DNA of 64,000 bases, taken from Chloroflexota bacterium (GTDB lineage Bacteria; Chloroflexota; Anaerolineae; Anaerolineales; Villigracilaceae). The stretch's first letter is position 1; each line of letters begins with the position of its first letter. The notes below the pieces were generated by a model. That model saw only the letters and a program-made list of their open reading frames with translations. It ran no database searches and had not been told where the DNA came from. Location of the stretch: contig JAIOAU010000003.1 in NCBI GenBank assembly GCA_019873655.1, forward strand, positions 124,001 through 188,000, read 5' to 3'. The position numbers and the translations under genes are program-made. Below, one piece after another: positions 1 through 64,000 of the stretch.

Positions 1-1
1 C

Positions 2-2641
2 GGCAACGTCATCCTGGCCGACTTCGCCGCCGCCCGGCGTTTTGCCGAGGCGATGAGCCGCGTCCGCGGCCAGCCGGTCCCTGCCAGCGACATCAACGCC
101 ATGGGGTTGATCGACGAAATCATGCACATCCTTATCCGCCAGTACGAGCGGCAAAATCCCGGCGTGATGCGCCGCGCCCTGGAAGCCCTGACCGGCCTGG
201 ACGTCGAAACCGCCCTGCTGAAATTCACCGAGGAATTTCCTCCCCTGCCCGTCCAGCGCGGCGAGTTGACCCCGCGCGCCTACCTGGACGGGGAAACGGC
301 CGGTACGCCCCATCGTCAGTCCACGCTGGAAGAGATGCTCCTGCTCCACCTGGCCAACACCAACCCGGCCTACACCCCCTACCAGGAACTCTTCGACGAC
401 CACGAACTACGCCAGAAGACCACCTATCCGCTCATCCTGAGCCGGATGCAGGAATTCTTCCGCGCCGGACCCGCCTTCGGCCCCGGCGGCGAGACGCTGT
501 TTGACGTCCTGGCCGCCCCCGCCCGGGTGGCCCCTCACTCCCTCACCGCCCAACTCGAATACTTGCTCCAACGCTGGAGCCCGCTCCTGGGCGAGCAGTT
601 CGTTCTGCGCCTCCTGCGCGCCCTCGACCATCTCAAGGAAGACGTCATCCGCGGTGCCTTCGCCGGCGGCTTCGCCGGCCAGGCCCCCGTCCTGACCTTC
701 GGCGGCTACGCCGAGTACGAACGCTTCAGCCCCGACCGCGACTGGATGCCGCGCTGCGTCCTGATCGCCAAAAACTCCTACGTCTGGCTCGAACAACTCT
801 CACGCAAATACAAGTTCTGGGTCAAGACCCTCGACCTGATTCCCGACGAGGAACTCGACCTCCTGGCCGAACGCGGCTTCACCGGTCTGTGGCTGATCGG
901 CCTGTGGGAACGCAGCCGCGCCAGTCAACGCATCAAACAACGCATGGGCGACCACGACGCCGTCGCCTCGGCCTATTCGCTCTACGCCTACGACATCGCC
1001 GCCGACCTGGGCGGCTGGGAGGCCCTCGCCAACCTGCGCGCCCGCGCCTGGCAGCGCGGCATCCGCCTTGCCGCCGACATGGTCCCCAACCACATGGGCA
1101 TCGACTCGCGCTGGGTGGCCGAACACCCCGATTGGTTCCTCTCCCTGCCCTACCCGCCCTACCCCAACTACACCTTCAACAGCGAAGACCTCTCCGACGA
1201 CCCCCGCATGGCGGTCATCATCGAGGACCATTACTACGACCGCACCGACGCCGCGGTGGTCTTCAAACGCGTCGACCGTTACACCGGAGAGGTGCGCTAC
1301 ATCTACCACGGCAACGACGGCACCTCCATGCCCTGGAACGACACCGCTCAACTGGATTACTCCAAAGCCGAAGTGCGCGAAGCCGTCATCCAGACCATCC
1401 TGCACGTGGCGCGCAACTTCCCCATCATCCGCTTCGACGCCGCGATGACCCTGGCCAAGAAACACATCCAGCGCCTGTGGTTCCCCCTGCCCGGACAGGG
1501 CGGCGCCATCCCCTCGCGCGCCGAGCACGGCATGACCCAGGCCGAGTTCGACGCCGCCATCCCCAACGAATTCTGGCGCGAGGTCGTAGACCGCGTCGCC
1601 GCCGAAGCGCCGGATACGCTCCTCCTGGCCGAAGCCTTCTGGCTGATGGAGGGCTACTTCGTCCGCACCCTGGGCATGCACCGCGTCTACAACTCGGCCT
1701 TCATGCACATGCTGCGCGACGAGGACAACGCCAAGTACCGCCAGGTGATGAAGAACGTCCTGGAATTCGACCCCCAAGTGCTCAAACGCTTCGTCAACTT
1801 CATGAACAACCCCGATGAGAAGACCGCCATCGAGCAATTCGGCGACGGCGACAAGTACTTCGGCGTCTGCATCCTCATGTCCACGCTGCCGGGCCTGCCG
1901 ATGTTCGGTCACGGCCAGATCGAAGGCTACCGCGAAAAATACGGCATGGAATTCCGCAAGCCTAAGTGGGACGAATGGCCGAACGAAGGCCTCATCAAAG
2001 GCCATGAATGGAAAGTCTTTCCGCTCCTGCATCGGCGGCGCGTCTTCGCCGAGGTGGACAACTTCCTGCTCTACGACCTCTTCACCCCAGAAGGCTACGT
2101 CAACGAGGACGTCTTCGCCTTCTCCAACCGCGCTGGCGAGGAACGCGGCCTGGTCGTGTACCACAACAAGTACGCCGCCACGCGCGGCTGGATCAAGACC
2201 TCGGTCGCCTTCATGGACAAAGCCGCCGGGCGTCTCGTCCAACGGACCCTCGCCGACGGGCTGGCTCTGCCCGCCGAGGGCTACGCCATCTTCCGCGACT
2301 ACGTCACCCACCTGGAATACATCCGCCCCTGCCGCGACCTGATCGAACGCGGCCTGTATGTGGAACTGGGCGGCTATCAGTGCCACGCCTTCCTCGACTG
2401 GCGCTTCGTAAGCGACGACGGCGGCCGCTGGACGGAGGTGCACCGCGCCCTGGGCGGCGCGGGGGTCGAGTCGGTCCAGGCGAAATACGACGAGATGTTC
2501 GCCCCCCGACCAGCGCCAGAACCGACGCCGCCCAAGAAGAAGCCGGGCAAGCGAAGCGCCGCAAAAGGCCGGACGGCCAAAAGCGGCGGAACTTCGAGAA
2601 AAGCAAAACGATCGCCGAAGAAGACGCCGCCGGAGTCCTGA
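2..2641 (+). CDS. GH13 alpha-amylase-family glycosidase (5' partial)
   Basis: Probably hydrolyses or rearranges alpha-glucans. The reading frame is open from base 2 with no start before the window edge, so the N-terminus lies upstream; the ATG at 53 is unlikely to be the real start. About 280 residues of mostly helical, family-unassigned sequence precede the catalytic barrel. GH13 conserved regions are visible: region I DMVPNHMG (about nt 1075), region II IIRFDAAM with the nucleophile Asp (about nt 1430), region III LLAEAFW with the acid/base Glu (about nt 1630), and a region IV equivalent NNPDE (about nt 1805). The protein ends in a Lys/Arg-rich low-complexity tail rich in KKK, KR and RK, which is unusual for a glycosidase. 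No signal peptide can be judged because the start is missing. The family is secure; substrate and subfamily are not. Confidence 0.85.
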   Translation, partial: GNVILADFAAARRFAEAMSRVRGQPVPASDINAMGLIDEIMHILIRQYERQNPGVMRRALEALTGLDVETALLKFTEEFPPLPVQRGELTPRAYLDGETAGTPHRQSTLEEMLLLHLANTNPAYTPYQELFDDHELRQKTTYPLILSRMQEFFRAGPAFGPGGETLFDVLAAPARVAPHSLTAQLEYLLQRWSPLLGEQFVLRLLRALDHLKEDVIRGAFAGGFAGQAPVLTFGGYAEYERFSPDRDWMPRCVLIAKNSYVWLEQLSRKYKFWVKTLDLIPDEELDLLAERGFTGLWLIGLWERSRASQRIKQRMGDHDAVASAYSLYAYDIAADLGGWEALANLRARAWQRGIRLAADMVPNHMGIDSRWVAEHPDWFLSLPYPPYPNYTFNSEDLSDDPRMAVIIEDHYYDRTDAAVVFKRVDRYTGEVRYIYHGNDGTSMPWNDTAQLDYSKAEVREAVIQTILHVARNFPIIRFDAAMTLAKKHIQRLWFPLPGQGGAIPSRAEHGMTQAEFDAAIPNEFWREVVDRVAAEAPDTLLLAEAFWLMEGYFVRTLGMHRVYNSAFMHMLRDEDNAKYRQVMKNVLEFDPQVLKRFVNFMNNPDEKTAIEQFGDGDKYFGVCILMSTLPGLPMFGHGQIEGYREKYGMEFRKPKWDEWPNEGLIKGHEWKVFPLLHRRRVFAEVDNFLLYDLFTPEGYVNEDVFAFSNRAGEERGLVVYHNKYAATRGWIKTSVAFMDKAAGRLVQRTLADGLALPAEGYAIFRDYVTHLEYIRPCRDLIERGLYVELGGYQCHAFLDWRFVSDDGGRWTEVHRALGGAGVESVQAKYDEMFAPRPAPEPTPPKKKPGKRSAAKGRTAKSGGTSRKAKRSPKKTPPES

Positions 2642-2689
2642 GTCGAAAAGTCGCCGCCAACCGCGAACCGCTGGCCGGACCGCGCCGCA

Positions 2690-4237
2690 ATGGACGTCCC
2701 CGCAAGCCCGATTCCTCCCCCAGAGAAGCCCACTGCGCCGCCCTCCTCCCTCCCCCTGGCGGCGCTGACAGCCCTCTACCTGCTCCTGCCGGCGCTCCTC
2801 TTCGCCTGGGGCTGGCTGCGGACGCCGTATGCCCTGGCCGTCACGCTGGTCATCGTCATCGCCTGCTTCTTCGCCCTGCGCGACGCCTGGCGCGAGCGCG
2901 ACCGGATCCCCCTCCGCCAGCGCCTGAGCCCCCTCTGGCCGGCGCTTCTCCTCCTGCTCGCCTGGATGCTGCTCTCGGGCGTCGGCGGCTTCGGCCTGCA
3001 AAACGGCGACTACAAATCCAGCAACGCCCTGCTGCGCGGCCTGATCGAATCCGATTGGCCGCTGCAAATCGAGTTCGAGCGCCAGACCGTCCACGTGGTT
3101 TACTATCTGGCCTATTTCCTCCCGGCCGCGGCGGTGGGCAAAGCCTTCGGCTGGAACGCCGCCAACATTTTCATCTTCCCCTGGGCGCTGACCGGCGTCC
3201 TGCTGGCCTTTGGCTGGTTCCGGCGGCTGACCGCCCCTCCGGCCAAACCCTGGCCGACGCTTGGCCTGGCGCTGCTCTTCTGCCTGGCCAGCGGACTGGA
3301 CGCGGTCGGCTATTACACCACCCCCGAAACCCCCTTCCAGTGGGGCGCGCATATCGAAAACTGGGCCAAACTGTTCCAGTTTTCCTCCCAGACCACCCTG
3401 CTCTACTGGGTGCCGCAGCAGGCGCTGGCCGCCTGGCTGATGGCCGGTCTGACCCTCGCCTGCCTCGACGACCCGCGCCTGGTCCGCTACCTGGGCATGG
3501 CCGTCGCCGCCGGAATCCTGTGGACCCCCTTCGGGGTGGTGGGCGCGGCGCCCTATCTGCTGGCGGCGGGGATCACGCTGCTGGTCAGGAAACAAGCGCG
3601 GGTCCTGTTTGCGCCGCTTTCGGTCGGGCTGAATCTGGGCGCGGCGCTGATCGCCGCTATCCACGCGCTCTACATTTCGTCCAACCGCTACGATTTCCCC
3701 ATCGGCCTGCTCTGGACTCTGGCCGAAGACCGGCGCGCCTACCTGCAGACGGCCCTCGAATTCTGGCTGCTGGAATTCGGCCTGCTGGCGGCCTGCGCGG
3801 CCGCCATCCGCCTGCTGCGCCGCGCCGCGCCGGAAAGCGAAAAACGGCCCGGCCTTCCGCCCGGCTGGCTGGCCCTGCTCTGCCTGATTCTCTCGGCCCT
3901 GCCGCTGTTCAAGATGGGCTACAACAACGACCTGGTGATGCGCGCCTCGGTTCCGTCGCTTTTCTACTTCTGGATCTTCCTCGGCCAGACGTTCATGGGG
4001 ACCGCGCCGGCGCGGCGGCGCGGCTGGAATCGGGCGCTGACCATTCTGCTGATTCTCCTTCTCCTGGCCGGGAGTTACACCAGCCTCTCGGAAATCATCC
4101 GCTCGGTCAACAACTTCCACTTCGGCCCGCCGGACATCGAGGACGTAAAGCCCATCGCTGAGGCCACCTATCCTCACATCGTCGCCCAGCGCGTCGGCAA
4201 CGACGAGTCGTTCTTCTTCCGCCTGCTGGGGCGTTGA
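2690..4237 (+). CDS. Polytopic membrane protein, glycosyltransferase-C-like
   Basis: A 515-residue protein with a Pro-rich cytoplasmic start (PASPIPPPEKP) followed by at least ten hydrophobic segments, a layout common in GT-C-type and dolichol-phosphate-sugar-dependent glycosyltransferases. I do not recognise a defined family motif. It starts 48 bp after the GH13 gene, so the two may be cotranscribed. A periplasm-facing loop near residues 100-130 carries charged residues (NGDYKSS, ESDWP), a position where GT-C enzymes usually hold their catalytic acidic residue; this is inference only. Function unassigned. Confidence 0.7.
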   Translation: MDVPASPIPPPEKPTAPPSSLPLAALTALYLLLPALLFAWGWLRTPYALAVTLVIVIACFFALRDAWRERDRIPLRQRLSPLWPALLLLLAWMLLSGVGGFGLQNGDYKSSNALLRGLIESDWPLQIEFERQTVHVVYYLAYFLPAAAVGKAFGWNAANIFIFPWALTGVLLAFGWFRRLTAPPAKPWPTLGLALLFCLASGLDAVGYYTTPETPFQWGAHIENWAKLFQFSSQTTLLYWVPQQALAAWLMAGLTLACLDDPRLVRYLGMAVAAGILWTPFGVVGAAPYLLAAGITLLVRKQARVLFAPLSVGLNLGAALIAAIHALYISSNRYDFPIGLLWTLAEDRRAYLQTALEFWLLEFGLLAACAAAIRLLRRAAPESEKRPGLPPGWLALLCLILSALPLFKMGYNNDLVMRASVPSLFYFWIFLGQTFMGTAPARRRGWNRALTILLILLLLAGSYTSLSEIIRSVNNFHFGPPDIEDVKPIAEATYPHIVAQRVGNDESFFFRLLGR

Positions 4238-4289
4238 GTTTTTCGCAGAATTTGCGCTGTTCGATGCGCCATCTGGGACATTTGTCCTA

Positions 4290-4321
4290 TTGCATCGGGC
4301 TGGGCATTTCAGCAGTATAAT
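4290..4321 (+). promoter_or_regulatory. Candidate promoter for the CDF transporter gene
   Basis: A perfect -10 TATAAT at 4316-4321 lies 24 bp before the CDF start codon. The best upstream match, TTGCAT at 4290-4295, sits 20 bp away, longer than the usual 16-18, so the -35 assignment is weak. Confidence 0.45.
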
Positions 4322-4345
4322 CAGGCCGTTTCACAGAGAGGTTCC

Positions 4346-5293
4346 ATGACCCACGAAACGGCTCAAAAAGAAAAACGTTCCGTTGCAGCGATCTCCGTCC
4401 TTGCGGCGGTGGGATTGACCGCCTTCAAACTCATCGTCGGCCTGCTGACCAACTCGCTGGGCATCCTGGCCGAGGCGGCCCATTCGGGGCTGGACCTGAT
4501 CGCGGCGGCGATGACCTATTTTGCAGTCCGCGTCTCGGACCGCCCCGCCGACCGAAGCCACCTTTTCGGGCATGGCAAGGTCGAGAATCTGTCGGCGCTG
4601 TTCGAGACCCTGCTGCTGCTGGCCACCTCCGGCTGGATCATCTACGAGGCCATCGACCGTCTGTTCTTCCACCCGGCGCAGGTGGAGGCTTCGGTCTGGG
4701 CCTTCGTGGTGATGGGGACTTCGATTGTCATCGACATCAACCGCTCCAAGATGCTCTACAAAGCAGCCCGAAAGTACAACAGCCAGGCGCTGGAGGCCGA
4801 CGCCCTGCATTTCCGCACCGACATCTGGTCGTCGTCGGTCGTCATCGTCGGCCTGATCGGCGTGACAGCGGCCCGCTTCGTCCCCGGCCTGGACTGGATG
4901 CACGCCGCCGACTCGATCGCCGCCCTGGTGGTGGCGCTGATCGTCATCTACGTCAGCGGCGAACTCGGCTGGCGGACCGTCTCCGCGCTGATCGACGCCG
5001 CTCCCCCCGGCATGGCCGAGAAGATCGAACAGGCCGCGGCGGCCGTGCCGGGCGTGATCGACGCCCACGCCGTGCGCATCCGCCCCTCGGGAGCGCGCTG
5101 GTTCGTGGACATGCACGTCACCATGGACGGCAATTCGACCCTCAACGAAGCCCACGCCGCCACGGAAAAGATCGAGGCCGCGGTGCAGGAATTCATGGCC
5201 CAAGCCGATGTCACCGTGCATGTGGAGCCGACAGAAACCCAACAAGGCGGCCCCGCCTCCCCCCGGCGCGCCTCCCGCCGCAAAAACCAATAA
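4346..5293 (+). CDS. Cation diffusion facilitator (CDF) metal transporter
   Basis: Exports divalent metal (Zn, Fe, Mn or Co class) in exchange for protons across the cytoplasmic membrane. At 315 residues it has the usual CDF size. Six transmembrane segments are followed by a cytoplasmic ferredoxin-like domain (about residues 215-295). The TM2 metal site is visible in AAHSGLDL (HxxxD) and the TM5 site in ALHFRTD (HxxxD); HxxxD in both places is most often associated with Zn/Cd specificity. The family loop word HLFGHGK follows TM2. The C-terminus ends in a short Pro/Arg-rich tail. It has its own -10 element and is followed by 324 bp of non-coding sequence. Confidence 0.9.
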   Translation: MTHETAQKEKRSVAAISVLAAVGLTAFKLIVGLLTNSLGILAEAAHSGLDLIAAAMTYFAVRVSDRPADRSHLFGHGKVENLSALFETLLLLATSGWIIYEAIDRLFFHPAQVEASVWAFVVMGTSIVIDINRSKMLYKAARKYNSQALEADALHFRTDIWSSSVVIVGLIGVTAARFVPGLDWMHAADSIAALVVALIVIYVSGELGWRTVSALIDAAPPGMAEKIEQAAAAVPGVIDAHAVRIRPSGARWFVDMHVTMDGNSTLNEAHAATEKIEAAVQEFMAQADVTVHVEPTETQQGGPASPRRASRRKNQ

Positions 5294-5416
5294 CCTCAGG
5301 CGTTCTCGCGCGCCGAGACGGGCAACGGCCGCGCCAGCCGATTCGATGACCGCGGCCGCCCGTTCAGCAGCCAAGAGGTCGGCGACCCGCCTCCCAAGCC
5401 GAAAAAACGACAAAAT

Positions 5417-5430
5417 ATGACAGGTGTCAT
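5417..5430. promoter_or_regulatory. Palindromic operator candidate upstream of aminotransferase promoter
   Basis: ATGACA-GG-TGTCAT: 6-bp perfect inverted arms with a 2-bp centre, 22 bp upstream of the -35 element at 5453. The position fits an activator or repressor site. No regulator in the window can be tied to it. Confidence 0.35.
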
Positions 5431-5452
5431 GTTCTTGCAACGATGATTTGTC

Positions 5453-5481
5453 TTGCATTCCGCATCTAAAACCGGTAAGAT
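5453..5481 (+). promoter_or_regulatory. Sigma-70-type promoter of aminotransferase leader
   Basis: TTGCAT (5453-5458) and TAAGAT (5476-5481) are separated by exactly 17 bp. A start of transcription at about 5488 would put the leader ORF (ATG at 5491) almost at the 5' end of the mRNA, i.e. nearly leaderless translation. Confidence 0.6.
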
Positions 5482-5490
5482 AAAGAGGCA

Positions 5491-5538
5491 ATGACCAAAA
5501 CACGCGGTCTGATCCTGTTAGACATCTTGTTACGATGA
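5491..5538 (+). CDS. Leu/Ile-rich 15-residue leader peptide
   Basis: A 15-codon ORF starting MTKTRG and continuing LILLDILLR, then TGA. Leu and Ile make up 7 of 15 codons, with five Leu codons (CTG, CTG, TTA, TTG, TTA) clustered in the second half. It lies between a promoter and an intrinsic terminator-like hairpin (5556-5588) directly ahead of an aminotransferase gene, the arrangement of branched-chain amino acid attenuators. The ATG is only about 3 nt after the predicted transcription start, so it would be translated as leaderless or from the weak GAGG 2 nt upstream. Coding status is inferred from composition and position. Confidence 0.55.
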   Translation: MTKTRGLILLDILLR

Positions 5539-5555
5539 CCCAAGAGGCCATCAAG

Positions 5556-5588
5556 CCTGGTAGGTGAAGTGTACCTGCCAGGTTTTTT
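5556..5588 (+). terminator. Leader attenuator (intrinsic terminator)
   Basis: CCTGGTAGGT (5556-5565) pairs with ACCTGCCAGG (5573-5582) across a 7-nt loop (one G-T wobble) and is followed by six T residues. It lies 17 nt past the leader-peptide stop and 29 nt before the aminotransferase ATG, so it should end transcription before the gene unless prevented. A competing pairing of AGGC (5545-5548) with GCCT (5555-5558), plus ACC/GGT, could act as antiterminator; that part is weak. Confidence 0.7.
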
Positions 5589-5617
5589 GTCCATAACACC
5601 ACACCAAAGGAGATAGA

Positions 5618-6844
5618 ATGGAAACACCCTGGGAGTATCGCTATGCGAACCGCACCAAGCGCATGGGCAGTTCTGTCATCCGCGAACTTCTCAAATTGAC
5701 CGAACAGCCGGACATCATTTCCTTCGCTGGCGGCCTGCCGGCTCCGGAGGTCTTCCCCGTCAAGAAATTCCAAGAGGCCTGCAACATCGTCCTCGAAACC
5801 ATGGGAGCGCAGGCGCTGCAATACAGCACCACCGAAGGCTACCGCCCCCTGCGAGAAATGATCGCCCGCCACACCGCCCGCTACAGCGTCAACGTGGACC
5901 CGGACAATATTCTCATCACGTCGGGGTCTCAGCAGGCGCTCGACTTCATCGGGCGCGTCTTCATCAACCAGGGCGATCACATTGTGGTCGAATCGCCCAC
6001 CTATCTGGGAGCCATTCAGGCCTGGAACGCCTACGGCGCGCAGTACATCTCCGTCCCCTCCGACGAACACGGCATGATCGTGGACGAACTCGAGAAGGCG
6101 CTGCGCATCGGGCCGAAATTCATCTACGTGCTCCCCAACTTCCAAAACCCGACCGGCACCACCCTGGCGCTCGAACGCCGCAAACAACTGGTCGAACTCG
6201 CCGACCGCTACGGCGTGCCCATCATCGAGGACGATCCCTACGGGCAACTGCGCTACGAGGGCGAACACCTGCCCTCGGTGGTGATGCTCGATAGCCAGCA
6301 TCAGGGCAACAACGGCCACACCTACAGCGGCAACGTCATCTATATGAGCACCTTCTCCAAACTACTGGCCCCCGGTTTGCGTCTGGCCTGGGTGATTGCG
6401 CCCAAAGAGGTCATCCGCAAACTCGTCCAGTCCAAACAGGCCGCCGACCTGCACACCGCCACCTTCAACCAGGTCGTCGCCTACGAGGTCGGCAAGGGCG
6501 GCTTCCTGGACGAACACGTCAAGGTCATTCGCGCCACCTACAAAGAACGCCGCGACGTGATGCTCGAAATGATGGCGGAGGTCTTCCCCTCCGAGGTGCG
6601 CTGGACTCATCCAGAGGGCGGCATGTTCCTGTGGGGCATCCTGCCCGAAGGCATGGACGCGGCCGAGGTGCTCAAGAGAGCCATCGAATACAAAGTGGCC
6701 TTCGTCCCCGGCGGCCCCTTCCATCCAAACGGCGGCGGCGAGAACACCATGCGCATCAATTTCTCCTACTCCAATCCAGAGGTCATCCGCGAGGGCATCA
6801 CCCGCCTGGGCAATGTGCTCAAGGAACTGATCGTCAAAAAATAG
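5618..6844 (+). CDS. PLP-dependent aminotransferase, class I/II (LysN/2-aminoadipate type)
   Basis: Transfers amino groups between an amino acid and a 2-oxo acid using pyridoxal phosphate. 408 residues, the usual fold-type I size. The Schiff-base lysine is K248 in TFSKLLAPGLRLAW; other family words are SFAGGLPAPEVFP, ITSGSQQALDF and PNFQNPTG. This subgroup (LysN, aromatic and leucine-accepting enzymes, MocR C-terminal domains) has broad specificity. The leader peptide upstream is Leu/Ile-rich, so I infer that a branched-chain amino acid, probably leucine, is a physiological product. AAAGGAG provides a good Shine-Dalgarno. Monocistronic: a strong hairpin follows at 6880. Confidence 0.9.
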   Translation: METPWEYRYANRTKRMGSSVIRELLKLTEQPDIISFAGGLPAPEVFPVKKFQEACNIVLETMGAQALQYSTTEGYRPLREMIARHTARYSVNVDPDNILITSGSQQALDFIGRVFINQGDHIVVESPTYLGAIQAWNAYGAQYISVPSDEHGMIVDELEKALRIGPKFIYVLPNFQNPTGTTLALERRKQLVELADRYGVPIIEDDPYGQLRYEGEHLPSVVMLDSQHQGNNGHTYSGNVIYMSTFSKLLAPGLRLAWVIAPKEVIRKLVQSKQAADLHTATFNQVVAYEVGKGGFLDEHVKVIRATYKERRDVMLEMMAEVFPSEVRWTHPEGGMFLWGILPEGMDAAEVLKRAIEYKVAFVPGGPFHPNGGGENTMRINFSYSNPEVIREGITRLGNVLKELIVKK

Positions 6845-6879
6845 TCCGCCAGACCTCCAACCAGAAGACAGCGAAACCA

Positions 6880-6915
6880 GGAGGGACCCGGCTTCTTGAG
6901 AGGCCAGGTCCCTCC
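6880..6915 (+). terminator. Hairpin terminator after aminotransferase gene
   Basis: GGAGGGACC (6880-6888) and GGTCCCTCC (6907-6915) form a perfect 9-bp stem with an 18-nt loop, 36 bp after the stop codon. The following AAAATTT is not a clean T-run, so it may act as an mRNA 3' stabiliser as much as a terminator. Confidence 0.55.
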
Positions 6916-6956
6916 AAAATTTCGTCTTTGCCCTTTAATGCCAAATCCGCCTCGGG

Positions 6957-6985
6957 TTGACGTCCATGCACAGGCGTGCTATCAT
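6957..6985 (+). promoter_or_regulatory. Promoter of PIN-TRAM gene
   Basis: TTGACG (6957-6962) and TATCAT (6980-6985) with a 17-bp spacer, 39 bp upstream of the ATG at 7025. Confidence 0.65.
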
Positions 6986-7024
6986 GAGCGGGCATTCATC
7001 TTCTTTTATTCAGGAGTTATTCTC

Positions 7025-8080
7025 ATGAGCAGTGATTTCATCGCGCGGCTGCTGGGCATGATCGTCTTTTCTATCCTGGGGGCTTATGCAGGGAATTGGC
7101 TGGGACGCTTCAACGATGAACAACAAATGCTCTACACGCTGACCGTCAGCCTGATCGGCGCGTTGACCGGCCTGGTCCTGACGCCCTTCTTCACCACCCG
7201 GCCGATGCGCAGTCTGCGGGCGCTGCTGGGGCGCCTCTCGGCCGAGACGCTCTTCGCCGGCATGGTCGGCCTGATCATCGGCCTGATTGTGGCCGCCCTG
7301 CTCTCCTTCCCCCTCTCGCTGCTGCCCGATCCCTTCGGCAAGATTTTGCCCTTCGTCGGCGTCTTGTTGTTCACCTATTTTGGGGTGTCCCTGTTCGTCA
7401 TGCGTCAGAGCGACTTTGCCAACATCCTGGGCGCCCTGACCAGCCGCCGCGAAGAAAGCAGCCCCGGCGGGTTTTCGGCCTCGAGCCGCACCACCCTGCT
7501 CGACACCAGCGTCATCATTGACGGGCGCATCGCCGACATCGCCCGCACCGGCTTCCTGCCCGGCACCCTGCTCATCCCGCGCTTCGTCCTGAACGAACTG
7601 CAATACATCGCCGATTCGCCCGACAGCCTGCGCCGCGCCCGCGGCCGGCGCGGGATGGAGGTGCTGTCCGAACTGCAAAAGGCCCCCTCGGTCGTGGTCC
7701 GCATCAGCGACATCGACGTCGAGGGCGTGCGCGAGGTGGATGACAAACTGGTCATCCTGGCGCGGCAGTTGAAATGTCCGATTCTCACCAACGACTACAA
7801 CCTCAACCGCATCGCCGAACTGCAAGGCGTGCCCATCCTGAACATCAACGAACTGGCCAACGCCGTCAAATCGGTCGTCCTGCCGGGCGAAACGCTTTCG
7901 GTCAACATCATCCAGGAAGGGAAAGAAATCAACCAGGGCGTAGGCTACATGGACGATGGCACTATGGTCGTCGTCGAAAACGGCAACCGCCTGATTGGCA
8001 AGACGGTGGAAGTGACCGTCACCAAGGTCTTGCAGACCGCCGCCGGAAGAATGATTTTCGCCAGGACCGAAGACCAGTAA
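7025..8080 (+). CDS. PIN-TRAM membrane protein (YacL-like predicted RNase)
   Basis: Related to Bacillus YacL: four N-terminal transmembrane helices (about residues 5-135), a PIN nuclease domain (about 155-280) and a C-terminal TRAM RNA-binding domain (about 285-345). PIN acidic residues are visible in LLDTSVIIDGRIAD, in FVLNELQYIAD, and in the DDKL and LTNDYNL segments, consistent with a Mg-dependent nuclease site. The start at 7025 follows an AGGAG at good spacing; an upstream in-frame ATG at 6896 would add 43 residues lacking family similarity and would overlap the hairpin, so I reject it. It probably acts in RNA turnover at the membrane; substrate unknown. Confidence 0.85.
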   Translation: MSSDFIARLLGMIVFSILGAYAGNWLGRFNDEQQMLYTLTVSLIGALTGLVLTPFFTTRPMRSLRALLGRLSAETLFAGMVGLIIGLIVAALLSFPLSLLPDPFGKILPFVGVLLFTYFGVSLFVMRQSDFANILGALTSRREESSPGGFSASSRTTLLDTSVIIDGRIADIARTGFLPGTLLIPRFVLNELQYIADSPDSLRRARGRRGMEVLSELQKAPSVVVRISDIDVEGVREVDDKLVILARQLKCPILTNDYNLNRIAELQGVPILNINELANAVKSVVLPGETLSVNIIQEGKEINQGVGYMDDGTMVVVENGNRLIGKTVEVTVTKVLQTAAGRMIFARTEDQ

Positions 8081-8104
8081 ACCGCCTCGCCAGGAGCACC
8101 TGCC

Positions 8105-9700
8105 ATGAGCGCCAAACTTGCCGAACGGATCACCATCACCGCCGAGAAATCGCGTCCCGCCCCCGACGGCGGCTTCTTGCTGAACGGCTCCGAGGTCAGC
8201 GTGGAGTTGCCCTTCGAACCCAGCCGCTACCTCTATCATGGCTGGCAATCCTGGTCGCTGGCCGCCTGGCTGGAGGTCGCCCGCCCGCTCCCGCCCCAAA
8301 AACCGCGCCGGCTCCACCCGATGCAACTCGATCCCGCCTACGCCGGCCTGCCGCGGCCCAACGGGTCCTGGCTGGGAGCCGTCGAAACCCCCGAAGACGG
8401 CGTCGTCTTCCTGGGCGCGCTCGGCCTGGACGCGCACGTCGAACTGGACGGCCGTCGCCTGCGCGGCCGCTACGAAAGCGGAAACGGCGAATGGTTCGTC
8501 GGCGCAGGCGACGAGACCACCATCTTCGCCCGCTACGCCGACATGCTCGAAAAACGCTTCGGCAAAGGGCGCGTCGACCGGGCGCCGCGGGTGTGGTGCT
8601 CCTGGTACAGCCTGTACACGGCCATCAGCGAAACCATCCTCTATCAGGCGCTGGCCGACCTCGGCGACCTGCCCTTCGACGTCTTTCAAGTGGATGACGG
8701 CTGGCAGCGGGCCATCGGCGACTGGGAGCCAAACGAAAAATTCCCCTCCGGCATGGACGTCCTCTCGGCCCGCATCCAGGCCTCCGGCCGGACCGCCGGC
8801 CTGTGGCTAGCCCCCCTGATTGTCGTTCCATCCTCCTCGCTCTTCCGCCAGCACCCCGACTGGATTCTGCGCGACGAAAAGGGAAATCCGGTTTCGGCGG
8901 GCTTCAACTGGGGCGAGCCGCTCTACGCCCTGGACACCACCCACCCGGCCGTCCTCGAATGGCTCGCCGCCCTGATGCAGAAAGTGCGCGGCTGGGGATA
9001 CGATTACCTGAAACTCGACTTCCTGTACGCCGGCGCTCTGCCGGGCAAACGCTACCTCGACCTGCCGCGCGAGGCCGCCTACCGCAACGGCCTCAAAGTC
9101 CTGCGCGAAGCCATGGGCGACGCCTACTTCCTGACCTGCGGCGCGCCGATCCTGCCCTCCATCGGACTGTGCGACGGCCTGCGCGTCGGCCCGGACGTGG
9201 CCGAGGTCTGGATCCCTCAGCGGGACGCCGTCCTGCTCTCCAACCCCACCGTGCCGGGCGGACAAAACGCCCTGCGCACCAGTTTGCACCGTCTCTGGCT
9301 TTCTCCCCTGCTCCACACCGACCCAGACGTGGTTTACTTCCGCTCACAGCGCTGCAACCTCTCGGCGCAGGAAAAAGGCCTCCTGCAAGACCTGAGCCTG
9401 GTGGCCGGCTTCAAGGCCACCTCCGACCTGCCCTCTTGGTGGAGCGACGAAGAACGCCGGCAAGTGCGCGCCTGGCTGGAGCGCCGTCCGCGCATCAAAC
9501 GCACCGGGCGCTACACCTTCAAAATCGACGACCGGGAAGTGGATTTCGGTCCCCACATCGAACTGCCGCCCGCCCCGCAAGGATGGCAAAAACTCCAGGG
9601 GGACTTGTTCGGATGGCTGGGCAGTCAGCCCTTTATCCTGCGCACCCTGCACAAAAACGGCCAGCGCGCCCTGCAAAAAATGCTGGCCGAAATGTCTTGA
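8105..9700 (+). CDS. GH36-type alpha-galactosidase
   Basis: Predicted to release terminal alpha-galactose from oligosaccharides. 531 residues: an N-terminal beta-sandwich (about 1-160) and a (beta/alpha)8 barrel. Barrel words include VWCSWYSLY, VFQVDDGWQ, DYLKLDFLY with the predicted nucleophile Asp, and GLRVGPDVAE with the predicted acid/base Asp. No signal peptide, so cytoplasmic. It starts 24 bp after the PIN-TRAM gene. The GH31/GH27 clan is an alternative; the LKLDF and GPDV pattern fits GH36 best. With the GH13 enzyme it points to use of plant or fermentation oligosaccharides. Confidence 0.85.
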   Translation: MSAKLAERITITAEKSRPAPDGGFLLNGSEVSVELPFEPSRYLYHGWQSWSLAAWLEVARPLPPQKPRRLHPMQLDPAYAGLPRPNGSWLGAVETPEDGVVFLGALGLDAHVELDGRRLRGRYESGNGEWFVGAGDETTIFARYADMLEKRFGKGRVDRAPRVWCSWYSLYTAISETILYQALADLGDLPFDVFQVDDGWQRAIGDWEPNEKFPSGMDVLSARIQASGRTAGLWLAPLIVVPSSSLFRQHPDWILRDEKGNPVSAGFNWGEPLYALDTTHPAVLEWLAALMQKVRGWGYDYLKLDFLYAGALPGKRYLDLPREAAYRNGLKVLREAMGDAYFLTCGAPILPSIGLCDGLRVGPDVAEVWIPQRDAVLLSNPTVPGGQNALRTSLHRLWLSPLLHTDPDVVYFRSQRCNLSAQEKGLLQDLSLVAGFKATSDLPSWWSDEERRQVRAWLERRPRIKRTGRYTFKIDDREVDFGPHIELPPAPQGWQKLQGDLFGWLGSQPFILRTLHKNGQRALQKMLAEMS

Positions 9701-9705
9701 GCGGC

Positions 9706-9752
9706 CGGGGCTGCCCCCACTTTTTGGGACAGCCCCGTTCTGTTCGAACAGA
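9706..9752. terminator. Bidirectional terminator between convergent genes
   Basis: CGGGGCTG (9706-9713) pairs with CAGCCCCG (9730-9737), with an inner CCCA/TGGG. It is followed by a perfect 14-bp palindrome TCTGTTCGAACAGA (9739-9752). It lies between the ends of the alpha-galactosidase gene and the minus-strand small membrane protein gene, so it can serve both. Confidence 0.6.
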
Positions 9753-9760
9753 CTCTTCTC

Positions 9761-10141
9761 TCAACCCACCTCTTTGCCGCCGGTGATGATGGGGACGAGC
9801 AAGGTATAAATCGGCAGGACCACCGCGCCCAAAGACTGGTTGTACCAGTCGAAGAAGGTGAACGGGCCTCCGATGGCAAACATCCAGATGACCATCGAAA
9901 TCGTCGAGAGGAACAAATGCTGGAACGATTTGACCCGCATCACCCGCCAGAGCCAAATGGGCGTCAGGAGCGTCACTACGCCTGCCAGAATCCACAAACC
10001 CATCTCCAGGTAGGCGGGGTTCTCCTTGAATGAACTGCGCAGCACGCCCTCGACGGAAACGAAGACCATCACGATCTCCGATGGAATGTACTTCAACAGC
10101 CGCGAAAGGTAGTTGTCGTTGGAAGAAATCGAGCGAGCCAT
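9761..10141 (-). CDS. Small four-helix membrane protein of unknown function
   Basis: 126 residues starting MARSISSNDNY. Hydrophobic stretches at about residues 15-35, 45-68, 75-95 and 105-122 suggest three or four membrane passes. The central word GGPFTFFDWYNQSLG is a polar loop between the last two. I recognise no family. The start is supported by a GAGAGGAA sequence a few bases upstream. It lies 92 bp downstream of tal-pgi and may be the last gene of that transcript or have its own promoter. Confidence 0.6.
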   Translation of the reverse strand: MARSISSNDNYLSRLLKYIPSEIVMVFVSVEGVLRSSFKENPAYLEMGLWILAGVVTLLTPIWLWRVMRVKSFQHLFLSTISMVIWMFAIGGPFTFFDWYNQSLGAVVLPIYTLLVPIITGGKEVG

Positions 10142-10233
10142 AGTTCCTCTCCAAAAGAAAGATTCCGAAACGGTGCGCTACTCCATAATATAACAACTTC
10201 TCCAATCGAACAACTCGAACGCGCCCCCAATTT

Positions 10234-12978
10234 TCAGCCCTTTTCGAACGCCAACAATTTCCAGACCGCCCCCGGCTCCGGCAAGTGAACGCGCAGAAGA
10301 CGCCGGCCGCGGGCGCTGAGGGCGGCGTAATCGCCCAACGCCTGACAGCGCTGAAGAACCCCAAACGTGACCCCCTGCCCCGGAATTTCGACGTCTTCGA
10401 CGGGATCGGCGGTGATTTGCAGGAACAGCCCGGTGTTTGGCCCGCCCTTGTGCAACTGCCCGGTCGAGTGCAGGAAGCGCGGCCCAAAACCGACCGTCGT
10501 CGCGCAGCCGGTGCGGGCGCGCAGTTTCAGACGCAACTCGGTCAGGGCGGCGGTCATCTCGTCCGTGCGCGGCAGGTAGGCGTTGATCGCCACATAATCG
10601 CCGGGGCGGGCGGACTGCACAAAGGCCTCCCACAGGACGGCCAGATCGGCCCGTTTCCCCGTCTCCGCCGCGTAGACCCGCAGACCATCCCCCTCCCAGG
10701 CCGGTTCGCCCTCCTCCAGCCGTTTCGTCTGGCTATACGCAGACAACATGGCTTTGGTGCGCTCTTTGTTATCCTGCACATCGGGCTGATCGAACGGATT
10801 GACCTTCAGCAGGGCGCAGGCGTAGGCGGTGGCCATCTCCCAGCGGTAGAACTCCGGAATCAAGGCGTAGGCGTTCGGAATGGAAAACTCCAGCACCGGA
10901 TGCCCGGCCTCGCGCAGTCGAGCGACCGCGGCCTCGTGCTCGCCCGTCTGACGCAGATAGACGAACAGGCGGTCGTCGCCATAATCGGACGGCGCGCCAA
11001 TCGGCTCGCCGTCCACGACGACGATTCCCTTCCCCTCCTTGCCGGACGACTCGGCGATCAACTGCTCGAGCCAGGAGCCAAAGGGTTGGACGGGCGCGTC
11101 GGCGATGAGGGTCAGTTTGTCGCGCCCGCTCAGGGCGGCCTCGCCCAACGCCGCCCCCAGGACCAGGCCGGGGTTGCGTCCGCCCTCGACCTCCGGCCTG
11201 CACTGCGAGGCCATGCGGGCGGCTTCCTCGAGCATCGTCTCCAGGTCCAGCCCAAGCAGCGCCGCCGGGACCAGGCCAAAATGAGTCAGGGCCGAGAAGC
11301 GCCCGCCGACGGACGAATCCGCCAGGAAAGTCTTGCGGAAGCCGCGGGCGTCCGCCAGGGCGTCCAGCGAGGTGCCGCGGTCGGTAATGGCGGCAAAATG
11401 GTCGCCCACCTTCGGCCCCAGCCTCTTTTCGCCCAGCGCCCAGAAATAGTGCAGCATGGCCGTGACTTCGGCCGTCCCGCCCGATTTGCTGGAGACGAGA
11501 TAGAGCGTCTCTTCCGGCGGGAAGCGCCGCGCCGCCTCCAAGACCTGGGCCGGGTCGGTGGAATCGAGGATGGCGAAATCGAAGTCCGGCCGCTTGCCGA
11601 AGACCAGGGCGAAGACCTCCGGCGCGAGCGAGGACCCGCCCATGCCCAGCAAGAGCGCCTTGCGCAACCCTTCCCGGCGGATAGCGGCCGCGAAGCCGTT
11701 GATTTCGCCCACGAAACGGCGCGAGGTCTCTGGCAGGGTCACCCAGCCCAGGCGCTGACGAATCTCTTCCTGGCCGGCCGGGTCCGAGGTCCACAGCGAG
11801 GGGTCCGGGCGGTGCAGGCGGGCGGGGGCGTCGTCGGCCGCCAGGCGGGCCGCGCCGCGAGCGACGGAGTCCGCCAGAGGCCCCAGCGCCGCGACCGCCA
11901 CGGCGCGCCGTTCTTCGATGGTTTTCATCATCGCCGCAAAGGCCTCGGCAAAGGCGCGCACGCCCTCGCTCTCCAATTCTTCCGCCACCTGCTCGATGAA
12001 GATGCCCTGCCCGGCGAGTTCGTCCAGCAGACGGCGGGCGCCGTCCAGGTCGGCGGTCAGGGTGCGGGCGACCGTCCCGTGGTCGCGAAAGGCGTCGAGC
12101 GTCTGGGGCGGGACGGTGTTGACGGTCGCCGGGCCGATCAGTTCGTCCACATAGAGGGTATCCGGGTAGGCGGGGTTTTTGGTGCTGGTCGAAGCCCACA
12201 GCGGACGCTGAATGCGCCCACCAGCCGCCTGCAAACGGGCAAAGCGTTCGCCGCCGAAGACCTTGCGAAATTCCTCGTAGGCCAGGCGAGCGTTGGCGAT
12301 CGCCGCCCGGCCGCGCAGGGGCGAATCGGGGGGCAGCATGGCGTCGATCTTGGTGTCGAAGCGGGAGACGAAGAACGAGGCCACCGAAGCGACCTGCTCG
12401 AGCGGCTGACCGGCCTGCAGACGATCCTCCAGGCCGGAGAGATAGGCGTCCATCACCTCGCGGTAGCGCTGGAGCGAGAAGATGAGGGTGACATTCACGT
12501 TGACGCCCGCCGCGATCAGACGGCGCACCGCTGGCAGTCCCTGACGGGTGGCGGGGACTTTGATCATCAGGTTCGGGTAGCCGACCCGCCGCCAGAGGTC
12601 GAGCGCCTGGGCGACGGTGGCCTCGGTATCGTGCGCCAGGGCCGGGTTGACTTCCAGGCTGACGTAGCCGTCGCCTCCATTCGTCTCGTTGTACAGGCGC
12701 AGGAAGAGGTCGCAGGCGGCGCGGATGTCTTCCAGGGCCAGTTGCCAGAAGATTCGCTCGGCCGTCCAGCCGGCCCAGGCCATCGGGGTGAGCGCCTGGT
12801 CATAGTCGTTGGTGCGGGCGATGGCGGCGTGAAAAATCGAAGGGTTCGAGGTGACGCCGCGAATCTCGCCGCGGGCGATCAAGCGGGCCAACTCGCCGTT
12901 TTCGAGCAGGCAGCGCTGAATGTTGTCGTACCACAAGGACTGACCGAGATCGAGCAATTGTTTGAAACGAGACGACAT
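10234..12978 (-). CDS. tal-pgi: Bifunctional transaldolase / glucose-6-phosphate isomerase
   Basis: Fusion of two central-carbon enzymes in one 914-residue chain. Residues about 1-370 are transaldolase: VTSNPSIFH near the N-terminus and the Schiff-base lysine in PNLMIKVPAT. Residues about 400-910 are phosphoglucose isomerase: LLGMGGSSLAPEV, LVSSKSGGT, GSWLEQLIAESSGKEGKG and a C-terminal histidine in FLHSTGQLHKGGPNTG. The product would interconvert fructose-6-phosphate with glucose-6-phosphate and exchange three-carbon units with the pentose-phosphate pathway. Such fusions are known in several bacterial groups. rpiB lies just upstream on the same strand, giving a small pentose-phosphate neighbourhood. 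Both active sites look intact. Confidence 0.93.
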   Translation of the reverse strand: MSSRFKQLLDLGQSLWYDNIQRCLLENGELARLIARGEIRGVTSNPSIFHAAIARTNDYDQALTPMAWAGWTAERIFWQLALEDIRAACDLFLRLYNETNGGDGYVSLEVNPALAHDTEATVAQALDLWRRVGYPNLMIKVPATRQGLPAVRRLIAAGVNVNVTLIFSLQRYREVMDAYLSGLEDRLQAGQPLEQVASVASFFVSRFDTKIDAMLPPDSPLRGRAAIANARLAYEEFRKVFGGERFARLQAAGGRIQRPLWASTSTKNPAYPDTLYVDELIGPATVNTVPPQTLDAFRDHGTVARTLTADLDGARRLLDELAGQGIFIEQVAEELESEGVRAFAEAFAAMMKTIEERRAVAVAALGPLADSVARGAARLAADDAPARLHRPDPSLWTSDPAGQEEIRQRLGWVTLPETSRRFVGEINGFAAAIRREGLRKALLLGMGGSSLAPEVFALVFGKRPDFDFAILDSTDPAQVLEAARRFPPEETLYLVSSKSGGTAEVTAMLHYFWALGEKRLGPKVGDHFAAITDRGTSLDALADARGFRKTFLADSSVGGRFSALTHFGLVPAALLGLDLETMLEEAARMASQCRPEVEGGRNPGLVLGAALGEAALSGRDKLTLIADAPVQPFGSWLEQLIAESSGKEGKGIVVVDGEPIGAPSDYGDDRLFVYLRQTGEHEAAVARLREAGHPVLEFSIPNAYALIPEFYRWEMATAYACALLKVNPFDQPDVQDNKERTKAMLSAYSQTKRLEEGEPAWEGDGLRVYAAETGKRADLAVLWEAFVQSARPGDYVAINAYLPRTDEMTAALTELRLKLRARTGCATTVGFGPRFLHSTGQLHKGGPNTGLFLQITADPVEDVEIPGQGVTFGVLQRCQALGDYAALSARGRRLLRVHLPEPGAVWKLLAFEKG

Positions 12979-13000
12979 GGGCTTCCTCTCATTTTTGGAA

Positions 13001-13210
13001 TCACCGCCAAGACGCGGAGAACGCCAAGAACCACTCCAAATTCGCCAAGAGAGGCCTGGACGACCTCATTTCGCCCGGCGCTTTCGCACCCTGGCGGTGA
13101 AGGTGAATCGCCGCCAGGACGCGGAGAACGCCAAGGAACATCCCAAATGCGCCGACAAGCAGACCCTGGCGGCTTTCATTTTGTCTGGCGCTTTCGCGCC
13201 TTGGCGGTTG
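13001..13210. repeat. Two tandem ~100-bp MITE-like palindromic units
   Basis: Unit 1 (13001-13100) and unit 2 (13108-13210) share GACGCGGAGAACGCCAAG near the left end and GGCGCTTTCGC near the right end. Each unit has imperfect inverted termini: CACCGCCAAG at the left of unit 1, CCTTGGCGGTTG at the right of unit 2. They fill the 254-bp gap between tal-pgi and rpiB. The composition resembles the dispersed short repeats of many environmental bacterial genomes that encode no protein. A translated frame across them gives only Arg/Glu-rich nonsense. Confidence 0.65.
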
Positions 13211-13232
13211 TCTGGTGTTCGAAATGCCCGGC

Positions 13233-13691
13233 TCAGCGACGCGCTTCGAGGGCGCGAATTTTCGCCACCCGGCGGGCGTGGCGCTCCTGGCCCGGATCGT
13301 GACCGATAAAGCGGGCAGAGAGAAACGCGGCCACAATTTCACGCGCCAGTTCCGGCCCGATGATGCGCGCTCCCAGACACAAGACGTTCATCTCGTCATG
13401 TTCGACGCCCTGATGCGCCGAATAGACATCGTGACAGAGGCAGGCATAGACGCCGGTCATCTTGTTGGCGGCGATGCACGCTCCGACCCCCGAACCGCAG
13501 ATCAGAATGCCGCGTTCCGCCTGCCCGCTCTGAATGGCCCGCCCGACCTTTTCGGCGTAATCGGGGTAGTCAACCGGTTCAGCAGAATCGGCGCCCAGGT
13601 CGAGAGGCGTGTGTCCGGCGCGGCGGACGGCATCCAGGACGACCGCTTTCATCGGGTATCCGGCGTGGTCACAGGCAACGGCAATTTTCAT
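13233..13691 (-). CDS. rpiB: Ribose-5-phosphate isomerase B
   Basis: Interconverts ribose-5-phosphate and ribulose-5-phosphate. 152 residues, the normal RpiB size. The N-terminal word MKIAVACDHAG and the active-site loop ILICGSGVGACIAANK, with its catalytic Cys, are typical of the LacAB/RpiB family, followed by CLCHDVYSAHQGVEHDEMNVLCLG. The start at 13691 has AAAGGAAA upstream; a longer frame to 13739 adds residues not seen in the family. It stands upstream of tal-pgi, separated by the MITE-like repeats, and is probably functionally linked to it. Confidence 0.93.
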   Translation of the reverse strand: MKIAVACDHAGYPMKAVVLDAVRRAGHTPLDLGADSAEPVDYPDYAEKVGRAIQSGQAERGILICGSGVGACIAANKMTGVYACLCHDVYSAHQGVEHDEMNVLCLGARIIGPELAREIVAAFLSARFIGHDPGQERHARRVAKIRALEARR

Positions 13692-13876
13692 AGGCGTTTC
13701 CTTTCCAGAGATTTTACCATGTCCGCCAGGCACAACCATTGAGGATGAACTGTCTCAACAGTCTTTTCGAGAACATTCAGACCACTTATCTTGTGCAGGG
13801 CTCTTCTTTCAAAGTGTAGAGCGAGGGAGTATCTCGCCGTTCATCACGTCTGTCAAGATGGGGCTTTTGCTGAACA

Positions 13877-14042
13877 GACTCGTTTGTCAACGAGTCCTAA
13901 CATGTTTGCAAACGAGTCTTAACACGTTTGCAAACGAGTCTTAACACGTTTACTAACGAGTCTTAACACGTTTGTCAACGAGTCTTAACAAGTTTGTTGG
14001 CGAGTCCTAATATGTTTGCCAACGAGTCTCGATATCTTTGCA
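13877..14042. repeat. 22-bp tandem repeat array with internal dyads
   Basis: Seven contiguous 22-bp units: 13889-13910, 13911-13932, 13933-13954, 13955-13976, 13977-13998, 13999-14020 and 14021-14042. Each begins AACGAGTC (or GGCGAGTC) and ends around GTTTG. The left edge is a perfect dyad, GACTCGTT (13877-13884), TGTC, AACGAGTC (13889-13896). Each junction also gives CAAACG and CGTTTG arms 10 bp apart, so every unit can form or bind as an inverted repeat. There are no unique spacers, so this is not a CRISPR array. It occupies most of the 389-bp gap between rpiB and the Cys-rich gene; the rest of the gap shows nothing recognisable. Confidence 0.85.
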
Positions 14043-14080
14043 AAGGCCTTTCGATCTTTCCAAACCGATTCCATTCTGCC

Positions 14081-15127
14081 TTATGAAGAGCCCGTTTCCT
14101 TGAAGGAAACGGGCTCTTCATGGGCTCTTCCAGGGAAGCGGTCTCTTTTTGCTCCTGAGCCAGAGCCAAGATTGATGGATGAGGCTGAGACAAGGCCGGG
14201 GTCTGAGCCGGGTGAGGAGATGATAAAGTAAGGGGTGGCGTCGTCATCAGCGTCGTAGGAGACAGGAGAGGCAGGAATGTTGTTGGTTAGTGTTTTATTT
14301 GAGTAAAAGGAGGTGTTTTTGAGTTTTGTCCAGGCGCCGGGGATGGGGGTGGGGGTTGCTGAGGGGACAGGTGTGTTAGTTGAAGATGAGCCGGGAGAGG
14401 AAGGTTCAAGGCTGGAACAACCTTGTCGTATCTGGGTGTCGGTGCAGGAGGCGGGGGTCTGGCATTCTCTTCGTTCCCACCAGACGCCGTTGTTGTCCTG
14501 AAAGCAGTACCAGTTGCTCCAAGTAGTGCAGCAGTCTCCGCCGGTGCAGCCCCATGAGCAGGTGGTGTAGTTGCAGATGGGGTAGGAGCCGGGTCCGTTG
14601 GCTGGCGTAAGAGGGCAGTTTGGAGTGGGTAGACTGCCGCATCCGGGGCAGGTGGAAGACAAGCAGGTGCAAGGGCCAGAAGGTGCAGGCGTGGCGCAAA
14701 AATAGCCGATATTACAGGACCCGGAGCATTTTGGTGCAATCCCGCCACAAGGCAAGCCGGGGGTAAGTTGTCTTGGGTCTTGGGTCGGGCTGGCGACGGG
14801 TGCTAGCGTGTCGGTTGGGGCGGGGGTAGGGGTGGGATTAGTACCCGGAGGATCAGCGCAAATATAGTTATTATTACAGTAGCCGCTGCAACATTGATAA
14901 CTATAAGAGCAGGAATAGCCATTTTCCCGGCAGGATGAGCAGGAGTTGGTACACTCGCAAGACTGGTCACAGCATCTTTTTTTGGCACAGCCGGATTTAT
15001 TGGCGCATTCAGTCTGATAATCTGCGCAGGCTGGCGCGCAGTAGCAGGCAGCATAGATATTTGAGAAAAGAGGCAGGATAAAAGTTATAAAAGTTATAAA
15101 GGTTATAATGAGTGCTTTTCTCCCCAT
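14081..15127 (-). CDS. Cys-rich secreted protein, probably 3'-truncated
   Basis: 348 residues with a clear signal peptide (KALIITFITFITFILPLF, cleavage near SNIYA). Closely spaced cysteines follow (CYCAPACADY, CCDQSCECTNSCSSC, CSYSYQCCSGYC), then a Pro/Thr spacer (TPTPAPTDT) and more Cys pairs (CSWGCTGGDCC). Near the C-terminus PYFIISSPGSDPGLVSASS resembles, to my reading, the start of a domain found in secreted proteins of Patescibacteria and Anaerolineae. It then breaks off into residues encoded by the palindrome at 14083-14121, so the original 3' end seems lost. Codon use is more AT-rich than the neighbours, suggesting transfer. Probably an extracellular disulfide-bonded protein; function unknown. 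Confidence 0.6.
   Translation of the reverse strand: MGRKALIITFITFITFILPLFSNIYAACYCAPACADYQTECANKSGCAKKRCCDQSCECTNSCSSCRENGYSCSYSYQCCSGYCNNNYICADPPGTNPTPTPAPTDTLAPVASPTQDPRQLTPGLPCGGIAPKCSGSCNIGYFCATPAPSGPCTCLSSTCPGCGSLPTPNCPLTPANGPGSYPICNYTTCSWGCTGGDCCTTWSNWYCFQDNNGVWWERRECQTPASCTDTQIRQGCSSLEPSSPGSSSTNTPVPSATPTPIPGAWTKLKNTSFYSNKTLTNNIPASPVSYDADDDATPYFIISSPGSDPGLVSASSINLGSGSGAKRDRFPGRAHEEPVSFKETGSS
14083..14121. repeat. 39-bp near-perfect palindrome
   Basis: ATGAAGAGCCCGTTTCCTT (14083-14101), one central base, then its exact reverse complement (14103-14121): a 19-bp perfect stem. The right arm's GGGCTCTTC is repeated at 14122-14130. No T-run follows on either strand, so it is not a standard intrinsic terminator. 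It encodes the last 13 residues of the Cys-rich frame and its stop codon. Confidence 0.8.
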
Positions 15128-15168
15128 AATCTTTAGTATAACAAAAAATTCAAAATTCAAAATGCAAT

Positions 15169-15190
15169 CCCGCTCTTCGCGAAGGGCGGG
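15169..15190 (-). terminator. Hairpin between the two minus-strand accessory genes
   Basis: CCCGC-T-CTTCG / CGAAG-G-GCGGG forms an 11-bp arm palindrome with one wobble. On the minus strand it is followed by ATTGCATTTTGAATTTTG, T-rich enough for a weak terminator of the lipoprotein gene upstream. It is embedded in AT-rich low-complexity repeats of AAAATTCAAAAT type (15140-15230). Confidence 0.45.
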
Positions 15191-15278
15191 ACAAAATGAC
15201 AATGCAAAATGAAAAATTAGGAGGGAATAGGACTAATAGGACTTATAGGCTCCATGTTCTAAGTTTTACGTATGAGTA

Positions 15279-16622
15279 TTATTGTTGCGGTTTTTCCCTA
15301 TTTTCAAAAGAAGGAGTTATCAGCTGGAGCTCGGGAGGGAGACGATCGTTTTGAGGAATTGGGACTTCTATTATGTTGTTTTGACTATCTAATTGAACTA
15401 TACGTCCGTTTATATTCACTTGTAGGTTAAACTCATTATCTCTTCTTCTCGGTATTCTCGCATCATTCCCCGGAATGCTCGAGAGCTGGGCATAAATGGA
15501 ATCGCGGGGAAGGATAACAGCTGGGCTGTTTGGGTCATCTGGATTAAGATGAAGCCGGATAACAATATTTTCAGGGTCATTGGGGTCAAGGTCAGGATTG
15601 GTGGCGAAAAGGACAATATAAGGATAAGAGGGGTTATTTTGTCTAAAATTTTCACCGAACCAACTGGCAAAATCACGGCTTGAATCACGAATATCAATAT
15701 ATTCACCAACAGCGCTTGGAATAGAAAGCAAGAACTTCCAGTTTGAAAGGTTATTTGGGTCAGGATTTTGGGGGTCAACAGGGTCAAAAATAGCGATGTA
15801 AAAGCCAAGATAATTTTGTCCGTTTATCTCAATATTTACAGCAAAAGGAAGGACTTTCATGGCGGCATTGTCATAGCGGAAGTCTTGGGCGCTTTGGTCA
15901 TTGCCTTTGGCTTTGAGGTTGGCAATTCTTGTGCCGTCTGGGAGGATTTCAAAAAGCAGGGAGTTTCCGCCGAGGTCATGCCAGTTTTGCCGGACAGCAT
16001 CGGGGTCCATATAGAGGATGTCGGCAAGGCTTTCGCCTTTGTCCATCCGCTCAAGGATGTAGGAGAGGATAAAGCGGGCGGCATCCCCGGACTGGACATC
16101 TTCGATGGTGAGGGTGGGGAGATTGGCAAGGGCTTCTTCGTTGAGTTGGGGGTTGTTGGTGTTGACGCCGGTGTAGAGTTCTTGGAAATTGGGGACGACG
16201 CGGAATTCAGCGGTGTCGGGGTTCCAGAGGAGGGTGACTTCCTGTCCGTTTTGGTCCAAAGCGCGGACGGTGTAGGGGGCGAGGGGGTTGTGCTCGCGCA
16301 GGTCGTCGTAGGTGGAGAAGGAGTCGGGAAGCAGGGCGAGTTCTACCGTCTCCCGTCCACCGTCCACGGTCTGAACAGCGGAGACGAGCCATTGGCCGCT
16401 TTCGGGGTCGTAGCGGATGAGGCCGCTCGTGAAGGCTGGGTCGAAGGCAATGGGGCGTGGCAAGGGAGTCGCGGTCGGCGCGACGGTGGGGGTAGCGGTG
16501 TTCAGTGGGCGGTGTTCAGTGTTCGGTGGGACGGCGGTCTGCGGGCCGACGTCCGCGGTCGGTTTGCAAGCGGCCATCCCCGCCGTCAGCAAAAGCACGA
16601 GCAGAAGAAATCGCCGGGACAT
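15279..16622 (-). CDS. Hypothetical lipoprotein
   Basis: 447 residues. A lipobox signal peptide (LLLTAGMAAC, lipidated Cys19) and a Thr/Pro/Ala-rich linker (TPTVAPTATPLP) place it on the outer face of the membrane. The body has no family I recognise; it contains beta-rich stretches such as YNLQVNI-like and LYTGVNTNN segments and ends with EVPIPQNDRLPPELQ. The start at 16622 follows AGGAGG at ideal spacing; a longer frame to 16703 lacks a signal. The 3' half is more AT-rich than the 5' half, a composition change within a single gene. It belongs to the 13.7-16.7 kb accessory island. Confidence 0.65.
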   Translation of the reverse strand: MSRRFLLLVLLLTAGMAACKPTADVGPQTAVPPNTEHRPLNTATPTVAPTATPLPRPIAFDPAFTSGLIRYDPESGQWLVSAVQTVDGGRETVELALLPDSFSTYDDLREHNPLAPYTVRALDQNGQEVTLLWNPDTAEFRVVPNFQELYTGVNTNNPQLNEEALANLPTLTIEDVQSGDAARFILSYILERMDKGESLADILYMDPDAVRQNWHDLGGNSLLFEILPDGTRIANLKAKGNDQSAQDFRYDNAAMKVLPFAVNIEINGQNYLGFYIAIFDPVDPQNPDPNNLSNWKFLLSIPSAVGEYIDIRDSSRDFASWFGENFRQNNPSYPYIVLFATNPDLDPNDPENIVIRLHLNPDDPNSPAVILPRDSIYAQLSSIPGNDARIPRRRDNEFNLQVNINGRIVQLDSQNNIIEVPIPQNDRLPPELQLITPSFENREKPQQ

Positions 16623-16780
16623 TTTTCCTCCTAAAAAACGGGTTGGGCAGATTATAACCCGGCAAGCGTTGTTGCCCCGGGAGATTTCGGACGCACCCTG
16701 CATCCTTGCGACTGATCACCTCGCCCCATTTTTTAGACAACCCCCGCTTATCGGGCTAGAAAAATCACCCAAAAAGGCGT

Positions 16781-16809
16781 TTGCATTTGGTTGGTTTCTA
16801 TGCCATAAT
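16781..16809 (+). promoter_or_regulatory. Promoter for small membrane protein operon
   Basis: TTGCAT (16781-16786) and CATAAT (16804-16809) with a 17-bp spacer, 37 bp before the ATG at 16847. Confidence 0.6.
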
Positions 16810-16846
16810 ACATCCAATGACCTTCATTTCTCAAAGGAGAAAAAAC

Positions 16847-17212
16847 ATGTGCCTATTATTTTTTGAGATTGCCCTTTTCGTCACCGGTCTGATAGCAGTC
16901 ATCACGGCGAAACTGCCGCTCAGCAAGAAACTCATTCTCACCGGCCCCAAAGCGCGCATCGCCGGCGGCATTCTGATGCTGCCGATTCCGCTGGCATTGG
17001 GAGCAGGAGTGATCTTGGGCGCTCTCATGGGAACGGGAGCATTGCCCTACAGCGCGCAGGATTACACTCCCTGCGTCGAACTCGCCATCGTCCTGGTGTG
17101 TGTGGCCGCCGCCTATGGGTTTGCCTACGCGAACAAGCCTAGCGAGCCGCCTCCGCAGGGACCTTCTTCCATCCCGCCGCAGGAACCGCCTGCCGTGCCG
17201 CCCGCGCCCTAG
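16847..17212 (+). CDS. Small membrane protein with Pro-rich tail
   Basis: 121 residues, three predicted transmembrane helices (about residues 2-22, 40-68, 78-95) and a cytoplasmic or external tail of PSEPPPQGPSSIPPQEPP type. Start chosen at 16847 because AAAGGAG lies 6-7 bp upstream; the longer frame from 16781 begins inside the promoter. I recognise no family. The next gene starts 18 bp after the stop, so the two form an operon; the Pro-rich tail may anchor a partner. Confidence 0.6.
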   Translation: MCLLFFEIALFVTGLIAVITAKLPLSKKLILTGPKARIAGGILMLPIPLALGAGVILGALMGTGALPYSAQDYTPCVELAIVLVCVAAAYGFAYANKPSEPPPQGPSSIPPQEPPAVPPAP

Positions 17213-17230
17213 TTCAGAAAAGGCGAGTGT

Positions 17231-18301
17231 ATGACCGCCCCTGCGCCCAATCCGATTCAGCAACTGGCCAGTGAAATCAGCGCCCTGCAAAGCAAAATTG
17301 GCCAATTGCAAGCGGGCGTTCGGCTCAAGGATGCCCGCGACGCGGTCGAGGACCTGCAAACCAAAGTCAACGGCATGGCGCAGCGCATCGCCGGCTTGCG
17401 TCAGCGCGGCTACGTCTTCGAGAAAGGACTGGAGGAGAAGGCCGCCGACTTCGTCAAGCAGTGGCAAGGACTCTACCCCTCGATCCAGCAGCAAATCAAC
17501 ATTCAGGCGGCTCAGTTGCAGGCCGCCCTGCGTCCGCTGGAAGCGCAAATGAATCAACTGGGCGGGCTGCGCAACAATCCGGTTGCGGCGCGGCCGCTGG
17601 CGGCCAGCCTGAAAACGGCCGCCGAGACGCTCGAAGGACAGGTCAACGCCGCCGAGCGGACGATCTCGGGTATGTACGACCGCTTCAGCAACGAGGTCTC
17701 GCAAACCGAGCGGCATCTGAACGACATCGACCGCCTCTTGAACGACCTGGCCGAGGCCAGTTTCCAGTTGCTGCCCACCGAAGCCGGGATCGCCTCGGTC
17801 AAAGCCGTCTGGTGCAAGACGGGCAAGGAACAGAAAGACGACCCGGAAGGCGTGCTCTTCCTGACCGACCAGCGCCTGATTTTCGAGCAGAAGGAAGAAG
17901 TAGCGACCAAGAAAGTCTTGTTCGTGGCCACCGAAAAGCAAAAGATTCAGGCGCTGCAGTGGGAAGTTCCGGTGGCGCTGGTGGACCGCGTCCAGACCAG
18001 CAAACAAGGCTTGTTGAAGAACGAGGATCACATCGAGGTGCGGTTCGTCTCCGGCGCGCCGCGCGACGCCGTCCATTTGCACATCTGGGAATCGTGCGAG
18101 CAATGGCAGGGGCTCATCCAGCGGGCCAAGGCCAAGGAATTCGACAAGGATCGGGCAATTGCCCTCGACCAGGCCGAGGTCGAGAAGGTCAAGGCCGCGC
18201 CCAGCAAGTGTCCCTCCTGCGGAGCGACCCTCGACCAGGTCATCTTGCGCGGGCAGGATACGCTCAAGTGCGAATACTGCGGGCATATCATCCGACTCTA
18301 G
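17231..18301 (+). CDS. Coiled-coil / PH-like / zinc-ribbon protein
   Basis: 356 residues in three parts. Residues about 10-190 are helical coiled coil with regular heptads (LASEISALQSKIGQLQ, QTERHLNDIDRLLNDL). Residues about 200-300 look like a bacterial PH/GRAM-type beta domain (GVLFLTDQRLIFEQK, a typical opening of such domains). The C-terminal zinc ribbon is CPSCG...CEYCG with a 20-residue loop. Cytoplasmic. Coupled to the small membrane protein upstream, it might be its soluble partner. No function is established; the domain reading is from sequence patterns alone. Confidence 0.65.
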   Translation: MTAPAPNPIQQLASEISALQSKIGQLQAGVRLKDARDAVEDLQTKVNGMAQRIAGLRQRGYVFEKGLEEKAADFVKQWQGLYPSIQQQINIQAAQLQAALRPLEAQMNQLGGLRNNPVAARPLAASLKTAAETLEGQVNAAERTISGMYDRFSNEVSQTERHLNDIDRLLNDLAEASFQLLPTEAGIASVKAVWCKTGKEQKDDPEGVLFLTDQRLIFEQKEEVATKKVLFVATEKQKIQALQWEVPVALVDRVQTSKQGLLKNEDHIEVRFVSGAPRDAVHLHIWESCEQWQGLIQRAKAKEFDKDRAIALDQAEVEKVKAAPSKCPSCGATLDQVILRGQDTLKCEYCGHIIRL

Positions 18302-18320
18302 CCGCTCTTTTCACACACAA

Positions 18321-18353
18321 AAACTTCCGGGCCTGCGAAAGTCCCGGAAGTTT
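18321..18353. terminator. Bidirectional intrinsic terminator
   Basis: AAACTTCCGGG (18321-18331) and CCCGGAAGTTT (18343-18353) form an 11-bp perfect stem with an 11-nt loop and A/T tails on both sides. It sits between the converging zinc-ribbon gene and the sulfur operon and should end both transcripts. Confidence 0.8.
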
Positions 18354-18376
18354 CGTTTCTGTTGATCGTTCCCGAC

Positions 18377-19654
18377 TCAGCCGCAGCCGCCGCCGGATGG
18401 ACTGCGCCGGCGCTGGAGTTCGATGCGCGGGGTGTATTCGATCTCCCACTCGTGCGGGTTGGGGTCGGCGGCCTCGTAGCGGTCGCCCAACGCGGCCGGG
18501 AAGGAATAATCCAGCCGGTCGACCGCGCCCGGCACGGGGGTCGGGATGATGTCGGCCTCGCCGCGGCCGAAGACGGCGATCCAGTTGTTGATTCCGCCTT
18601 CGAGGATATAGACGTTCGGCACCGCCTCGGCCACCAGCAAACGCCAGGCGTCGGTGGCGGCGGCCTCATCGTTGCTCATCACGACCACGATGGTGCGGTT
18701 GGCGTCCATCGTCAGCAACGAAGGGACGAGATCGGGCAGCCGTTCCAGGGGGACCCAGCGGGCACCGCGGATGTGGAACAGGTTGTAATCGGCCTCGCTG
18801 CGGACGTCGAGCATAATGGTGCTCAAGCGCGGGTCGGCGAGGGTGTTCAAGAGTTCGGCCGGGTGGATCTGCACCAGGCGGCGGGAGAGCACTTCCTCGG
18901 CCGGCAGGGTTACCTTCTCGCCATCCACGGTGCGGGTAAGGGTCGCGCGGGCGTACTTTTCGGCCGTCGTCGGCTCGCCCAGGACGATCACCGCCAGGGC
19001 GATGACGACCAGCGCCGCCGCCCCGAAGATGCGCTGGCGGGGTTCTTTCGTCAGGTCGCGCTTGCCGAAAATGCGCTCCAGCTGCTCGGCCCCCCAGAAC
19101 ATGAACAGGGCCATCAGGACGACCAGCAAGACCATGACGCCGGTCGGCAGATGGAAGACGTCCATGAGGGTCAGGCGGCCGTAATAGCCGCTGGTGTTCC
19201 ACCACGTCCAGTACCAGTCCACCGTCTCGCCGAAACTCCAGATGCCAAAGAGGACGCCCAGGGCGAAGAAGATGCCGTCAATTTTGAGCGTGGCCGCCGA
19301 GACGAGCGAGGTGCCGGGACAGAAACCGCCGATGATGAAACCGACGCCCATGATCAGGCCGCCGAGGATGCCCGGCCAGAGATGGGTTTCGGGCACATAG
19401 ACCAGGTTGAAGTCGAGAATGCCGATGGCGGAGGAGAAAAAGACCAGCACCATGGCGGTCACGATGGCCCCGAACATGACCTTGAGAACGGTCAATTCCG
19501 TGAAATAGAATTGGGCGGCCAGTTTCTTCGAGTTGCCGAAGCCGGAACTTTCCAGCACGAAGCCGAAGAAGAAGCCGATCACGCCAAAGACCAGATAGGT
19601 CCAGGGGTTTTCGCTCAGCGGACGCAGGAAGGGTTCGAGGGGAAAGAGGTTCAT
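18377..19654 (-). CDS. YeeE/YedE transporter fused to rhodanese-like domain
   Basis: 425 residues. The first half (about 1-230) is a YeeE/YedE (DUF395) membrane protein, a family that includes the TsuA thiosulfate importers; the family Cys motif is visible in IIGGFCPGTSL. The second half (about 255-380) is rhodanese-like (IMLDVRSEADYNLFHIRGA). The catalytic loop reads IVVVMSNDEAAATDAW, with Ser-Asn where rhodaneses have the sulfur-carrying Cys, so this domain probably binds rather than transfers sulfur. The C-terminus ends GGGCG, with a Cys two residues from the end. Last gene of the sulfur operon, 12 bp after its partner. Confidence 0.8.
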   Translation of the reverse strand: MNLFPLEPFLRPLSENPWTYLVFGVIGFFFGFVLESSGFGNSKKLAAQFYFTELTVLKVMFGAIVTAMVLVFFSSAIGILDFNLVYVPETHLWPGILGGLIMGVGFIIGGFCPGTSLVSAATLKIDGIFFALGVLFGIWSFGETVDWYWTWWNTSGYYGRLTLMDVFHLPTGVMVLLVVLMALFMFWGAEQLERIFGKRDLTKEPRQRIFGAAALVVIALAVIVLGEPTTAEKYARATLTRTVDGEKVTLPAEEVLSRRLVQIHPAELLNTLADPRLSTIMLDVRSEADYNLFHIRGARWVPLERLPDLVPSLLTMDANRTIVVVMSNDEAAATDAWRLLVAEAVPNVYILEGGINNWIAVFGRGEADIIPTPVPGAVDRLDYSFPAALGDRYEAADPNPHEWEIEYTPRIELQRRRSPSGGGCG

Positions 19655-19666
19655 GACGCGCCTCCC

Positions 19667-20221
19667 TCAGTTCCAGAATTTGCGCAGGAAATAGGCCAGG
19701 GCATAGGCGCTGGCAAAGATGCACATCATCAAGGCCCAGGAGCCAGCCGAGAGGACCGCTCCGCCCGAAAGCGCCTGGCCGGAGGTGCAGCCGCGCGCCA
19801 TGCGCGCCCCATATGCCATGATCGCGCCGCCGGCAAAGGCCATGAACAGGCGCAGTCCGTTCGAGACGCGCGGCCCCTTGTTGATTTCGGGCCGCAGACG
19901 GCCGTTGATCAGGCCGGAGACGAAACCGCCTACGATCGCGCCCAACACCACCGGCACGCTCCAGTCATCGAGCGGATTGAGATCGCCGCCGGCCAGTTTG
20001 AGCAGATAGGGCGTGCGGTCGATGTGGCCGGGGACGATGGCGTCCTCTCCGGCGGCGATCAGGCGGTTGAGGCCGCCCGAAGCGCCCAGGCCGTTGCGGG
20101 TCAGCAAAAAGGCCACGAAGAGGACGAGTCCGAGCAGCGCGCCGCCCAGATAGGGGTGGATGTAGGGCTTCTCGCGGATGCCAAACAACCCTTTTCTTGG
20201 TTTCTCAGGAGCGACAGCCAT
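19667..20221 (-). CDS. YeeE/YedE family membrane protein
   Basis: 184 residues, about four transmembrane helices. The signature ARMARGCTSGQALSGG is the classic second Cys motif of YeeE/YedE proteins. Together with the downstream fusion protein it makes up the two halves of a DUF395 system, likely moving thiosulfate or another reduced sulfur species across the membrane. It sits 15 bp after the heptaheme cytochrome gene, in one operon; GGAG is well placed before the start. Confidence 0.85.
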   Translation of the reverse strand: MAVAPEKPRKGLFGIREKPYIHPYLGGALLGLVLFVAFLLTRNGLGASGGLNRLIAAGEDAIVPGHIDRTPYLLKLAGGDLNPLDDWSVPVVLGAIVGGFVSGLINGRLRPEINKGPRVSNGLRLFMAFAGGAIMAYGARMARGCTSGQALSGGAVLSAGSWALMMCIFASAYALAYFLRKFWN

Positions 20222-20236
20222 TCCTCACTTCTCCTT

Positions 20237-22996
20237 TCAGCGAGATTCCGATTCTTCCGCCGGCTGATGTTCCTCGACATCTTCCCAACCGGTGACCATG
20301 GCTTTGATGCTGTCGAGGGGACGCGGGCCGCCGGTCGTGGTCAGGTAAACGTGGGCCACGATGAAAGCGGCAAAGAGCCAGGCGATCAGCGTGTGAAGGG
20401 GCGCCAGGACAGGCAAGCCGCCCAGCGCGCCGGCCAACTGCGGCCAACGCTGGACGCCCCACATCAGGATGCCGGTCAGGCCCTGGAGCGGCAGCAAGAC
20501 GTTCAAGATCGCAATGTAGGTCACCTGTTGGAGCGGATTCATCTTCCGCTCCGGGCTTTTCTCGAAGGGATGCGGTTCGTGCCGGAAGATGCCGCGCAGG
20601 TAATAGAGCGCTTGCCGAATGGCGTCGTCGAAGAAGCCGCGCGGCCGGGGCAGGAACTGTTTAATCTTGCCGCTGGCCAGATGATAGAACAACGACAAGG
20701 CGGCGTTGAGCGCCAGCAAGACGGCCAGCACATTGTGCATGACCACCATGCCGCGGAACGAGAAGATTCCAAACATATCCGGCCGGTGAATAATGAGGCC
20801 GCTGAAGAGCAGCAGGACGATCGCCACGGTTTGCAGCCAATGCCACAACCGCTCATAGGCTTCGTACATGTACACGCGCTTGAGGCGCGGCGTGTGCTTC
20901 GGGCGGCGCAGCGAGGCGTAGAACCGCAAGCCGCTGTGACCGGCCACCGCGCCGAGGACGCCCAGGAAGAGCAGGCCACCGGTCCAATCCACCCAGGCGA
21001 CGCGGCTGTGGCCGAAGATGTACGTATCCGCCGGCTCGGGTCGGAAATACAGGGCGCCGTCTTCTCCTACATAGACTTCGCCGTCTATCGAAGCGTTGGT
21101 TTCGTTCACCAACTCGGGAACGGTGCCGTTCGGCGCGTAGGCAGCCAGGCGGATGGGCTGTGTAACGCGCGATTGCGAGGTGTGGCAGGTCTCGCAGTCC
21201 TGGAGCGCCCATTCGCCGGCGGCGACGTTGTGATTGACGCTGTAAGGATAGACCTGGCCAACGATGCGCGGCTCGGCCAGCCCCAGCCCGCGCAGACGGG
21301 CCGCGACCGCCGCCTGCTTCGCGTCCGAATCGATGACCAATTCGGCGGAGGTCAAGCGGCCGTCGCCGTCGGCGTCGAAGGCCGCCAGAATCTGGGGCGC
21401 GTATTCGTCGCCGTCGAAGTAAGCCGCCTGCAAATCCACCTGGCGGACGGGTAGCGTCTGGCCGCTGGAATCTTCATAGACCCAGAACCAGACCGTGATC
21501 AGATTGTACGGAGCCAGCAGCGTGTCGCCGTCCACGTTCTGGCGCTGCAACAAGACCGGCCGATAGCCGCTGACCAGTTGAGTCGGCGAGTCGCCCAGCC
21601 CTTCCACGCCGCGGCAGGCCACCGCCGGTTGTTCGTCGGCGGTCAAGACCGTCCAATCGTAGGACTGGATGGCGGGCGCATACAACTGAGGAATGTGACA
21701 GGTCTCGCAGGCCACGACTTCCATGTGGCGGGCGGTGTAGGGCAGCCAATCGGCGTGGGTGACCAGGGCGTCGTGACACGATTCGCAGCGCCGCATCGTG
21801 CCTTTCAACTCCGGGGCTACATTGTATTGGGCGCTCTGGCCGCGGGCGAAATTGTGGTCGGGACGCAGCAAATATTCTCCCAACTCGAGCCGGCGCGGGT
21901 CGAAGATCAGGCCCGCCGGACGCGTCTCCGCCGATTCGGTGTAATAGACCGGATTGTTGAGCGAGAAGTGACAATCAGTGCAGTCCAATTGCCGCTCGGC
22001 GTGGATATCCCAGGAGCGGCTGAGGTCGCCCTTGCCCTGCAAATTGACGCCCGACTGGTTGATTCGGCGCGGCGAAATGACCTGCCCGGTGAGCGCCGTC
22101 TGCGGATAGGCCAGGTCGTTGCAGGCCGGAAGGGTCAGCGGGGCGTCGGTCGTCTGAACGACGCCGTGACAGGCGGCGCAATTGGCATTGGTGGGGTCTT
22201 GAATCCCCACGTATTCCGGCAGGAGTTTGCCCTCGGCGTCGAACGCAGCCGGATTCCAGATGTACGCGCCGCTGGCCGAACGAGACAGCAGACCGGAGCC
22301 TGCCAGGGTGGCCGTGTTGGCCCAGGCGAAGTTCCCGGATCGAATGGCGTCCACACGGGCAGCGTTGTTCGGCGTCTCGGTGTGGCACAGGAAGCAGTTC
22401 ATTTCGATGACGCCCGATTCGCGCCAATCCCAGGCGACCGGCTGGCCGGTTTCGGGATCGAGGATGGCCGCGTCCGGGTTGTCCGCAGCGGGTGTTTCGT
22501 CCAGGAGCGGAGTTCCGGCGCGAGAGGTGGTCGCCGGGCCGCCGCCCACGTGGAGGGGGCCGTAGAGGAGCACCCATTCGGGCGTCCCCAAATCGAAGCG
22601 CTCGTCGCCGGGGCGCGAGAGATAGCGATAGACCAGCGGGTCCCAGCCGCCGTAAGCGCCGCCGCTCAGACTCCAACCGCCGGCGGCCGCGCCCTGAACG
22701 GCGAGAACCTCGCTCAGGCCGACATCGACATGATAACTGTGACCGGCGATGAATTCGGTGTCATGGCATTGGCCGCAGGTCCGCATGGTCGAGACCGGCG
22801 CGCCGCTTTCGAGGACGTTGACGCCGTTGGCATCGAGCAGAGCAAAGGTCGGGTGCAACGGCGAGGCCTGGGCCGCGGGGACCTCCGAACCGCCCGCGGC
22901 GACGCGGGCAATCCCCAACCCCAGGACGGTCAGCGCCAGCAGCGCGCCGCCCAGGCCAATCCATATCCGAGGAGACAGGCGTCGAAACATAGGCAT
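20237..22996 (-). CDS. Heptaheme cytochrome c fused to b-type membrane cytochrome
   Basis: 919 residues. A signal anchor (residues 11-33) leads to an exported domain with seven CxxCH heme sites: CGQCH 74, CFLCH 201, CAACH 273, CTDCH 339, CESCH 404, CETCH 430 and CETCH 601. An EF-hand-like loop (DADGDGRLTSAE, 541-552) lies between hemes 6 and 7. Residues about 670-890 form a four-to-five-helix cytochrome b domain (RLWHWLQ, VMHNVLA, PLHTLIAW, VAHVYL supply heme histidines) like thiosulfate reductase or formate dehydrogenase b subunits. I infer a quinone-linked electron conduit feeding or draining the octaheme enzyme encoded upstream. A single polypeptide linking quinone pool and multiheme chain is uncommon. 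Confidence 0.88.
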   Translation of the reverse strand: MPMFRRLSPRIWIGLGGALLALTVLGLGIARVAAGGSEVPAAQASPLHPTFALLDANGVNVLESGAPVSTMRTCGQCHDTEFIAGHSYHVDVGLSEVLAVQGAAAGGWSLSGGAYGGWDPLVYRYLSRPGDERFDLGTPEWVLLYGPLHVGGGPATTSRAGTPLLDETPAADNPDAAILDPETGQPVAWDWRESGVIEMNCFLCHTETPNNAARVDAIRSGNFAWANTATLAGSGLLSRSASGAYIWNPAAFDAEGKLLPEYVGIQDPTNANCAACHGVVQTTDAPLTLPACNDLAYPQTALTGQVISPRRINQSGVNLQGKGDLSRSWDIHAERQLDCTDCHFSLNNPVYYTESAETRPAGLIFDPRRLELGEYLLRPDHNFARGQSAQYNVAPELKGTMRRCESCHDALVTHADWLPYTARHMEVVACETCHIPQLYAPAIQSYDWTVLTADEQPAVACRGVEGLGDSPTQLVSGYRPVLLQRQNVDGDTLLAPYNLITVWFWVYEDSSGQTLPVRQVDLQAAYFDGDEYAPQILAAFDADGDGRLTSAELVIDSDAKQAAVAARLRGLGLAEPRIVGQVYPYSVNHNVAAGEWALQDCETCHTSQSRVTQPIRLAAYAPNGTVPELVNETNASIDGEVYVGEDGALYFRPEPADTYIFGHSRVAWVDWTGGLLFLGVLGAVAGHSGLRFYASLRRPKHTPRLKRVYMYEAYERLWHWLQTVAIVLLLFSGLIIHRPDMFGIFSFRGMVVMHNVLAVLLALNAALSLFYHLASGKIKQFLPRPRGFFDDAIRQALYYLRGIFRHEPHPFEKSPERKMNPLQQVTYIAILNVLLPLQGLTGILMWGVQRWPQLAGALGGLPVLAPLHTLIAWLFAAFIVAHVYLTTTGGPRPLDSIKAMVTGWEDVEEHQPAEESESR

Positions 22997-23014
22997 GGTG
23001 TCATCCCTCCCAGG

Positions 23015-24460
23015 CTAGGGTGTGCGGAAACGGCCGCCCCACTCGATGGGGTCGCCAGGATAGCCCAGGGCGCGCCAGTCCAGGCGTCCCTCTGCGCCGT
23101 GACAGTCCGCGCATTGCAAGGCGTTTTCGGCCGGCTGAACCATGTGGGTGGTCGGCCAATACATCCAGGTCTCGGTGAAGCCGTACTCGCCGCTGTAGGG
23201 CAGGCCAACGATTTGCTCTGCGAGTCGGAAAGCGTTTTGCCAGTCGAAATTGGTCCAGTATCCATCCGGCCCGGCGGTAATTGGAGCCAGCAAGTAATTG
23301 TAGTTCAGGTCGTAAGGCTGGATCGCGACGTGTAATTTGAAGGGGTAGATGCGGGCAGTGGGATCGTTGATGCTGCCAGCAGGAATGTTGATGTAAGTAA
23401 TCCCATCGGGATTGATCGGATCGCCCAGGAGATAGCGATATTCAAGATTGCCGTTGAACCACAAATATTGTGGAATGACATCCGACTCATAGACAAATGA
23501 GCCTTTGATCTTCAAGTAGGTGTAGTGGTCTTCGGGCAAATCCTGGCCGGCCGTGGACCAATCCCAGAAGATTTTGGTCGGTTCTTGCGGAGAAATGACC
23601 GGGATGTGGCAGGTCTGACAGGCCACCGACTGGACGTGGGCGTTGATGCGCTCGTCGGCGTGCAGATTCTCGGAGTGGCAATTCGTGCAGGCCACCTGCT
23701 CGGCCGGGTCGATGCGGTAATTATCCGCCATCAGCCGGCCGCGGATTTGATGATCCACCGTGATATGACAATCGGTGCAGAGAAAATTATTGGTATTGCC
23801 CATGTGAACATCCAGTTCATCATCGGCCAGGTACAGGCTCTCGGCCAGATCGCCGTGTTTGACATCGTTGCCGCCGCCGCCGTTGAAGTGGCAATACCCG
23901 CAATTTTCGCGGGTCGGGATGCCAACGCTGCGCGCCGCCGCCAACAGGTCCACGCCCTCGGCCGGGTTGCCGTAATCGCCGCGGGCATAGAGGCTCATGT
24001 CGGCGTGACAGATGAGACAATCCACATTCTCCTCGGCCGAGAAATCGTAGGCCACGCCGTCCTGCCAGTTGTAGCCGATGTGGCAGGTCATGCACTGGCG
24101 CTGATTGCCCTGGGCGCTGATGCAGAAGTTGTTGATCTGATTGATTTTGCCGATCGTCACCGGTTCATCGCGCCACGGGACCTCGAAGGGTTCGCTCTCC
24201 CAGGTCCAGTGAGTGGTCGCCATGATTTGAGCCGCCGAGTCGGGGTGGCATTCGAGACAGGCGCGGGTCACATCCTGCGGCGTCTCGAACGGCCCGCGGA
24301 CAATGTTGGCGTGGCTGGTGTGAACCGGGTGCTGCGGCAGCCCGGCCCAGGGGTCGTCCGCCGGCGCGGCGCTGCGCGGCCAGAAGTAGATGACAGGAAC
24401 CAGAACGATCAAAAGAATACCTATCCCGCCAAGGAGCCAGAATGGTTTGACCTTTTTCAT
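23015..24460 (-). CDS. Octaheme c-type cytochrome, tetrathionate reductase (OTR) family
   Basis: 481 residues with an N-terminal membrane anchor (8-27) and eight CxxCH motifs at residues 68, 123, 148, 187, 228, 258, 281 and 450. Family words match the Shewanella octaheme tetrathionate reductase group: THWTWESEPF, GKINQINNFC, CHIGYNW, CGYCHFNGGGGNDVKHGDL, DVHM. In the characterised enzyme a lysine ligates the substrate-binding heme; K105, ahead of the second heme site, or a nearby lysine is the candidate here (inference). It may reduce tetrathionate, nitrite or hydroxylamine in vitro; the YeeE neighbours favour a sulfur oxyanion. It acts outside the cytoplasmic membrane. Confidence 0.9.
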   Translation of the reverse strand: MKKVKPFWLLGGIGILLIVLVPVIYFWPRSAAPADDPWAGLPQHPVHTSHANIVRGPFETPQDVTRACLECHPDSAAQIMATTHWTWESEPFEVPWRDEPVTIGKINQINNFCISAQGNQRQCMTCHIGYNWQDGVAYDFSAEENVDCLICHADMSLYARGDYGNPAEGVDLLAAARSVGIPTRENCGYCHFNGGGGNDVKHGDLAESLYLADDELDVHMGNTNNFLCTDCHITVDHQIRGRLMADNYRIDPAEQVACTNCHSENLHADERINAHVQSVACQTCHIPVISPQEPTKIFWDWSTAGQDLPEDHYTYLKIKGSFVYESDVIPQYLWFNGNLEYRYLLGDPINPDGITYINIPAGSINDPTARIYPFKLHVAIQPYDLNYNYLLAPITAGPDGYWTNFDWQNAFRLAEQIVGLPYSGEYGFTETWMYWPTTHMVQPAENALQCADCHGAEGRLDWRALGYPGDPIEWGGRFRTP

Positions 24461-24466
24461 TTGTAC

Positions 24467-24823
24467 CTATCTCCTCGATGCGACAGTTTCCCGATTGCCG
24501 GTAACTAAACTGGCCTGGAACTGGACGCGCTCGCGCATGATGGCGCGCAGAATGTCGAGCGCCTCGATCACCCGCCGGTCGGCCAGCGAATAGACCACCA
24601 TCGCCCCCTGGCGGGTCGCCAACACCACGCCTCGTTCGCGCAAGATCTTCAAATGCCGAGACACCGACGGCTGGGGAAGATTCAGTTCCTGGGTCAATTC
24701 GGTGACGTTACGCGGACGCTCGTCCAAAATGTACAGGATGAGCATCCGCGTCGGATCTACCAATGCGGAGCAGAAATCGGCATGCAGGGTATTGATTTCC
24801 TGGGAAAGGGTTGCAATATCCAT
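24467..24823 (-). CDS. ArsR/SmtB-family repressor of the sulfur operon
   Basis: 118 residues, winged helix: LVDPTRMLILYIL, NVTELTQELNLPQPSVSRHLKILRERGVV (recognition region), QGAMVVYSL (wing). Only one cysteine (C18, in ADFCSAL), so the paired-Cys chemistry of SqrR/BigR-type sulfur sensors is absent, as is an obvious metal-binding cluster; the signal is unknown. First gene of the operon, six bases before the octaheme cytochrome gene. A dyad at 24830-24852 overlaps its own promoter region, so it very likely represses its own operon. Confidence 0.88.
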   Translation of the reverse strand: MDIATLSQEINTLHADFCSALVDPTRMLILYILDERPRNVTELTQELNLPQPSVSRHLKILRERGVVLATRQGAMVVYSLADRRVIEALDILRAIMRERVQFQASLVTGNRETVASRR

Positions 24824-24829
24824 ATCACA

Positions 24830-24852
24830 ATATTCGGATAAGCGAATATCCG
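24830..24852. promoter_or_regulatory. ArsR operator upstream of sulfur operon
   Basis: Perfect inverted repeat ATATTCG (24830-24836), GATAAG, CGAATAT (24843-24849). Interleaved with it is a second inverted repeat, CGGATA (24835-24840) and TATCCG (24847-24852), also with a 6-bp spacer. It begins 7 bp before the arsR start codon, where it would block transcription or translation initiation. AT-rich 7-6-7 dyads are typical ArsR-family sites. Confidence 0.65.
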
Positions 24853-24956
24853 ATTGTCTTAATCATATTCCCCCCCGCCCTCGAAGCATAGTGTTTTTTG
24901 TCACATAAAAAAGATGACATCCCCCGATCTCCCCCTCCTGCCCCATCCACGCAGCC

Positions 24957-25721
24957 TCAAACGTAAGAGTCCTTCAGAAAGCGAACCGGCAAGACGAGTC
25001 GTCCCTCGTCTGCATCGCCCACCATGCAAATCTCGTCCGGCGCGGTCGCCGCTCGATAAGCCGTGTACGCCGCCGCCAGCGCGTCGAGTTCCTCGGGCGC
25101 ATAGATGACATCGAGCGGCAGGATTCCCTTGAGCAACTTATGGCGGGTGATTTCCTCGAAGAAATCCATCGGATCCCGAATGCCCAGCCCCGCCTCGAAC
25201 AAAACCAACTGGCGCTGCAATCGGCCCTCCACGCTCGGCTTGGAGAGAGGCGCCTGTCCGAGCAGGGCGCAGAACGTCGCGTGGGGATGCGTCTCCAGAT
25301 ACTGCCGCGCCGCGCCTTCGCTCGGATACGGTTGAAAGCCCATCGTTTGCAGGCGGGCGTACAGATCGAAACCGGCCTGCTGCCAGGCGGCGCACCATTC
25401 CCGCCGCCCCGGCGTGGTCGAGATGGGAATACCGCGCTGACGCAACTCATACTCCGCCAGCCGCATGTCCGCCCCGCGCAGCGGCGTCGCCGTCGAACGC
25501 TGCCCCTCCAGCCGCCGGCGCACGATCCCCGCATTCGGGCGCGGCGGCGCGTTGACCGCCACACAAACCGAGGTCTGGCCCTCCAAAAAAGCGATCACTT
25601 CGTCCTGTTCGCCGCTCCGCAGCGCGGAGAGACGCCCCTCCGCCCCCAGCGCGGCCAGCGTAAACGGCCGCTCTCCGGCGGTCGGATCGATCCCCACAAA
25701 CAGGTCGAATGAGAAATTCAT
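24957..25721 (-). CDS. DUF429-family protein (RNase H-like fold)
   Basis: 254 residues from the ATG at 25721. It opens FSFDLFVGIDPTAGERPFTLAAL, the first acidic strand of the predicted RNase H-like fold of DUF429 proteins. VCVAVNAPPRPNAGIVRRRLEG and YEVFPYPSEG-like words (GFQPYPSEGAARQYLETHPH) follow, also typical. The family is predicted to be a nuclease but lacks an established role. The frame stays open to 26180, but that extension overlaps the opposite-strand tlpA gene and is not credible. Cytoplasmic, monocistronic. Confidence 0.75.
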   Translation of the reverse strand: MNFSFDLFVGIDPTAGERPFTLAALGAEGRLSALRSGEQDEVIAFLEGQTSVCVAVNAPPRPNAGIVRRRLEGQRSTATPLRGADMRLAEYELRQRGIPISTTPGRREWCAAWQQAGFDLYARLQTMGFQPYPSEGAARQYLETHPHATFCALLGQAPLSKPSVEGRLQRQLVLFEAGLGIRDPMDFFEEITRHKLLKGILPLDVIYAPEELDALAAAYTAYRAATAPDEICMVGDADEGRLVLPVRFLKDSYV

Positions 25722-25788
25722 AAGCAACGGTCCAAAACCAAAAGGGTTGTGGTAAACTGCGCCTGGTGAATTTAAGTGTAGAACAAAA

Positions 25789-26349
25789 ATGATTTCCGCG
25801 CAACCGTTTTTCCGCCGCGCCCTGTTGATTGGCATCCTGCTGCTCGGCCTGGGCTGGACCTTCTTCAGTCGCGTGACCACCGAGAACGCCGCCGAGGGGA
25901 GAGCGCCCGCCCCCCAGGCCGGTTTCCCTGCCCCTGCTTTCGAACTGACCGACCTGGATGGGCGGCTCGTCTCGCTGACCGACCTGCGCGGTCGGCCGGT
26001 CATTCTGAATTTCTGGGCCTCCTGGTGCGCTCCCTGCCGGGCCGAGATGCCCGCTCTCCAGGCCGTCGCCGACGAGTACGCCGAACGCGGCCTGGTGATC
26101 CTGGCCGTCAACGCCGCCTTCCAGGATCGGGCGGAGGACGCGGTCGCCTTCGTCGCCCAGAACGGCCTGACCTTTCCCATCCTCCTCGACCGCGATGGTC
26201 AGGTCAACCGGCGGTACCAAGTCCACTCGCTGCCCACCACCTTCTTCATCGGCCCAGACGGGCTGATTCGCGAAGTCGTGATCGGCGGCCCGATGAGTTC
26301 TGCTTCCCTGCGGGTCCGAGCCGAGTCGCTCCTGGAAAGCGTCCCCTGA
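25789..26349 (+). CDS. TlpA/ResA-like membrane-anchored thioredoxin
   Basis: 186 residues with an uncleaved N-terminal anchor (10-25) and an extracytoplasmic thioredoxin domain. The redox site is WCAPC (Cys80, Cys83) in LNFWASWCAPCRAEMP, and the cis-Pro region is HSLPTTFFIGPDG. It reduces or oxidises disulfides outside the membrane; ResA/TlpA relatives prepare apocytochromes for heme attachment, which would suit the multiheme cytochromes nearby. Its stop overlaps the start of the Lgt-like gene (TGATG), so the two are translationally coupled. Confidence 0.9.
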   Translation: MISAQPFFRRALLIGILLLGLGWTFFSRVTTENAAEGRAPAPQAGFPAPAFELTDLDGRLVSLTDLRGRPVILNFWASWCAPCRAEMPALQAVADEYAERGLVILAVNAAFQDRAEDAVAFVAQNGLTFPILLDRDGQVNRRYQVHSLPTTFFIGPDGLIREVVIGGPMSSASLRVRAESLLESVP

Positions 26350-27134
26350 TGTTCCCGACCCTGCCGATTGGCCCCCTCTCCATCCAGACCCCCGGCCTGC
26401 TTCTGCTGATTGGCGTTTTCCTTGGCCTGAACCTGGCCGAACGGCGCGCCGCGCCGCGCGGCGTACCTGCCGACCGGCTGTACTCGCTGGTCTTCGTCAT
26501 GTTCCTGAGCGGACTCGCCGGGGCCCGGCTTTCCTTCGCCGCCCAGCATCCGGCCGCCTTCCGCGCCGCGCCCCTCAGCCTGTTCGCCCTCGACCCGGCG
26601 CTGCTCGACCCCTTCGGCGGGCTGGCGACCGCCGCCCTGGCCGCCCTGATCGCCGGCCGCCGCTGGGGACTGGCCCTCTGGCCGACCCTGGACGCCTTCA
26701 CCCCCGCCCTGGCAGTGACAGCCGTTTTCATCGGCCTGGCCAATCTGGCCAGCGGGAAGGCTTTCGGCGCGCCCACTTCCCTGCCCTGGGGCATCCCGCT
26801 TTGGGGCGAAAGCCGTCATCCGACCCAGGTCTACCAGGCGCTCGGCTCGGCGATCATTCTGGCGATTCTGTGGAAACGCTTCGGCCGCCCCGCGCCGCCG
26901 GAGGGCGGTCTCTTTCTGCAATTTGCCGCCCTGACGGCCGGCCTGATTCTCTTCGTGGAAGCCTTCCGCGGCGACAGCCGTCTGCTGTTTGGCGGCCTGC
27001 GCCAGACGCAAGTCATCGCCTGGATCGCGCTGGCGCTCTGCCTGGGGCTGCTGGAACGAAAACGTTCCCGCCTCGCCGCGGAAGCCGGCGCCGGCGACCC
27101 GCTTTCGGAAAACCGAAGCCCACAACAGCAATAG
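26349..27134 (+). CDS. Divergent prolipoprotein diacylglyceryl transferase-like protein
   Basis: 261 residues, seven predicted transmembrane helices. The Lgt words GESRHPTQVYQAL and the closing GGLRQTQV are present, but the usual GRIGNFINGE signature reads GLANLASGKAFG, so key phosphatidylglycerol-handling residues may be altered. It could be a true but divergent Lgt, since the window encodes several lipoproteins, or a paralogue recruited to thiol or cytochrome biogenesis. Translation is coupled to tlpA by overlap. The start at 26349 is favoured by that overlap. Confidence 0.7.
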   Translation: MFPTLPIGPLSIQTPGLLLLIGVFLGLNLAERRAAPRGVPADRLYSLVFVMFLSGLAGARLSFAAQHPAAFRAAPLSLFALDPALLDPFGGLATAALAALIAGRRWGLALWPTLDAFTPALAVTAVFIGLANLASGKAFGAPTSLPWGIPLWGESRHPTQVYQALGSAIILAILWKRFGRPAPPEGGLFLQFAALTAGLILFVEAFRGDSRLLFGGLRQTQVIAWIALALCLGLLERKRSRLAAEAGAGDPLSENRSPQQQ

Positions 27135-27136
27135 AA

Positions 27137-27517
27137 ATGACTACGCGCATGGATCGCCTGTTCATCGAAAACCTGCGCATCCGCGCCATCCTCGGCGTGT
27201 ACGAGTGGGAACGGCATACCCCCCAGGATGTTCTGGTGAGCGTTTCGCTCTTCCTCGACACGCGCCGCGCCGCCCGCGCCGACGACCTCCCCGGCAGCGT
27301 CAATTACGCGGAGTTAGCCGAGGAGATACGCGCCCTCGTCGAGCGGGCGCGGCGGCGCACCGTCGAGGCCCTGGCCGAGGACATCGCCCGGCTGTGCCTC
27401 GGCCGGCCGGGGGTCCGCAAAGTGACCGTTTCCGTCCGCAAACCCCAGGCCATCGCCGAGGCCGATTCGGCCGGAGTGGAAATCGAACGCCGCAAGCCTA
27501 GAACTGCAAAGGCATAG
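27137..27517 (+). CDS. folB: Dihydroneopterin aldolase
   Basis: Converts 7,8-dihydroneopterin to 6-hydroxymethyl-dihydropterin and glycolaldehyde in folate synthesis. 126 residues. Family words are [32 protein letters not shown] and [23 protein letters not shown], with the catalytic Glu and Lys in the first and last segments. The start may be 27137 or 27149 (MDRLF); the former lies 2 bp past the Lgt-like stop. Its 3' end overlaps the oppositely oriented folE by 20 bp. Confidence 0.88.
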
Positions 27518-28133
27518 CGCCGCGGGCGATGTTTTCGAGAAATTCCTGCCGCGTCGCCAGGTTGGCGCGGAACGCGCCGTGCATGGCCGAGGTGGTCATG
27601 CGGGCGTTGTGTTTCTGCACGCCGCGCATGGACATGCACAGGTGCAGCGCTTCGATGACGACGGCCACCCCTTGCGGCTTCAACAGATCGCGCAGGAAAT
27701 CGGCAATCTGGCGCGTCATCCGTTCCTGGACCTGCAAACGGCGGGCGTACATATCCACCACGCGCGGAATTTTCGAAAGTCCCAGCACCTTGCCATTGGG
27801 GATGTAAGCCACGTGCGCCCGCCCGATGAAGGGCAGCATGTGGTGTTCGCACAGGCTGTAGAATTCGATATCGCGCACGAGCACCATCTCGTCATACTTG
27901 ACTTCGAAGAGCGCATCGTTGACCAGCGCCTGTGGATCGACGCGGTAGCCGGAGAGCAATTCGGCGTAGGCGCGTGCAATGCGGGCGGGGGTATCTTTCA
28001 GCCCCTGGCGGCGGGGGTCTTCCCCCACCGCCTTGAGCAGCTGGACGACCGCGCGCTGAACGGCGCGGCCGTCGATTCCGCTGCGGGCGAGCAATTCGTC
28101 GGTGAGATTGTCATCGTAATCGTAGGATTCCAT
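27498..28133 (-). CDS. folE: GTP cyclohydrolase I
   Basis: First step of folate/pterin synthesis, GTP to 7,8-dihydroneopterin triphosphate. 211 residues from the ATG at 28133, which has GGAG 5 bp upstream. Zinc ligands are visible: Cys and His of [12 protein letters not shown] and the Cys of [10 protein letters not shown]. Also conserved are [30 protein letters not shown] and QEFLENIA. folB converges from the other strand and overlaps its 3' end, so two enzymes of one pathway meet tail to tail. Confidence 0.95.
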
Positions 28134-28148
28134 ATTTCTCCATGAAAA

Positions 28149-28174
28149 CTGGCCCGGCAGGGTTTCCGGGCCAG
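28149..28174 (-). terminator. Terminator of hpf transcript
   Basis: CTGGCCCGG (28149-28157) and CCGGGCCAG (28166-28174) form a 9-bp perfect stem with an 8-nt loop. On the minus strand AGTTTTC follows. It separates hpf from folE. Confidence 0.6.
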
Positions 28175-28208
28175 CGCCGTAACCTTTCAAAAAGCCAAAG
28201 CGTTGCTT

Positions 28209-28769
28209 CTAGCCGACCTTCGGCTCGATCAGGCCATAGGTTCCATCGCGGCGGCGATAGAGGACGTTGATCTGGCCGGTCTCGGCGTTGAAGAAAATGA
28301 AGAAGTTGTCGTGGCTGAGCAGTTTCATCTGTTCGAGCGCCTCTGCTTCCGTCATGGGGTGCAGTTCGAAGGCTTTTCGGCGGACGATTTCGGAGGTCTC
28401 GGCGGCTTCTTCTTCGGCCGCAACGGCCACGACCTCGGCAGCCGAACGGCCGTCGCCCCGGCCGCGGCGGCGTTTGCCCTTGAGGCGCTCGATCTGGCGC
28501 TGCATCTTATCGAGCGCGGCGTCGAAGGCCGTCATGATTTCGTCGGCACGCTCTTCGGTGCGCAAGAGGTAGCCGCGGCCGCGGAGAGTGATTTGAGCGA
28601 CGAAGCGGTCGCTGGCGCTGCGCGCCGATTTGACATAAGTGGCATCCACCCGTATCTCGTTGAGGTTGCGCAAGAAGCGGCTCAGTTTGCCCACCTTCTT
28701 GGTCAGGGTCTCGCGCATTTTGTCGGTCAGGTCCAGGTTGCGTGTGAAGATTTCTGTTCTAACGGTCAT
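28209..28769 (-). CDS. hpf: Long-form ribosome hibernation promoting factor
   Basis: Dimerises ribosomes in stationary phase or starvation. 186 residues: S30AE/YfiA N-terminal domain (about 1-100), a basic then acidic linker (KGKRRRGRGD... EEEAAETSE) and the C-terminal dimerisation domain (KAFELHPMTEAEALEQM, DNFFIFFNAETGQINVLYRRRDGTYGLIEP), i.e. the long HPF type. Start at 28769 with AGGAGG at ideal distance. It lies after comF on the same strand, an arrangement seen in many bacteria. Confidence 0.95.
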   Translation of the reverse strand: MTVRTEIFTRNLDLTDKMRETLTKKVGKLSRFLRNLNEIRVDATYVKSARSASDRFVAQITLRGRGYLLRTEERADEIMTAFDAALDKMQRQIERLKGKRRRGRGDGRSAAEVVAVAAEEEAAETSEIVRRKAFELHPMTEAEALEQMKLLSHDNFFIFFNAETGQINVLYRRRDGTYGLIEPKVG

Positions 28770-28829
28770 AGGTTCCTCCTGAAAGTTTGGGGTGAGGCGA
28801 TTCAAACCTTTTTGCAAACGGCCTTGACT

Positions 28830-29603
28830 TCATACAATTTGCAGCCCATGCTGAGGCAGGGCGCGCGCCAGAGTCAGCGCCAGGACGGAACAAGCGCCGG
28901 CCTCGAGAAAAGCCTGGGCGCAGGCCGAGAGGGTCGCGCCGGTGGTGGCGACGTCGTCAACGATCAGCACGGTTTTGCCGTCCGCCTGGCGGGCGTCGGC
29001 CCAAAAAGCCGACCGCATGTTCTCACGGCGTTCTTCGGCCGAAAGACCGACCTGAGAGCGGGTCTCACGCACGCGTCGAATCGCCGCCGGGGCATATTGC
29101 CAGCCGGCAAAGACGGCCAGAGGCCAGGCGATCAAGGCCGCCTGATTGTAACCGCGTTCCTTCATGCGCCGCTGTCCCAGGGGAACGGGAGCCACCAGGT
29201 CCACCGACCAGCCCTGTTGCCGGGCAAAGACCGCCATCGGACGGGCCAGCGCCTCGCCCAGCGCCACGTTGCGGCGGTACTTGAGTCGATGGAGGGCGTT
29301 TCGGACCGGGCCTTCGAACACCGCCCAAGAACGCAAAGCCCCAAAGGCGGGCCGCTCCGAGCGACAGGCAGAACATAAGTTTCCACCATCAACGGGAATG
29401 CCGCACGCCTCACACACAGGCGCAGGGACGGGTCTCACCGCCGCCTGGCAATCGGGACACCAACGGTATCCGCTGCGGCTACAACCCCCACACTGGGGCG
29501 GATACAGCCAATCGAGGCAGCCCCACACCCACTGGACGAGAGAATATCGCCAGGACACGGTTAGAGATGCGGCTAGAAGCCCAATCCTTGGAAAGTTCGC
29601 CAC
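28830..29603 (-). CDS. comF: ComF-family phosphoribosyltransferase-like protein
   Basis: Related to the DNA-uptake protein ComFC. 257 residues: N-terminal zinc ribbon (CGGCSRSGYRWCPDC and CEACG...CSAC) followed by a phosphoribosyltransferase fold with the PRPP loop TVLIVDDVATTGATL and the family word MKERGYNQAALIA. Probably helps import or process transforming DNA. If translation starts at 29603 its first 31 bases overlap the end of tadC; a GTG start a few codons later would reduce this. Being downstream of a Tad pilus operon, it may share expression with it. Confidence 0.88.
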   Translation of the reverse strand: MANFPRIGLLAASLTVSWRYSLVQWVWGCLDWLYPPQCGGCSRSGYRWCPDCQAAVRPVPAPVCEACGIPVDGGNLCSACRSERPAFGALRSWAVFEGPVRNALHRLKYRRNVALGEALARPMAVFARQQGWSVDLVAPVPLGQRRMKERGYNQAALIAWPLAVFAGWQYAPAAIRRVRETRSQVGLSAEERRENMRSAFWADARQADGKTVLIVDDVATTGATLSACAQAFLEAGACSVLALTLARALPQHGLQIV

Positions 29604-30523
29604 AGCCGCAGCGCGGCGGGCGTCATCAGGACGATCATGATGGTCGGAAAAATAAACCCGCCCATCGGCAACAGCATCTTGATCGGGGCTTTGTGCGCTT
29701 CCTCTTCTGCCCGCTGACGCCGTTTCATCCGCATTTGGTCCGATTGGATGCGTAGCACCTTGGCCATGCTGACGCCCAACTGCTCGCTCTGAATGACGGC
29801 CGCCACGAAACTGGTCATCTCGGGGATGCCGATGCGGTCGGCCATGTCCTTCAACGCCTCGCGCCGGATTTTTCCCAACTGGATTTCGCGAATGACCCGT
29901 CCAAAGGCGAGCGCCAGTTCATTGTCCCACTTTTCATTGATCTTCGACATGGCGGCGTCGAGGCCCAGGCCGGCCTCCACGCAGATGGTCAGTAGGTCGA
30001 GGGCGTCGGGCATGGCTTTGCGGATTGATTTCTGGCGGCTGGTGATTCGACTCCGCAGCCACATTTGCGGCAAAAAGAAGCCCAGAAAGATCAACCCCAG
30101 GTTGATCAAAATCTCCGCCCCCGGCGAAAGGCCGCTGGAGACGCGGGAAAGGAGAAAGAAGAAACCGCCCAGCACGACAGGGATAATGAGATTCAAAGAA
30201 AGAAAGGCGGTCGGGGTCAGACGGCCGGGGTTGCCGGCCATTTCCAGTTGCTTGGCCGTGTTTTCTCGAACACGCTCCGGCGTGATGCGGGCCGACAATT
30301 CGCCGATTTTGACCATCATCGGATAGATGACGCGGTCGACGAACGGCTGCGACATTTCGATTTCTTCGAGCGAGGCCATCTCGCCCCGGCTGGCGAACTC
30401 GGCCAGGCGGGCCGAGAGCGGATCCTCCTCGACGTTACGGCGGCGCATGCCGGCGATGATCAACCCTACCGCCCCAATGACAACCGCCAACAAAATCAGA
30501 ATCACGATGACGGTGATCAACAT
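29573..30523 (-). CDS. tadC: Tad pilus inner-membrane platform protein
   Basis: 316 residues, type II secretion F-domain protein. An N-terminal helix, a cytoplasmic domain, and the family segment (AMPDALDLLTICVEAGLGLDAAMSKI; AAVIQSEQLGVSMAKVLRIQ) between transmembrane pairs; the C-terminus has the last helix. With TadB it forms the membrane platform on which TadA drives Flp pilus assembly. It begins one base after the tadB stop. Confidence 0.92.
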   Translation of the reverse strand: MLITVIVILILLAVVIGAVGLIIAGMRRRNVEEDPLSARLAEFASRGEMASLEEIEMSQPFVDRVIYPMMVKIGELSARITPERVRENTAKQLEMAGNPGRLTPTAFLSLNLIIPVVLGGFFFLLSRVSSGLSPGAEILINLGLIFLGFFLPQMWLRSRITSRQKSIRKAMPDALDLLTICVEAGLGLDAAMSKINEKWDNELALAFGRVIREIQLGKIRREALKDMADRIGIPEMTSFVAAVIQSEQLGVSMAKVLRIQSDQMRMKRRQRAEEEAHKAPIKMLLPMGGFIFPTIMIVLMTPAALRLWRTFQGLGF

Positions 30524-30524
30524 A

Positions 30525-31484
30525 TCACACCTCGATGTTCGCGATCCGGGTCATCGTAAAGTAGCCCAATCCAATCATGACTGCGGCCACCCCCAACGCA
30601 ATCCAGCCGCAGGGGGAATTTTCGGGGGCAAAGAATTCCCGAATGTAACTGGGATTCAGGAACCACAGGATGCAAATCAGGCCGATCGGCATGAGCGAGA
30701 GAAGCCGACCGGAATACATGACCTGGGAAGTCAGGACGCGAATCTCGCCCTTGATGCGAATGCGCTCGCGGATGGTGTACGAGATGACATCCAGAATCTC
30801 GGCCAGGTTGCCGCCGACCTCGCGCTGCACGTTGATGGCGGTAACGACGAAATCCAGGTCCTCGCTGGGAATGCGCCGCAGCAGGTTATCCAGGGCGCGC
30901 TCCATCGGGATACCTAACTGAATTTCCTGCACCACCCGCCGGAACTCATCGCACAGAGGCGGCGGCATCTCTTTGCTCACCGCTTCCATGGCCTGGAGGG
31001 TAGAATAGCCCGCCCGCAGACCGTTCACCATCAGGTTCAGCATGTCGGGCAATTGATCGTTGAAGCGGATCAGCCGCCGCCGCTGCTGCTGTTTGAGGTA
31101 CATGTTGGGCAGGAACAACCCGACCACGGCTCCGATGCCAGCCGAAATGGCCTCGCGCCCGCCGAGCAGATAAGCAATGCCCGCCATGACGATGACTACA
31201 ATCACGTAGAGAGCAATGTACTCGCCCGGCTTGAATTTCAGGTCGGCGCGCGCCAGTTCCTTGGAGAGTCTCTCGCCCCAACTGGATTTCTCGACGCGCT
31301 TGTTCACCCAATCCGTCAGGGCAGAGGTCTCAGGCTTCTGAGCCTGCGGTTTCTCTTCTTCGAGGTATTTCCCCAGGCGCTCTTCCAGGTCGGCGCGTTT
31401 GCTGGTCGCCGAGACGACCACGCCGACGATCAACAACACCAGGATCAAACCGCCGCCGATGAACAGGATCGTGATGGGATCCAT
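30525..31484 (-). CDS. tadB: Tad pilus inner-membrane platform protein
   Basis: 319 residues, N-terminal membrane helix (VLLIVGVVVSA), charged cytoplasmic region, two central helices (IVVIVMAGIAYLLGG) and the T2SSF domain (LPDMLNLMVNGLRAGYSTLQAMEAVSKEMPPP; VNVQREVGGNLAEIL-like INVQREVGGNLAEILD). Partner of TadC in the pilus platform. It lies 39 bp downstream of tadA. Confidence 0.92.
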   Translation of the reverse strand: MDPITILFIGGGLILVLLIVGVVVSATSKRADLEERLGKYLEEEKPQAQKPETSALTDWVNKRVEKSSWGERLSKELARADLKFKPGEYIALYVIVVIVMAGIAYLLGGREAISAGIGAVVGLFLPNMYLKQQQRRRLIRFNDQLPDMLNLMVNGLRAGYSTLQAMEAVSKEMPPPLCDEFRRVVQEIQLGIPMERALDNLLRRIPSEDLDFVVTAINVQREVGGNLAEILDVISYTIRERIRIKGEIRVLTSQVMYSGRLLSLMPIGLICILWFLNPSYIREFFAPENSPCGWIALGVAAVMIGLGYFTMTRIANIEV

Positions 31485-31523
31485 ACCTTACCTGCCAAGA
31501 ACAAGAATTCGCGACGACAACCT

Positions 31524-32942
31524 TTAGTACCGCCGCCGCTCGCCGACGCCAAAGATCGAGGGCGGGAGGTGAATGCCGGCGGCTTCGATTTTATCCATGA
31601 ACTTGGGCCGCAAGCCGGTCGGACGCAGCCGGCCAACCACTTTACCGTTCTCGTATCCGGTCTGCTCGAAGGTAAAGATTTCGGTCATCGTGATGACATC
31701 CCCCTCCATCCCGCTGACCTCGGTGATGCTGACCACCTTGCGCGAGCCATCGCGCAGACGCTCCTGATGGATGATCATGTCAATGGCCGAGGCAATCTGC
31801 TCGCGGATGGCGCGCACAGGCAAATCCATGCCTGCCATCAGGGTCATCGTCTCGAGGCGGGAGAGGGTGTCGCGCGGCGAGTTGGAGTGGGCGGTCGTCA
31901 TCGAGCCGTCATGGCCGGTGTTCATCGCCTGGAGCATGTCCAGCGCCGCCTCATCGCGAATCTCGCCGACGACGATTCGGTCGGGACGCATACGCAGCGA
32001 GTTGATCACCAGTTGACGGATGGTGATCTCGCCGCGGCCCTCGATGTTGGGCGGGCGCGATTCGAGCGTCACCACATGTTCCTGACGCAACTGCAACTCG
32101 GCGGCGTTCTCGATGGTGATGATGCGCTCGTCGCCGGGGATGAAACTGGAGAGGATGTTCAGCAGCGTCGTCTTGCCGGAACCGGTGCCGCCCGAGATGA
32201 CGATATTCAACTTGGCCTCGACGCAGGCCTTGATGAACTGCAACGCCTCGGGCGTAATCGAGCCGTATTGAATCAACTGCTCGATGGTGATCGGATTCTT
32301 GGCGAACTTACGGATGGTCAGCACCGGCCCGACCAGCGAGATGGGAGGGATGACCGCGTTCACGCGCGAACCATCGGGCAGACGGGCGTCCACATACGGG
32401 CTTGACTCATCGATACGCCGTCCCAGCGGAGCAACGATGCGGTCAATGATGCGCATCACGTGGTCATTGCTTTCGAAGGTGACCGGCACGCGATGGATTT
32501 TGCCCTTGCGCTCGATATAGATGTTCTTGGCCCCGTTGACCATGATTTCTGTGACCGACTCGTCCTCCAAAAGAGGCTGGAGCGGGCCAAAACCCAGGAT
32601 TTCGGCCGCGATCTGCTCGAACAGGCGGGCGCGCTCCGGCCTGGAAAGGACAATGTTCTCCTCCGAAAGAATCTGCTCGAACAGTTCCTGAATGGTGCGC
32701 CGGACCTCGTCGGTGCGGCTGATGTCCATCGAGGGATCCAGTTCGGCCAGCAATTTGTTCTGGACGCGGGTCTTCAAATCGAAGTACGTGCCGGCCTGGG
32801 GAGCGGCGCTGGGCGCGCTGACCCGCCGCGCCTGCAACTGCGAGAGGCGGGAGGCCTCTCCCGAGGACGCCGCCGGGCCGACTCCCGAGGACGTCTCACC
32901 GCCCCCGGATTGACCTTGCTCAATTCGTTTGAGTAGAGACAT
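31524..32942 (-). CDS. tadA: Tad pilus assembly ATPase
   Basis: 472 residues, CpaF/TadA-type secretion ATPase. N-terminal helical region, then Walker A GGTGSGKTTLLN, an Asp box (ITIENAAELQL), a His box (MTTAHSNSPRDTLSRLE) and the typical GFGPLQPLLEDESVTEIMVNG. It powers pilin polymerisation and possibly retraction in Tad systems. In the middle of the tad operon, 18 bp after tadZ. Confidence 0.95.
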   Translation of the reverse strand: MSLLKRIEQGQSGGGETSSGVGPAASSGEASRLSQLQARRVSAPSAAPQAGTYFDLKTRVQNKLLAELDPSMDISRTDEVRRTIQELFEQILSEENIVLSRPERARLFEQIAAEILGFGPLQPLLEDESVTEIMVNGAKNIYIERKGKIHRVPVTFESNDHVMRIIDRIVAPLGRRIDESSPYVDARLPDGSRVNAVIPPISLVGPVLTIRKFAKNPITIEQLIQYGSITPEALQFIKACVEAKLNIVISGGTGSGKTTLLNILSSFIPGDERIITIENAAELQLRQEHVVTLESRPPNIEGRGEITIRQLVINSLRMRPDRIVVGEIRDEAALDMLQAMNTGHDGSMTTAHSNSPRDTLSRLETMTLMAGMDLPVRAIREQIASAIDMIIHQERLRDGSRKVVSITEVSGMEGDVITMTEIFTFEQTGYENGKVVGRLRPTGLRPKFMDKIEAAGIHLPPSIFGVGERRRY

Positions 32943-32960
32943 TTCGACCTCCTGCTACCA

Positions 32961-34196
32961 CTAGCGCCGGGACGCTTCCGCTCCCAGGCTGTCCACCGCT
33001 AAGAGTCGGGAACGCAGCGCCTCGGCCAGCATGAAAATTCCCCGCGCTGCGGGCTGAGTCTTGTTATCCAGGACGAAGGGGACGCCGCGGTTGACCGACG
33101 GGATGACCACCCGCTCGTCCAGGGGAATGACGGCCACCACCTCTTGCTTGAGATTTTCGCCCACTTTCTCGGGCGTGATGGCAATCCGCCTGTCGAAGCG
33201 GTTCATCGTAAAAGCGACCTTGCTGGACGGGATTCCCAGCGTTTGAAGCAAATCCAAAAACAGACGGCCATCTTTGATCGAGGGAATGTCCTGCGTGGTA
33301 ATCAGCACCACCGTATCGCAGACATCCAACACCGCCAAAGTAATATCGTTCAAGTAAGAACAGGTGTCCACGACAACATAGGCGTAGAGGCGGCGCAAAT
33401 ACTCCAGCAGTTCACTGACCTGGTCGGGTTTGATGCTTTCGGCTTGTTCGGGGCGCGGCGGCGCTGCCAGGACGTGCATCCCCGAAGCGGCGTGCTTGAT
33501 CATGACGTCGCTTACGATTTCGGGGTCCAGTTCAGACGCCCGAGGCGCCAGGTCTAAAATCGTGTTCTTGCCCTGTTCGTTCAGGAACACCGCCACATCG
33601 CCGAACTGCAGGTTGGCGTCCACCAGGGCCACGGGCGTATCCTCGTTATGGAGCGCAAGCGCCAGATTGACCGCCACCGTCGTGCAGCCGGTTCCCCCCT
33701 TGGGGCTGTAGACCATGATCACCTTTCCCTGAGCCGCCGCCCCCATCGGCATCGCCTGAGGCAGCCCCGGCATGGGAGCAGGATAGACCTGGACGCTCTT
33801 GGCCCGCTCTTCGCGCGCCAGGGCCCCGGCGCGGCGGATGGCGGCGGTCAATTCGTCTGCCATCGGCGGCTTGGTCAGGAAGTCGCGCGCCCCAACGAGC
33901 ATGGCCCGCCGCATGTAGTTCTGGTCGCCCTGGACAGAGAGAATGACCACCTGGACATGCGGCATCTTCTGCCGGATCGCTTCGGTCGCGGTAATGCCGT
34001 CCATATCCGGCATGTTGATATCCATCAACACCACATCTGGCGATAATTCCTGCGCCATCTGGATCGCTTCGCGCCCGGTGCGGGCCGCGCCGACCACCTC
34101 CATGTCCGCCTCGAATTGCAATAATTTGCGGACGTTTTCGCGCGTTTCGGCAACGTCATCCACAATCAGGACTTTGATCTTATCGCCATTGGCCAT
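32961..34196 (-). CDS. cpaE: TadZ/CpaE-like ParA ATPase with receiver domain
   Basis: 411 residues. An N-terminal response-regulator receiver domain (phosphoacceptor-like Asp59 in VVLMDINMPD, plus the acidic pair DD13-14) is followed by a ParA/MinD-type ATPase (deviant Walker A SPKGGTGCTT, about 164-173). TadZ proteins localise the pilus machine. The receiver domain keeps the full phosphorylation set, so it could receive phosphate, perhaps from the DegS-like kinase encoded just upstream (35573-36619). That link is inferred. Confidence 0.9.
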   Translation of the reverse strand: MANGDKIKVLIVDDVAETRENVRKLLQFEADMEVVGAARTGREAIQMAQELSPDVVLMDINMPDMDGITATEAIRQKMPHVQVVILSVQGDQNYMRRAMLVGARDFLTKPPMADELTAAIRRAGALAREERAKSVQVYPAPMPGLPQAMPMGAAAQGKVIMVYSPKGGTGCTTVAVNLALALHNEDTPVALVDANLQFGDVAVFLNEQGKNTILDLAPRASELDPEIVSDVMIKHAASGMHVLAAPPRPEQAESIKPDQVSELLEYLRRLYAYVVVDTCSYLNDITLAVLDVCDTVVLITTQDIPSIKDGRLFLDLLQTLGIPSSKVAFTMNRFDRRIAITPEKVGENLKQEVVAVIPLDERVVIPSVNRGVPFVLDNKTQPAARGIFMLAEALRSRLLAVDSLGAEASRR

Positions 34197-34272
34197 GCAT
34201 ACACTCCGGATACAGCAACGTGATTGAAGCGTTCAAGATGCGGACCTAAACTCACTCGCCGTCGACTCCGGT

Positions 34273-35400
34273 TTACTCCGGCGGGACGACGATGACATCG
34301 TTGGGTAAATAAATCGGCGCCAGTTCGTCGATGCGGGGGGTAATCGCATACGGCAATTTGGCAGGGGGCGAGATCGAATATTGGGCCAACACATATTGCA
34401 AGGTGGCCGATTCGGTGAGCGGATACGGCCCAAGATCGTTCGGGTTGCGCAACGCCAGGGTGATTTGAGCGCCGCTATAAACCAGGTAGGTCAGGGTCAC
34501 GGCGTCTTGTTGATTGACCATCAGCGTCACAATATCGGGGCGCTCGATCTCGGCGGCGGCAGGCTCCTCGGTGACCGCAGCCGTTTGATCCGAAGGCGCT
34601 GCGCTGGGGGCGGCCGCCTGTTCGGCGGCTGGCGCTTCTGTCAAGGGGAAAGTGCCCACATGCAAAACCTGCGCCCGCTGCATGACCAGTTGCGAAACCA
34701 GCCGCGGCCGCTGGGGTTCCGCCGGGGTGATGTACAACGCCTGATCGCCCCACACGGGGTCGGTTTCGGTCCGGCCCTGGGGACCGCTGCCGGCAATCAG
34801 GTCAACCGTCATCGTCAGCACCGGCGCGATGATGGGGCCTTCCATCCTACCAGCGCCAGCCAGCAGACTGGTGTTGTTCGGCAGGGCAGTCTGAAAATTC
34901 GAATCCACGTCGATGAGCAGCAGGGTCACAATGACGTCAACGAAATCTCCATCGCGAATGCCATACGCCACCGAGGACAGGCGGGTGATGGGAATGGAAA
35001 TGGCCGTGTAACCGGGCGGGATGAGCGGGGCCCACGGCGAACCCGGCAAATTGACCTGGCCGGGCGTCATCGAGACCATCGAACTGGTAATCCACATCCC
35101 CTGTTCGATGGTATAACGCGCATACTGCCCCACCACCTCGTCCACTCTCTGGTAAGTGCCTTCCACCAGCATATCTTGCGGAATGTCGCGAGTCACGAGC
35201 ATTTCTGCTGTGATCTGGGTGCCAGCGTAGATTTTCTGGCCAGCGGTGACGACCTGAGTTGTCAGCACCTGGGGCGTCGGGGTAGCGGCTTGCTCCTGAG
35301 GCGCGCCGATCCCCCCACGCATCATAACGTAGAGGATTCCGAAAATCACAATCACAACTACAATCAACACAAAGTAGATGAGGATTCGATTGCGGCGCAT
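34273..35400 (-). CDS. cpaB: Flp pilus assembly protein CpaB/RcpC (SAF domain)
   Basis: 375 residues: N-terminal transmembrane anchor (about 6-27), a SAF/CpaB domain (VVTAGQKIYAGTQITAEMLVTRDIPQDM) and a long extracytoplasmic region with an Ala/Pro/Glu-rich insert (EAPAAEQAAAPSAAPSD). In diderm bacteria CpaB works with the secretin CpaC, but no secretin gene follows here, as in monoderm Tad systems. First gene of the operon behind a TATAAT promoter. No pilin or prepilin peptidase gene lies in the window. Confidence 0.85.
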   Translation of the reverse strand: MRRNRILIYFVLIVVVIVIFGILYVMMRGGIGAPQEQAATPTPQVLTTQVVTAGQKIYAGTQITAEMLVTRDIPQDMLVEGTYQRVDEVVGQYARYTIEQGMWITSSMVSMTPGQVNLPGSPWAPLIPPGYTAISIPITRLSSVAYGIRDGDFVDVIVTLLLIDVDSNFQTALPNNTSLLAGAGRMEGPIIAPVLTMTVDLIAGSGPQGRTETDPVWGDQALYITPAEPQRPRLVSQLVMQRAQVLHVGTFPLTEAPAAEQAAAPSAAPSDQTAAVTEEPAAAEIERPDIVTLMVNQQDAVTLTYLVYSGAQITLALRNPNDLGPYPLTESATLQYVLAQYSISPPAKLPYAITPRIDELAPIYLPNDVIVVPPE

Positions 35401-35441
35401 AGGGCACTCCTTGAAACTCAGAGTTGACAGCAGACAATCTC

Positions 35442-35447
35442 ATTATA
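35442..35447 (-). promoter_or_regulatory. Promoter (-10) of the tad operon
   Basis: On the minus strand TATAAT (plus-strand ATTATA) preceded by TG, about 40 bp before the cpaB start. The -35 match is weak. A perfect 12-bp palindrome CTGCAATTGCAG (35512-35523) lies upstream. Confidence 0.5.
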
Positions 35448-35572
35448 CAGTAAAAATTCGGCGCTTGCCACTTGGCCCAAAATAGGCCATTGGTACGATT
35501 ATAAAGAAGACCCTGCAATTGCAGCAGAGCCTTCATCGCCTGACCGCTTTTCTCCAACAGCCTCGGCCGGTC

Positions 35573-36619
35573 TTACACGCTTCGGGCGGGGACAGAAATC
35601 ACAATCCGAGAACCTTTGCCGGGGGCGCTGTCGATCTCGAAATTGCCGCCCAGCATCTCGACCCGCTCGCGAATGACCTTCAACCCGAGCCCGCCCTCTT
35701 TGCCAACCACTTCCGGATCAAATCCTTTGCCGTTATCCTCAACGGCCATCTTGAGCATGTCCTCCCCCATATCCACCTGAATCTTGACCAGCGTGGCCTG
35801 GCTATGGCGGGCAGCATTGCCCACCAATTCTTGCATGGCGCGGAAAATCATCACCTCCAGATAAGGCTCCAGCCGGCGCTCATTGCCCGAAACTGTGACG
35901 TTGATATCCACCCCCGACTGTTCTTTGAACGTGTCGGCGTAGCGTCGAATGGTCGGCACCAGCCCCAGGTCGTCGAGCATCATCGGGCGCAACTCGAAGA
36001 TGAAATTGCGCACCTTCTGAAAGGTGTTCATGGCGGCAGCCTTCAGATTGCCCAGTTCGGTCTTGGCCTGCACGGGGTCCATATCCAGCAAACGCATGGC
36101 GATCTCGGTCTGCAAGATGAAGTTGGACAGCGCCTGCGCCGGACCATCGTGCATCTGACGCGACAGACGCTGACGTTCGGCCTCCTGGGCGTTGACCAGC
36201 ATCTCGACGCTGGTCATTTCCCCTTTTCCGCTTCGGTTGCCGCCTCCCGCCCCGCTACCGCCCAGTTGCGCCAGCAACCTTTCCAGGGCCGCCTTATGTC
36301 TTTCCAGATGAGCCTGGTCGCTCTGCAATTTCTCCAATTGACCGCGCATCACGAACAGACGCTGTTGCGCATCCAGCGCCGAATCATACGCCATGCGAAT
36401 CTCCTGCGCCGAGGCCCGATCCAGTTGACCCTGAACCTGCTGCAGGTGAGCCGTGATGGCGGCATTCCGCTGAGTCAGTTTGCCTACCTCGACGCGGCTC
36501 TGTTCGAGCATCAGCGTAACTTCTTTCAGGGCGCGCTCGGTTTCCTCCAATTCTGCCTGGATGATCTGGCGGGGATCCTCCGCCGAATCAACCGCACCGG
36601 ATTCGTTTTCTGCGATCAT
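35573..36619 (-). CDS. DegS-like sensor histidine kinase (cytoplasmic)
   Basis: 348 residues without transmembrane segments. Residues about 20-120 are a long coiled coil like DegS/LiaS-type input regions. A HisKA_3 dimerisation domain follows, with phosphoacceptor H157 in ERQRLSRQMHDGPAQAL, then a HATPase domain (N box QELVGNAARHSQA, G1 DNGKGFDPE, G2 GGLGLKVIRERVEMLGG). Phosphorylates the LuxR-type regulator encoded 12 bp upstream in the same operon. A soluble sensor implies an intracellular signal. Confidence 0.92.
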   Translation of the reverse strand: MIAENESGAVDSAEDPRQIIQAELEETERALKEVTLMLEQSRVEVGKLTQRNAAITAHLQQVQGQLDRASAQEIRMAYDSALDAQQRLFVMRGQLEKLQSDQAHLERHKAALERLLAQLGGSGAGGGNRSGKGEMTSVEMLVNAQEAERQRLSRQMHDGPAQALSNFILQTEIAMRLLDMDPVQAKTELGNLKAAAMNTFQKVRNFIFELRPMMLDDLGLVPTIRRYADTFKEQSGVDINVTVSGNERRLEPYLEVMIFRAMQELVGNAARHSQATLVKIQVDMGEDMLKMAVEDNGKGFDPEVVGKEGGLGLKVIRERVEMLGGNFEIDSAPGKGSRIVISVPARSV

Positions 36620-36631
36620 AAAGGGCTACTC

Positions 36632-37333
36632 CTACGCCTTGAGATTCGTATTCGTATCGTACAACTGCACCCAACCGCGTTTAAGGGCGTAAACGACCGC
36701 TTGCGTTCGGTCCTCGACGCCGAACTTGCGCAAAATCGAAGTGACATGGTTCTTAACGGTCTGATGACTGATGCCCAAGGCCACGGCAATTTCTTTGTTG
36801 CTCATGCCGCGCACGACGCAAGACAACACTTCCATTTCGCGGTCGGAAAGAGGATGGAAAGGACTGCCCGGTTCGCTGTACAGATGCCGCGCCTTTTCCA
36901 TCTCATGTTCCAGCCAGCGTTCCAGATCGCCCGGCGTAAACACGCGGTCCTCGATGACATATTTCCCGTTCACGACTTCCCGAATAGCGCGAATCAAACT
37001 CTCTGGATCGACATCTTTGGAACAATAAGCCGCTGCGCCAGCCCAGGCGGCATGCAACACCTGTTCGTGGTCATTATAGGCGGTCAACAGGATCACGCGC
37101 GTGGGTAATTTGTCCTGGACAATTTGACGGGTCACCTGCTGACCGTTGATTCCCGGCAAGTTGATGTCCACCACGGCCACGGTCGGCCGCAAAGAACGAA
37201 TCAGCACCAGCGCCTCGTCCCCCGTCGAGGCCTCTCCGATCACTTTGAAACCCGGTTCCAGCGACAGGGCGTCGGCCACGCCGTGTCGAAAGAGGGGATG
37301 GTCATCGACAATCACAATCGTTATTTCATCCAT
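36632..37333 (-). CDS. NarL/DegU-type response regulator
   Basis: 233 residues: receiver domain with phosphoacceptor D56 (VAVVDINLPG), acidic DD10-11 and Lys in YCSKDVD, a linker unusually rich in charged residues (LERWLEHEMEKARHLYSE), and a LuxR-type HTH (LSDREMEVLSCVVRGMSNKEIAVALGISHQTVKNHVTSI). Partner of the DegS-like kinase; adjacent to the tad operon, which it may control. Confidence 0.93.
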   Translation of the reverse strand: MDEITIVIVDDHPLFRHGVADALSLEPGFKVIGEASTGDEALVLIRSLRPTVAVVDINLPGINGQQVTRQIVQDKLPTRVILLTAYNDHEQVLHAAWAGAAAYCSKDVDPESLIRAIREVVNGKYVIEDRVFTPGDLERWLEHEMEKARHLYSEPGSPFHPLSDREMEVLSCVVRGMSNKEIAVALGISHQTVKNHVTSILRKFGVEDRTQAVVYALKRGWVQLYDTNTNLKA

Positions 37334-37353
37334 TACCGCCTCGACTCTTCATG

Positions 37354-37382
37354 AGTATAGCACAGGTCTGGCAAGCCAACAA
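37354..37382 (-). promoter_or_regulatory. Promoter of the two-component pair
   Basis: On the minus strand TTGTTG (plus 37377-37382) and TATACT (plus 37354-37359) with a 17-bp spacer, about 20 bp before the regulator start codon. Confidence 0.5.
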
Positions 37383-37426
37383 TTAATGAAATCTTGCAGA
37401 TGCAAAAAACGCGCCCGTCCCGTCTC

Positions 37427-38926
37427 TTACCGACCCCGCCAGCGGTACACCGTCATGTGAATCGCCTCGTCGCCGGGCGCGCCGGCCACGAAAACGGGTT
37501 CCAGGCCGGAGGTCAAGAGCGGATACCAGTCGGGGAAAGCCACCAGGTAATCCACGCCGCGTTCGTCCAAGTACTCCGCCAGGCGGGTCTCGTCACGAAT
37601 AAACGGAATCACCTCCGGCGAGATCAGACCGGCCAAATCCACCAGCGGGCGCTGCGTAAAGTACCCGACCGCGCCGATGTCATGTACGGCGATCAGACTC
37701 TCGGTCGGTAGATTGGCCGCCATCCAGCGGGCCGTCTCCACCATGTCGGTCTCGATGAAGCGGACGTCCTCTCCGTAGGAACGGACGCCCAACCCCCAGA
37801 ACCCGGCGCCGACCAGCAAAAGGGACGCCGCCCAAACGACGCGCAGACGCCAAAGCATCCCCCGCCAGGTCCTGCGGGCGCCCATCCAGGCCAGGAATCC
37901 GGCCATCCCGAAGAAAAAATAAACCGGCACGGCTGGCATGTAGTAGCGGCCATGCTGGTAAGCCGGCAGACGCAGCAGGTAGATGCCCACGTAGCCGAAC
38001 ATCCACAATAGAGCAGCCATTTCTCCCCACGCCCGCCGCCGGAGGGCCGAACGGACGGCCAGGACGAAGCCCGGCAGCAGGAGGAGGGAGGGGCCGGTCA
38101 GAAATTGCAGCCCCACCTCGCCGATCCGCTCCCATAACGGACGCGCCTGCCAGAAGACATATTCGGCCTGCTTGGCGTAGAACGTCGTGGGCATCATCGC
38201 CCCGGCCAGCGTTAGATTGAATAGCAAATAGAGGGTAAAAAAAAGGCCGAAGCCGAACAACGTCGAACCGACGGCCCGCAAACGCCGCCTCCAGCCGTCC
38301 TCGGTCAGCAGCGCCGCGAACAGCAGCGGCCCCAGCAGGGTGACGCCGTCGGGCCGCGTCCACACGCTGACGCCGCTCAGCACACCCATCCCCAGCCAGC
38401 GCCGCCGACCGGCGCCCGTCAGTCCCGCCAGTACTTGAAAGATGAGCAGGGCATGCAGGAGGGTTTCCATGCCCGAAAAAGCCGCCCAGCCGAGATGCCA
38501 CTCAAAGACGATGAACAGCCCCGCCCAGGGAATCGCGCTGCGGTACGTCTCGACCAGGCGGCGCAGATAGACTTCCATCTGAAAGGCCAGCAGCCAGAGC
38601 AGGACTGCGCCAAGCAGATACGTCCAGACGTAGGGGGAAAGGCGCAGCCAGAACCCCACCGCCAGCAGCGCCGTCCAGAGCGGAGCCGTGGAGCCGCCCG
38701 ACGGCTCGCCCGGTACAAAGGCCCATTCGCCGCGCAGGGCCAGGTTGCGGGCGTAGGTTTGATGAATCCAAGAATCGTCCAGCGGGAAGCCGATTCGCAA
38801 CGTCAACGCGCTGGCCAGCAGATAGCCCGCCGCGCTGACGACGACCGCCACCATCAGAATCAGCGCCAGCCGTCCCCTCGGCGCGGCGTCAGGGAGAGGG
38901 CGCGATTCGGAAGAGGCGCGTCTCAT
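37427..38926 (-). CDS. Membrane glycosyltransferase-like protein (GT-C)
   Basis: 499 residues from the ATG at 38926, which has GGAG 6 bp upstream (the frame opens at 38974). About ten transmembrane helices. An early external loop PLDDSWIHQTYARNLA has the Asp-Asp pair typical of GT-C enzymes using polyprenyl-phosphate sugars. FSGMETLLHALLI and QHGRYYMPAVPVYFF are repeated features of this lineage. The soluble C-terminus (HDIGAVGYFTQRPLVDLAGL) resembles other bacterial members. Overlaps the next upstream gene by 38 bp, so they are cotranscribed. Acceptor unknown. Confidence 0.78.
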   Translation of the reverse strand: MRRASSESRPLPDAAPRGRLALILMVAVVVSAAGYLLASALTLRIGFPLDDSWIHQTYARNLALRGEWAFVPGEPSGGSTAPLWTALLAVGFWLRLSPYVWTYLLGAVLLWLLAFQMEVYLRRLVETYRSAIPWAGLFIVFEWHLGWAAFSGMETLLHALLIFQVLAGLTGAGRRRWLGMGVLSGVSVWTRPDGVTLLGPLLFAALLTEDGWRRRLRAVGSTLFGFGLFFTLYLLFNLTLAGAMMPTTFYAKQAEYVFWQARPLWERIGEVGLQFLTGPSLLLLPGFVLAVRSALRRRAWGEMAALLWMFGYVGIYLLRLPAYQHGRYYMPAVPVYFFFGMAGFLAWMGARRTWRGMLWRLRVVWAASLLLVGAGFWGLGVRSYGEDVRFIETDMVETARWMAANLPTESLIAVHDIGAVGYFTQRPLVDLAGLISPEVIPFIRDETRLAEYLDERGVDYLVAFPDWYPLLTSGLEPVFVAGAPGDEAIHMTVYRWRGR

Positions 38927-40439
38927 CCAGTTCTCCAAGATATTCGAATGCGGGATAGTCTTGCGGATGTTCATATAAATCCCTCAACGCGCCCGCCGCG
39001 CCGGGAGGTTCCAGCACCAGGTAGCGGGCGCTGAAACGGCGCGCCGCCTCCAGGGCCTCTGCCACGCCCTCGTTGGGGATGGCAATCGCCGGGCGGCCCG
39101 TCATGGCATAATAGGCGGGCGGGTTGCGCGTCATCACCACTTCCTCCGGCCGGGCCCCCGCCTGGCGCAAGAAGACCTCCGCCTGCTGGTAGACGTACTC
39201 GCCCTCATTCCAGCCGCTGTCGACCACCCGCACCTTGACCAGGAAAAGACTGAACAGGACGGCCATCAACACCAGCGAGGCCTGCAGCGCCCCGCTCAGC
39301 CGTTTCAGCCGGGGCCTCGCCGCCAGTCCCTCCAGCCCGAGCGGGGCGAGGACGAACCACAGCGGCTGGAACGCCGCGCCGGCGTGAAAGAAGCCGCCGC
39401 GCACGCTCGCAAACGGGAAGAGCAGACTCTCGGTCAGCAGCAACGCGCACCAACCCAGCGCGCCCAGGCGCACGATCTTGTCTCCGCGCCGCCGCCAGGC
39501 CCCGGCAATGATGAGCGGAGCGAGGAAAATCAACCCCTGGGCCGCGAAGGCCGTCCCCAGATTCTGGAGCAGCGCCTCCAGCCGCGCCGCCAACGCCTCC
39601 TCCCAGCCGGCGGCCAGCCAGGAGTGGAAAGTGAAACGCTCAGGCCGGAACGAGAAAATCTGGCCGTATTCCGTCATCCACAGCACGTACCGTCCGCCAG
39701 GCGGCAACGGCGCGCCGAAGACCTGCACGTTGCGTCCGAACCACGGCCCCATGACGAGCAGGTAACCCGCCAGGGCGATCCCCGCCGCGCCGAGGGCGCG
39801 GCGCGCCGGCCGGGGCGAGAAGACGAGCGCCGCCCCCAGCGTCAGCGGCAGCCAGAGCAGGCCGTCGCTGCGCGCCAGGTTGAACAGCCCGGCCAGCAGG
39901 CCCAGGCCGAACGGCGTGAGAGGCCGCCAGCGTCCGGTCAGGAGCAGGAAATACAGCGTTCCGAACAGAAGATAGAAAGCATAATTATCTGTCGTGGCAA
40001 TGAAAGGAAGATAGTAGCCAGAAAAGACGGCCAGCAACCCGGCCGCGAGGGCCGGTCCGCGGCGGGATGAAAACCGCCAGGCCAGCCAAGCCGTCAGCGG
40101 CGGGAACAGCGCCGCCGCCAGGACGAAGAAGAGGCGCGCCGCCAGGAAATCCGTCCGCCCGAGGAGCGCCATGCCCCCCGCCGCCGCCAGCGAAGCAAGC
40201 GGATACCAGTAGGCGTGCGAAGGATGCGGCAAAGACTGGGGATGGTCGAGATAATTCCACAGGAACGGCTCCTGGAACCCCAGCCCGCGCGCCAGCGCCA
40301 GGCCGCCGGCATAGTAGTAAGCGGCGTCCATGTACCCCGGCACCGGCTGGAGCGCCGCCACGCCCAGCGCCGCCAGCAAGGCCAGAGCGAAGAGCAGGAG
40401 CAAATCCCGGCGTCGAAGAGCAGAGTCTGCGCGGATCAT
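38889..40439 (-). CDS. Membrane glycosyltransferase-like protein, paralogue A
   Basis: 516 residues, multi-pass. The first external loop (PVPGYMDAAYYYAGG, then LWNYLDHPQSLPHPSHAYW) closely matches the next protein upstream, so the two are tandem paralogues. GT39/PMT-like layout: hydrophobic helices and a soluble C-terminal portion (MTRNPPAYYAMTGRPAIAIPNEG). Likely transfers sugar from a lipid carrier to an exported acceptor. Directly abuts the downstream end of its paralogue. Confidence 0.78.
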   Translation of the reverse strand: MIRADSALRRRDLLLLFALALLAALGVAALQPVPGYMDAAYYYAGGLALARGLGFQEPFLWNYLDHPQSLPHPSHAYWYPLASLAAAGGMALLGRTDFLAARLFFVLAAALFPPLTAWLAWRFSSRRGPALAAGLLAVFSGYYLPFIATTDNYAFYLLFGTLYFLLLTGRWRPLTPFGLGLLAGLFNLARSDGLLWLPLTLGAALVFSPRPARRALGAAGIALAGYLLVMGPWFGRNVQVFGAPLPPGGRYVLWMTEYGQIFSFRPERFTFHSWLAAGWEEALAARLEALLQNLGTAFAAQGLIFLAPLIIAGAWRRRGDKIVRLGALGWCALLLTESLLFPFASVRGGFFHAGAAFQPLWFVLAPLGLEGLAARPRLKRLSGALQASLVLMAVLFSLFLVKVRVVDSGWNEGEYVYQQAEVFLRQAGARPEEVVMTRNPPAYYAMTGRPAIAIPNEGVAEALEAARRFSARYLVLEPPGAAGALRDLYEHPQDYPAFEYLGELDETRLFRIAPSP

Positions 40440-42023
40440 CTACGGTTGCCCGGGCCAAGCCGGATCGAACGCGAACAGCCGCGCCCCATCCACCTCGCCC
40501 AGATAGATGAGACCGGGCGGCTGTTCGTCCAGGCGGTAAAGCGGCAGGAGGCCATCCGGCGCGCTGCCCGCCTCCAGGACGAGAAATCTGGCCCCGTACC
40601 TTTCGGCCGCCAGCAAAGCCGTCTCTGGGCCGCCGTCTGGCACGGCAATGGCCGGGTTGCCCGAAGCCAGATAGAAACCGGGCGGATCGGCGACCATAAC
40701 GACCTGACCAGGACGCAGGCCGGCGTCTCTCAAGGCCTGGGCACATTGGCTATACGCAACGTAATCGCGACCCCAGGCCTGACTCTCCGTCCCCGCGCCG
40801 AAGACGCGGCCCCACACGATGACCGCCGTCAACAACGCCGCGACAACCGCCAGCGCCGGACGGAACACCGCCCCGGCGCGGGAATCCCAGCCGCGGCGAC
40901 GCCGTCCCCACTCCAGGAACGACTCCAACCCCAGCGGGGCCAGCGCCCACCAGACCGGCTGCAGGGCTGCCCCGGCGTGGAAGAAGCCGCCGCGCGCCCC
41001 GGCGTAGGGAAAGACCGCCGTCATGACGGTCAGCGTCAGCAGCCAGGCCAGCCCGGCCAGTTGGACGCGGCGCTCGCCGCGCAAGCGCCAGCCCGCCAGC
41101 AGGACGAGCGGAGACAAGAAAGCCTCCCCTTGCACGCCGAAAGCCGTCGCCAGGTTCATGCCCAGCGCCCACAGACGCGCTCCCAGAATGGCCGCCGCGC
41201 CCGAATCCAGCCAGGCCGCGAACGTGATTCGATCGGAGGGGAAAGAGAAAATCTGGTTGTAGGAGGTCAGCCAGAGCATCTTCGTCCCGCCGGGGGCCAG
41301 CGGCGCGCCGAATACCGCCAGGTTGCGCCCGAACCACGGCCCCATCACGAGCAAATACCCTGCCAAGACGCCCAGGACAGCCCACAACGACAGGAGGCGG
41401 GCAGACGAGGGCGGCCGCGGCATGCAGAACAGGACGGCCAGCAAGGCCAACAGCAGCCAGAGCAAGCCGTCGGCGCGGGCGAGGTGCATCAGACCGGCCA
41501 GCAAGCCCAGGCCAACAGCGCGCCCGACGGTCACCGGACGGCCAACCAGGAGAAAGAAAAGTCCGCCGAAGAGCATGTAGAGGCCGAAGGTGTCGGTGAT
41601 CGGCAGGAAAGGCAGGTAAAACCCCGAAAAGACGGCCAGCAGGCCGGCCAGGAGCGCCAGGTCGCGGCGGGAGGCGAAGGACCAGGCCAGGGCGGCGGTC
41701 AAAGGAGGGAGGAGGGCGGCCACGGCCAGGAATCCGAGGCGGGCGGAGAACCAGGTCGAGGGTCCGGGCAGCGCCGCGCCGGCCGCAGCCAGGAGGGAGG
41801 CCAGGGGCATCCAGTAGGCATGCGAGGGGTGCGGCAGTCCGGCCGGGTCGTCGAGGTAATTCCACAGATAAGGTTCGCGAAAACCCCGCCCCGCCGCCAG
41901 TTGCAATCCGCCGGCGTAGTAGTAATTGGCATCCAGGTAACCGGGAGAGGGCTGGAAAGCGGCTACCGACCCGGCCACCAGGAGGCCGGCCAGCGCCAGA
42001 AGGAGGTGCCTCTGCCAGGTCAT
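40440..42023 (-). CDS. Membrane glycosyltransferase-like protein, paralogue B
   Basis: 527 residues. PSPGYLDANYYYAGG and LWNYLDDPAGLPHPSHAYW show it is a tandem duplicate of its neighbour; the C-terminal words VVMVADPPGFYLASGNPAIAVPDG also correspond. The start at 42023 overlaps the upstream gene's stop (ATGA). The frame stays open far upstream to 42950, but that part is the reverse of another gene and Pro/Gly-rich nonsense. Confidence 0.8.
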   Translation of the reverse strand: MTWQRHLLLALAGLLVAGSVAAFQPSPGYLDANYYYAGGLQLAAGRGFREPYLWNYLDDPAGLPHPSHAYWMPLASLLAAAGAALPGPSTWFSARLGFLAVAALLPPLTAALAWSFASRRDLALLAGLLAVFSGFYLPFLPITDTFGLYMLFGGLFFLLVGRPVTVGRAVGLGLLAGLMHLARADGLLWLLLALLAVLFCMPRPPSSARLLSLWAVLGVLAGYLLVMGPWFGRNLAVFGAPLAPGGTKMLWLTSYNQIFSFPSDRITFAAWLDSGAAAILGARLWALGMNLATAFGVQGEAFLSPLVLLAGWRLRGERRVQLAGLAWLLTLTVMTAVFPYAGARGGFFHAGAALQPVWWALAPLGLESFLEWGRRRRGWDSRAGAVFRPALAVVAALLTAVIVWGRVFGAGTESQAWGRDYVAYSQCAQALRDAGLRPGQVVMVADPPGFYLASGNPAIAVPDGGPETALLAAERYGARFLVLEAGSAPDGLLPLYRLDEQPPGLIYLGEVDGARLFAFDPAWPGQP

Positions 42024-43279
42024 AGAGTCTTGATTTCGGCCTCCACCCGCTCCAGCCAGGTGCGGAAGGGACGCACCGCCCACCAGCGCACCCAATAGAG
42101 GCCCACCAACAGCAGGAGGGGGAACGAGAAGAAGAGCGCGGCGGTCAACGCCTTGCAAGCGCCCGCTTCCATAAAGCCCAGGTAAGCCGCCCATCCGCCC
42201 GCCAGGAGGATCAACAGCAGCCAGCCGCTGACCCCCCAGCCGCGCGGCCGCGACCAGCGTTCGTTGAGCAGAGAGAGCAAGACCACCAGCGGCAGGAGCA
42301 GGAAAACAGAACCGTCGAGCGTCACGGGGATGCCCATCAGCGGCGAGACGGCCAGGGTCAGCGAAGCCGTCCAGAGGACGTGACGGAAGTCCTTGCCGCG
42401 CACGGCGCGCCACTCGATGAAGAGGAGGATGGACAGGAGGGCAGTCAGCGCCCAGCCGAGGCGTCCGCCGATGGCCGGCCACCAGTCTGCCATGATGCGC
42501 CCGGGACTCAACAGCGGCAGGAACTGCGAGTGGGAGTACAGGCCGCGCAGCCAGGGCATGAACCAGCCGGGGTAGAGGAAGAACGACAAGCCCAGCAGGA
42601 TCAACAAGGTCATTCCCAGGCCGGAAAGGACCCGCCAGCGCCGGTTGAGCGCGACCCACCAGAAGATAAAGAGCAGGAAAACGGCCATGCTGTTCGGCTG
42701 GCAAAGCGGCAGAATCAGCAAAGCGCCTGCCACTTCGTCTTGCCCGGCCCGCAAAGCCGCCAAAACGCCCGCCACGCCCAGGGCGGCCAAAATGATAGGC
42801 TTCGCCTCCAGCCAGATGTGTAGAATCGGCGGCCAGAGGAAAAAGAAGAGGAACAAGAGCGGCGTCAGGAGGCGACCCGGCTTCCAGCGGCCCAGGCGCA
42901 GACTCAGCACGACCAGGCCCGCCAGGCTGGCCTGCAGGAGCAGAGTCCACAGGCCGCGCGCCAGGGCGTAATCCCGCAAGAGGGCCAGCGGGAAAAAGAA
43001 AATCTCGATGAAGAAAGGCAGATACAGGCGCAGCGGATTCTGGCCTTCTTCCGCCAGGCGGCCATAGTGCAGAATCTGCGCCCGCTGGGCGGCTTGCGTT
43101 TCATAGGGACTGACGCCGTAGCGCAAGAAGGTCTGCGCGCCCAGCCAGGGGACGAGGAAAGCCGTCTCGCCAGGGTGGTCGCGGGCGTAGAGAGTGTTGG
43201 CCCACACCAGGCCGCCAAGAACAGCCAGGAGCAGGCACACAAAGAACACAGAGACGATGACGAAGAAAGCGCGGGACAA
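42020..43279 (-). CDS. GT87/DUF2029-like membrane glycosyltransferase
   Basis: 419 residues, about ten transmembrane helices, with the loop FLRYGVSPYETQAAQRAQIL after the first helix. This is the usual position and style of mannosyltransferase-like GT87 proteins. First gene of a four-gene set of membrane glycosyltransferases, translationally coupled to the next (ATGA). Such sets build surface glycans or decorate pili; the nearby tad operon makes glycosylation of exported pilin conceivable but unproven. Confidence 0.75.
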   Translation of the reverse strand: MSRAFFVIVSVFFVCLLLAVLGGLVWANTLYARDHPGETAFLVPWLGAQTFLRYGVSPYETQAAQRAQILHYGRLAEEGQNPLRLYLPFFIEIFFFPLALLRDYALARGLWTLLLQASLAGLVVLSLRLGRWKPGRLLTPLLFLFFFLWPPILHIWLEAKPIILAALGVAGVLAALRAGQDEVAGALLILPLCQPNSMAVFLLFIFWWVALNRRWRVLSGLGMTLLILLGLSFFLYPGWFMPWLRGLYSHSQFLPLLSPGRIMADWWPAIGGRLGWALTALLSILLFIEWRAVRGKDFRHVLWTASLTLAVSPLMGIPVTLDGSVFLLLPLVVLLSLLNERWSRPRGWGVSGWLLLILLAGGWAAYLGFMEAGACKALTAALFFSFPLLLLVGLYWVRWWAVRPFRTWLERVEAEIKTL

Positions 43280-43385
43280 AGTAAACCGGGGGTATGATAA
43301 AATGGAAACGGAGGGGTCGCCAGGAAGAATTCTACCTTACAATGGCAGGAGGGGCAACTGCAGAATCGTTCTCGGCCGGGACAAG

Positions 43386-43414
43386 TTGACAGCCGCCTGA
43401 TCTGAGCGAACAAT
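43386..43414 (+). promoter_or_regulatory. Promoter of orphan NarL-type regulator
   Basis: A perfect TTGACA (43386-43391) and AACAAT (43409-43414) with a 17-bp spacer, 41 bp before the ATG at 43456. Confidence 0.6.
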
Positions 43415-43455
43415 CCACGCCAAGCTATTGTCCAAGGTTTCTTGCTGGGAGGAAC

Positions 43456-44103
43456 ATGTCCGATCAAGAAAAGATTACCGTATTGATCGCCGACGATCAT
43501 CCCGCCACCCGCGAAGGGATTCGCAGAATCCTGGAACAAGCCGCCGATATTTGCGTCGTGGGGGAAGCAAAGGATGGAATAGAAACAAAAAAACTGGTAT
43601 CGCAGTTGCGCCCCAACGTGCTGATTTTGGATTTGATTATGCCGGGTCCCAGGCCGTCGGAAATCGAAAAATGGGTGCGCGAACATCATCCCGAAACTGT
43701 CTCGTTGATTCTCACCGCCCATGACCGGGACGCCTATCTTGCCCAAATGATGGAGGCCGGCGCAGCAGGTTATCTCTCGAAAAACGAATCGGGAGAAAGG
43801 CTGATCAGCGCCATCCGGCGAGTTTCCAAAGGCGCGAACATTTTCGAGAAACAGCAATTGTTTCGCGTCCGGCAGTGGAAAAAAGATGTGGGGGCAAAGT
43901 GGCAAAGCCTGACAAAACGGGAGCGCGAAATTCTGCGCCTTTTGGCCGAGGGAAGGGCGAACAAAGAAATCGCTGCCGCCTGCGACATCGTGCTGAGGAC
44001 GGTCGAGAAACATCTCGAGAACATCTACGAGAAGTTGGGGGTCCAGTCAAAAACCGAAGCCGCGTTATGGTGGGCAAAGCACAGTGCGGATTTTGCGAAT
44101 TGA
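43456..44103 (+). CDS. Orphan NarL-family response regulator
   Basis: 215 residues: receiver (D59 in VLILDLIMPG, DD13-14, LSKNESGE) and LuxR-type HTH (LTKREREILRLLAEGRANKEIAAACDIVLRTVEKHLENI). No kinase gene is adjacent, so it is an orphan in this window; the DegS-like kinase 7 kb away may cross-talk. GGGAGGAA gives a good ribosome binding site. It shares a 176-bp divergent intergenic region with the glycosyltransferase set. Confidence 0.92.
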   Translation: MSDQEKITVLIADDHPATREGIRRILEQAADICVVGEAKDGIETKKLVSQLRPNVLILDLIMPGPRPSEIEKWVREHHPETVSLILTAHDRDAYLAQMMEAGAAGYLSKNESGERLISAIRRVSKGANIFEKQQLFRVRQWKKDVGAKWQSLTKREREILRLLAEGRANKEIAAACDIVLRTVEKHLENIYEKLGVQSKTEAALWWAKHSADFAN

Positions 44104-44282
44104 AGAGCCGTTGTGGACATCCTACAATCTTCTAGAAGAGGTGGTTTAGACGTCTCAAAACCCTGAAATTGGTCTCTCCGTGCATCGAATTGCATGAATT
44201 GTACGCAAAGGTTCGCGACATTCGACCTTTGACTTGCCAATCAACCCCAGCAGCCCAAATTCGAATCGACTGGAGGAATGGA

Positions 44283-45137
44283 ATGAAAACTCCTCACGAG
44301 CGCAAGAAAACAGAGATCATCCTTTCTATCGCCCTCGCCTTTCTCCTGGCCGCCTGTCAACCCACGCCGACCGCGACCTCCGCGCCCGTTGCACCCCCCG
44401 CGCCGACCGCGACGCTTTCACAGATGGAAGCGGCCAGGCAGAGTCTCGACGCTTACTACACCGCCCTGATCGGACGAGACTACGCGCAAGCCGCAGCCCT
44501 GTTTACCACCCGAGTCGGCGTCGCCCAGAGCGAACTGATCCAGATGTGGCAAGAGAACGATCGGCAAGGCTGGAGAATCACCGGATATGAGATCGTCAAC
44601 CAGCGCGAATACGACGAGACCAGAATCGTCTTCTGGGTCAGGATAAACCAGGAAGGAAGCGAACCGCCTCAATTCGATGCCATCAATGTATTACATCTGG
44701 AAGGAGACGGCTGGCTCGTCGGAAACGCCACGCTGGACAAGATTGCCCTGCAAGACAGGCCGCATACGCAAGACGGCGTGAGCGTGATTGCCAGCGTCTT
44801 CTTCCGCTACGTCGAGGGCTATGCGCTGTGGTTCAACATTCGCAATGAAGGCTCCGAGGCCTTGACCTGGGGCGGAGAAGGCGAGACTTGCGGGACGCTC
44901 GTCTTTGCCGACCGCGCCCTCGCCTCCCCCTGCGCCGCCGCGACCCAGATTCGCCCCGGCGAAGAGGTCAACGTCAGCCTGGTCTTCCTCGAAGACGTCC
45001 TCTCCCGCCCGAGGGACGAGCGTCCCGCCGCCATAGAGATCGCCTCTTTCTCGTGGGACCGCGACGGCGACGGCCTCCCCGATCCAGACCAGCAGCCCTG
45101 GTCCTTCCAGTTCGAACTGCGCTACGAGACCCCCTGA
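44283..45137 (+). CDS. Hypothetical lipoprotein with Ca-binding-like motif
   Basis: 284 residues. Lipobox FLLAAC (Cys25) and a Thr/Pro/Ala linker make it a surface lipoprotein. Residues about 50-150 look like a SnoaL/NTF2-type domain (MEAARQSLDAYYTALIGRDYAQAAALF, ending WLVGNATLD). The second half is beta-rich. Near the C-terminus DRDGDGLPDPDQ is a Ca-binding loop of thrombospondin-3/EF-hand type. Start at 44283 with GGAGGA upstream. Function unknown. Confidence 0.75.
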   Translation: MKTPHERKKTEIILSIALAFLLAACQPTPTATSAPVAPPAPTATLSQMEAARQSLDAYYTALIGRDYAQAAALFTTRVGVAQSELIQMWQENDRQGWRITGYEIVNQREYDETRIVFWVRINQEGSEPPQFDAINVLHLEGDGWLVGNATLDKIALQDRPHTQDGVSVIASVFFRYVEGYALWFNIRNEGSEALTWGGEGETCGTLVFADRALASPCAAATQIRPGEEVNVSLVFLEDVLSRPRDERPAAIEIASFSWDRDGDGLPDPDQQPWSFQFELRYETP

Positions 45138-45152
45138 TTCGCGCCGAGAATA

Positions 45153-45161
45153 TGCTATAAT
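45153..45161 (+). promoter_or_regulatory. Extended -10 promoter of aspS-asnS leader
   Basis: TGCTATAAT: a perfect extended -10 (TGn plus TATAAT at 45156-45161). No good -35 lies 17 bp upstream, as is common for extended -10 promoters. Transcription should start at about 45168, just ahead of the leader-peptide Shine-Dalgarno. Confidence 0.75.
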
Positions 45162-45177
45162 AGCGCCCGAGGCAAGA

Positions 45178-45261
45178 ATGGCTCCCATCCGCTTCGCCAA
45201 TAACAACAATAACGATAACAACGATCCCTGCCGGAGCGTTGGGCGCAGCCTTGCCGGTTGA
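45178..45261 (+). CDS. Asn/Asp-rich leader peptide of aspS-asnS attenuator
   Basis: A 27-codon ORF, ATG at 45178, with GAGG (45169-45172) 5 nt upstream and TGA at 45259. Codons 8-16 (45199-45225) read AAT AAC AAC AAT AAC GAT AAC AAC GAT, i.e. NNNNNDNND: seven Asn and two Asp in a row. It lies between an extended -10 promoter and a terminator directly ahead of the genes for aspartyl- and asparaginyl-tRNA synthetases. The match of codon run to gene product is the signature of ribosome-mediated attenuation. When charged Asn/Asp-tRNA is scarce the ribosome would stall on this run. Confidence 0.85.
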   Translation: MAPIRFANNNNNDNNDPCRSVGRSLAG

Positions 45262-45293
45262 TTGAACGCACCGATCCCCTGATCGCCCAACGC
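45236..45293 (+). promoter_or_regulatory. Antiterminator pairing of aspS-asnS leader
   Basis: GCGTTGGGCG (45236-45245) is perfectly complementary over 10 bp to CGCCCAACGC (45284-45293). The second strand overlaps the left arm of the terminator (45281-45288), so the two structures exclude each other. An upstream CGCCAA (45195-45200), just before the Asn codons, could pair with TTGGGCG with one bulged G as the protector hairpin. All three elements sit where the trp-type model requires. Confidence 0.75.
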
Positions 45294-45318
45294 AGATGCG
45301 GCGGGCGATTTATTTTGT
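45281..45318 (+). terminator. Intrinsic terminator (attenuator) of aspS-asnS leader
   Basis: GATCGCCC (45281-45288) pairs with GGGCGATT (45303-45310), first pair a wobble, with inner CGC/GCG pairs, followed by TATTTTGT. It lies 26 bp before the aspS start codon's Shine-Dalgarno, after the leader stop codon. Confidence 0.75.
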
Positions 45319-45343
45319 ATCACCATCCACACAGGAGGCGGCC

Positions 45344-47107
45344 ATGTACAAAACCCATACATGCGGGGAACTGCGCGCCAGCCACGCCGGGCAAACCGTG
45401 ACCCTGGCCGGCTGGGTGCACCGGCGGCGCGACCACGGCGGCGTGATCTTCCTCGACCTGCGCGACCGCTACGGCGTGACCCAGGTGGTCTTCAACCCCA
45501 GCCTGCCGCGAGAAGTCCTCGAGCGCCTTTCGGAGGTGCGCTTCGAATGGGTGCTGCAAATCAGCGGCGTGGTCCAATTGCGGCCGGAGGGGATGCAAAA
45601 TCCCAAAATGGCCACCGGCGAGATCGAAGTCGTCGCCTCCCAGATGACCGTCCTCAACCCGGCCAAACCGCTGCCCTTCATGGTCAACGCCGACGAGGAG
45701 CCCGATGAATCCCTGCGCCTCAAATACCGCTACCTCGACCTGCGCCGGGAACGGATGAAGCGCAACCTGATTCTGCGCCACGAGGTGGTCCTCTTCATGC
45801 GCAAGTACCTCTCGGAACACGGCTTCATCGAGGTCGAGACCCCCATCCTGTTCAAGACGACGCCCGAAGGGGCCCGCGACTACCTCGTCCCCTCGCGCCT
45901 CTACCCCGGCCAGTTCTACGCCCTGCCGCAGAGTCCCCAGCAACTCAAGCAACTGCTGATGGTGGCCGGAGTGGATCGCTACTTCCAAATCGCCCGCTGC
46001 TTCCGCGACGAAGACCAGCGCGGCGACCGTCAGCCCGAATTCACGCAACTCGACCTGGAGATGTCCTTCGTCCACCGCGACGACGTGCTGGACATGGTGG
46101 AGGGCCTGTTCACCGCCCTGATTCCGGCCGTCGCCCCGCACAAGAGACTGCTGGCCTCCCCCTGGCCGCGCCTGACCCACGCCGAGGCCCTCGACCGCTA
46201 CGGCAGCGACAAGCCCGACCTGCGCTTCGGCCTCGAACTCCACGATGTCTCGGCCCTGTTCGCCGCCAGCGAATTTGCCGTCTTCCGCGGCGCGCTCGAA
46301 GCGGGCGGAGTCATCAAATGCCTGGTCGCCCCGGGCTGCGCGGCCTACACCCGCCGTCAACTCGACGAATTAACTGACTATGCGAAAGAAACGGGGGCAA
46401 AAGGCCTCGTCTCCCTGGCGCTGACGGCCGAGGGTCCGAAAGGCTCCGGAGCCAAATTCATCGGCGCGGCCGAAATCGCCCGCCTGCAAGAACAGACCGG
46501 CGCCCAAACCGGCGACCTGATCCTGTTCGTCGCCGACGAGAAGAAGACGGCCAACAAGGCGCTCGGCGCGCTGCGCGTCCGGCTGGGCAACGAACTCCGC
46601 CTGGCCGACCCCTCCGTCCTGGCCTTCGCCTGGGTGGTGGATTTCCCGATGTTCGAATGGAACGAGGAAGAACAAAAATGGGACGCCGCCCATCACCCCT
46701 TCACCATGCCGCGCCTGGAACACCTCGACCGCTTCGAGACCGACCCCGGCTCGATCCTCTCGGACGCCTACGACATGGTCTGCAACGGCTACGAAATGGC
46801 CTCCGGCTCGATCCGCATCCACCGCCGCGACATTCAGAGCAAGGTGTTCGCCCTGCTCGGAATCAGCGAGGAGGAGGCTCAGCGCAAGTTCGGCCACATG
46901 CTGGAGGCCTTCGAGTACGGCGCGCCGCCGCACGGCGGCATGGCGCCCGGCATCGACCGGCTGGTGATGCTGCTGGCCGACGAACCCAACATTCGCGAGG
47001 TCATCGCCTTCCCGAAGAATTCGGCCGCCCGCGATGTGATGGCCGACGCCCCCTCCCCTGCCGATGAACGGCAGTTGAAAGAATTGCACCTCAAGATTGT
47101 GGAATAA
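45344..47107 (+). CDS. aspS: Aspartyl-tRNA synthetase
   Basis: Charges tRNA-Asp. 587 residues, bacterial type. N-terminal OB-fold anticodon-binding domain ([23 protein letters not shown]), class II motif 2 ([29 protein letters not shown]), a GAD insertion domain (about 285-415) and motif 3 ([29 protein letters not shown]). Start at 45344 with AGGAGG upstream. Forms an operon with asnS (11-bp gap) under the Asn/Asp leader attenuator. Confidence 0.96.
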
Positions 47108-47118
47108 GGAGAAATCTC

Positions 47119-48459
47119 ATGAAGACCATCCGCGTAGAAGAAATCGCAAACTATGCCGGTCAGGAAGTCGCCGTGCGCGGCTGGGTCTACAACCGCACCG
47201 ACAAGGGCAAACTGGTCTTCCTGCTGGTGCGCGACGGCTCCGGCTTCGTCCAGTGCGTGGCTTTCAAGGGCGACCTGTCCGAAGCGTTGTTCGAGCAAAT
47301 CGTTCGGCTGCCGCAAGAGTCGTCGGTCATCGTCAGCGGGCTGGTGCGCGAGGACAAGCGCGCCCCCGGCATCCCCGGCGGCTACGAAATCGGCGTGCGC
47401 GACCTGCAAATCGTCCAGGCCGCGGCCGAGGACTACCCGATGGCGCTCAAGGAGCACGGCCCCGACTTCGCCCTCGACCACCGTCACCTGTGGATTCGTA
47501 TGCCCAGCCAGTGGGCCATTCTGCGGGTGCGCGCCACCGTCATCGCCGCCATCCGCGAGTGGTTCGATACGCACGGCTTCCTCAACGTGGACGCGCCCAT
47601 CCTGACCCCCGCCGCCTGCGAGGGCACCACCACCCTCTTCGAGACGGAATACTTCGACGAGGGCAAAGCCTACCTGACCCAGTCCGGCCAGCTCTACAAC
47701 GAGGCGAACATCATGGCCTTTGGCAAGGTCTATTGCTTCGGGCCGACCTTCCGGGCCGAGAAATCCAAGACCCGCCGCCACCTGACCGAGTTCTGGATGG
47801 TCGAGCCGGAAATCGCTTTCTGCGACCTGGACCAGTTGATGGAGATCGAGGAGCAATTCGTCACCCACATCGTCCGGCGCGTCCTGCGGGACCGCGGACC
47901 GGAGTTGCGCTCGCTGGGCCGCGACCTGTCGAAGTTGGAGAACATCGCCCCGCCCTTCCCGCGCATCTCCTACGACGAGGCCGCCAAGAAATTGCAGGAA
48001 CTGTACGAGGCCGAGACCGACCCAGAGAAGAAAGAACTGCTCAAGTTCGAATGGGGCATCGACTTCGGCTCGCCCCACGAGACGGCGCTGACCAATCTCT
48101 ACGACAAGCCGCTCTTCGTCTATGGTTACCCGACGGCCGTCAAAGCCTTCTACATGGAACCCTGGCCGGGCCGGCCGGAGGTCTGCAAGAGCGTGGACTT
48201 GCTCGCCCCGGAGGGCTACGGCGAAATCATCGGCGGCTCGGAGCGCATGTCCAGTTACGACCTGCTGTTGCAGCGCATCCACGAGCACGGCCTGCCGGAG
48301 GAAGCCTTCAAGTGGTATCTCGACCTGCGCAAGTACGGCTCGGTGCCGCATTCCGGCTTCGGCATGGGCGTCGAGCGGACGGTGGCCTGGCTGTGCGGCA
48401 TCGAACACATCCGCGAGGCCATTCCCTATCCGCGCACGATCAAGCGCGTCTATCCGTAG
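47119..48459 (+). CDS. asnS: Asparaginyl-tRNA synthetase
   Basis: Charges tRNA-Asn directly. 446 residues, class II: OB-fold ([31 protein letters not shown]), the AsnRS words [45 protein letters not shown], and motif 3 [34 protein letters not shown]. Follows aspS by 11 bp with AAGGAG as ribosome binding site. Having AsnRS means Asn-tRNA need not be made by transamidation, which makes control by Asn-tRNA charging sensible. A probable 6S RNA follows. Confidence 0.95.
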
Positions 48460-48526
48460 GCTTGCTTTTGCGACATTTTGGCGAGGCGAATTTAATCTTT
48501 CCCTACCCACGCGTTTTAGTTTGTGG

Positions 48527-48532
48527 TATAAG
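48527..48532 (+). promoter_or_regulatory. -10 element of the putative 6S RNA
   Basis: TATAAG, 6 bp before the proposed RNA 5' end at 48538. The -35 match is poor. Confidence 0.4.
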
Positions 48533-48537
48533 GAAAT

Positions 48538-48708
48538 GGCCCTGCTGTGCGCGTGATGCTGCATCCACCGTTCTGAGCCAACACCCACTGTTAGGGCCCC
48601 AATCTCTCGGCGGCGACGCGATAGGCCGGAGCCAAGGCGGAGACGCCGGGTAGGAGCCCACCTGCGAAAGCAGGTTCAGAACCTCGCAGCACACGGCATG
48701 GCGGGGTA
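48538..48708 (+). ncRNA. ssrS: Probable 6S RNA
   Basis: A 171-nt segment whose ends pair in a long closing stem. 48539-48552 pairs with 48695-48707 (one bulge, a few wobbles), then GTG-a-TGCTGC (48553-48562) with GCAGCACAC (48686-48694). Inside is a large open region with a small GNRA-capped hairpin CCTGC-GAAA-GCAGG (48661-48674) on the 3' side. The apical stem is closed by GGGCCCC (48594-48600) and GGAGCCC (48653-48659). A long closing stem, a large central bubble with a 3'-side hairpin and an apical arm in about 170 nt is the 6S RNA plan, an RNA-polymerase regulator. Identified by structure, not sequence match. Confidence 0.5.
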
Positions 48709-48720
48709 CGCGTTAAACAA

Positions 48721-49041
48721 AACTGAATAGGCGGAGACGAGCGGCTGAATCCCGCCCGCGCGGGATGACGAGGTGGAGGTTCCTCTGCGCGAGCAGAGGC
48801 TAACCCCGGGCGACCGGGGGAAAATCGAATCGATCAGCGGATGCCTCCGGAGCCCGGTCACAGGCTCCTTTCTCCCTTCCGAAGCAAGCGCCAAATGCGC
48901 AATTTCGGGTTTAAAAAAACCCTGTTGCGCGACGGCCCAAACCCCTCCGGCAACGGACGGACCAAAGGCTGGCGCGGTGACCCGGCAATATCGCTTGCCG
49001 GCGTTCCAACAGGAAGGGCTGCCAGTCTTTTGTGATTCAAG
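48721..49041 (+). ncRNA. Structured RNA of unknown class upstream of glnA
   Basis: About 320 nt without a credible protein, packed with perfect hairpins: ATCCCGC-CCGC-GCGGGAT (48749-48766); CCTCTGC-GCGA-GCAGAGG (48782-48799); CCCCGG-GCGA-CCGGGG (48804-48819), the last two nested in GGAGG/CCTCC (48775-48779 with 48844-48848); GGAGCC/GGCTCC (48849-48868); GCGCAA/TTGCGC with inner GGGTTT-AAAA-AAACCC (48897-48930); CCGGCAA/TTGCCGG (48982-49001). An intrinsic terminator follows. The words GACGAGG (48767) and GCGGATGCC (48837), with the GGAGG pairing, recall the glmS ribozyme core, but the gene context is wrong. Class undetermined. Confidence 0.45.
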
Positions 49042-49063
49042 GCACGCCCAGGCGTGCTTTTTT
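49042..49063 (+). terminator. Intrinsic terminator after structured RNA
   Basis: GCACGC (49042-49047), CCAG loop, GCGTGC (49052-49057), then six T. A strong terminator ending the RNA upstream or acting as expression platform for glnA. Confidence 0.8.
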
Positions 49064-49077
49064 GTTTTGGAGGACCA

Positions 49078-49179
49078 ATGTTCAAGAGAGGTTCTGGAAT
49101 TCATTTCGTACTTGACCGCTGGCCGGTCTTGCTGCCGCGGCGGTGTGGATTCCAGCCTGGGCCGGCGGCGTCCGTCTGA
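49078..49179 (+). CDS. Possible 33-codon small ORF before glnA
   Basis: ATG at 49078 with GGAGG (49069-49073) at 4-nt spacing, ending TGA at 49177. The peptide (MFKRGSGIHFVLDRW...) has no amino acid bias pointing to attenuation. The only support is the ribosome binding site and its position between the terminator and glnA; it may be chance. Confidence 0.25.
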   Translation: MFKRGSGIHFVLDRWPVLLPRRCGFQPGPAASV

Positions 49180-49259
49180 CGCAGCCGGCAAATCCCGCGC
49201 CCGAATCTCTTTTTTGTATTCCCTTTCAAATCCATTCTAACCAACCGAGGATTGCAACC

Positions 49260-50597
49260 ATGGACACCAAAGAATTGCTTGCCCGCGTAAGAGAAGATCA
49301 CGTCAAGTTCATTTCTTATCAATTCACCGATGTCACCGGGGCCGTCAAATCGGTGGACGCCCCCGTCAACCAGCTCGAGGCCGCGCTCGAAGACGGCGTC
49401 TGGTTCGATGGATCGTCCGTCGAGGGGTTCGCCCGCATTCAAGAAAGCGACATGCACCTGATCATTGACCCGTCCACCTACGCCGTCCTGCCGTGGACTC
49501 TGCCCGAACTGCGCCGGGCGCGCGTTTTCTGCGATATTCAGAGGCCCGACGGTCAGCCATTCGAGGGAGATCCGCGCTACGTCTTGAAGAAAATGCTGGC
49601 CAAAATCGAGCAGCGCGGCTGGGTGTACAACGTCGGTCCGGAGCCGGAATTCTTCCTGTTCAAGAAGAACGGCAACGAGACAGTCCATCCTCTGCCGCAT
49701 GACGTCGGCGGCTACTTCGACTTCTCGGCCGACGACGAGGCCGGCCGCGTCCGCACCGAGTTGATGGACGCCCTGAACAGCATGGGGCTGGAGGTCGAGG
49801 TCGGACATCACGAGGTCGCTCTGGGTCAGCATGAAATTGATTTTCGCTTTGCCGACGCCCTGCGCACCGCCGACAACGTCCTGACTCTGAAGTACACCAT
49901 CAAGGCCATCGCCGCCAAATACGGGCTGATAGCCTCCTTCATGCCCAAGCCCATCTTTGGCATCAATGGCTCGGGCATGCACTGCCATCAGTCGCTCTTC
50001 GACGCCCAGGGCGAGAATTTGTTCTTCGACCGCGAAGACGAGTATCACCTGTCCAAAATCGCCTACGCTTTCATCGCCGGTCAATTGGCCCACGCCCGCG
50101 CGCTGGCGGCGATCGTCTCGCCTACGGTCAATTCCTACAAGCGCCTGGTGCCAGGCTACGAGGCGCCGGTCTATATCGGCTGGGCGCAGATCAACCGCTC
50201 GGCGCTCATCCGCATCCCGCGCTACACCAAAGGCAAGGACAAGGCCATGCGCGCCGAACTGCGCTTCCCCGACCCCTCGGCCAATCCGTACCTGGCCTTT
50301 GCCGCCATGCTGGCCGCCGCCCTGGACGGCATCGAAAAGAACCTGACCCCGCCCCCGCCGCTCAACAACATCAATCTCTATCACCTGGAGCCGCAGGAGC
50401 GCCGCGACATGGGCATTGACGAACTGCCCGGCTCGCTGGCCGAGGCGCTCGACGAACTGGAGAAAGACGAGGTGCTCAAAGACGCCCTGGGGCCCACCCT
50501 CTATGAAGCCTTCACCCGCGCCAAGCGCGCCGAGTGGGACGAGTTCCGCATCCACGTCACCGACTGGGAGGTGGAACGCTTCCTGGAAGTGGCTTAA
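49260..50597 (+). CDS. glnA: Glutamine synthetase, type I
   Basis: Makes glutamine from glutamate, ammonia and ATP. 445 residues, the length of the GSI-alpha group. Signatures: DGSSVEGFARIQESDM (beta-grasp latch), GPEPEFFLFK, VGHHEVALGQHEIDFRFADAL (metal ligands), FMPKPIFGINGSGMHCHQSL (ATP site), NRSALIRIPRY. No clear adenylylation-loop Tyr motif is visible, as expected for GSI-alpha, so control probably differs from the enteric type. A frame extension to 49143 is rejected because the ATG at 49260 begins the family homology (MDTKELLARVRED). Monocistronic, ended by a strong hairpin. Confidence 0.95.
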   Translation: MDTKELLARVREDHVKFISYQFTDVTGAVKSVDAPVNQLEAALEDGVWFDGSSVEGFARIQESDMHLIIDPSTYAVLPWTLPELRRARVFCDIQRPDGQPFEGDPRYVLKKMLAKIEQRGWVYNVGPEPEFFLFKKNGNETVHPLPHDVGGYFDFSADDEAGRVRTELMDALNSMGLEVEVGHHEVALGQHEIDFRFADALRTADNVLTLKYTIKAIAAKYGLIASFMPKPIFGINGSGMHCHQSLFDAQGENLFFDREDEYHLSKIAYAFIAGQLAHARALAAIVSPTVNSYKRLVPGYEAPVYIGWAQINRSALIRIPRYTKGKDKAMRAELRFPDPSANPYLAFAAMLAAALDGIEKNLTPPPPLNNINLYHLEPQERRDMGIDELPGSLAEALDELEKDEVLKDALGPTLYEAFTRAKRAEWDEFRIHVTDWEVERFLEVA

Positions 50598-50615
50598 AAA
50601 GCAATCAGCATGAAG

Positions 50616-50651
50616 AACCAGCGGTGGGAAAAACATCTCCCACCGCTGGTT
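50616..50651. terminator. Strong hairpin terminator of glnA
   Basis: AACCAGCGGTGGGA (50616-50629) and TCCCACCGCTGGTT (50638-50651): 14-bp perfect stem, 8-nt loop, 18 bp after the stop codon, followed by GATTTAA. Confidence 0.75.
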
Positions 50652-50739
50652 GATTTAACAGGGCAAGTATAGGAACAGTGGCACAAAAAAACAGCGCCTG
50701 ATTGGTATCAGCCGCTGTCCCACGAGAAAACGAGCGCCA

Positions 50740-51000
50740 TCAACCCAGAGGGGCGATTTTCTCCGGCATCGCCTGCTGACGGAGAAGTTCCCAATTGCGT
50801 TCGAGTTCCTTCCGGTGCATGGAAGCCCACTCTATCACTAAACCCAAGGCTCGCGATGGCAAAGAGCCATGAAAAACAGCCAGTGTACTGATGCTAATCC
50901 AGGCCTCATCCTCGCCATAAATCGCATGAAAGTGTGGAGGATTATGATCATCGAAAAACATTCGAATGACGATCCCGTAAAAACGGCTGATTTCAGGCAT
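50740..51000 (-). CDS. DUF4160 protein (possible toxin-antitoxin partner)
   Basis: 86 residues: PEISRFYGIVIRMFFDDHNPPHFHAIYGE is the DUF4160 signature, with two His in NPPHFHA, and the middle reads LPSRALGLVIEWASMHRKEL. The start at 51000 overlaps the end of the DUF2442 gene by 8 bp, so the pair is translationally coupled. DUF4160/DUF2442 pairs recur across bacteria and have been suspected to be toxin-antitoxin-like modules; activity is not established. Confidence 0.85.
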   Translation of the reverse strand: MPEISRFYGIVIRMFFDDHNPPHFHAIYGEDEAWISISTLAVFHGSLPSRALGLVIEWASMHRKELERNWELLRQQAMPEKIAPLG

Positions 51001-51283
51001 ACACGGCGTCTTCCTTGAGAGCAGGAAACAGCGACGTGACACTCTTGCCGGTTACTTTCAGATAGAGAGAATCGGCGTCCAGTTCAATCTCATCTCCCCA
51101 GGAAAGCCGCCGGCCATCTTCGATGGAAATAGCCTTGAATTTCTCCGGCGCGTTCCAGAGCGCGAAGACGCCCTTGCCCGCCAGATGTGAGAGATCGGCT
51201 ATTCCTTCCACTCCATCGGCAAACTCAAGGCGAACTCGATAATTATCCAGCGCTTGCGCCTTTACAATCTTTGGAATAAACAT
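50993..51283 (-). CDS. DUF2442 protein
   Basis: 96 residues: IPKIVKAQALDNYRVRLEFADGVEGIADLSHLAGKGVF and RRLSWGDEIELDADSLY are typical of DUF2442, a small beta domain paired with DUF4160. GGAG precedes the start. Upstream gene of the pair, the place usually held by an antitoxin. The frame stays open to 51760 but the extra part is the reverse of the queuosine transporter gene. Confidence 0.85.
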   Translation of the reverse strand: MFIPKIVKAQALDNYRVRLEFADGVEGIADLSHLAGKGVFALWNAPEKFKAISIEDGRRLSWGDEIELDADSLYLKVTGKSVTSLFPALKEDAVYA

Positions 51284-51345
51284 TGTGCTCTCCTTACGAG
51301 TAAATAAAGCCACTACGATTATACAACAATAAAAACGGTCCAGAT

Positions 51346-52053
51346 TCACCAGCCCTTGAACGGATTGAAGTCCGTTTCCCGATCGTAGTAATCCTCGTCT
51401 TCGGCTCTCTTCAGCGCCCGCACCACAGCATAGGTGACCGGCGTCATCAGCGCCTCCACCCCCACCTTGAAGAGATAATTCGTCAGCACCAGGGTCAGGA
51501 ACAGGGTCCAGGGGAAGACGCCAAAGAGCGAGGCGACGACCACGAAGACGACCGTATCCACCCCTTCGCCGACAATGGTCGAGCCGATGGTGCGCGTCCA
51601 CAGCCAGCGCCCGCCCGTCAGGATTTTCATCTTCGCCAGGGTGAACGAGTTGGAGAATTCCCCCGACCAGTACCCGGCCAGACTCGCCAGCACAATCCCG
51701 CCGCTGGACATGCCGCCCAGGATGGCAAGATAGGCCGCGTCCCCGGCGTATTGCTGCCACTGCGCCTCGCCCGGCAGGACGCGCACCAGCGCAAAGACGC
51801 CCGCCGAGAGCGCCAGGCAGAAGAACCCGGCCCAGATGACCCGCCGCGAGGCCTTGTAACCGTAGACCTCGGTCAGGATGTCGCCGAAGATGTAACTGAC
51901 CGGAAAGAGCAGCGTGCCGGCGTCAAAGGCCATCGGCACGCCGAAGAGACGGAAGCCCCAGTCCACGATCTTGGCCGAGGAAGCAATGTTGCTGACGATC
52001 AGGACGGTGATGAAGACGGCCATGATGAGATCGAGATAACGATAGCGTTTCAC
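51346..52053 (-). CDS. yhhQ: Queuosine precursor transporter (VUT family)
   Basis: 235 residues from a GTG at 52053 that overlaps the nitrilase stop (GTGA). Six transmembrane helices. Family words AFDAGTLLFPVSYIFGDILTEVYGYKASRR and SGEFSNSFTLAKMKILTGGRWLWTRTIGSTIVGEGVDTVVF identify the YhhQ/QPTR family, which imports preQ0/preQ1 or queuine for tRNA queuosine. The last residues (DYYDRETDFNPFKGW) are cytoplasmic. Confidence 0.9.
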   Translation of the reverse strand: MKRYRYLDLIMAVFITVLIVSNIASSAKIVDWGFRLFGVPMAFDAGTLLFPVSYIFGDILTEVYGYKASRRVIWAGFFCLALSAGVFALVRVLPGEAQWQQYAGDAAYLAILGGMSSGGIVLASLAGYWSGEFSNSFTLAKMKILTGGRWLWTRTIGSTIVGEGVDTVVFVVVASLFGVFPWTLFLTLVLTNYLFKVGVEALMTPVTYAVVRALKRAEDEDYYDRETDFNPFKGW

Positions 52054-52769
52054 AAGGCTGCCTCCACGCAGAGGAGTTGATCGCTGCCGTGCGGCGACTC
52101 GGCCAGCAGGCGGCCGTCTGCGCCGACCGCCAGCGCCCCGCCGAAAGCCGGTTCTTCCACGCCGACCTCCAGCGCATTGACAAGGTAAACCGTCGCCCTC
52201 AGAGGGCGCGCCGCTTCCAGATAGGCCTGCCGTTCCTCCGCCCAACGATCCGAATCGGGCGACCGACCGGCAAAACTGCGCGCCAGCGGAACGAGCAAAA
52301 TATCCGCCTGACCCACCGCCTGCCGCGCAGCCGACTCGTTGAACAGGTCGCCGCAAATCAGAACGCCCAGCCGCCCCAGTTCGGTCGGCGCGCTGCGGAA
52401 AAGACGGCCGCGCAGGAAGGGCGGCTTCTCCTCGATTTTTCGATGGTGGAGAATCACGTCGCCGCGCCGGTCGAAGAGCAAAGCGGAATCATACACCCCC
52501 TCTGGGGCGCGCTCCAACAACCCCGCGCACAAGAACACCCCAAAACGCCGCGCCAAATCGGCCAGCCGCAGGGCGGTCGGACCATCGAGCGGCTCGGCAA
52601 ACCGCTCGAAATCCTTCTCTTCGTAGAGATAGCCCGTCAACGTGCATTCCGGCAGGCAGACCAGGTCGGGCGCGAAACGGGCGGCCTCTTCCAGCCGCCG
52701 CTCCAGTTCGGCGAAGTTTTCATCCGGCCGACGAGGAAACGTCCGCAAGGGAATCAGACAGGCGCGCAT
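52050..52769 (-). CDS. Carbon-nitrogen hydrolase (nitrilase superfamily amidase)
   Basis: 239 residues. The catalytic Glu-Lys-Cys triad is visible: DENFAELERRLEEAARF ahead of PECTLTGY, the Lys in HHRKIEEKPPF, and Cys in LGVLICGDLFNE. It probably hydrolyses an amide or a deaminated metabolite. The start at 52769 is the ATG after an in-frame TTG. Coupled to the queuosine transporter (4-bp overlap) and 12 bp after the thiolase gene; the group suggests a tRNA-modification neighbourhood. Confidence 0.85.
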   Translation of the reverse strand: MRACLIPLRTFPRRPDENFAELERRLEEAARFAPDLVCLPECTLTGYLYEEKDFERFAEPLDGPTALRLADLARRFGVFLCAGLLERAPEGVYDSALLFDRRGDVILHHRKIEEKPPFLRGRLFRSAPTELGRLGVLICGDLFNESAARQAVGQADILLVPLARSFAGRSPDSDRWAEERQAYLEAARPLRATVYLVNALEVGVEEPAFGGALAVGADGRLLAESPHGSDQLLCVEAAL

Positions 52770-52781
52770 ACTACCCAACGA

Positions 52782-53714
52782 TCAGACTTGCGAATCTCGG
52801 CCCTTCTCGATCATCCGGCAATACGAACACAACCCCGGCGCGGAGGTCGGCTGTCCGCAGCCCGGGCAGGGATGCAGCGCCTGCTGGACCTCGCTCCGCT
52901 CGGCAAACAGACCGGCGCGGCGCGCCTCGAGAAAATTCAGATAAAAAGCCAGTTTCGTTCCAGGACGGTCGTTTTCCAATCTGTTGAGCAATTCTTTGTA
53001 GTACAGAGAGGTGGCCCCCGCCGAAAACGGACACTCCTCGTAGATATACTCGATGCCGCGCAGCAACGCATAGGCGGCCATCTCGCGCTCGTAAAAGCGG
53101 CACAACGGTTTGACCTTGCGCGCCAGGCCGCCGCGTTCCTCCAACACCGGTCCCTGCCGCAGCAGGTACTCTCCCGCCCAGGCGAGTGTATTGCCGAACA
53201 GAACGGCCGCCTCGTCGTCCAGGTTGTGGCCGGTCGCCAGCACATCGTAGCCCAGGTCGCGGGCGATGCGGTTCATCTCGTGGCGCTTGACCAGCCCGCA
53301 GACCGCGCAGGGCTTCTCGCGGCCGCGCCAGGTCGCCTCGGCCCACTCCGGGATGGTCTTGCCGGTCTCGGCGCGGACGTCCACCACGTGCAAGGTCAGG
53401 CCGCGCTCGGCGGCGAATTTCTCCGTCAAGCGCTGCGACTCGGCGGAATAGTTCACGCCGCCGTCGATGCCGAGGGCGATGTACAAACCGTCAGCCTGAT
53501 AGCCGAGGCGGTGGAGGATGTCCCACAAAGAAAGCGAATCCTTGCCCCCCGAGACGGCCACCAGCACCTTCTCGGCGCGGGTGAACATCCGGTACTTTTT
53601 GATGAACCGTTCGGTCTGTTCGGGCAGCCACGCCAGGTAATGCTCCTTGCAGAGCGCCAGGCGGTGCTGAGGCATGTTGATGACGGCCTTGCCGCCGCAT
53701 TTGCGACATCTCAT
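52782..53714 (-). CDS. ttuA: TtuA-type tRNA 2-thiolation enzyme
   Basis: 310 residues. N-terminal zinc finger (CRKCG ... CKEHY), PP-loop VAVSGGKDSLSLWD, central Cys pair (CAVCG and Cys in EECPF, which in TtuA holds an Fe-S cluster) and C-terminal zinc finger (CPGCG...CSYC). Family of TtuA/NcsA/TtcA group II, which activates the tRNA uridine by adenylation and replaces oxygen with sulfur. The gene for a ubiquitin-like sulfur carrier lies 10 bp upstream, which favours TtuA (2-thioribothymidine at position 54), a heat-stabilising modification. Confidence 0.88.
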   Translation of the reverse strand: MRCRKCGGKAVINMPQHRLALCKEHYLAWLPEQTERFIKKYRMFTRAEKVLVAVSGGKDSLSLWDILHRLGYQADGLYIALGIDGGVNYSAESQRLTEKFAAERGLTLHVVDVRAETGKTIPEWAEATWRGREKPCAVCGLVKRHEMNRIARDLGYDVLATGHNLDDEAAVLFGNTLAWAGEYLLRQGPVLEERGGLARKVKPLCRFYEREMAAYALLRGIEYIYEECPFSAGATSLYYKELLNRLENDRPGTKLAFYLNFLEARRAGLFAERSEVQQALHPCPGCGQPTSAPGLCSYCRMIEKGRDSQV

Positions 53715-53724
53715 GCCGGCCCCC

Positions 53725-53916
53725 TCAACCGCCGGAAATCACGGCAATCAGTTTGACGACTTCGCCATCCTTGAGAATCTCGTCCTCCGTGATCATCTCG
53801 CCCTGGCGCGTGGCGATCACGGCCTCGGGCAAAATGCCGCACTTGCGGAGCGCATCGCGCAGAGTCATGCCCGCCCGGACTTCGAATTCCCGATCGCGAA
53901 GGATGATTTTCACCAT
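53725..53916 (-). CDS. ttuB: TtuB/ThiS-like sulfur carrier
   Basis: 63 residues, beta-grasp, ending AVISGG with the terminal Gly-Gly that is activated to thiocarboxylate. Words EFEVRAGMTLRDALRKCGI and TRQGEMITEDEILKDGEVVKLI match ThiS/MoaD/TtuB proteins. Start at 53916 chosen because homology begins at MVKIILRD. Pairing with ttuA suggests a role as the tRNA thiolation sulfur donor. Confidence 0.85.
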   Translation of the reverse strand: MVKIILRDREFEVRAGMTLRDALRKCGILPEAVIATRQGEMITEDEILKDGEVVKLIAVISGG

Positions 53917-53954
53917 TTCGACCGCCTTCTGACTGAAGCCTTTTCTCCGTGCGC

Positions 53955-54629
53955 TCAAGAGACAAATTTCAAATACCGGGGCGGCCGTCCTACCCAGTCG
54001 GCGTAAAAGCCGCGATATTCTTCGGGCAGCAGGGCCGCAATTTGGGCCATGATTTCATCGGCAATCGCCTGCCGGACTTCGGCGGTGACCTTCTCGCCAT
54101 TCGTCTGCACCACGAAGGGCCTGCCCACACGCACGTGGAAACGGGTGCGTCGCAGACGGCGGATGTTGGCCGGAAACTGTTCCCCGCCCCAGTGGCCAAT
54201 CGGCAGAATCGGCGCGCCGGAGCGCAGCGCCAGCATGGCCACGCCCGGCTGGGCGCGTAGCAGGCGTCCGTTGCGCGAACGCGTCCCTTCGGGGGCGACA
54301 GCCAGAATGTCGCCGGCCTCGAGGACCGCCAGACAGCGGCGAATCGCCTCCACATCCGCCTCGCCGCGGCGGACGGGGATGGCGTCCCACAGGTCGAAAA
54401 GCCAGCCCATCAGACGATTGTCCCAGGTCTCGATCTTGGCCAGCCCCACCAGACGGCGCGGCTCCAGATGGACGAACAGGAGCGGCACTTCGATGGAGCC
54501 GACATGGTTGGCCGCCAAAATCAACGGCCCGCGAGGCGGAACCTGCTCGAGCGGCCGCGTCTCGACCTGGCAGAGGGTCGCGGCCCCGGCGCGAATCAAA
54601 GCGTTGACGACAGCGCGAGCGACGGTCAT
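53955..54629 (-). CDS. plsC: 1-acyl-glycerol-3-phosphate acyltransferase family protein
   Basis: 224 residues, PlsC-type acyltransferase of phospholipid synthesis. The substrate-binding EGTR motif (VAPEGTRSRNG) is present, and the motif I region reads AANHVGSIEVP. It keeps the catalytic His but has Glu where the HxxxxD motif has Asp. The conservative change may be tolerated. Start overlaps the dagK stop (ATGA). Membrane-associated. Confidence 0.85.
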   Translation of the reverse strand: MTVARAVVNALIRAGAATLCQVETRPLEQVPPRGPLILAANHVGSIEVPLLFVHLEPRRLVGLAKIETWDNRLMGWLFDLWDAIPVRRGEADVEAIRRCLAVLEAGDILAVAPEGTRSRNGRLLRAQPGVAMLALRSGAPILPIGHWGGEQFPANIRRLRRTRFHVRVGRPFVVQTNGEKVTAEVRQAIADEIMAQIAALLPEEYRGFYADWVGRPPRYLKFVS

Positions 54630-55554
54630 TGGGGTCTTTGCGTGATGAATTCGATTTGCTGCGGCAGCAATTCGATGGCGATTTCACTGCCTTCGTAGCA
54701 CACCGTTTCGCCGTCGCAGTGAATCGGCAGCGTGCCTTGCAGCGCCCGGATGGAAACTTTACGGGCCTGGGCCATGCGGACCTCCTTCTGCGTGGCCTGC
54801 GTACCTTTCATGAAATAGGGAATGAGTTGGAAAATGCGCCCCTGACTGACCGATTCGGCGATGCACAGGTCGAAGATGCCGTCGGTCGGATCGCCGTTGG
54901 GAGCGAAAAAGAAACCGCCCCCATGCGCCGGCCGTTCATCACCGAAATCATCAGCGAGGCCAGGGTGATCTCCTGGTCGTCGTAGGAGAGCAGCACCGTG
55001 GGGGCTTTATAGTAAATGAAAATCGTCTCCAGCGCGGCGATGAGATAGAGCAGCAGGCCGCGCGTCCAGCGGATGCGGGCCGCCACGAAACCGGTCGCGG
55101 CGTCGAAGCCCACGCCCACGCCGTTGCCGAAATAGCGGCCGTTCGGAAAGTCGCCGCCGCGCAAAAAGCCGACATCCACCCGCCGCCGATAATTCTCGGC
55201 CAGGATTCGGCAGCCGGCCTCGATTCCACCGGGGATGCCCATCCCGAAGGCAAAATCGTTGCCCGTGCCGACCGCGATTTGCCCCATAGCCGTCCGGTCG
55301 AAGCCCGCCTGGCGGGCGCGCATCAGACCGTTGAGCACTTCGTTGGCCGTCCCGTCGCCGCTGGCCACCACCACCGCCTCCACGCCCTCGCGGGCGGCCT
55401 GCTCGGCCAGGTCGGCGGCGTGCCAGGGGCCTTCGGTCAGCACCAGTTTATAGTCGAGGCGATGTTTACGGAGTTCCGCCTCCAGCAACGGCAAAGAACG
55501 TCCGGCGTAACCGCGGCCGGAAATCGGGTTCACAATCAGCAGCATGCGCGTCAT
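54626..55554 (-). pseudogene. dagK: Diacylglycerol kinase-family gene with a one-base frameshift
   Basis: Lipid kinase of the DagK/YegS type. Frame 1 runs from the ATG at 55554 (GGAGG 8 bp upstream) through LIVNPISGRGYAG, VVASGDGTANEVLNGL, IAVGTGNDFAFGMGIPGG and ISVMNGRRMG. The frame then shifts at the C5 run 54918-54922 (plus strand). Frame 2 continues with GGFFFAPNGDPTDGIFDLCIAESV to TPLPIHCDGE-like LPIHCDGETVCYEGS and a stop at 54626. Restoring one base gives about 309 residues, the family's normal length, with all motifs. Either an inactivating deletion in a homopolymer or a sequencing error; the latter is quite possible because no other decay is visible. Confidence 0.8.
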
Positions 55555-55623
55555 CCGAGAAGCCTCCATGAAAAGAATAGCCCTATTTTACAACACGAAC
55601 CGCCCGAGCGGGGAACGGTTTCT

Positions 55624-55631
55624 GATAAAAT
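55624..55631 (+). promoter_or_regulatory. Promoter of complex-I-like triplet
   Basis: TGATAAAAT includes an extended -10-like element (TAAAAT 55626-55631 preceded by TGA), only 12 bp before the ATG at 55644 and without a visible Shine-Dalgarno. Transcripts would be nearly leaderless. Confidence 0.45.
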
Positions 55632-55643
55632 AGCCCTGCAGTC

Positions 55644-57200
55644 ATGCTCATCCTCGTTCCCATTCTTCTCCTCCTGGTAACTTCTCTCATCCTGCTCCTC
55701 CTGCGGCTGGGACGGCCAAAGTTCAAGCGCGCCTGGCTGATCGCTGCGAGCGGGACCGTCCTCTCCCTCGCCGGGGTGTTTCTTTGGCGGATTGACTTCC
55801 CTCACGCCTATACGCTCCCCGCCTGGCAGCCCGAAACCATCTTCCGCTACACGCCCTCCTGGCTGGCCGACGATTTCTCCTGGCCCTACGCCCTGGCCCT
55901 GACCGTGTTGAGCGCCGCCGTCTTCTGGACCTCGAGCGTGCGCGCCGAAACCGACCCGCTGACCTGGTCTGCGTCCTTTCTGGTGACCGCCTTCGGCCTG
56001 CTGGCCGTCTCGGCGGCCAATCCGCTGACGCTCGTCCTGGCCTGGACGGCCATCGACCTGGCCGAACTCGTCACCATGCTGCGTTCGACGCAAGGCGTCT
56101 CCCAAACCGAGGGCGTCGTCGTCGCCTTTGCCGCCCGTCTGGCCGGGACGTTCCTGCTGATATACGCCGCCCTTCGCAGCGCGGCGAGCGGCGTCCAGAT
56201 CGACTTTGCCAGTCTGCCGGCCGAGGCGGGCCTGTACCTCCTACTGGCGGCCGGTCTGCGCCTGGGCATCCTGCCCCTGCACCTCCCTTATCAACAGGAG
56301 ACCAACATTCGACGCGGTTTTGGGACGGTGCTGCGGCTGGTCTCGGCCGCCTCGAGTCTGGCGCTCCTGGCGCGCATCCCCAGCCGGGCGGTGGACACGC
56401 CGCTGACCCCCTATCTCTTGCTGCTGATCGCCCTGGGCGGCCTGTACGCCGGCTGGATGTGGCTGCGCGCCTCCGACGAGTTGACCGGCCGCCCCTTCTG
56501 GCTCCTGGGCATGGCCGCTCTGGCGCTGGGGGCCAGTCTGCGGGCCAATCCGCTCGGCAGCGTCGCCTGGGGGACGGCGCTTCTGTTGGGAGGCGGGTTC
56601 CTCTTCCTCTATTCGGCCCGGCAACGCGGCGTTCTCTGGCTGGCGTTCCTGAGCGCCCTGGGGGTCTCGGCGCTGCCCCTCATGCCGACCGCCAGCGGCT
56701 GGTTGAGCCATTCCCCTCTGCTTGCCGTCTTCATCATCCCGTACCTTCCCATCCAGGCGCTCATGCTGGCCGGCTTTGTGCGTCACGCCCTGCACCCCGG
56801 CGAAACCAGCCTGGAATCTCAGCCGTCCTGGGTGAAAGGACTGTATCTCTTCGGCCTGATTCATCTCCTCCTCGCCCAGGTTTCGCTCGGCCTGTGGGGC
56901 TGGGGGGGAGCGGCCGCCCTGGGCGTCTGGTGGGCGGCTCTCCTGGTTCTCGGCCTGACCGGTCTCCTCGTCTTCATGGCGCTGCGCTTCCTGAGTCGCC
57001 GCGCTGCTGGCGGCAGCGGCGGCCGCTGGGCCGACATCCTGCGCCTCAACTGGTTTTTCCGCCTCCTCCAATTCCTCTTTCGACTGGCTGAACGAATCAG
57101 CGCCGCCCTGACCCACGCCGTCGAGGGCGAGGGCGGCATCCTGTGGTCGCTGCTTCTGCTCGTCCTTCTGCTCTCGCTGTTCACCGCCGGAGGCCGGTAA
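55644..57200 (+). CDS. Proton-conducting antiporter-like membrane subunit (NuoN/MrpD-like) 1
   Basis: 518 residues, about 14 transmembrane helices. Recognisable as a divergent relative of NuoL/M/N and Mrp antiporter subunits: AWTAIDLAELVTMLR resembles the TM5 region with its acidic residue, and GILPLHLPYQQETNIRRG stands where complex I subunits have PFHxWLPDAH. It carries a long C-terminal extension. First gene of a three-gene unit lacking all peripheral complex I subunits. Confidence 0.65.
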   Translation: MLILVPILLLLVTSLILLLLRLGRPKFKRAWLIAASGTVLSLAGVFLWRIDFPHAYTLPAWQPETIFRYTPSWLADDFSWPYALALTVLSAAVFWTSSVRAETDPLTWSASFLVTAFGLLAVSAANPLTLVLAWTAIDLAELVTMLRSTQGVSQTEGVVVAFAARLAGTFLLIYAALRSAASGVQIDFASLPAEAGLYLLLAAGLRLGILPLHLPYQQETNIRRGFGTVLRLVSAASSLALLARIPSRAVDTPLTPYLLLLIALGGLYAGWMWLRASDELTGRPFWLLGMAALALGASLRANPLGSVAWGTALLLGGGFLFLYSARQRGVLWLAFLSALGVSALPLMPTASGWLSHSPLLAVFIIPYLPIQALMLAGFVRHALHPGETSLESQPSWVKGLYLFGLIHLLLAQVSLGLWGWGGAAALGVWWAALLVLGLTGLLVFMALRFLSRRAAGGSGGRWADILRLNWFFRLLQFLFRLAERISAALTHAVEGEGGILWSLLLLVLLLSLFTAGGR

Positions 57201-57202
57201 GC

Positions 57203-57784
57203 ATGCTGCTGAATTGGCTCGCGGGCGTCCTGATTTTGATGGCCGGAATCGGTCTTTTCGTCAGCCGAGACTGGCGCTGGAATCTGGGCGCGATGGCTCT
57301 CCAATATCTGGCTGCTTTTTGGCTGGTCCATGCCAGTTGGCCCCTCGCCGCTTCGGCCGTCAAGTTGATCACCGGCTGGATGGCTTGCGCCGCGCTGGGG
57401 ATGACCCTCGCCAGCGCCAGGACAGAGCCCGGCAAGGAACACGGCTGGCGGGATGGCGGCTTTTTCCGGCTGTTGGCCGCCGTCCTGGCGGGGCTGGTCG
57501 CCTTCATCCTGGCGACGCGCCTCTCTGCCTGGCTGGGAATTGCCCCTCCCATTGCCTGGGGCAGCCTGACGCTGATGGCCGTCGGCCTGCTCCTCATTGG
57601 CATCACCACCCAGCCCCTGCGCGTCATCCTGGGACTTTTGACCCTCCTGGCGGGTTTCGAAATCACCTACGCCGCAATCGAAAGTTCCGAACTGGTGACT
57701 GCCGCCCAGTCGGTTATCACGCTCGGCCTGGCGTTGACCGGCGCCTACCTCCTCGTCGCCGCTAAAGAGGAGACGCCGCAATGA
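57203..57784 (+). CDS. NuoK/HyfE-like small membrane subunit
   Basis: 193 residues, about six transmembrane helices, two bases after the first antiporter-like gene and overlapping the next by 4 bp (ATGA). The C-terminal half (LTLLAGFEITYAAIESSELVTAAQSVITLGLALTGAYLLVAA) resembles NuoK/HyfE/MnhC, including the membrane-buried acidic residues in FEITYAAIE. The N-terminal half is unassigned. Confidence 0.6.
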   Translation: MLLNWLAGVLILMAGIGLFVSRDWRWNLGAMALQYLAAFWLVHASWPLAASAVKLITGWMACAALGMTLASARTEPGKEHGWRDGGFFRLLAAVLAGLVAFILATRLSAWLGIAPPIAWGSLTLMAVGLLLIGITTQPLRVILGLLTLLAGFEITYAAIESSELVTAAQSVITLGLALTGAYLLVAAKEETPQ

Positions 57785-59178
57785 ACGCTTCTACCCTCTG
57801 GATTTTCCTGCCCATCCTGACCGGCGCGCTGCTGCTCTTCCTGCGCAACCAGCGCTGGGTAGCGTTCGTCGCCGGCGGGCTCTCCTTTCTGCTGGCCTTG
57901 ACCGCCTGGCTGCTGCCGATCGAAACCACCCTTGCGCTTGGCTCGTACGCCTTCAAACTGTCCTCCACCTTCGAGATTCTGGGCCGCCGCCTGATTCTGA
58001 CCACCAACGAACAACCCATCCTGACCTTGATCTACGGAGCGGCTGCTTTCTGGTTCATCGCCTCGCCGAGCGTTGACAAGGCCCATCGCCTCGCCCCGCT
58101 GGGACTCGTCCAGGTCGGCGTGCTGGTTGCTGCTTTGGCGGTCGAACCGTTTCTGTACGCCGCCCTGTTGATCGAGGTGGCCGTCCTGTTGACCACCCCT
58201 CTGCTCCTGAGCGGGCGCGACAAACCCGGCCGCGGCCTGCTGCGCTTCATTACCTTCCAAACCCTGGCCATGCCCTTCATCCTGTTCACCGGCTGGCTCC
58301 TGCGGGGCATCGAGGCCGATCCGGGAGCAAGCGCCCTCATCCGCCAGGCGGCCATCCTGCTGGCGACCGGTTTCGTCTTTCTCCTGGCCGTCTTCCCCTT
58401 CCACACCTGGATTCCTCTCCTGAGCGAGGAAACTTCGCCTTACCTGACCGGTTTCGTCCTCTGGGTTTTCCCCACCTCGGCCCTGCTATTCGCAACCGGA
58501 TTCGTGGACCGCTACGCCTGGATTCGCACCGCGCCGCAACTGCCTCAAATTTTGAGCACGGTCGGCGCTCTGATGGTCGCCGGCGGCGGACTGATGGCCG
58601 CCTTCCAAAACAATCTCGGACGGATAATGGGCTACGCCGTGATCCTGGAAACCGGCTTCTCTTTGCTGACGCTCAGTCTGCTCAAAACGCAAGGGATTGA
58701 CCTATTCTTCCTGCTCTTCGTGCCGCGCCTGCTCGCCCTGGCCCTCTGGGCGTTGTGCCTCGACATCCTGCGCCAAAACGCCGCCAGTTTAAGTCTCCAA
58801 GACGTCCGCGGATTGGCGCGACCCTGGCCCTTCGCCTCCGTTGGTCTGATTTTCGCCCATCTCTCCATGGCCGGCCTGCCCGCCCTGGCCGGATTCCCCA
58901 TCCGCCTGGCCATTTTGGAAGATTTAGCAACCGTCTCCCTGTCCGTCGCCGCCTGGGCGTTCATTGGCAGCGTGGGACTGCTTGCCGCCGCCGTGCGCAC
59001 GATTGCCATTCTGGTTGCCGCGCCGGCCGAACTGGCCTGGGAGGCGCGCGAATCCTGGCCGCAACGCCTCTTCATCATTCTAGGAGGGCTGGCCTTGTTC
59101 GGCCTGGGCGCTTTCCCGCAATGGGTTCTGCCTCTCTTGAACCGCCTGCCGGCCATCTTCGAACATCTGGGCGGCTAG
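57781..59178 (+). CDS. Proton-conducting antiporter-like membrane subunit (NuoN/HyfB-like) 2
   Basis: 465 residues, about 14 transmembrane helices. VFPFHTWIPLLSEETSP corresponds to the PFHxWLPxAHxxAP motif of NuoL/M/N, and GGLMAAFQNNLGRIMGYAVILETGFSLL to the GAxxAxxQxDxKRxLAYSSIxHxG region, with Asn-Leu-Gly-Arg replacing the usual Asp-x-Lys-Arg. The key Lys is thus not obvious. Last gene of the triplet. Confidence 0.7.
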   Translation: MNASTLWIFLPILTGALLLFLRNQRWVAFVAGGLSFLLALTAWLLPIETTLALGSYAFKLSSTFEILGRRLILTTNEQPILTLIYGAAAFWFIASPSVDKAHRLAPLGLVQVGVLVAALAVEPFLYAALLIEVAVLLTTPLLLSGRDKPGRGLLRFITFQTLAMPFILFTGWLLRGIEADPGASALIRQAAILLATGFVFLLAVFPFHTWIPLLSEETSPYLTGFVLWVFPTSALLFATGFVDRYAWIRTAPQLPQILSTVGALMVAGGGLMAAFQNNLGRIMGYAVILETGFSLLTLSLLKTQGIDLFFLLFVPRLLALALWALCLDILRQNAASLSLQDVRGLARPWPFASVGLIFAHLSMAGLPALAGFPIRLAILEDLATVSLSVAAWAFIGSVGLLAAAVRTIAILVAAPAELAWEARESWPQRLFIILGGLALFGLGAFPQWVLPLLNRLPAIFEHLGG

Positions 59179-59182
59179 GGCA

Positions 59183-59191
59183 TGCTATAAT
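59183..59191 (+). promoter_or_regulatory. Extended -10 promoter of coiled-coil gene
   Basis: TGCTATAAT, identical to the extended -10 element ahead of the aspS-asnS leader, 29 bp before the ATG at 59221. Confidence 0.6.
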
Positions 59192-59220
59192 CCTCACTAC
59201 CCTGGCTACCGGAGGCAAAA

Positions 59221-60399
59221 ATGGACTTCGAACAAATCATCAAGCGTCTCGATTGGCTGGACGAAGAACGCCGCAAAGACAAACAGACCATCGCCGCCCT
59301 CGAAGAACGCGTCGCCGCGCTGCAAAGCGAACTCAACCTCGCAGCCAAAAAAGCCAAAGAAATGGACGCGGCTCTGGCCGAACTCACCGCCACGCCTGCC
59401 CGCCTGGCGCAACTCGAGGTCGTTCTGAACCAACAGAAGACTGAATTTTCTAAAGCCATCGCCGCCGGCGAAAAACGCCAGACAGAACAGCAAAAAGAAG
59501 CCGAAAAACGGATTGCCCTCCAAATCGGCGCCCTGGAAAAAACGCTGGCCGACTTCGCGGCCCTGAAAGACGCGCTGGCCGAAGTCAGGCGAGGGGTCAA
59601 AGGCTGGAACGAGGAAGACGCCCGCCGCAGCCGCCTGATGAAAGAATGGGAAACGAAAATCAAAGAGACCATCGAGGCGCTAGAGACCACCCAACAGACC
59701 GTGCGCGCCGCCGAAGAAGCCCGCCGGCAAGACACCAAGCGAATCGCCGACCTGCAGGGCGAAATCGGCGCCCTGCGTAAACGCATCGAGGAAGCGCGCC
59801 AAAAAGTCGAATTGTTCAACGACAGCATCCGGCGCGTCGAAACCCGCGTCAACGAGATCGTGGCCAGCGAGAGCGAGCGGCGACAAGCCCAACTCGCCTT
59901 CATCGAAACCCAGGCGCGTCTGCAAGTCGAACGCGACCAGGCCTGGAAGGAATGGGAAAGCCACCTCGACTCCCTGCGCAAACAGACCGAAAGCCTCGAC
60001 ATCCAACTCCAACAATGGGACGCCGCCCAGCGGGCGGTCCGGCGCGCCCAGGAGACCTACGAAGAAATCACCCAAAAATTCGAGCGCCGCATCAACGAAA
60101 TCACCGAAATGCAGCGCCTGGCCGAAGACCGCTTCCGGCAGGAATGGGTCGCCTTCAAAGCCGACGACCAGAAACGCTGGACCAGTTTTACCCTCTCCCA
60201 GGAAGAAATCCGCAAAGACATGCGCGCCGAGATCGAAAAAATCGAACAGCGCGTGACCGCCCTCGACGACCTGGCCCAAACGCACCAGGACGTCCTCCAA
60301 CAAACCAAAGAAGCCAACGAACAAATGCTGCAAGCCATGCTGGCCCAAATCCACGAACTCCTCTCGGCCTACGATCGAATCATGGGAAGCGTCAAATAA
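59221..60399 (+). CDS. Long coiled-coil protein of unknown function
   Basis: 392 residues, nearly all heptad-patterned helix rich in Glu, Arg, Gln and Ala (for example EERVAALQSELNLAAKKAKEM and EEIRKDMRAEIEKIEQRV). No membrane segment and no globular domain. It begins MDFEQIIKRLDWLDEERRKDK. GGAGG lies ahead of the start. It may be a structural or chromosome-associated filament; no family assigned. 51 bp before selB. Confidence 0.65.
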   Translation: MDFEQIIKRLDWLDEERRKDKQTIAALEERVAALQSELNLAAKKAKEMDAALAELTATPARLAQLEVVLNQQKTEFSKAIAAGEKRQTEQQKEAEKRIALQIGALEKTLADFAALKDALAEVRRGVKGWNEEDARRSRLMKEWETKIKETIEALETTQQTVRAAEEARRQDTKRIADLQGEIGALRKRIEEARQKVELFNDSIRRVETRVNEIVASESERRQAQLAFIETQARLQVERDQAWKEWESHLDSLRKQTESLDIQLQQWDAAQRAVRRAQETYEEITQKFERRINEITEMQRLAEDRFRQEWVAFKADDQKRWTSFTLSQEEIRKDMRAEIEKIEQRVTALDDLAQTHQDVLQQTKEANEQMLQAMLAQIHELLSAYDRIMGSVK

Positions 60400-60450
60400 C
60401 CCGTCCGCGGGCAGATTCGACCCTCCGCCCACTGTCCTTTGCGAGGCCCT

Positions 60451-62319
60451 ATGCGCGTCATCGGCACCGCCGGGCACGTTGACCACGGCAAATCCAGCCT
60501 GATTGCCGCTCTGACCGGAATCCACCCCGACCGCCTGAAAGAAGAACAAGAACGCCAGATGACCATCGACCTCGGCTTTGCCTGGCTCACCCTGCCGGGC
60601 GGCGAGGAAGTCGGCATCGTGGACGTCCCCGGCCACCGCGATTTCATCGAGAACATGCTCGCCGGCGTGGGCGGGATCGACGCCGTCCTGCTGGTCATCG
60701 CCGCCGACGAGGGAATCATGCCCCAGACGCGCGAACACCTCGCCATCGTAGACCTGCTCCAGATTCCGGCCGGCCTCGTGGCGCTCAACAAAATCGACCT
60801 GGCAAACGACCCCGACTGGCTCGACCTGGTCGAGGCCGACATTCGCCAGGCGTTGCAGGGAACCGTTTTGCAGGACGCGCCGATCTGCCGCGTCTCGGCC
60901 CGCAGCGGAGCGGGCCTGCCCGAACTGATCGCCGCCCTCGAGGCCCTGCTGCGAAAACGCCCGCCGCGCCCCGACCTCGGGCGGGCGCGCCTGCCGATCG
61001 ACCGCGTCTTCTCTCTGCCCGGCTTCGGGACCATCGTCACCGGCACCTTGAGCGACGGCCGCCTGGCGGTCGGCGAAGAGGTGGAAATCCTCCCCTCCGG
61101 CCTGCGCGGCCGCATCCGCAACCTGCAAACCCACAAAAAGAAAGTAGAGATCGCCAGCCCCGGCTCGCGCACAGCGGTCAACCTGTCGGGAGTGGAGGCG
61201 AATCAGATTCAGCGCGGCGACGTCCTCGCCCACCCGGGCCAGTACCAGCCGACCCGCCGCCTGGACGCCCACCTCCGCCTGCTGCCCGACGCCAGCGGCC
61301 CGCTGCGTCACAACATGGAGGTCAAACTCTTCGTCGGCGCTTCCGAAAGCGTCGCCGCCCTGCGGCTGCTCGGCCAGGAGACCCTCGAACCCGGACAAAG
61401 TGGCTTCGTGCAGATCGAAACGCGCCGCCCGATCGTGGCCGCGCGCGGCGACCGTTACATCCTGCGCCGCCCCTCGCCGTCCGAAACGCTGGGGGGAGGC
61501 CAGATTCTCGACCCCTATCCGCCGCGCCGCCACAAACGATTCGACCGGTCTGTCCTGGAAAGGCTCGATGCCTCCCTGCGCGGCTCGCCCGCCGAAATCG
61601 TCATGCAACTTGCCCTGACGCTCGGCCCCCTCACCGCCGAGGAAATTCAGCGCCGCTCGCGGCTGGAGGCCGGCGTCGTACAGGCCGCCCTCGCCAGTTT
61701 GCTCGAAAGCGGCCAGATGATGCGCCTCGACGAATTCTGGCTGGCCGCCTCTTATTGGACGGAACTGCGGCAGAATACTCTCGACGCACTGCAGGCCTAC
61801 CTGCAAGCCAACCCGCTGCGCCGCGGCATGCCGGGCCAGGAACTCAAGAGCCGGCTGAAAACGCCTCCCCGCCTGGCGGCGGCGTTGATTCAGAAACTGG
61901 CCCAGGACGGCGACCTGCTCGAAGAGGGCGCCCTGCTCAGCCTGCCGGGCCACACGATCACCTTCACCAGTCAACAACAAGCGGCTGTCCAGCGCCTGAT
62001 GACCAGGTTCGCCGCCGCGCCCTACAGCCCGCCCTCGGCCAAAGAATGCCAGCAGGAGGTCGGCGAGGAAGTCTTCGCCGCCCTGCTCGACCTGGGCGAG
62101 TTGACCGCCGTCTCGCCGGAGGTGGTCTTCCGCACGGCGGATTACACCGCCATCGTAGAGAAGATTCGGAGCGAGATTCAGGCCCGAGGTCAGATGACGC
62201 TGGCCGAGGCGCGCGACCTCCTCGGCACCAGCCGGCGCTACGTCCAGGCTTTGCTCGAACATCTGGACGCCATCGGCGTCACCAGGCGAGTGGGCGACTA
62301 CCGCCAACTCAAGCGGTGA
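60451..62319 (+). CDS. selB: Selenocysteine-specific elongation factor
   Basis: Delivers Sec-tRNA to UGA codons with a downstream SECIS. 622 residues. GTPase domain: G1 GHVDHGKSSL, G2 region MTIDLGFAW, G3 DVPGHRDF, G4 NKIDL, with the SelB-type G2 sequence. Beta-barrels II-III follow (FSLPGFGTIVTGTL), then the C-terminal winged-helix repeats that bind SECIS RNA (about 380-620). Start at the ATG 60451 with GAGG upstream. selA, selD and tRNA-Sec are not in the window, so the Sec machinery must be completed elsewhere. Confidence 0.93.
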   Translation: MRVIGTAGHVDHGKSSLIAALTGIHPDRLKEEQERQMTIDLGFAWLTLPGGEEVGIVDVPGHRDFIENMLAGVGGIDAVLLVIAADEGIMPQTREHLAIVDLLQIPAGLVALNKIDLANDPDWLDLVEADIRQALQGTVLQDAPICRVSARSGAGLPELIAALEALLRKRPPRPDLGRARLPIDRVFSLPGFGTIVTGTLSDGRLAVGEEVEILPSGLRGRIRNLQTHKKKVEIASPGSRTAVNLSGVEANQIQRGDVLAHPGQYQPTRRLDAHLRLLPDASGPLRHNMEVKLFVGASESVAALRLLGQETLEPGQSGFVQIETRRPIVAARGDRYILRRPSPSETLGGGQILDPYPPRRHKRFDRSVLERLDASLRGSPAEIVMQLALTLGPLTAEEIQRRSRLEAGVVQAALASLLESGQMMRLDEFWLAASYWTELRQNTLDALQAYLQANPLRRGMPGQELKSRLKTPPRLAAALIQKLAQDGDLLEEGALLSLPGHTITFTSQQQAAVQRLMTRFAAAPYSPPSAKECQQEVGEEVFAALLDLGELTAVSPEVVFRTADYTAIVEKIRSEIQARGQMTLAEARDLLGTSRRYVQALLEHLDAIGVTRRVGDYRQLKR

Positions 62320-62344
62320 CGCCGCCCCCAAGAATCGAGGTCGT

Positions 62345-63013
62345 ATGTGTGGACGTTTCGTCCTCAGCCTAGACACCGCCGAACTTGCGGAAGCCTTCCC
62401 CGAATACGCCTTCCCGCCCGGAATCGCGCCGCGTTTCAACATCGCCCCCAGTCAGCCGATTCTGGCCCTGCCCAACGACGGCCGCCGGCAGGCCGATTTC
62501 TTCCTGTGGGGCCTGATTCCGTCATGGGCCAAAGAGGCCGCGATCGGCAGGCGGCTCATCAACGCCCGCGCCGAGACACTGGCCGAGAAGCCCGCCTTTC
62601 GCGCCGCCTACAAATACCGCCGCTGCCTCATCTTCGCCAACGCCTTCTTCGAGTGGCAGGCGCGGCCGGGGACGAAGGCCAAAGTCCCTTACCTCATCCG
62701 TCTGAAGAGCGGCGCGCCGTTTGCCTTTGCCGGGCTGTGGGAGGTCTGGCAGTCGGCCGACGGCTCCGAGGTCCGATCGGCGGCGATCATCACCACCGCG
62801 CCCAACGAACTGCTTGCCCCCCTGCACGCCCGCATGCCGGTCATCCTGCCGCCCAATGCCTATGCGCAATGGGTGGACCCCGCTCCCCTTCCGCCCTCCG
62901 CGCTCCAGCCGCTGCTGGCCCCCTATCCCGCCCAGGAGATGACCGCCTGGCCGGTCTCCGCTCAGGTCAACGACCCGGCCAACGATCACCCCGACCTCCT
63001 CCGCCCCGCCTGA
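62345..63013 (+). CDS. SRAP-family DNA crosslink protein (YedK/HMCES-like)
   Basis: Shields abasic sites by forming a covalent link through Cys2. 222 residues beginning MCGRF. The active site is complete: Cys2, Asn in PRFNIAPSQ, Glu in NAFFEWQ and His in LHARMPVIL. 25 bp after selB and 10 bp before the MFS gene. Usually part of damage tolerance; no LexA-like site is visible. Confidence 0.93.
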   Translation: MCGRFVLSLDTAELAEAFPEYAFPPGIAPRFNIAPSQPILALPNDGRRQADFFLWGLIPSWAKEAAIGRRLINARAETLAEKPAFRAAYKYRRCLIFANAFFEWQARPGTKAKVPYLIRLKSGAPFAFAGLWEVWQSADGSEVRSAAIITTAPNELLAPLHARMPVILPPNAYAQWVDPAPLPPSALQPLLAPYPAQEMTAWPVSAQVNDPANDHPDLLRPA

Positions 63014-63023
63014 ACCCGTTGCC

Positions 63024-64000
63024 GTGACCTTCAAAGAGCGTTTTCCTGCCCTCGCCTCGCGCGACTTTCTCATCTTCTGGGTCGGTCAGTTCGTCTCGCT
63101 GATCGGCACGTGGATGCAGAACACCACCCTGCCTTACCTGGCCTACCGCATCAGCGGCCGCCCGATGGACCTGGGGCTGATCGGCTTCGCGGCCACCGTC
63201 CCGACCCTGATCCTGGCGCTGCCCGGCGGCGTCATCGTCGAGCGCCTGGACAAACGCAAAGCAGTCATCGCCCTGCAGTCGGTCATGATGCTGCAGGCGT
63301 TCACCCTGGCCGCCCTGGCCCTGACGGGGTTGATTCAAATCTGGCACATTTTCCTGCTCGCCCTCCTGTTGGGAACGGCCAACGCCGTCGAGATCACCTC
63401 CCGCCAGGCCATGCTGGTCGAACTGGTGGGCAAGCCAGCCCTGCCCAACGCGATCGCGCTGCAATCCACCATCTTCAACACGGCGCGGGTGCTGGGGCCG
63501 TCTCTCTCGGCGGTCGTCTTGCTCTTGGCGCAGAACAACGGCGAGGGCTGGGCCTTCTTCATCAACGGCCTCAGTTTCTTGTTCGTCATCGTCGGATTGC
63601 TCTTCGTCCGCACCCCCTACAAGGCCGCGAACAACAGGCCGACGGATAGGCGCGGCAGCCTGCTGACGGAGTTCAACGAGGGACAGCGTTACATCCGCGG
63701 CAACGCCACCGTATTGGCCATCATCTTGGCGGCGACGATGATCGGCTTCTTCGGCTTTCCGTTCGGGCAGCAAATTCCGGCCATCGCCCGCGATGTGCTG
63801 GCCTCCCCCGTTGACAGCGAGGCCCTCGTCAAGGCCCGCACCAGCGCCCTGTACCTGGCGCAAGGCGTCGGCGCGCTGGCCGCCTCTCTCTACATCTCGG
63901 CCAACAGCAACATCAGACGAAAGGGCCTGCTGCTCGCCATCGGTCAGTTCGTCTTCGTTGTTATGCTGGGCGGGGTCGCCTTTGTCCGACAACTGCCGCT
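63024..64000 (+). CDS. MFS transporter, 3' partial
   Basis: A GTG start at 63024, ten bases after the SRAP stop. The frame runs to the window end (325 codons). DFLIFWVGQFVSLIGTWMQNTTLPYL is the typical opening of EntS/DHA3-type exporters, followed by GGVIVERLDKRKAV (MFS loop 2-3 motif) and alternating helices. Probably a drug or siderophore exporter; substrate unknown because the end is missing. Confidence 0.85.
   Translation, partial: MTFKERFPALASRDFLIFWVGQFVSLIGTWMQNTTLPYLAYRISGRPMDLGLIGFAATVPTLILALPGGVIVERLDKRKAVIALQSVMMLQAFTLAALALTGLIQIWHIFLLALLLGTANAVEITSRQAMLVELVGKPALPNAIALQSTIFNTARVLGPSLSAVVLLLAQNNGEGWAFFINGLSFLFVIVGLLFVRTPYKAANNRPTDRRGSLLTEFNEGQRYIRGNATVLAIILAATMIGFFGFPFGQQIPAIARDVLASPVDSEALVKARTSALYLAQGVGALAASLYISANSNIRRKGLLLAIGQFVFVVMLGGVAFVRQLP

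Follow-up and report, generated by a model that had tools for sequence, protein, structure and literature searches.

A conserved leader rich in leucine and isoleucine codons, probably a transcription attenuator, ahead of an aminotransferase gene in Anaerolineales

Why would a short reading frame rich in leucine and isoleucine codons, followed by a strong terminator, lie ahead of an aminotransferase gene that is flanked by a cation-efflux gene and a PIN/TRAM gene and appears to stand alone between them? The question is raised by one locus in the window (by which we mean the whole 64,000-nucleotide stretch of DNA analysed here). The host genome is 99.82% complete (3.04 Mb in 45 contigs), and its nearest named relatives are Anaerolineales. 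An earlier note on this DNA had predicted control by the charging of Leu (or Ile) tRNA, and the conserved Leu/Ile-codon leader, the terminator and an alternative antiterminator argue for that prediction; judging from sequence comparison, we put the probability that the leader acts as a transcription attenuator in which a ribosome responds to the charging of Leu/Ile tRNA at about 0.78.

The leader locus

The features of the locus are as follows.

5453 to 5481, plus strand: promoter, with -35 TTGCAT at 5453-5458, a 17-nt spacer and -10 TAAGAT at 5476-5481 (bases checked).
5491 to 5538, plus strand: leader peptide ORF MTKTRGLILLDILLR, with its ATG at 5491 and its stop at 5536-5538; conserved position, open frame, Leu/Ile enrichment.
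5538 to 5565, plus strand: candidate antiterminator, ACC 5538-5540 with GGU 5563-5565 and AGGC 5545-5548 with GCCU 5555-5558.
5553 to 5588, plus strand: intrinsic terminator, a 14-bp stem of 5553-5566 with 5572-5585, a 5-nt loop and a T-run at 5583-5588; fold of -21.1 kcal/mol.
5607 to 5612, plus strand: Shine-Dalgarno sequence AAGGAG of the aminotransferase, from the sequence.
5618 to 6844, plus strand: class I/II aminotransferase of 408 aa (Pfam PF00155), related to 2-aminoadipate aminotransferase (Thermus LysN) and to an aminotransferase II homologue.

The TTGCAT-17-TAAGAT promoter and the 15-codon ORF with five Leu and two Ile codons, both described in the earlier note, were verified base by base, and the strong terminator that it placed ahead of the aminotransferase likewise stands, on its 14-bp stem, its fold energy, its T-run and its covarying conservation (see below). 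The Leu/Ile codons of the window's leader are codons 7-10 and 12-14. At least seven such codons in an open frame arose in 0.065% of 20,000 shuffles of the leader's own bases, and over both strands of the 64-kb window this is the sole ATG ORF of 10 to 25 codons with at least four Leu and at least six Leu plus Ile in its first 16 residues. The RNA from 5487 to 5594 folds with z = -3.3. A consensus scanner returned no promoter-like site and three terminator-like sites, none of the latter at the leader locus; the promoter and terminator calls made here rest on sequence, fold and orthologs, not on that scanner. No Rfam family matched positions 5250-5750 up to E = 5, and on this absence of a match a T-box or riboswitch identity of the leader was rejected.

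The leader ATG of the window lies 9 nt past the -10 box. Our parse of the orthologous upstream regions favours a gap of 9 nt, and spacing was recounted over 117 regions with that bias dropped and the ATG not assumed: the first ATG fell 8 to 10 nt past the best -10-like hexamer in 84 of the 117 (at 9 nt in 70), against 7.2% for a random-position control. Such a gap leaves hardly any room for a Shine-Dalgarno sequence and implies that transcription would start at the ATG or a few nucleotides away from it, a near-leaderless arrangement that the position of the ATG supports. A survey of leaderless genes reports them in 4 of 12 Chloroflexi genomes, with a signal whose first T is some 12 bp ahead of the start codon (PMC3160421); here the same count gives 15.

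Conservation of the leader, its codons and its helices

Orthologs of the aminotransferase were drawn from named contigs and further genomes, and an ortholog match at E 1e-150 was found in 140 of 152 family genomes. In all, 192 loci were used; removal of one without a start (L226) and of 45 duplicates gave 147 distinct upstream regions, that of the window included. From 78 loci, we excluded 26 from other phyla with 28-39% identity (L091-L116) and the host's own L001-L009; among the genome matches, 100 places were fetched, and matches near a contig end and several distant ones were left out. The layout of -10 box, short ORF and terminator was recovered in 120 of the 147 regions, all from Anaerolineales. 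The -10 hexamer of these 120 is TAAGAT in 89 and TAATAT in 14, hexamers that the parse favours. Among the 27 unparsed regions, two (L021, L022) were matched by the leader model and in one (L045) the leader is visible by eye, so that 120 is a floor. L045 keeps its leader ORF and GTCAG intact and carries an insertion of about 20 nt in the terminator loop, which is why the parser missed it.

A search of 81 genomes with a covariance model built on the leader (R1) gave 40 matches at E ≤2.3e-4, one per genome. By coordinates compared by eye, all 40 lie directly upstream of the aminotransferase; many of these sequences helped build the model. Among the 32 genomes that belong to the order but not to the family, no match was better than E 0.006, which suggests that the element is restricted to one family. 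Further matches at E 4.5e-4 to 0.05 include two at the same aminotransferase gene (G041, G024); the others are scattered, three places being matched on both strands, and for that reason they were taken as generic terminators and rejected as other copies of the leader.

The codon content of the leaders was tallied over codons 2-15, regardless of an intervening stop, in 110 of the 120 (10 were dropped). Leu codons number 418 against 212 ± 13 in shuffles, twice the expectation, and Ile codons 220 against 92 (2.4 times), whereas Val is depleted (64 against 115); because the sequences are related, these shuffle values, like the shuffle and Fisher values given below, overstate independence. Met and Gly are enriched in the same set, and Ser, Tyr, Cys and Thr are depleted. 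Sensing of aromatic residues was rejected, Phe being at the shuffle expectation and Tyr and Trp depleted. Within the peptides, Leu occurs in all 110 and at least two Leu in 108, Ile in 105 and Val in 54; a lack of conserved Leu/Ile codons in orthologous leaders, which the earlier note had named as grounds for refuting its reading, was not observed. In the 57 leaders of standard length, Leu stands at positions 5, 7, 9 and 10 in 39, 24, 34 and 31 cases. One of the 110 leaders has an in-frame stop among its first 12 codons; for the other two frames the corresponding counts are 60 and 14. Taken together, the codon counts suggest Leu as the more constant of the two candidate signals, which cannot be separated from each other.

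Tests of synonymous against non-synonymous change for selection on the peptide were weak (z 1.3-1.7), and changed Leu codons in pairs of neighbours were not kept above the null (0.53 against 0.48 ± 0.06). A single example of synonymous change is seen at Leu residue 7 in three species of the window's genus, where the codon is CTG in the window, TTG in L039 (= L010) and CTA in L085 (= L011). The codons TTA, CTT and CTA are 3.7-5.2 times commoner in leader than in gene (60 pairs), an excess to which the leader's low G+C may contribute.

Downstream of these codons lies the terminator, about 26-102 nt ahead of the gene start. Covariation was assessed in alignment A1, for which 107 leaders were thinned to 89 and 85 were used (L024, L156, L164 and L203 were excluded as doubtful). 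The terminator helix is paired in 92.8% of cells and covaries. The stop codon of the leader ORF has no conserved position, lying before, within or beyond the terminator in the parsed orthologs, and in some relatives the ORF extends into or through it; given this variation, the idea that a stop codon at a constant place masks the antiterminator of all leaders was rejected.

The earlier note had called its candidate antiterminator weak, and in the window it is, with a fold over 5538-5566 of -8.1 kcal/mol and a core helix that 26 of 100 shuffles match in score; across orthologs, an antiterminator is conserved. The ortholog comparison yielded 113 rows, and among the 106 leaders that entered helix scoring an antiterminator-type helix is present by score in 89, where shuffles averaged 22 and never exceeded 32, with 17 (L016, L023, L072 and L080 among them) falling below the score used. 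In alignment A1 the antiterminator is a 5-bp helix of (G/A)TCAG with CTGA(C/T) of the terminator 5' arm, paired in 89.4% of cells. With the structure drawn from one sequence (L140), 14 cells changed on both sides against 6.4 in shuffles, a value that none of 500 shuffles reached, and the covariation score exceeded all 500; on two of the five measures, pairs changed on both sides (2 against 1.5) and further pair types, the observed values were reached by 230 of the 500.

Most orthologs use GTCAG or ATCAG with CTGAC or CTGAT, and the variable base is a G opposite C in 39 and opposite T in 21, and an A opposite T in 14 and opposite C in 4 (Fisher p = 0.0024); three of the four A/C cases (L029, L030 and L038) use TCAGG/CCTGA instead. 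On a rough tree, for which 60 of the 85 rows were usable, the A of ATCAG was gained six times, five of them with T. Some leaders without TCAG have a different helix there: the window and L010 have AGGC/GCCT, and L147 has AGGCC/GGCCT; L011 also has AGGC/GCCT, with a CTCAG further away. What this sequence comparison demonstrates is a shared layout with its codon bias and open frame, together with conserved, partly covarying alternative helices.

Predicted mechanism, rival explanations and known systems

How these parts might work together can be set out step by step. RNA polymerase would start at the leader ATG or a few nucleotides before it, and a ribosome would begin the 15-residue peptide with almost no 5' UTR. 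When Leu-tRNA and/or Ile-tRNA are charged, the ribosome would reach the end of the peptide and cover the 5' strand of the antiterminator; the 14-bp terminator would then form and transcription would halt before the aminotransferase. When they are short, the ribosome would be expected to stall on codons 7-10 or 12-14 and leave that strand free, and the free strand could pair with the lower part of the terminator 5' arm, so that polymerase would read through. The antiterminator has 4-5 bp and a few outer pairs against the 14 bp of the terminator and must therefore work kinetically, and since stop positions vary among relatives, it is the position of the ribosome on the ORF, not a fixed stop, that must matter there.

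We simulated this by folding the nascent RNA of 104 leaders at the stage preceding emergence of the terminator 3' arm; a ribosome masked the 5' part of the RNA, and pairing was counted with upstream partners only. With codon 8, 10, 12, 14 or 16 in the A site, the terminator arm was paired upstream (P > 0.5) in 90, 85, 52, 7 and 0 of the 104 leaders, a result that is partly built in because the mask covers the helix. For the window, the value falls from 0.54 with codon 14 in the A site to 0.02 with codon 16, which is the stop. The simulation fits a scheme in which stalling on the Leu/Ile codons would mean read-through and passage to the end would mean termination. With no ribosome, the arm paired upstream in 66 of the 104, from which read-through would be expected when the leader is not translated, unlike in trp.

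A structured RNA, either a riboswitch or a protein-binding element, could in principle produce the same conservation, the Leu/Ile richness then being a by-product of conserved hairpins. The end of the leader ORF does form a hairpin, mostly GGCAU..AUGCC, which is conserved and covarying (79.2% of cells in the 85 leaders) and dictates the Gly-Ile-x-Met-Pro residues common in the leaders, and the weak pairwise codon tests would suit such an RNA as well. (An outer helix joining this hairpin to the terminator arm was considered and left out of the counts.) However, Leu positions 5, 7, 9 and 10 lie outside the hairpin, frame 0 is free of stops over the first 12 codons in 109 of 110 leaders, and the distances from ATG to hairpin step by 3 nt, with 57 of 63 in phase. 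Rfam offers no match, and the window, which forms a CAUC/GAUG hairpin in place of GGCAU..AUGCC, keeps its Leu/Ile codons all the same. We consider this explanation quite unlikely. The recurrent peptide, about MxxILALxLLGIxMP and often with a terminal Pro-stop, would also be expected of a nascent chain that arrests the ribosome in response to a small molecule, not to tRNA charging, but its terminal residues follow the RNA hairpin, Pro-stop is not general, and positions besides the Leu/Ile and hairpin ones vary, all of which makes such arrest barely plausible.

One further possibility is that the locus holds a promoter and a constitutive terminator under the control of an upstream operator, with a peptide that regulates nothing. 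It is prompted by one more feature.

5418 to 5429, no strand assigned: operator-like perfect dyad TGACAGGTGTCA, upstream of the promoter and recurring across orthologs.

With at most one mismatch, TGACANNTGTCA occurs upstream of the -10 box in 25 of the 120 regions, against a mean of 0.25 and a maximum of 3 for 57 rearranged dyads. Its distances to the -10 box are 45-48 nt (17 regions), 35 nt (2) and 24-25 nt (6), steps of about one helical turn that suggest a DNA-bound regulator. The dyad is strongly non-random and helically phased, and it is probably the binding site of a regulator that acts here too; as the sole means of control it is very unlikely, since it is found in those 25 regions only, whereas the leader, the codon bias and the overlapping helix are far more general. 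The host genome has six exact sites of the dyad against 2 for the pattern read backward. On host contig C19, an exact TGACAAATGTCA at 1501 and a single-mismatch copy at 1479 (L235:1479-1512) lie upstream of an ORF that we take, by resemblance, to encode an Rrf2-type regulator, the exact site being about 80 bp from it; the sites there perhaps serve autoregulation. Many relatives have the operator's TGACAGGT within their terminator 5' arm CCTGACAGGT as well, and the terminator sequence is more conserved than the stem requires.

Attenuation of this sort has well-known counterparts. In the enterobacterial leu and ilv leaders, ribosome stalling on branched-chain codons favours the antiterminator over the terminator, as proposed here; those leaders differ in being longer, in having a Shine-Dalgarno sequence and in having a larger antiterminator. 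The leader described here is real and conserved, and is probably a Leu/Ile-codon attenuator of this known kind, in an order for which we found no earlier description; a literature search of open-licence papers found no earlier account of such a leader in Chloroflexota. It would extend translation-coupled attenuation, from a near-leaderless start, to Anaerolineales, where the target is one aminotransferase gene rather than a biosynthetic operon.

The ilvBNC leader of Corynebacterium glutamicum resembles it in several respects: according to its description (PMC11857589), the peptide has 15 residues (MTIIRLVVVTARRLP) with branched-chain codons, the start codon is one nucleotide from +1, and antiterminator and terminator overlap little, an arrangement termed a fast attenuator there. 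That leader controls acetohydroxyacid synthase and its Val codons matter (PMC11857589), whereas here Val is depleted, the target is an aminotransferase and the host, of another phylum, has no such synthase over the cut-off. The ilvD leader of Staphylococcus aureus likewise combines a terminator with an attenuator peptide that is rich in Leu and contains three Ile codons, and expression rises on Leu depletion; it differs in controlling the ilv-leu operon with a CodY layer on top (PMC5794164). In a study of Actinobacteria (PMC1262725), candidate ilvB, leuS and leuA (LEU element) leaders have short ORFs rich in branched-chain codons, and the ilvB ORFs overlap the terminator, as do many leaders here; the LEU element differs in being a pseudoknot, with a base stem in which Leu codons are paired to the Shine-Dalgarno sequence, whereas here a terminator stands before the gene. 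In the same paper, altering the supposed regulatory codons of the Streptomyces coelicolor ilvB leader is reported to have had no effect (PMC1262725), which means that codon-rich leaders can mislead.

The role of the aminotransferase

If the leader senses Leu/Ile-tRNA charging, what does the enzyme behind it do? The attenuator offers a testable route to substrate assignment in a broad aminotransferase family. The closest PDB structures, at E ≤3e-112, are 1x0m (aminotransferase II homologue), 3aov (PH0207) and 2egy (alpha-aminoadipate aminotransferase), which we take to be Pyrococcus and Thermus (LysN) proteins; 2egy, at 3e-112, ranks slightly below the other two, and similarity of this kind does not fix the substrate. 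Among the 25 NCBIfam families listed for the aminotransferase, none had its cut-off reached. The LysN-type label given earlier is right as a statement of similarity, judging by the match to 2egy; the setting that goes with LysN did not hold up, as no match to LysW (TIGR01206, E 0.001) was found in the host, and a role in lysine synthesis via aminoadipate is consequently unlikely.

Nor does the supply of branched-chain amino acids that the earlier note had suggested, taken as a step of biosynthesis, agree with the gene content of the host, where none of IlvB (TIGR00118), IlvC (TIGR00465) and LeuA (TIGR00973) scored over the cut-off. In control genomes, IlvB and IlvC exceeded it in 14 of 14 each and LeuA in 9 of 14, so that the absence of LeuA, whose model misses the cut-off in five of the 14 controls, carries less weight. 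The enzyme is therefore unlikely to end a de novo branched-chain pathway there. Within a set of 49 genomes, 11 of the 30 from the family had neither IlvB nor IlvC over the cut-off (weaker IlvB relatives occur in two of these, G004 and G014, and incomplete genomes, down to 81%, are among the 11). The leader is present in 9 of the 11; the exceptions are G021, which lacks an ortholog match, and G023, whose gene is cut at a contig end. A match to LysW is absent from all 11. The persistence of the leader where IlvB and IlvC are missing offers a clue to the role of the enzyme in cells that obtain Leu/Ile in another way. That it could be the sole possible branched-chain aminotransferase was ruled out, PF01063, the class IV aminotransferases including IlvE, being matched in 49 of 49 genomes.

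A branched-chain supply role, if it holds at all, possibly does so only as salvage, by amination of salvaged 2-oxo acids. The logic of an attenuator, by which the enzyme is wanted when Leu/Ile are short, fits this better than catabolism. We tentatively suggest, as an idea more doubtful than not, that the attenuator marks Leu/Ile salvage in Anaerolineales having lost the ilv genes (and LysW), with the aminotransferase aminating branched 2-oxo acids that are scavenged or that arise from reductive carboxylation of short branched acids; the gene would then stay under Leu/Ile-tRNA control because little else of the synthesis of these amino acids remains. The alpha subunit of IOR (TIGR03336) scored over the cut-off in 7 of the 11 ilv-lacking family genomes, one of them the host, and in 4 of the 19 that have IlvB and IlvC. 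This is only a correlation, and as IOR itself is known for aromatic oxo acids, it supports the salvage idea indirectly. Elsewhere in the window, on the minus strand at 10234-12978, lies an ORF of 914 aa, presumably a transaldolase fused to glucose-6-phosphate isomerase.
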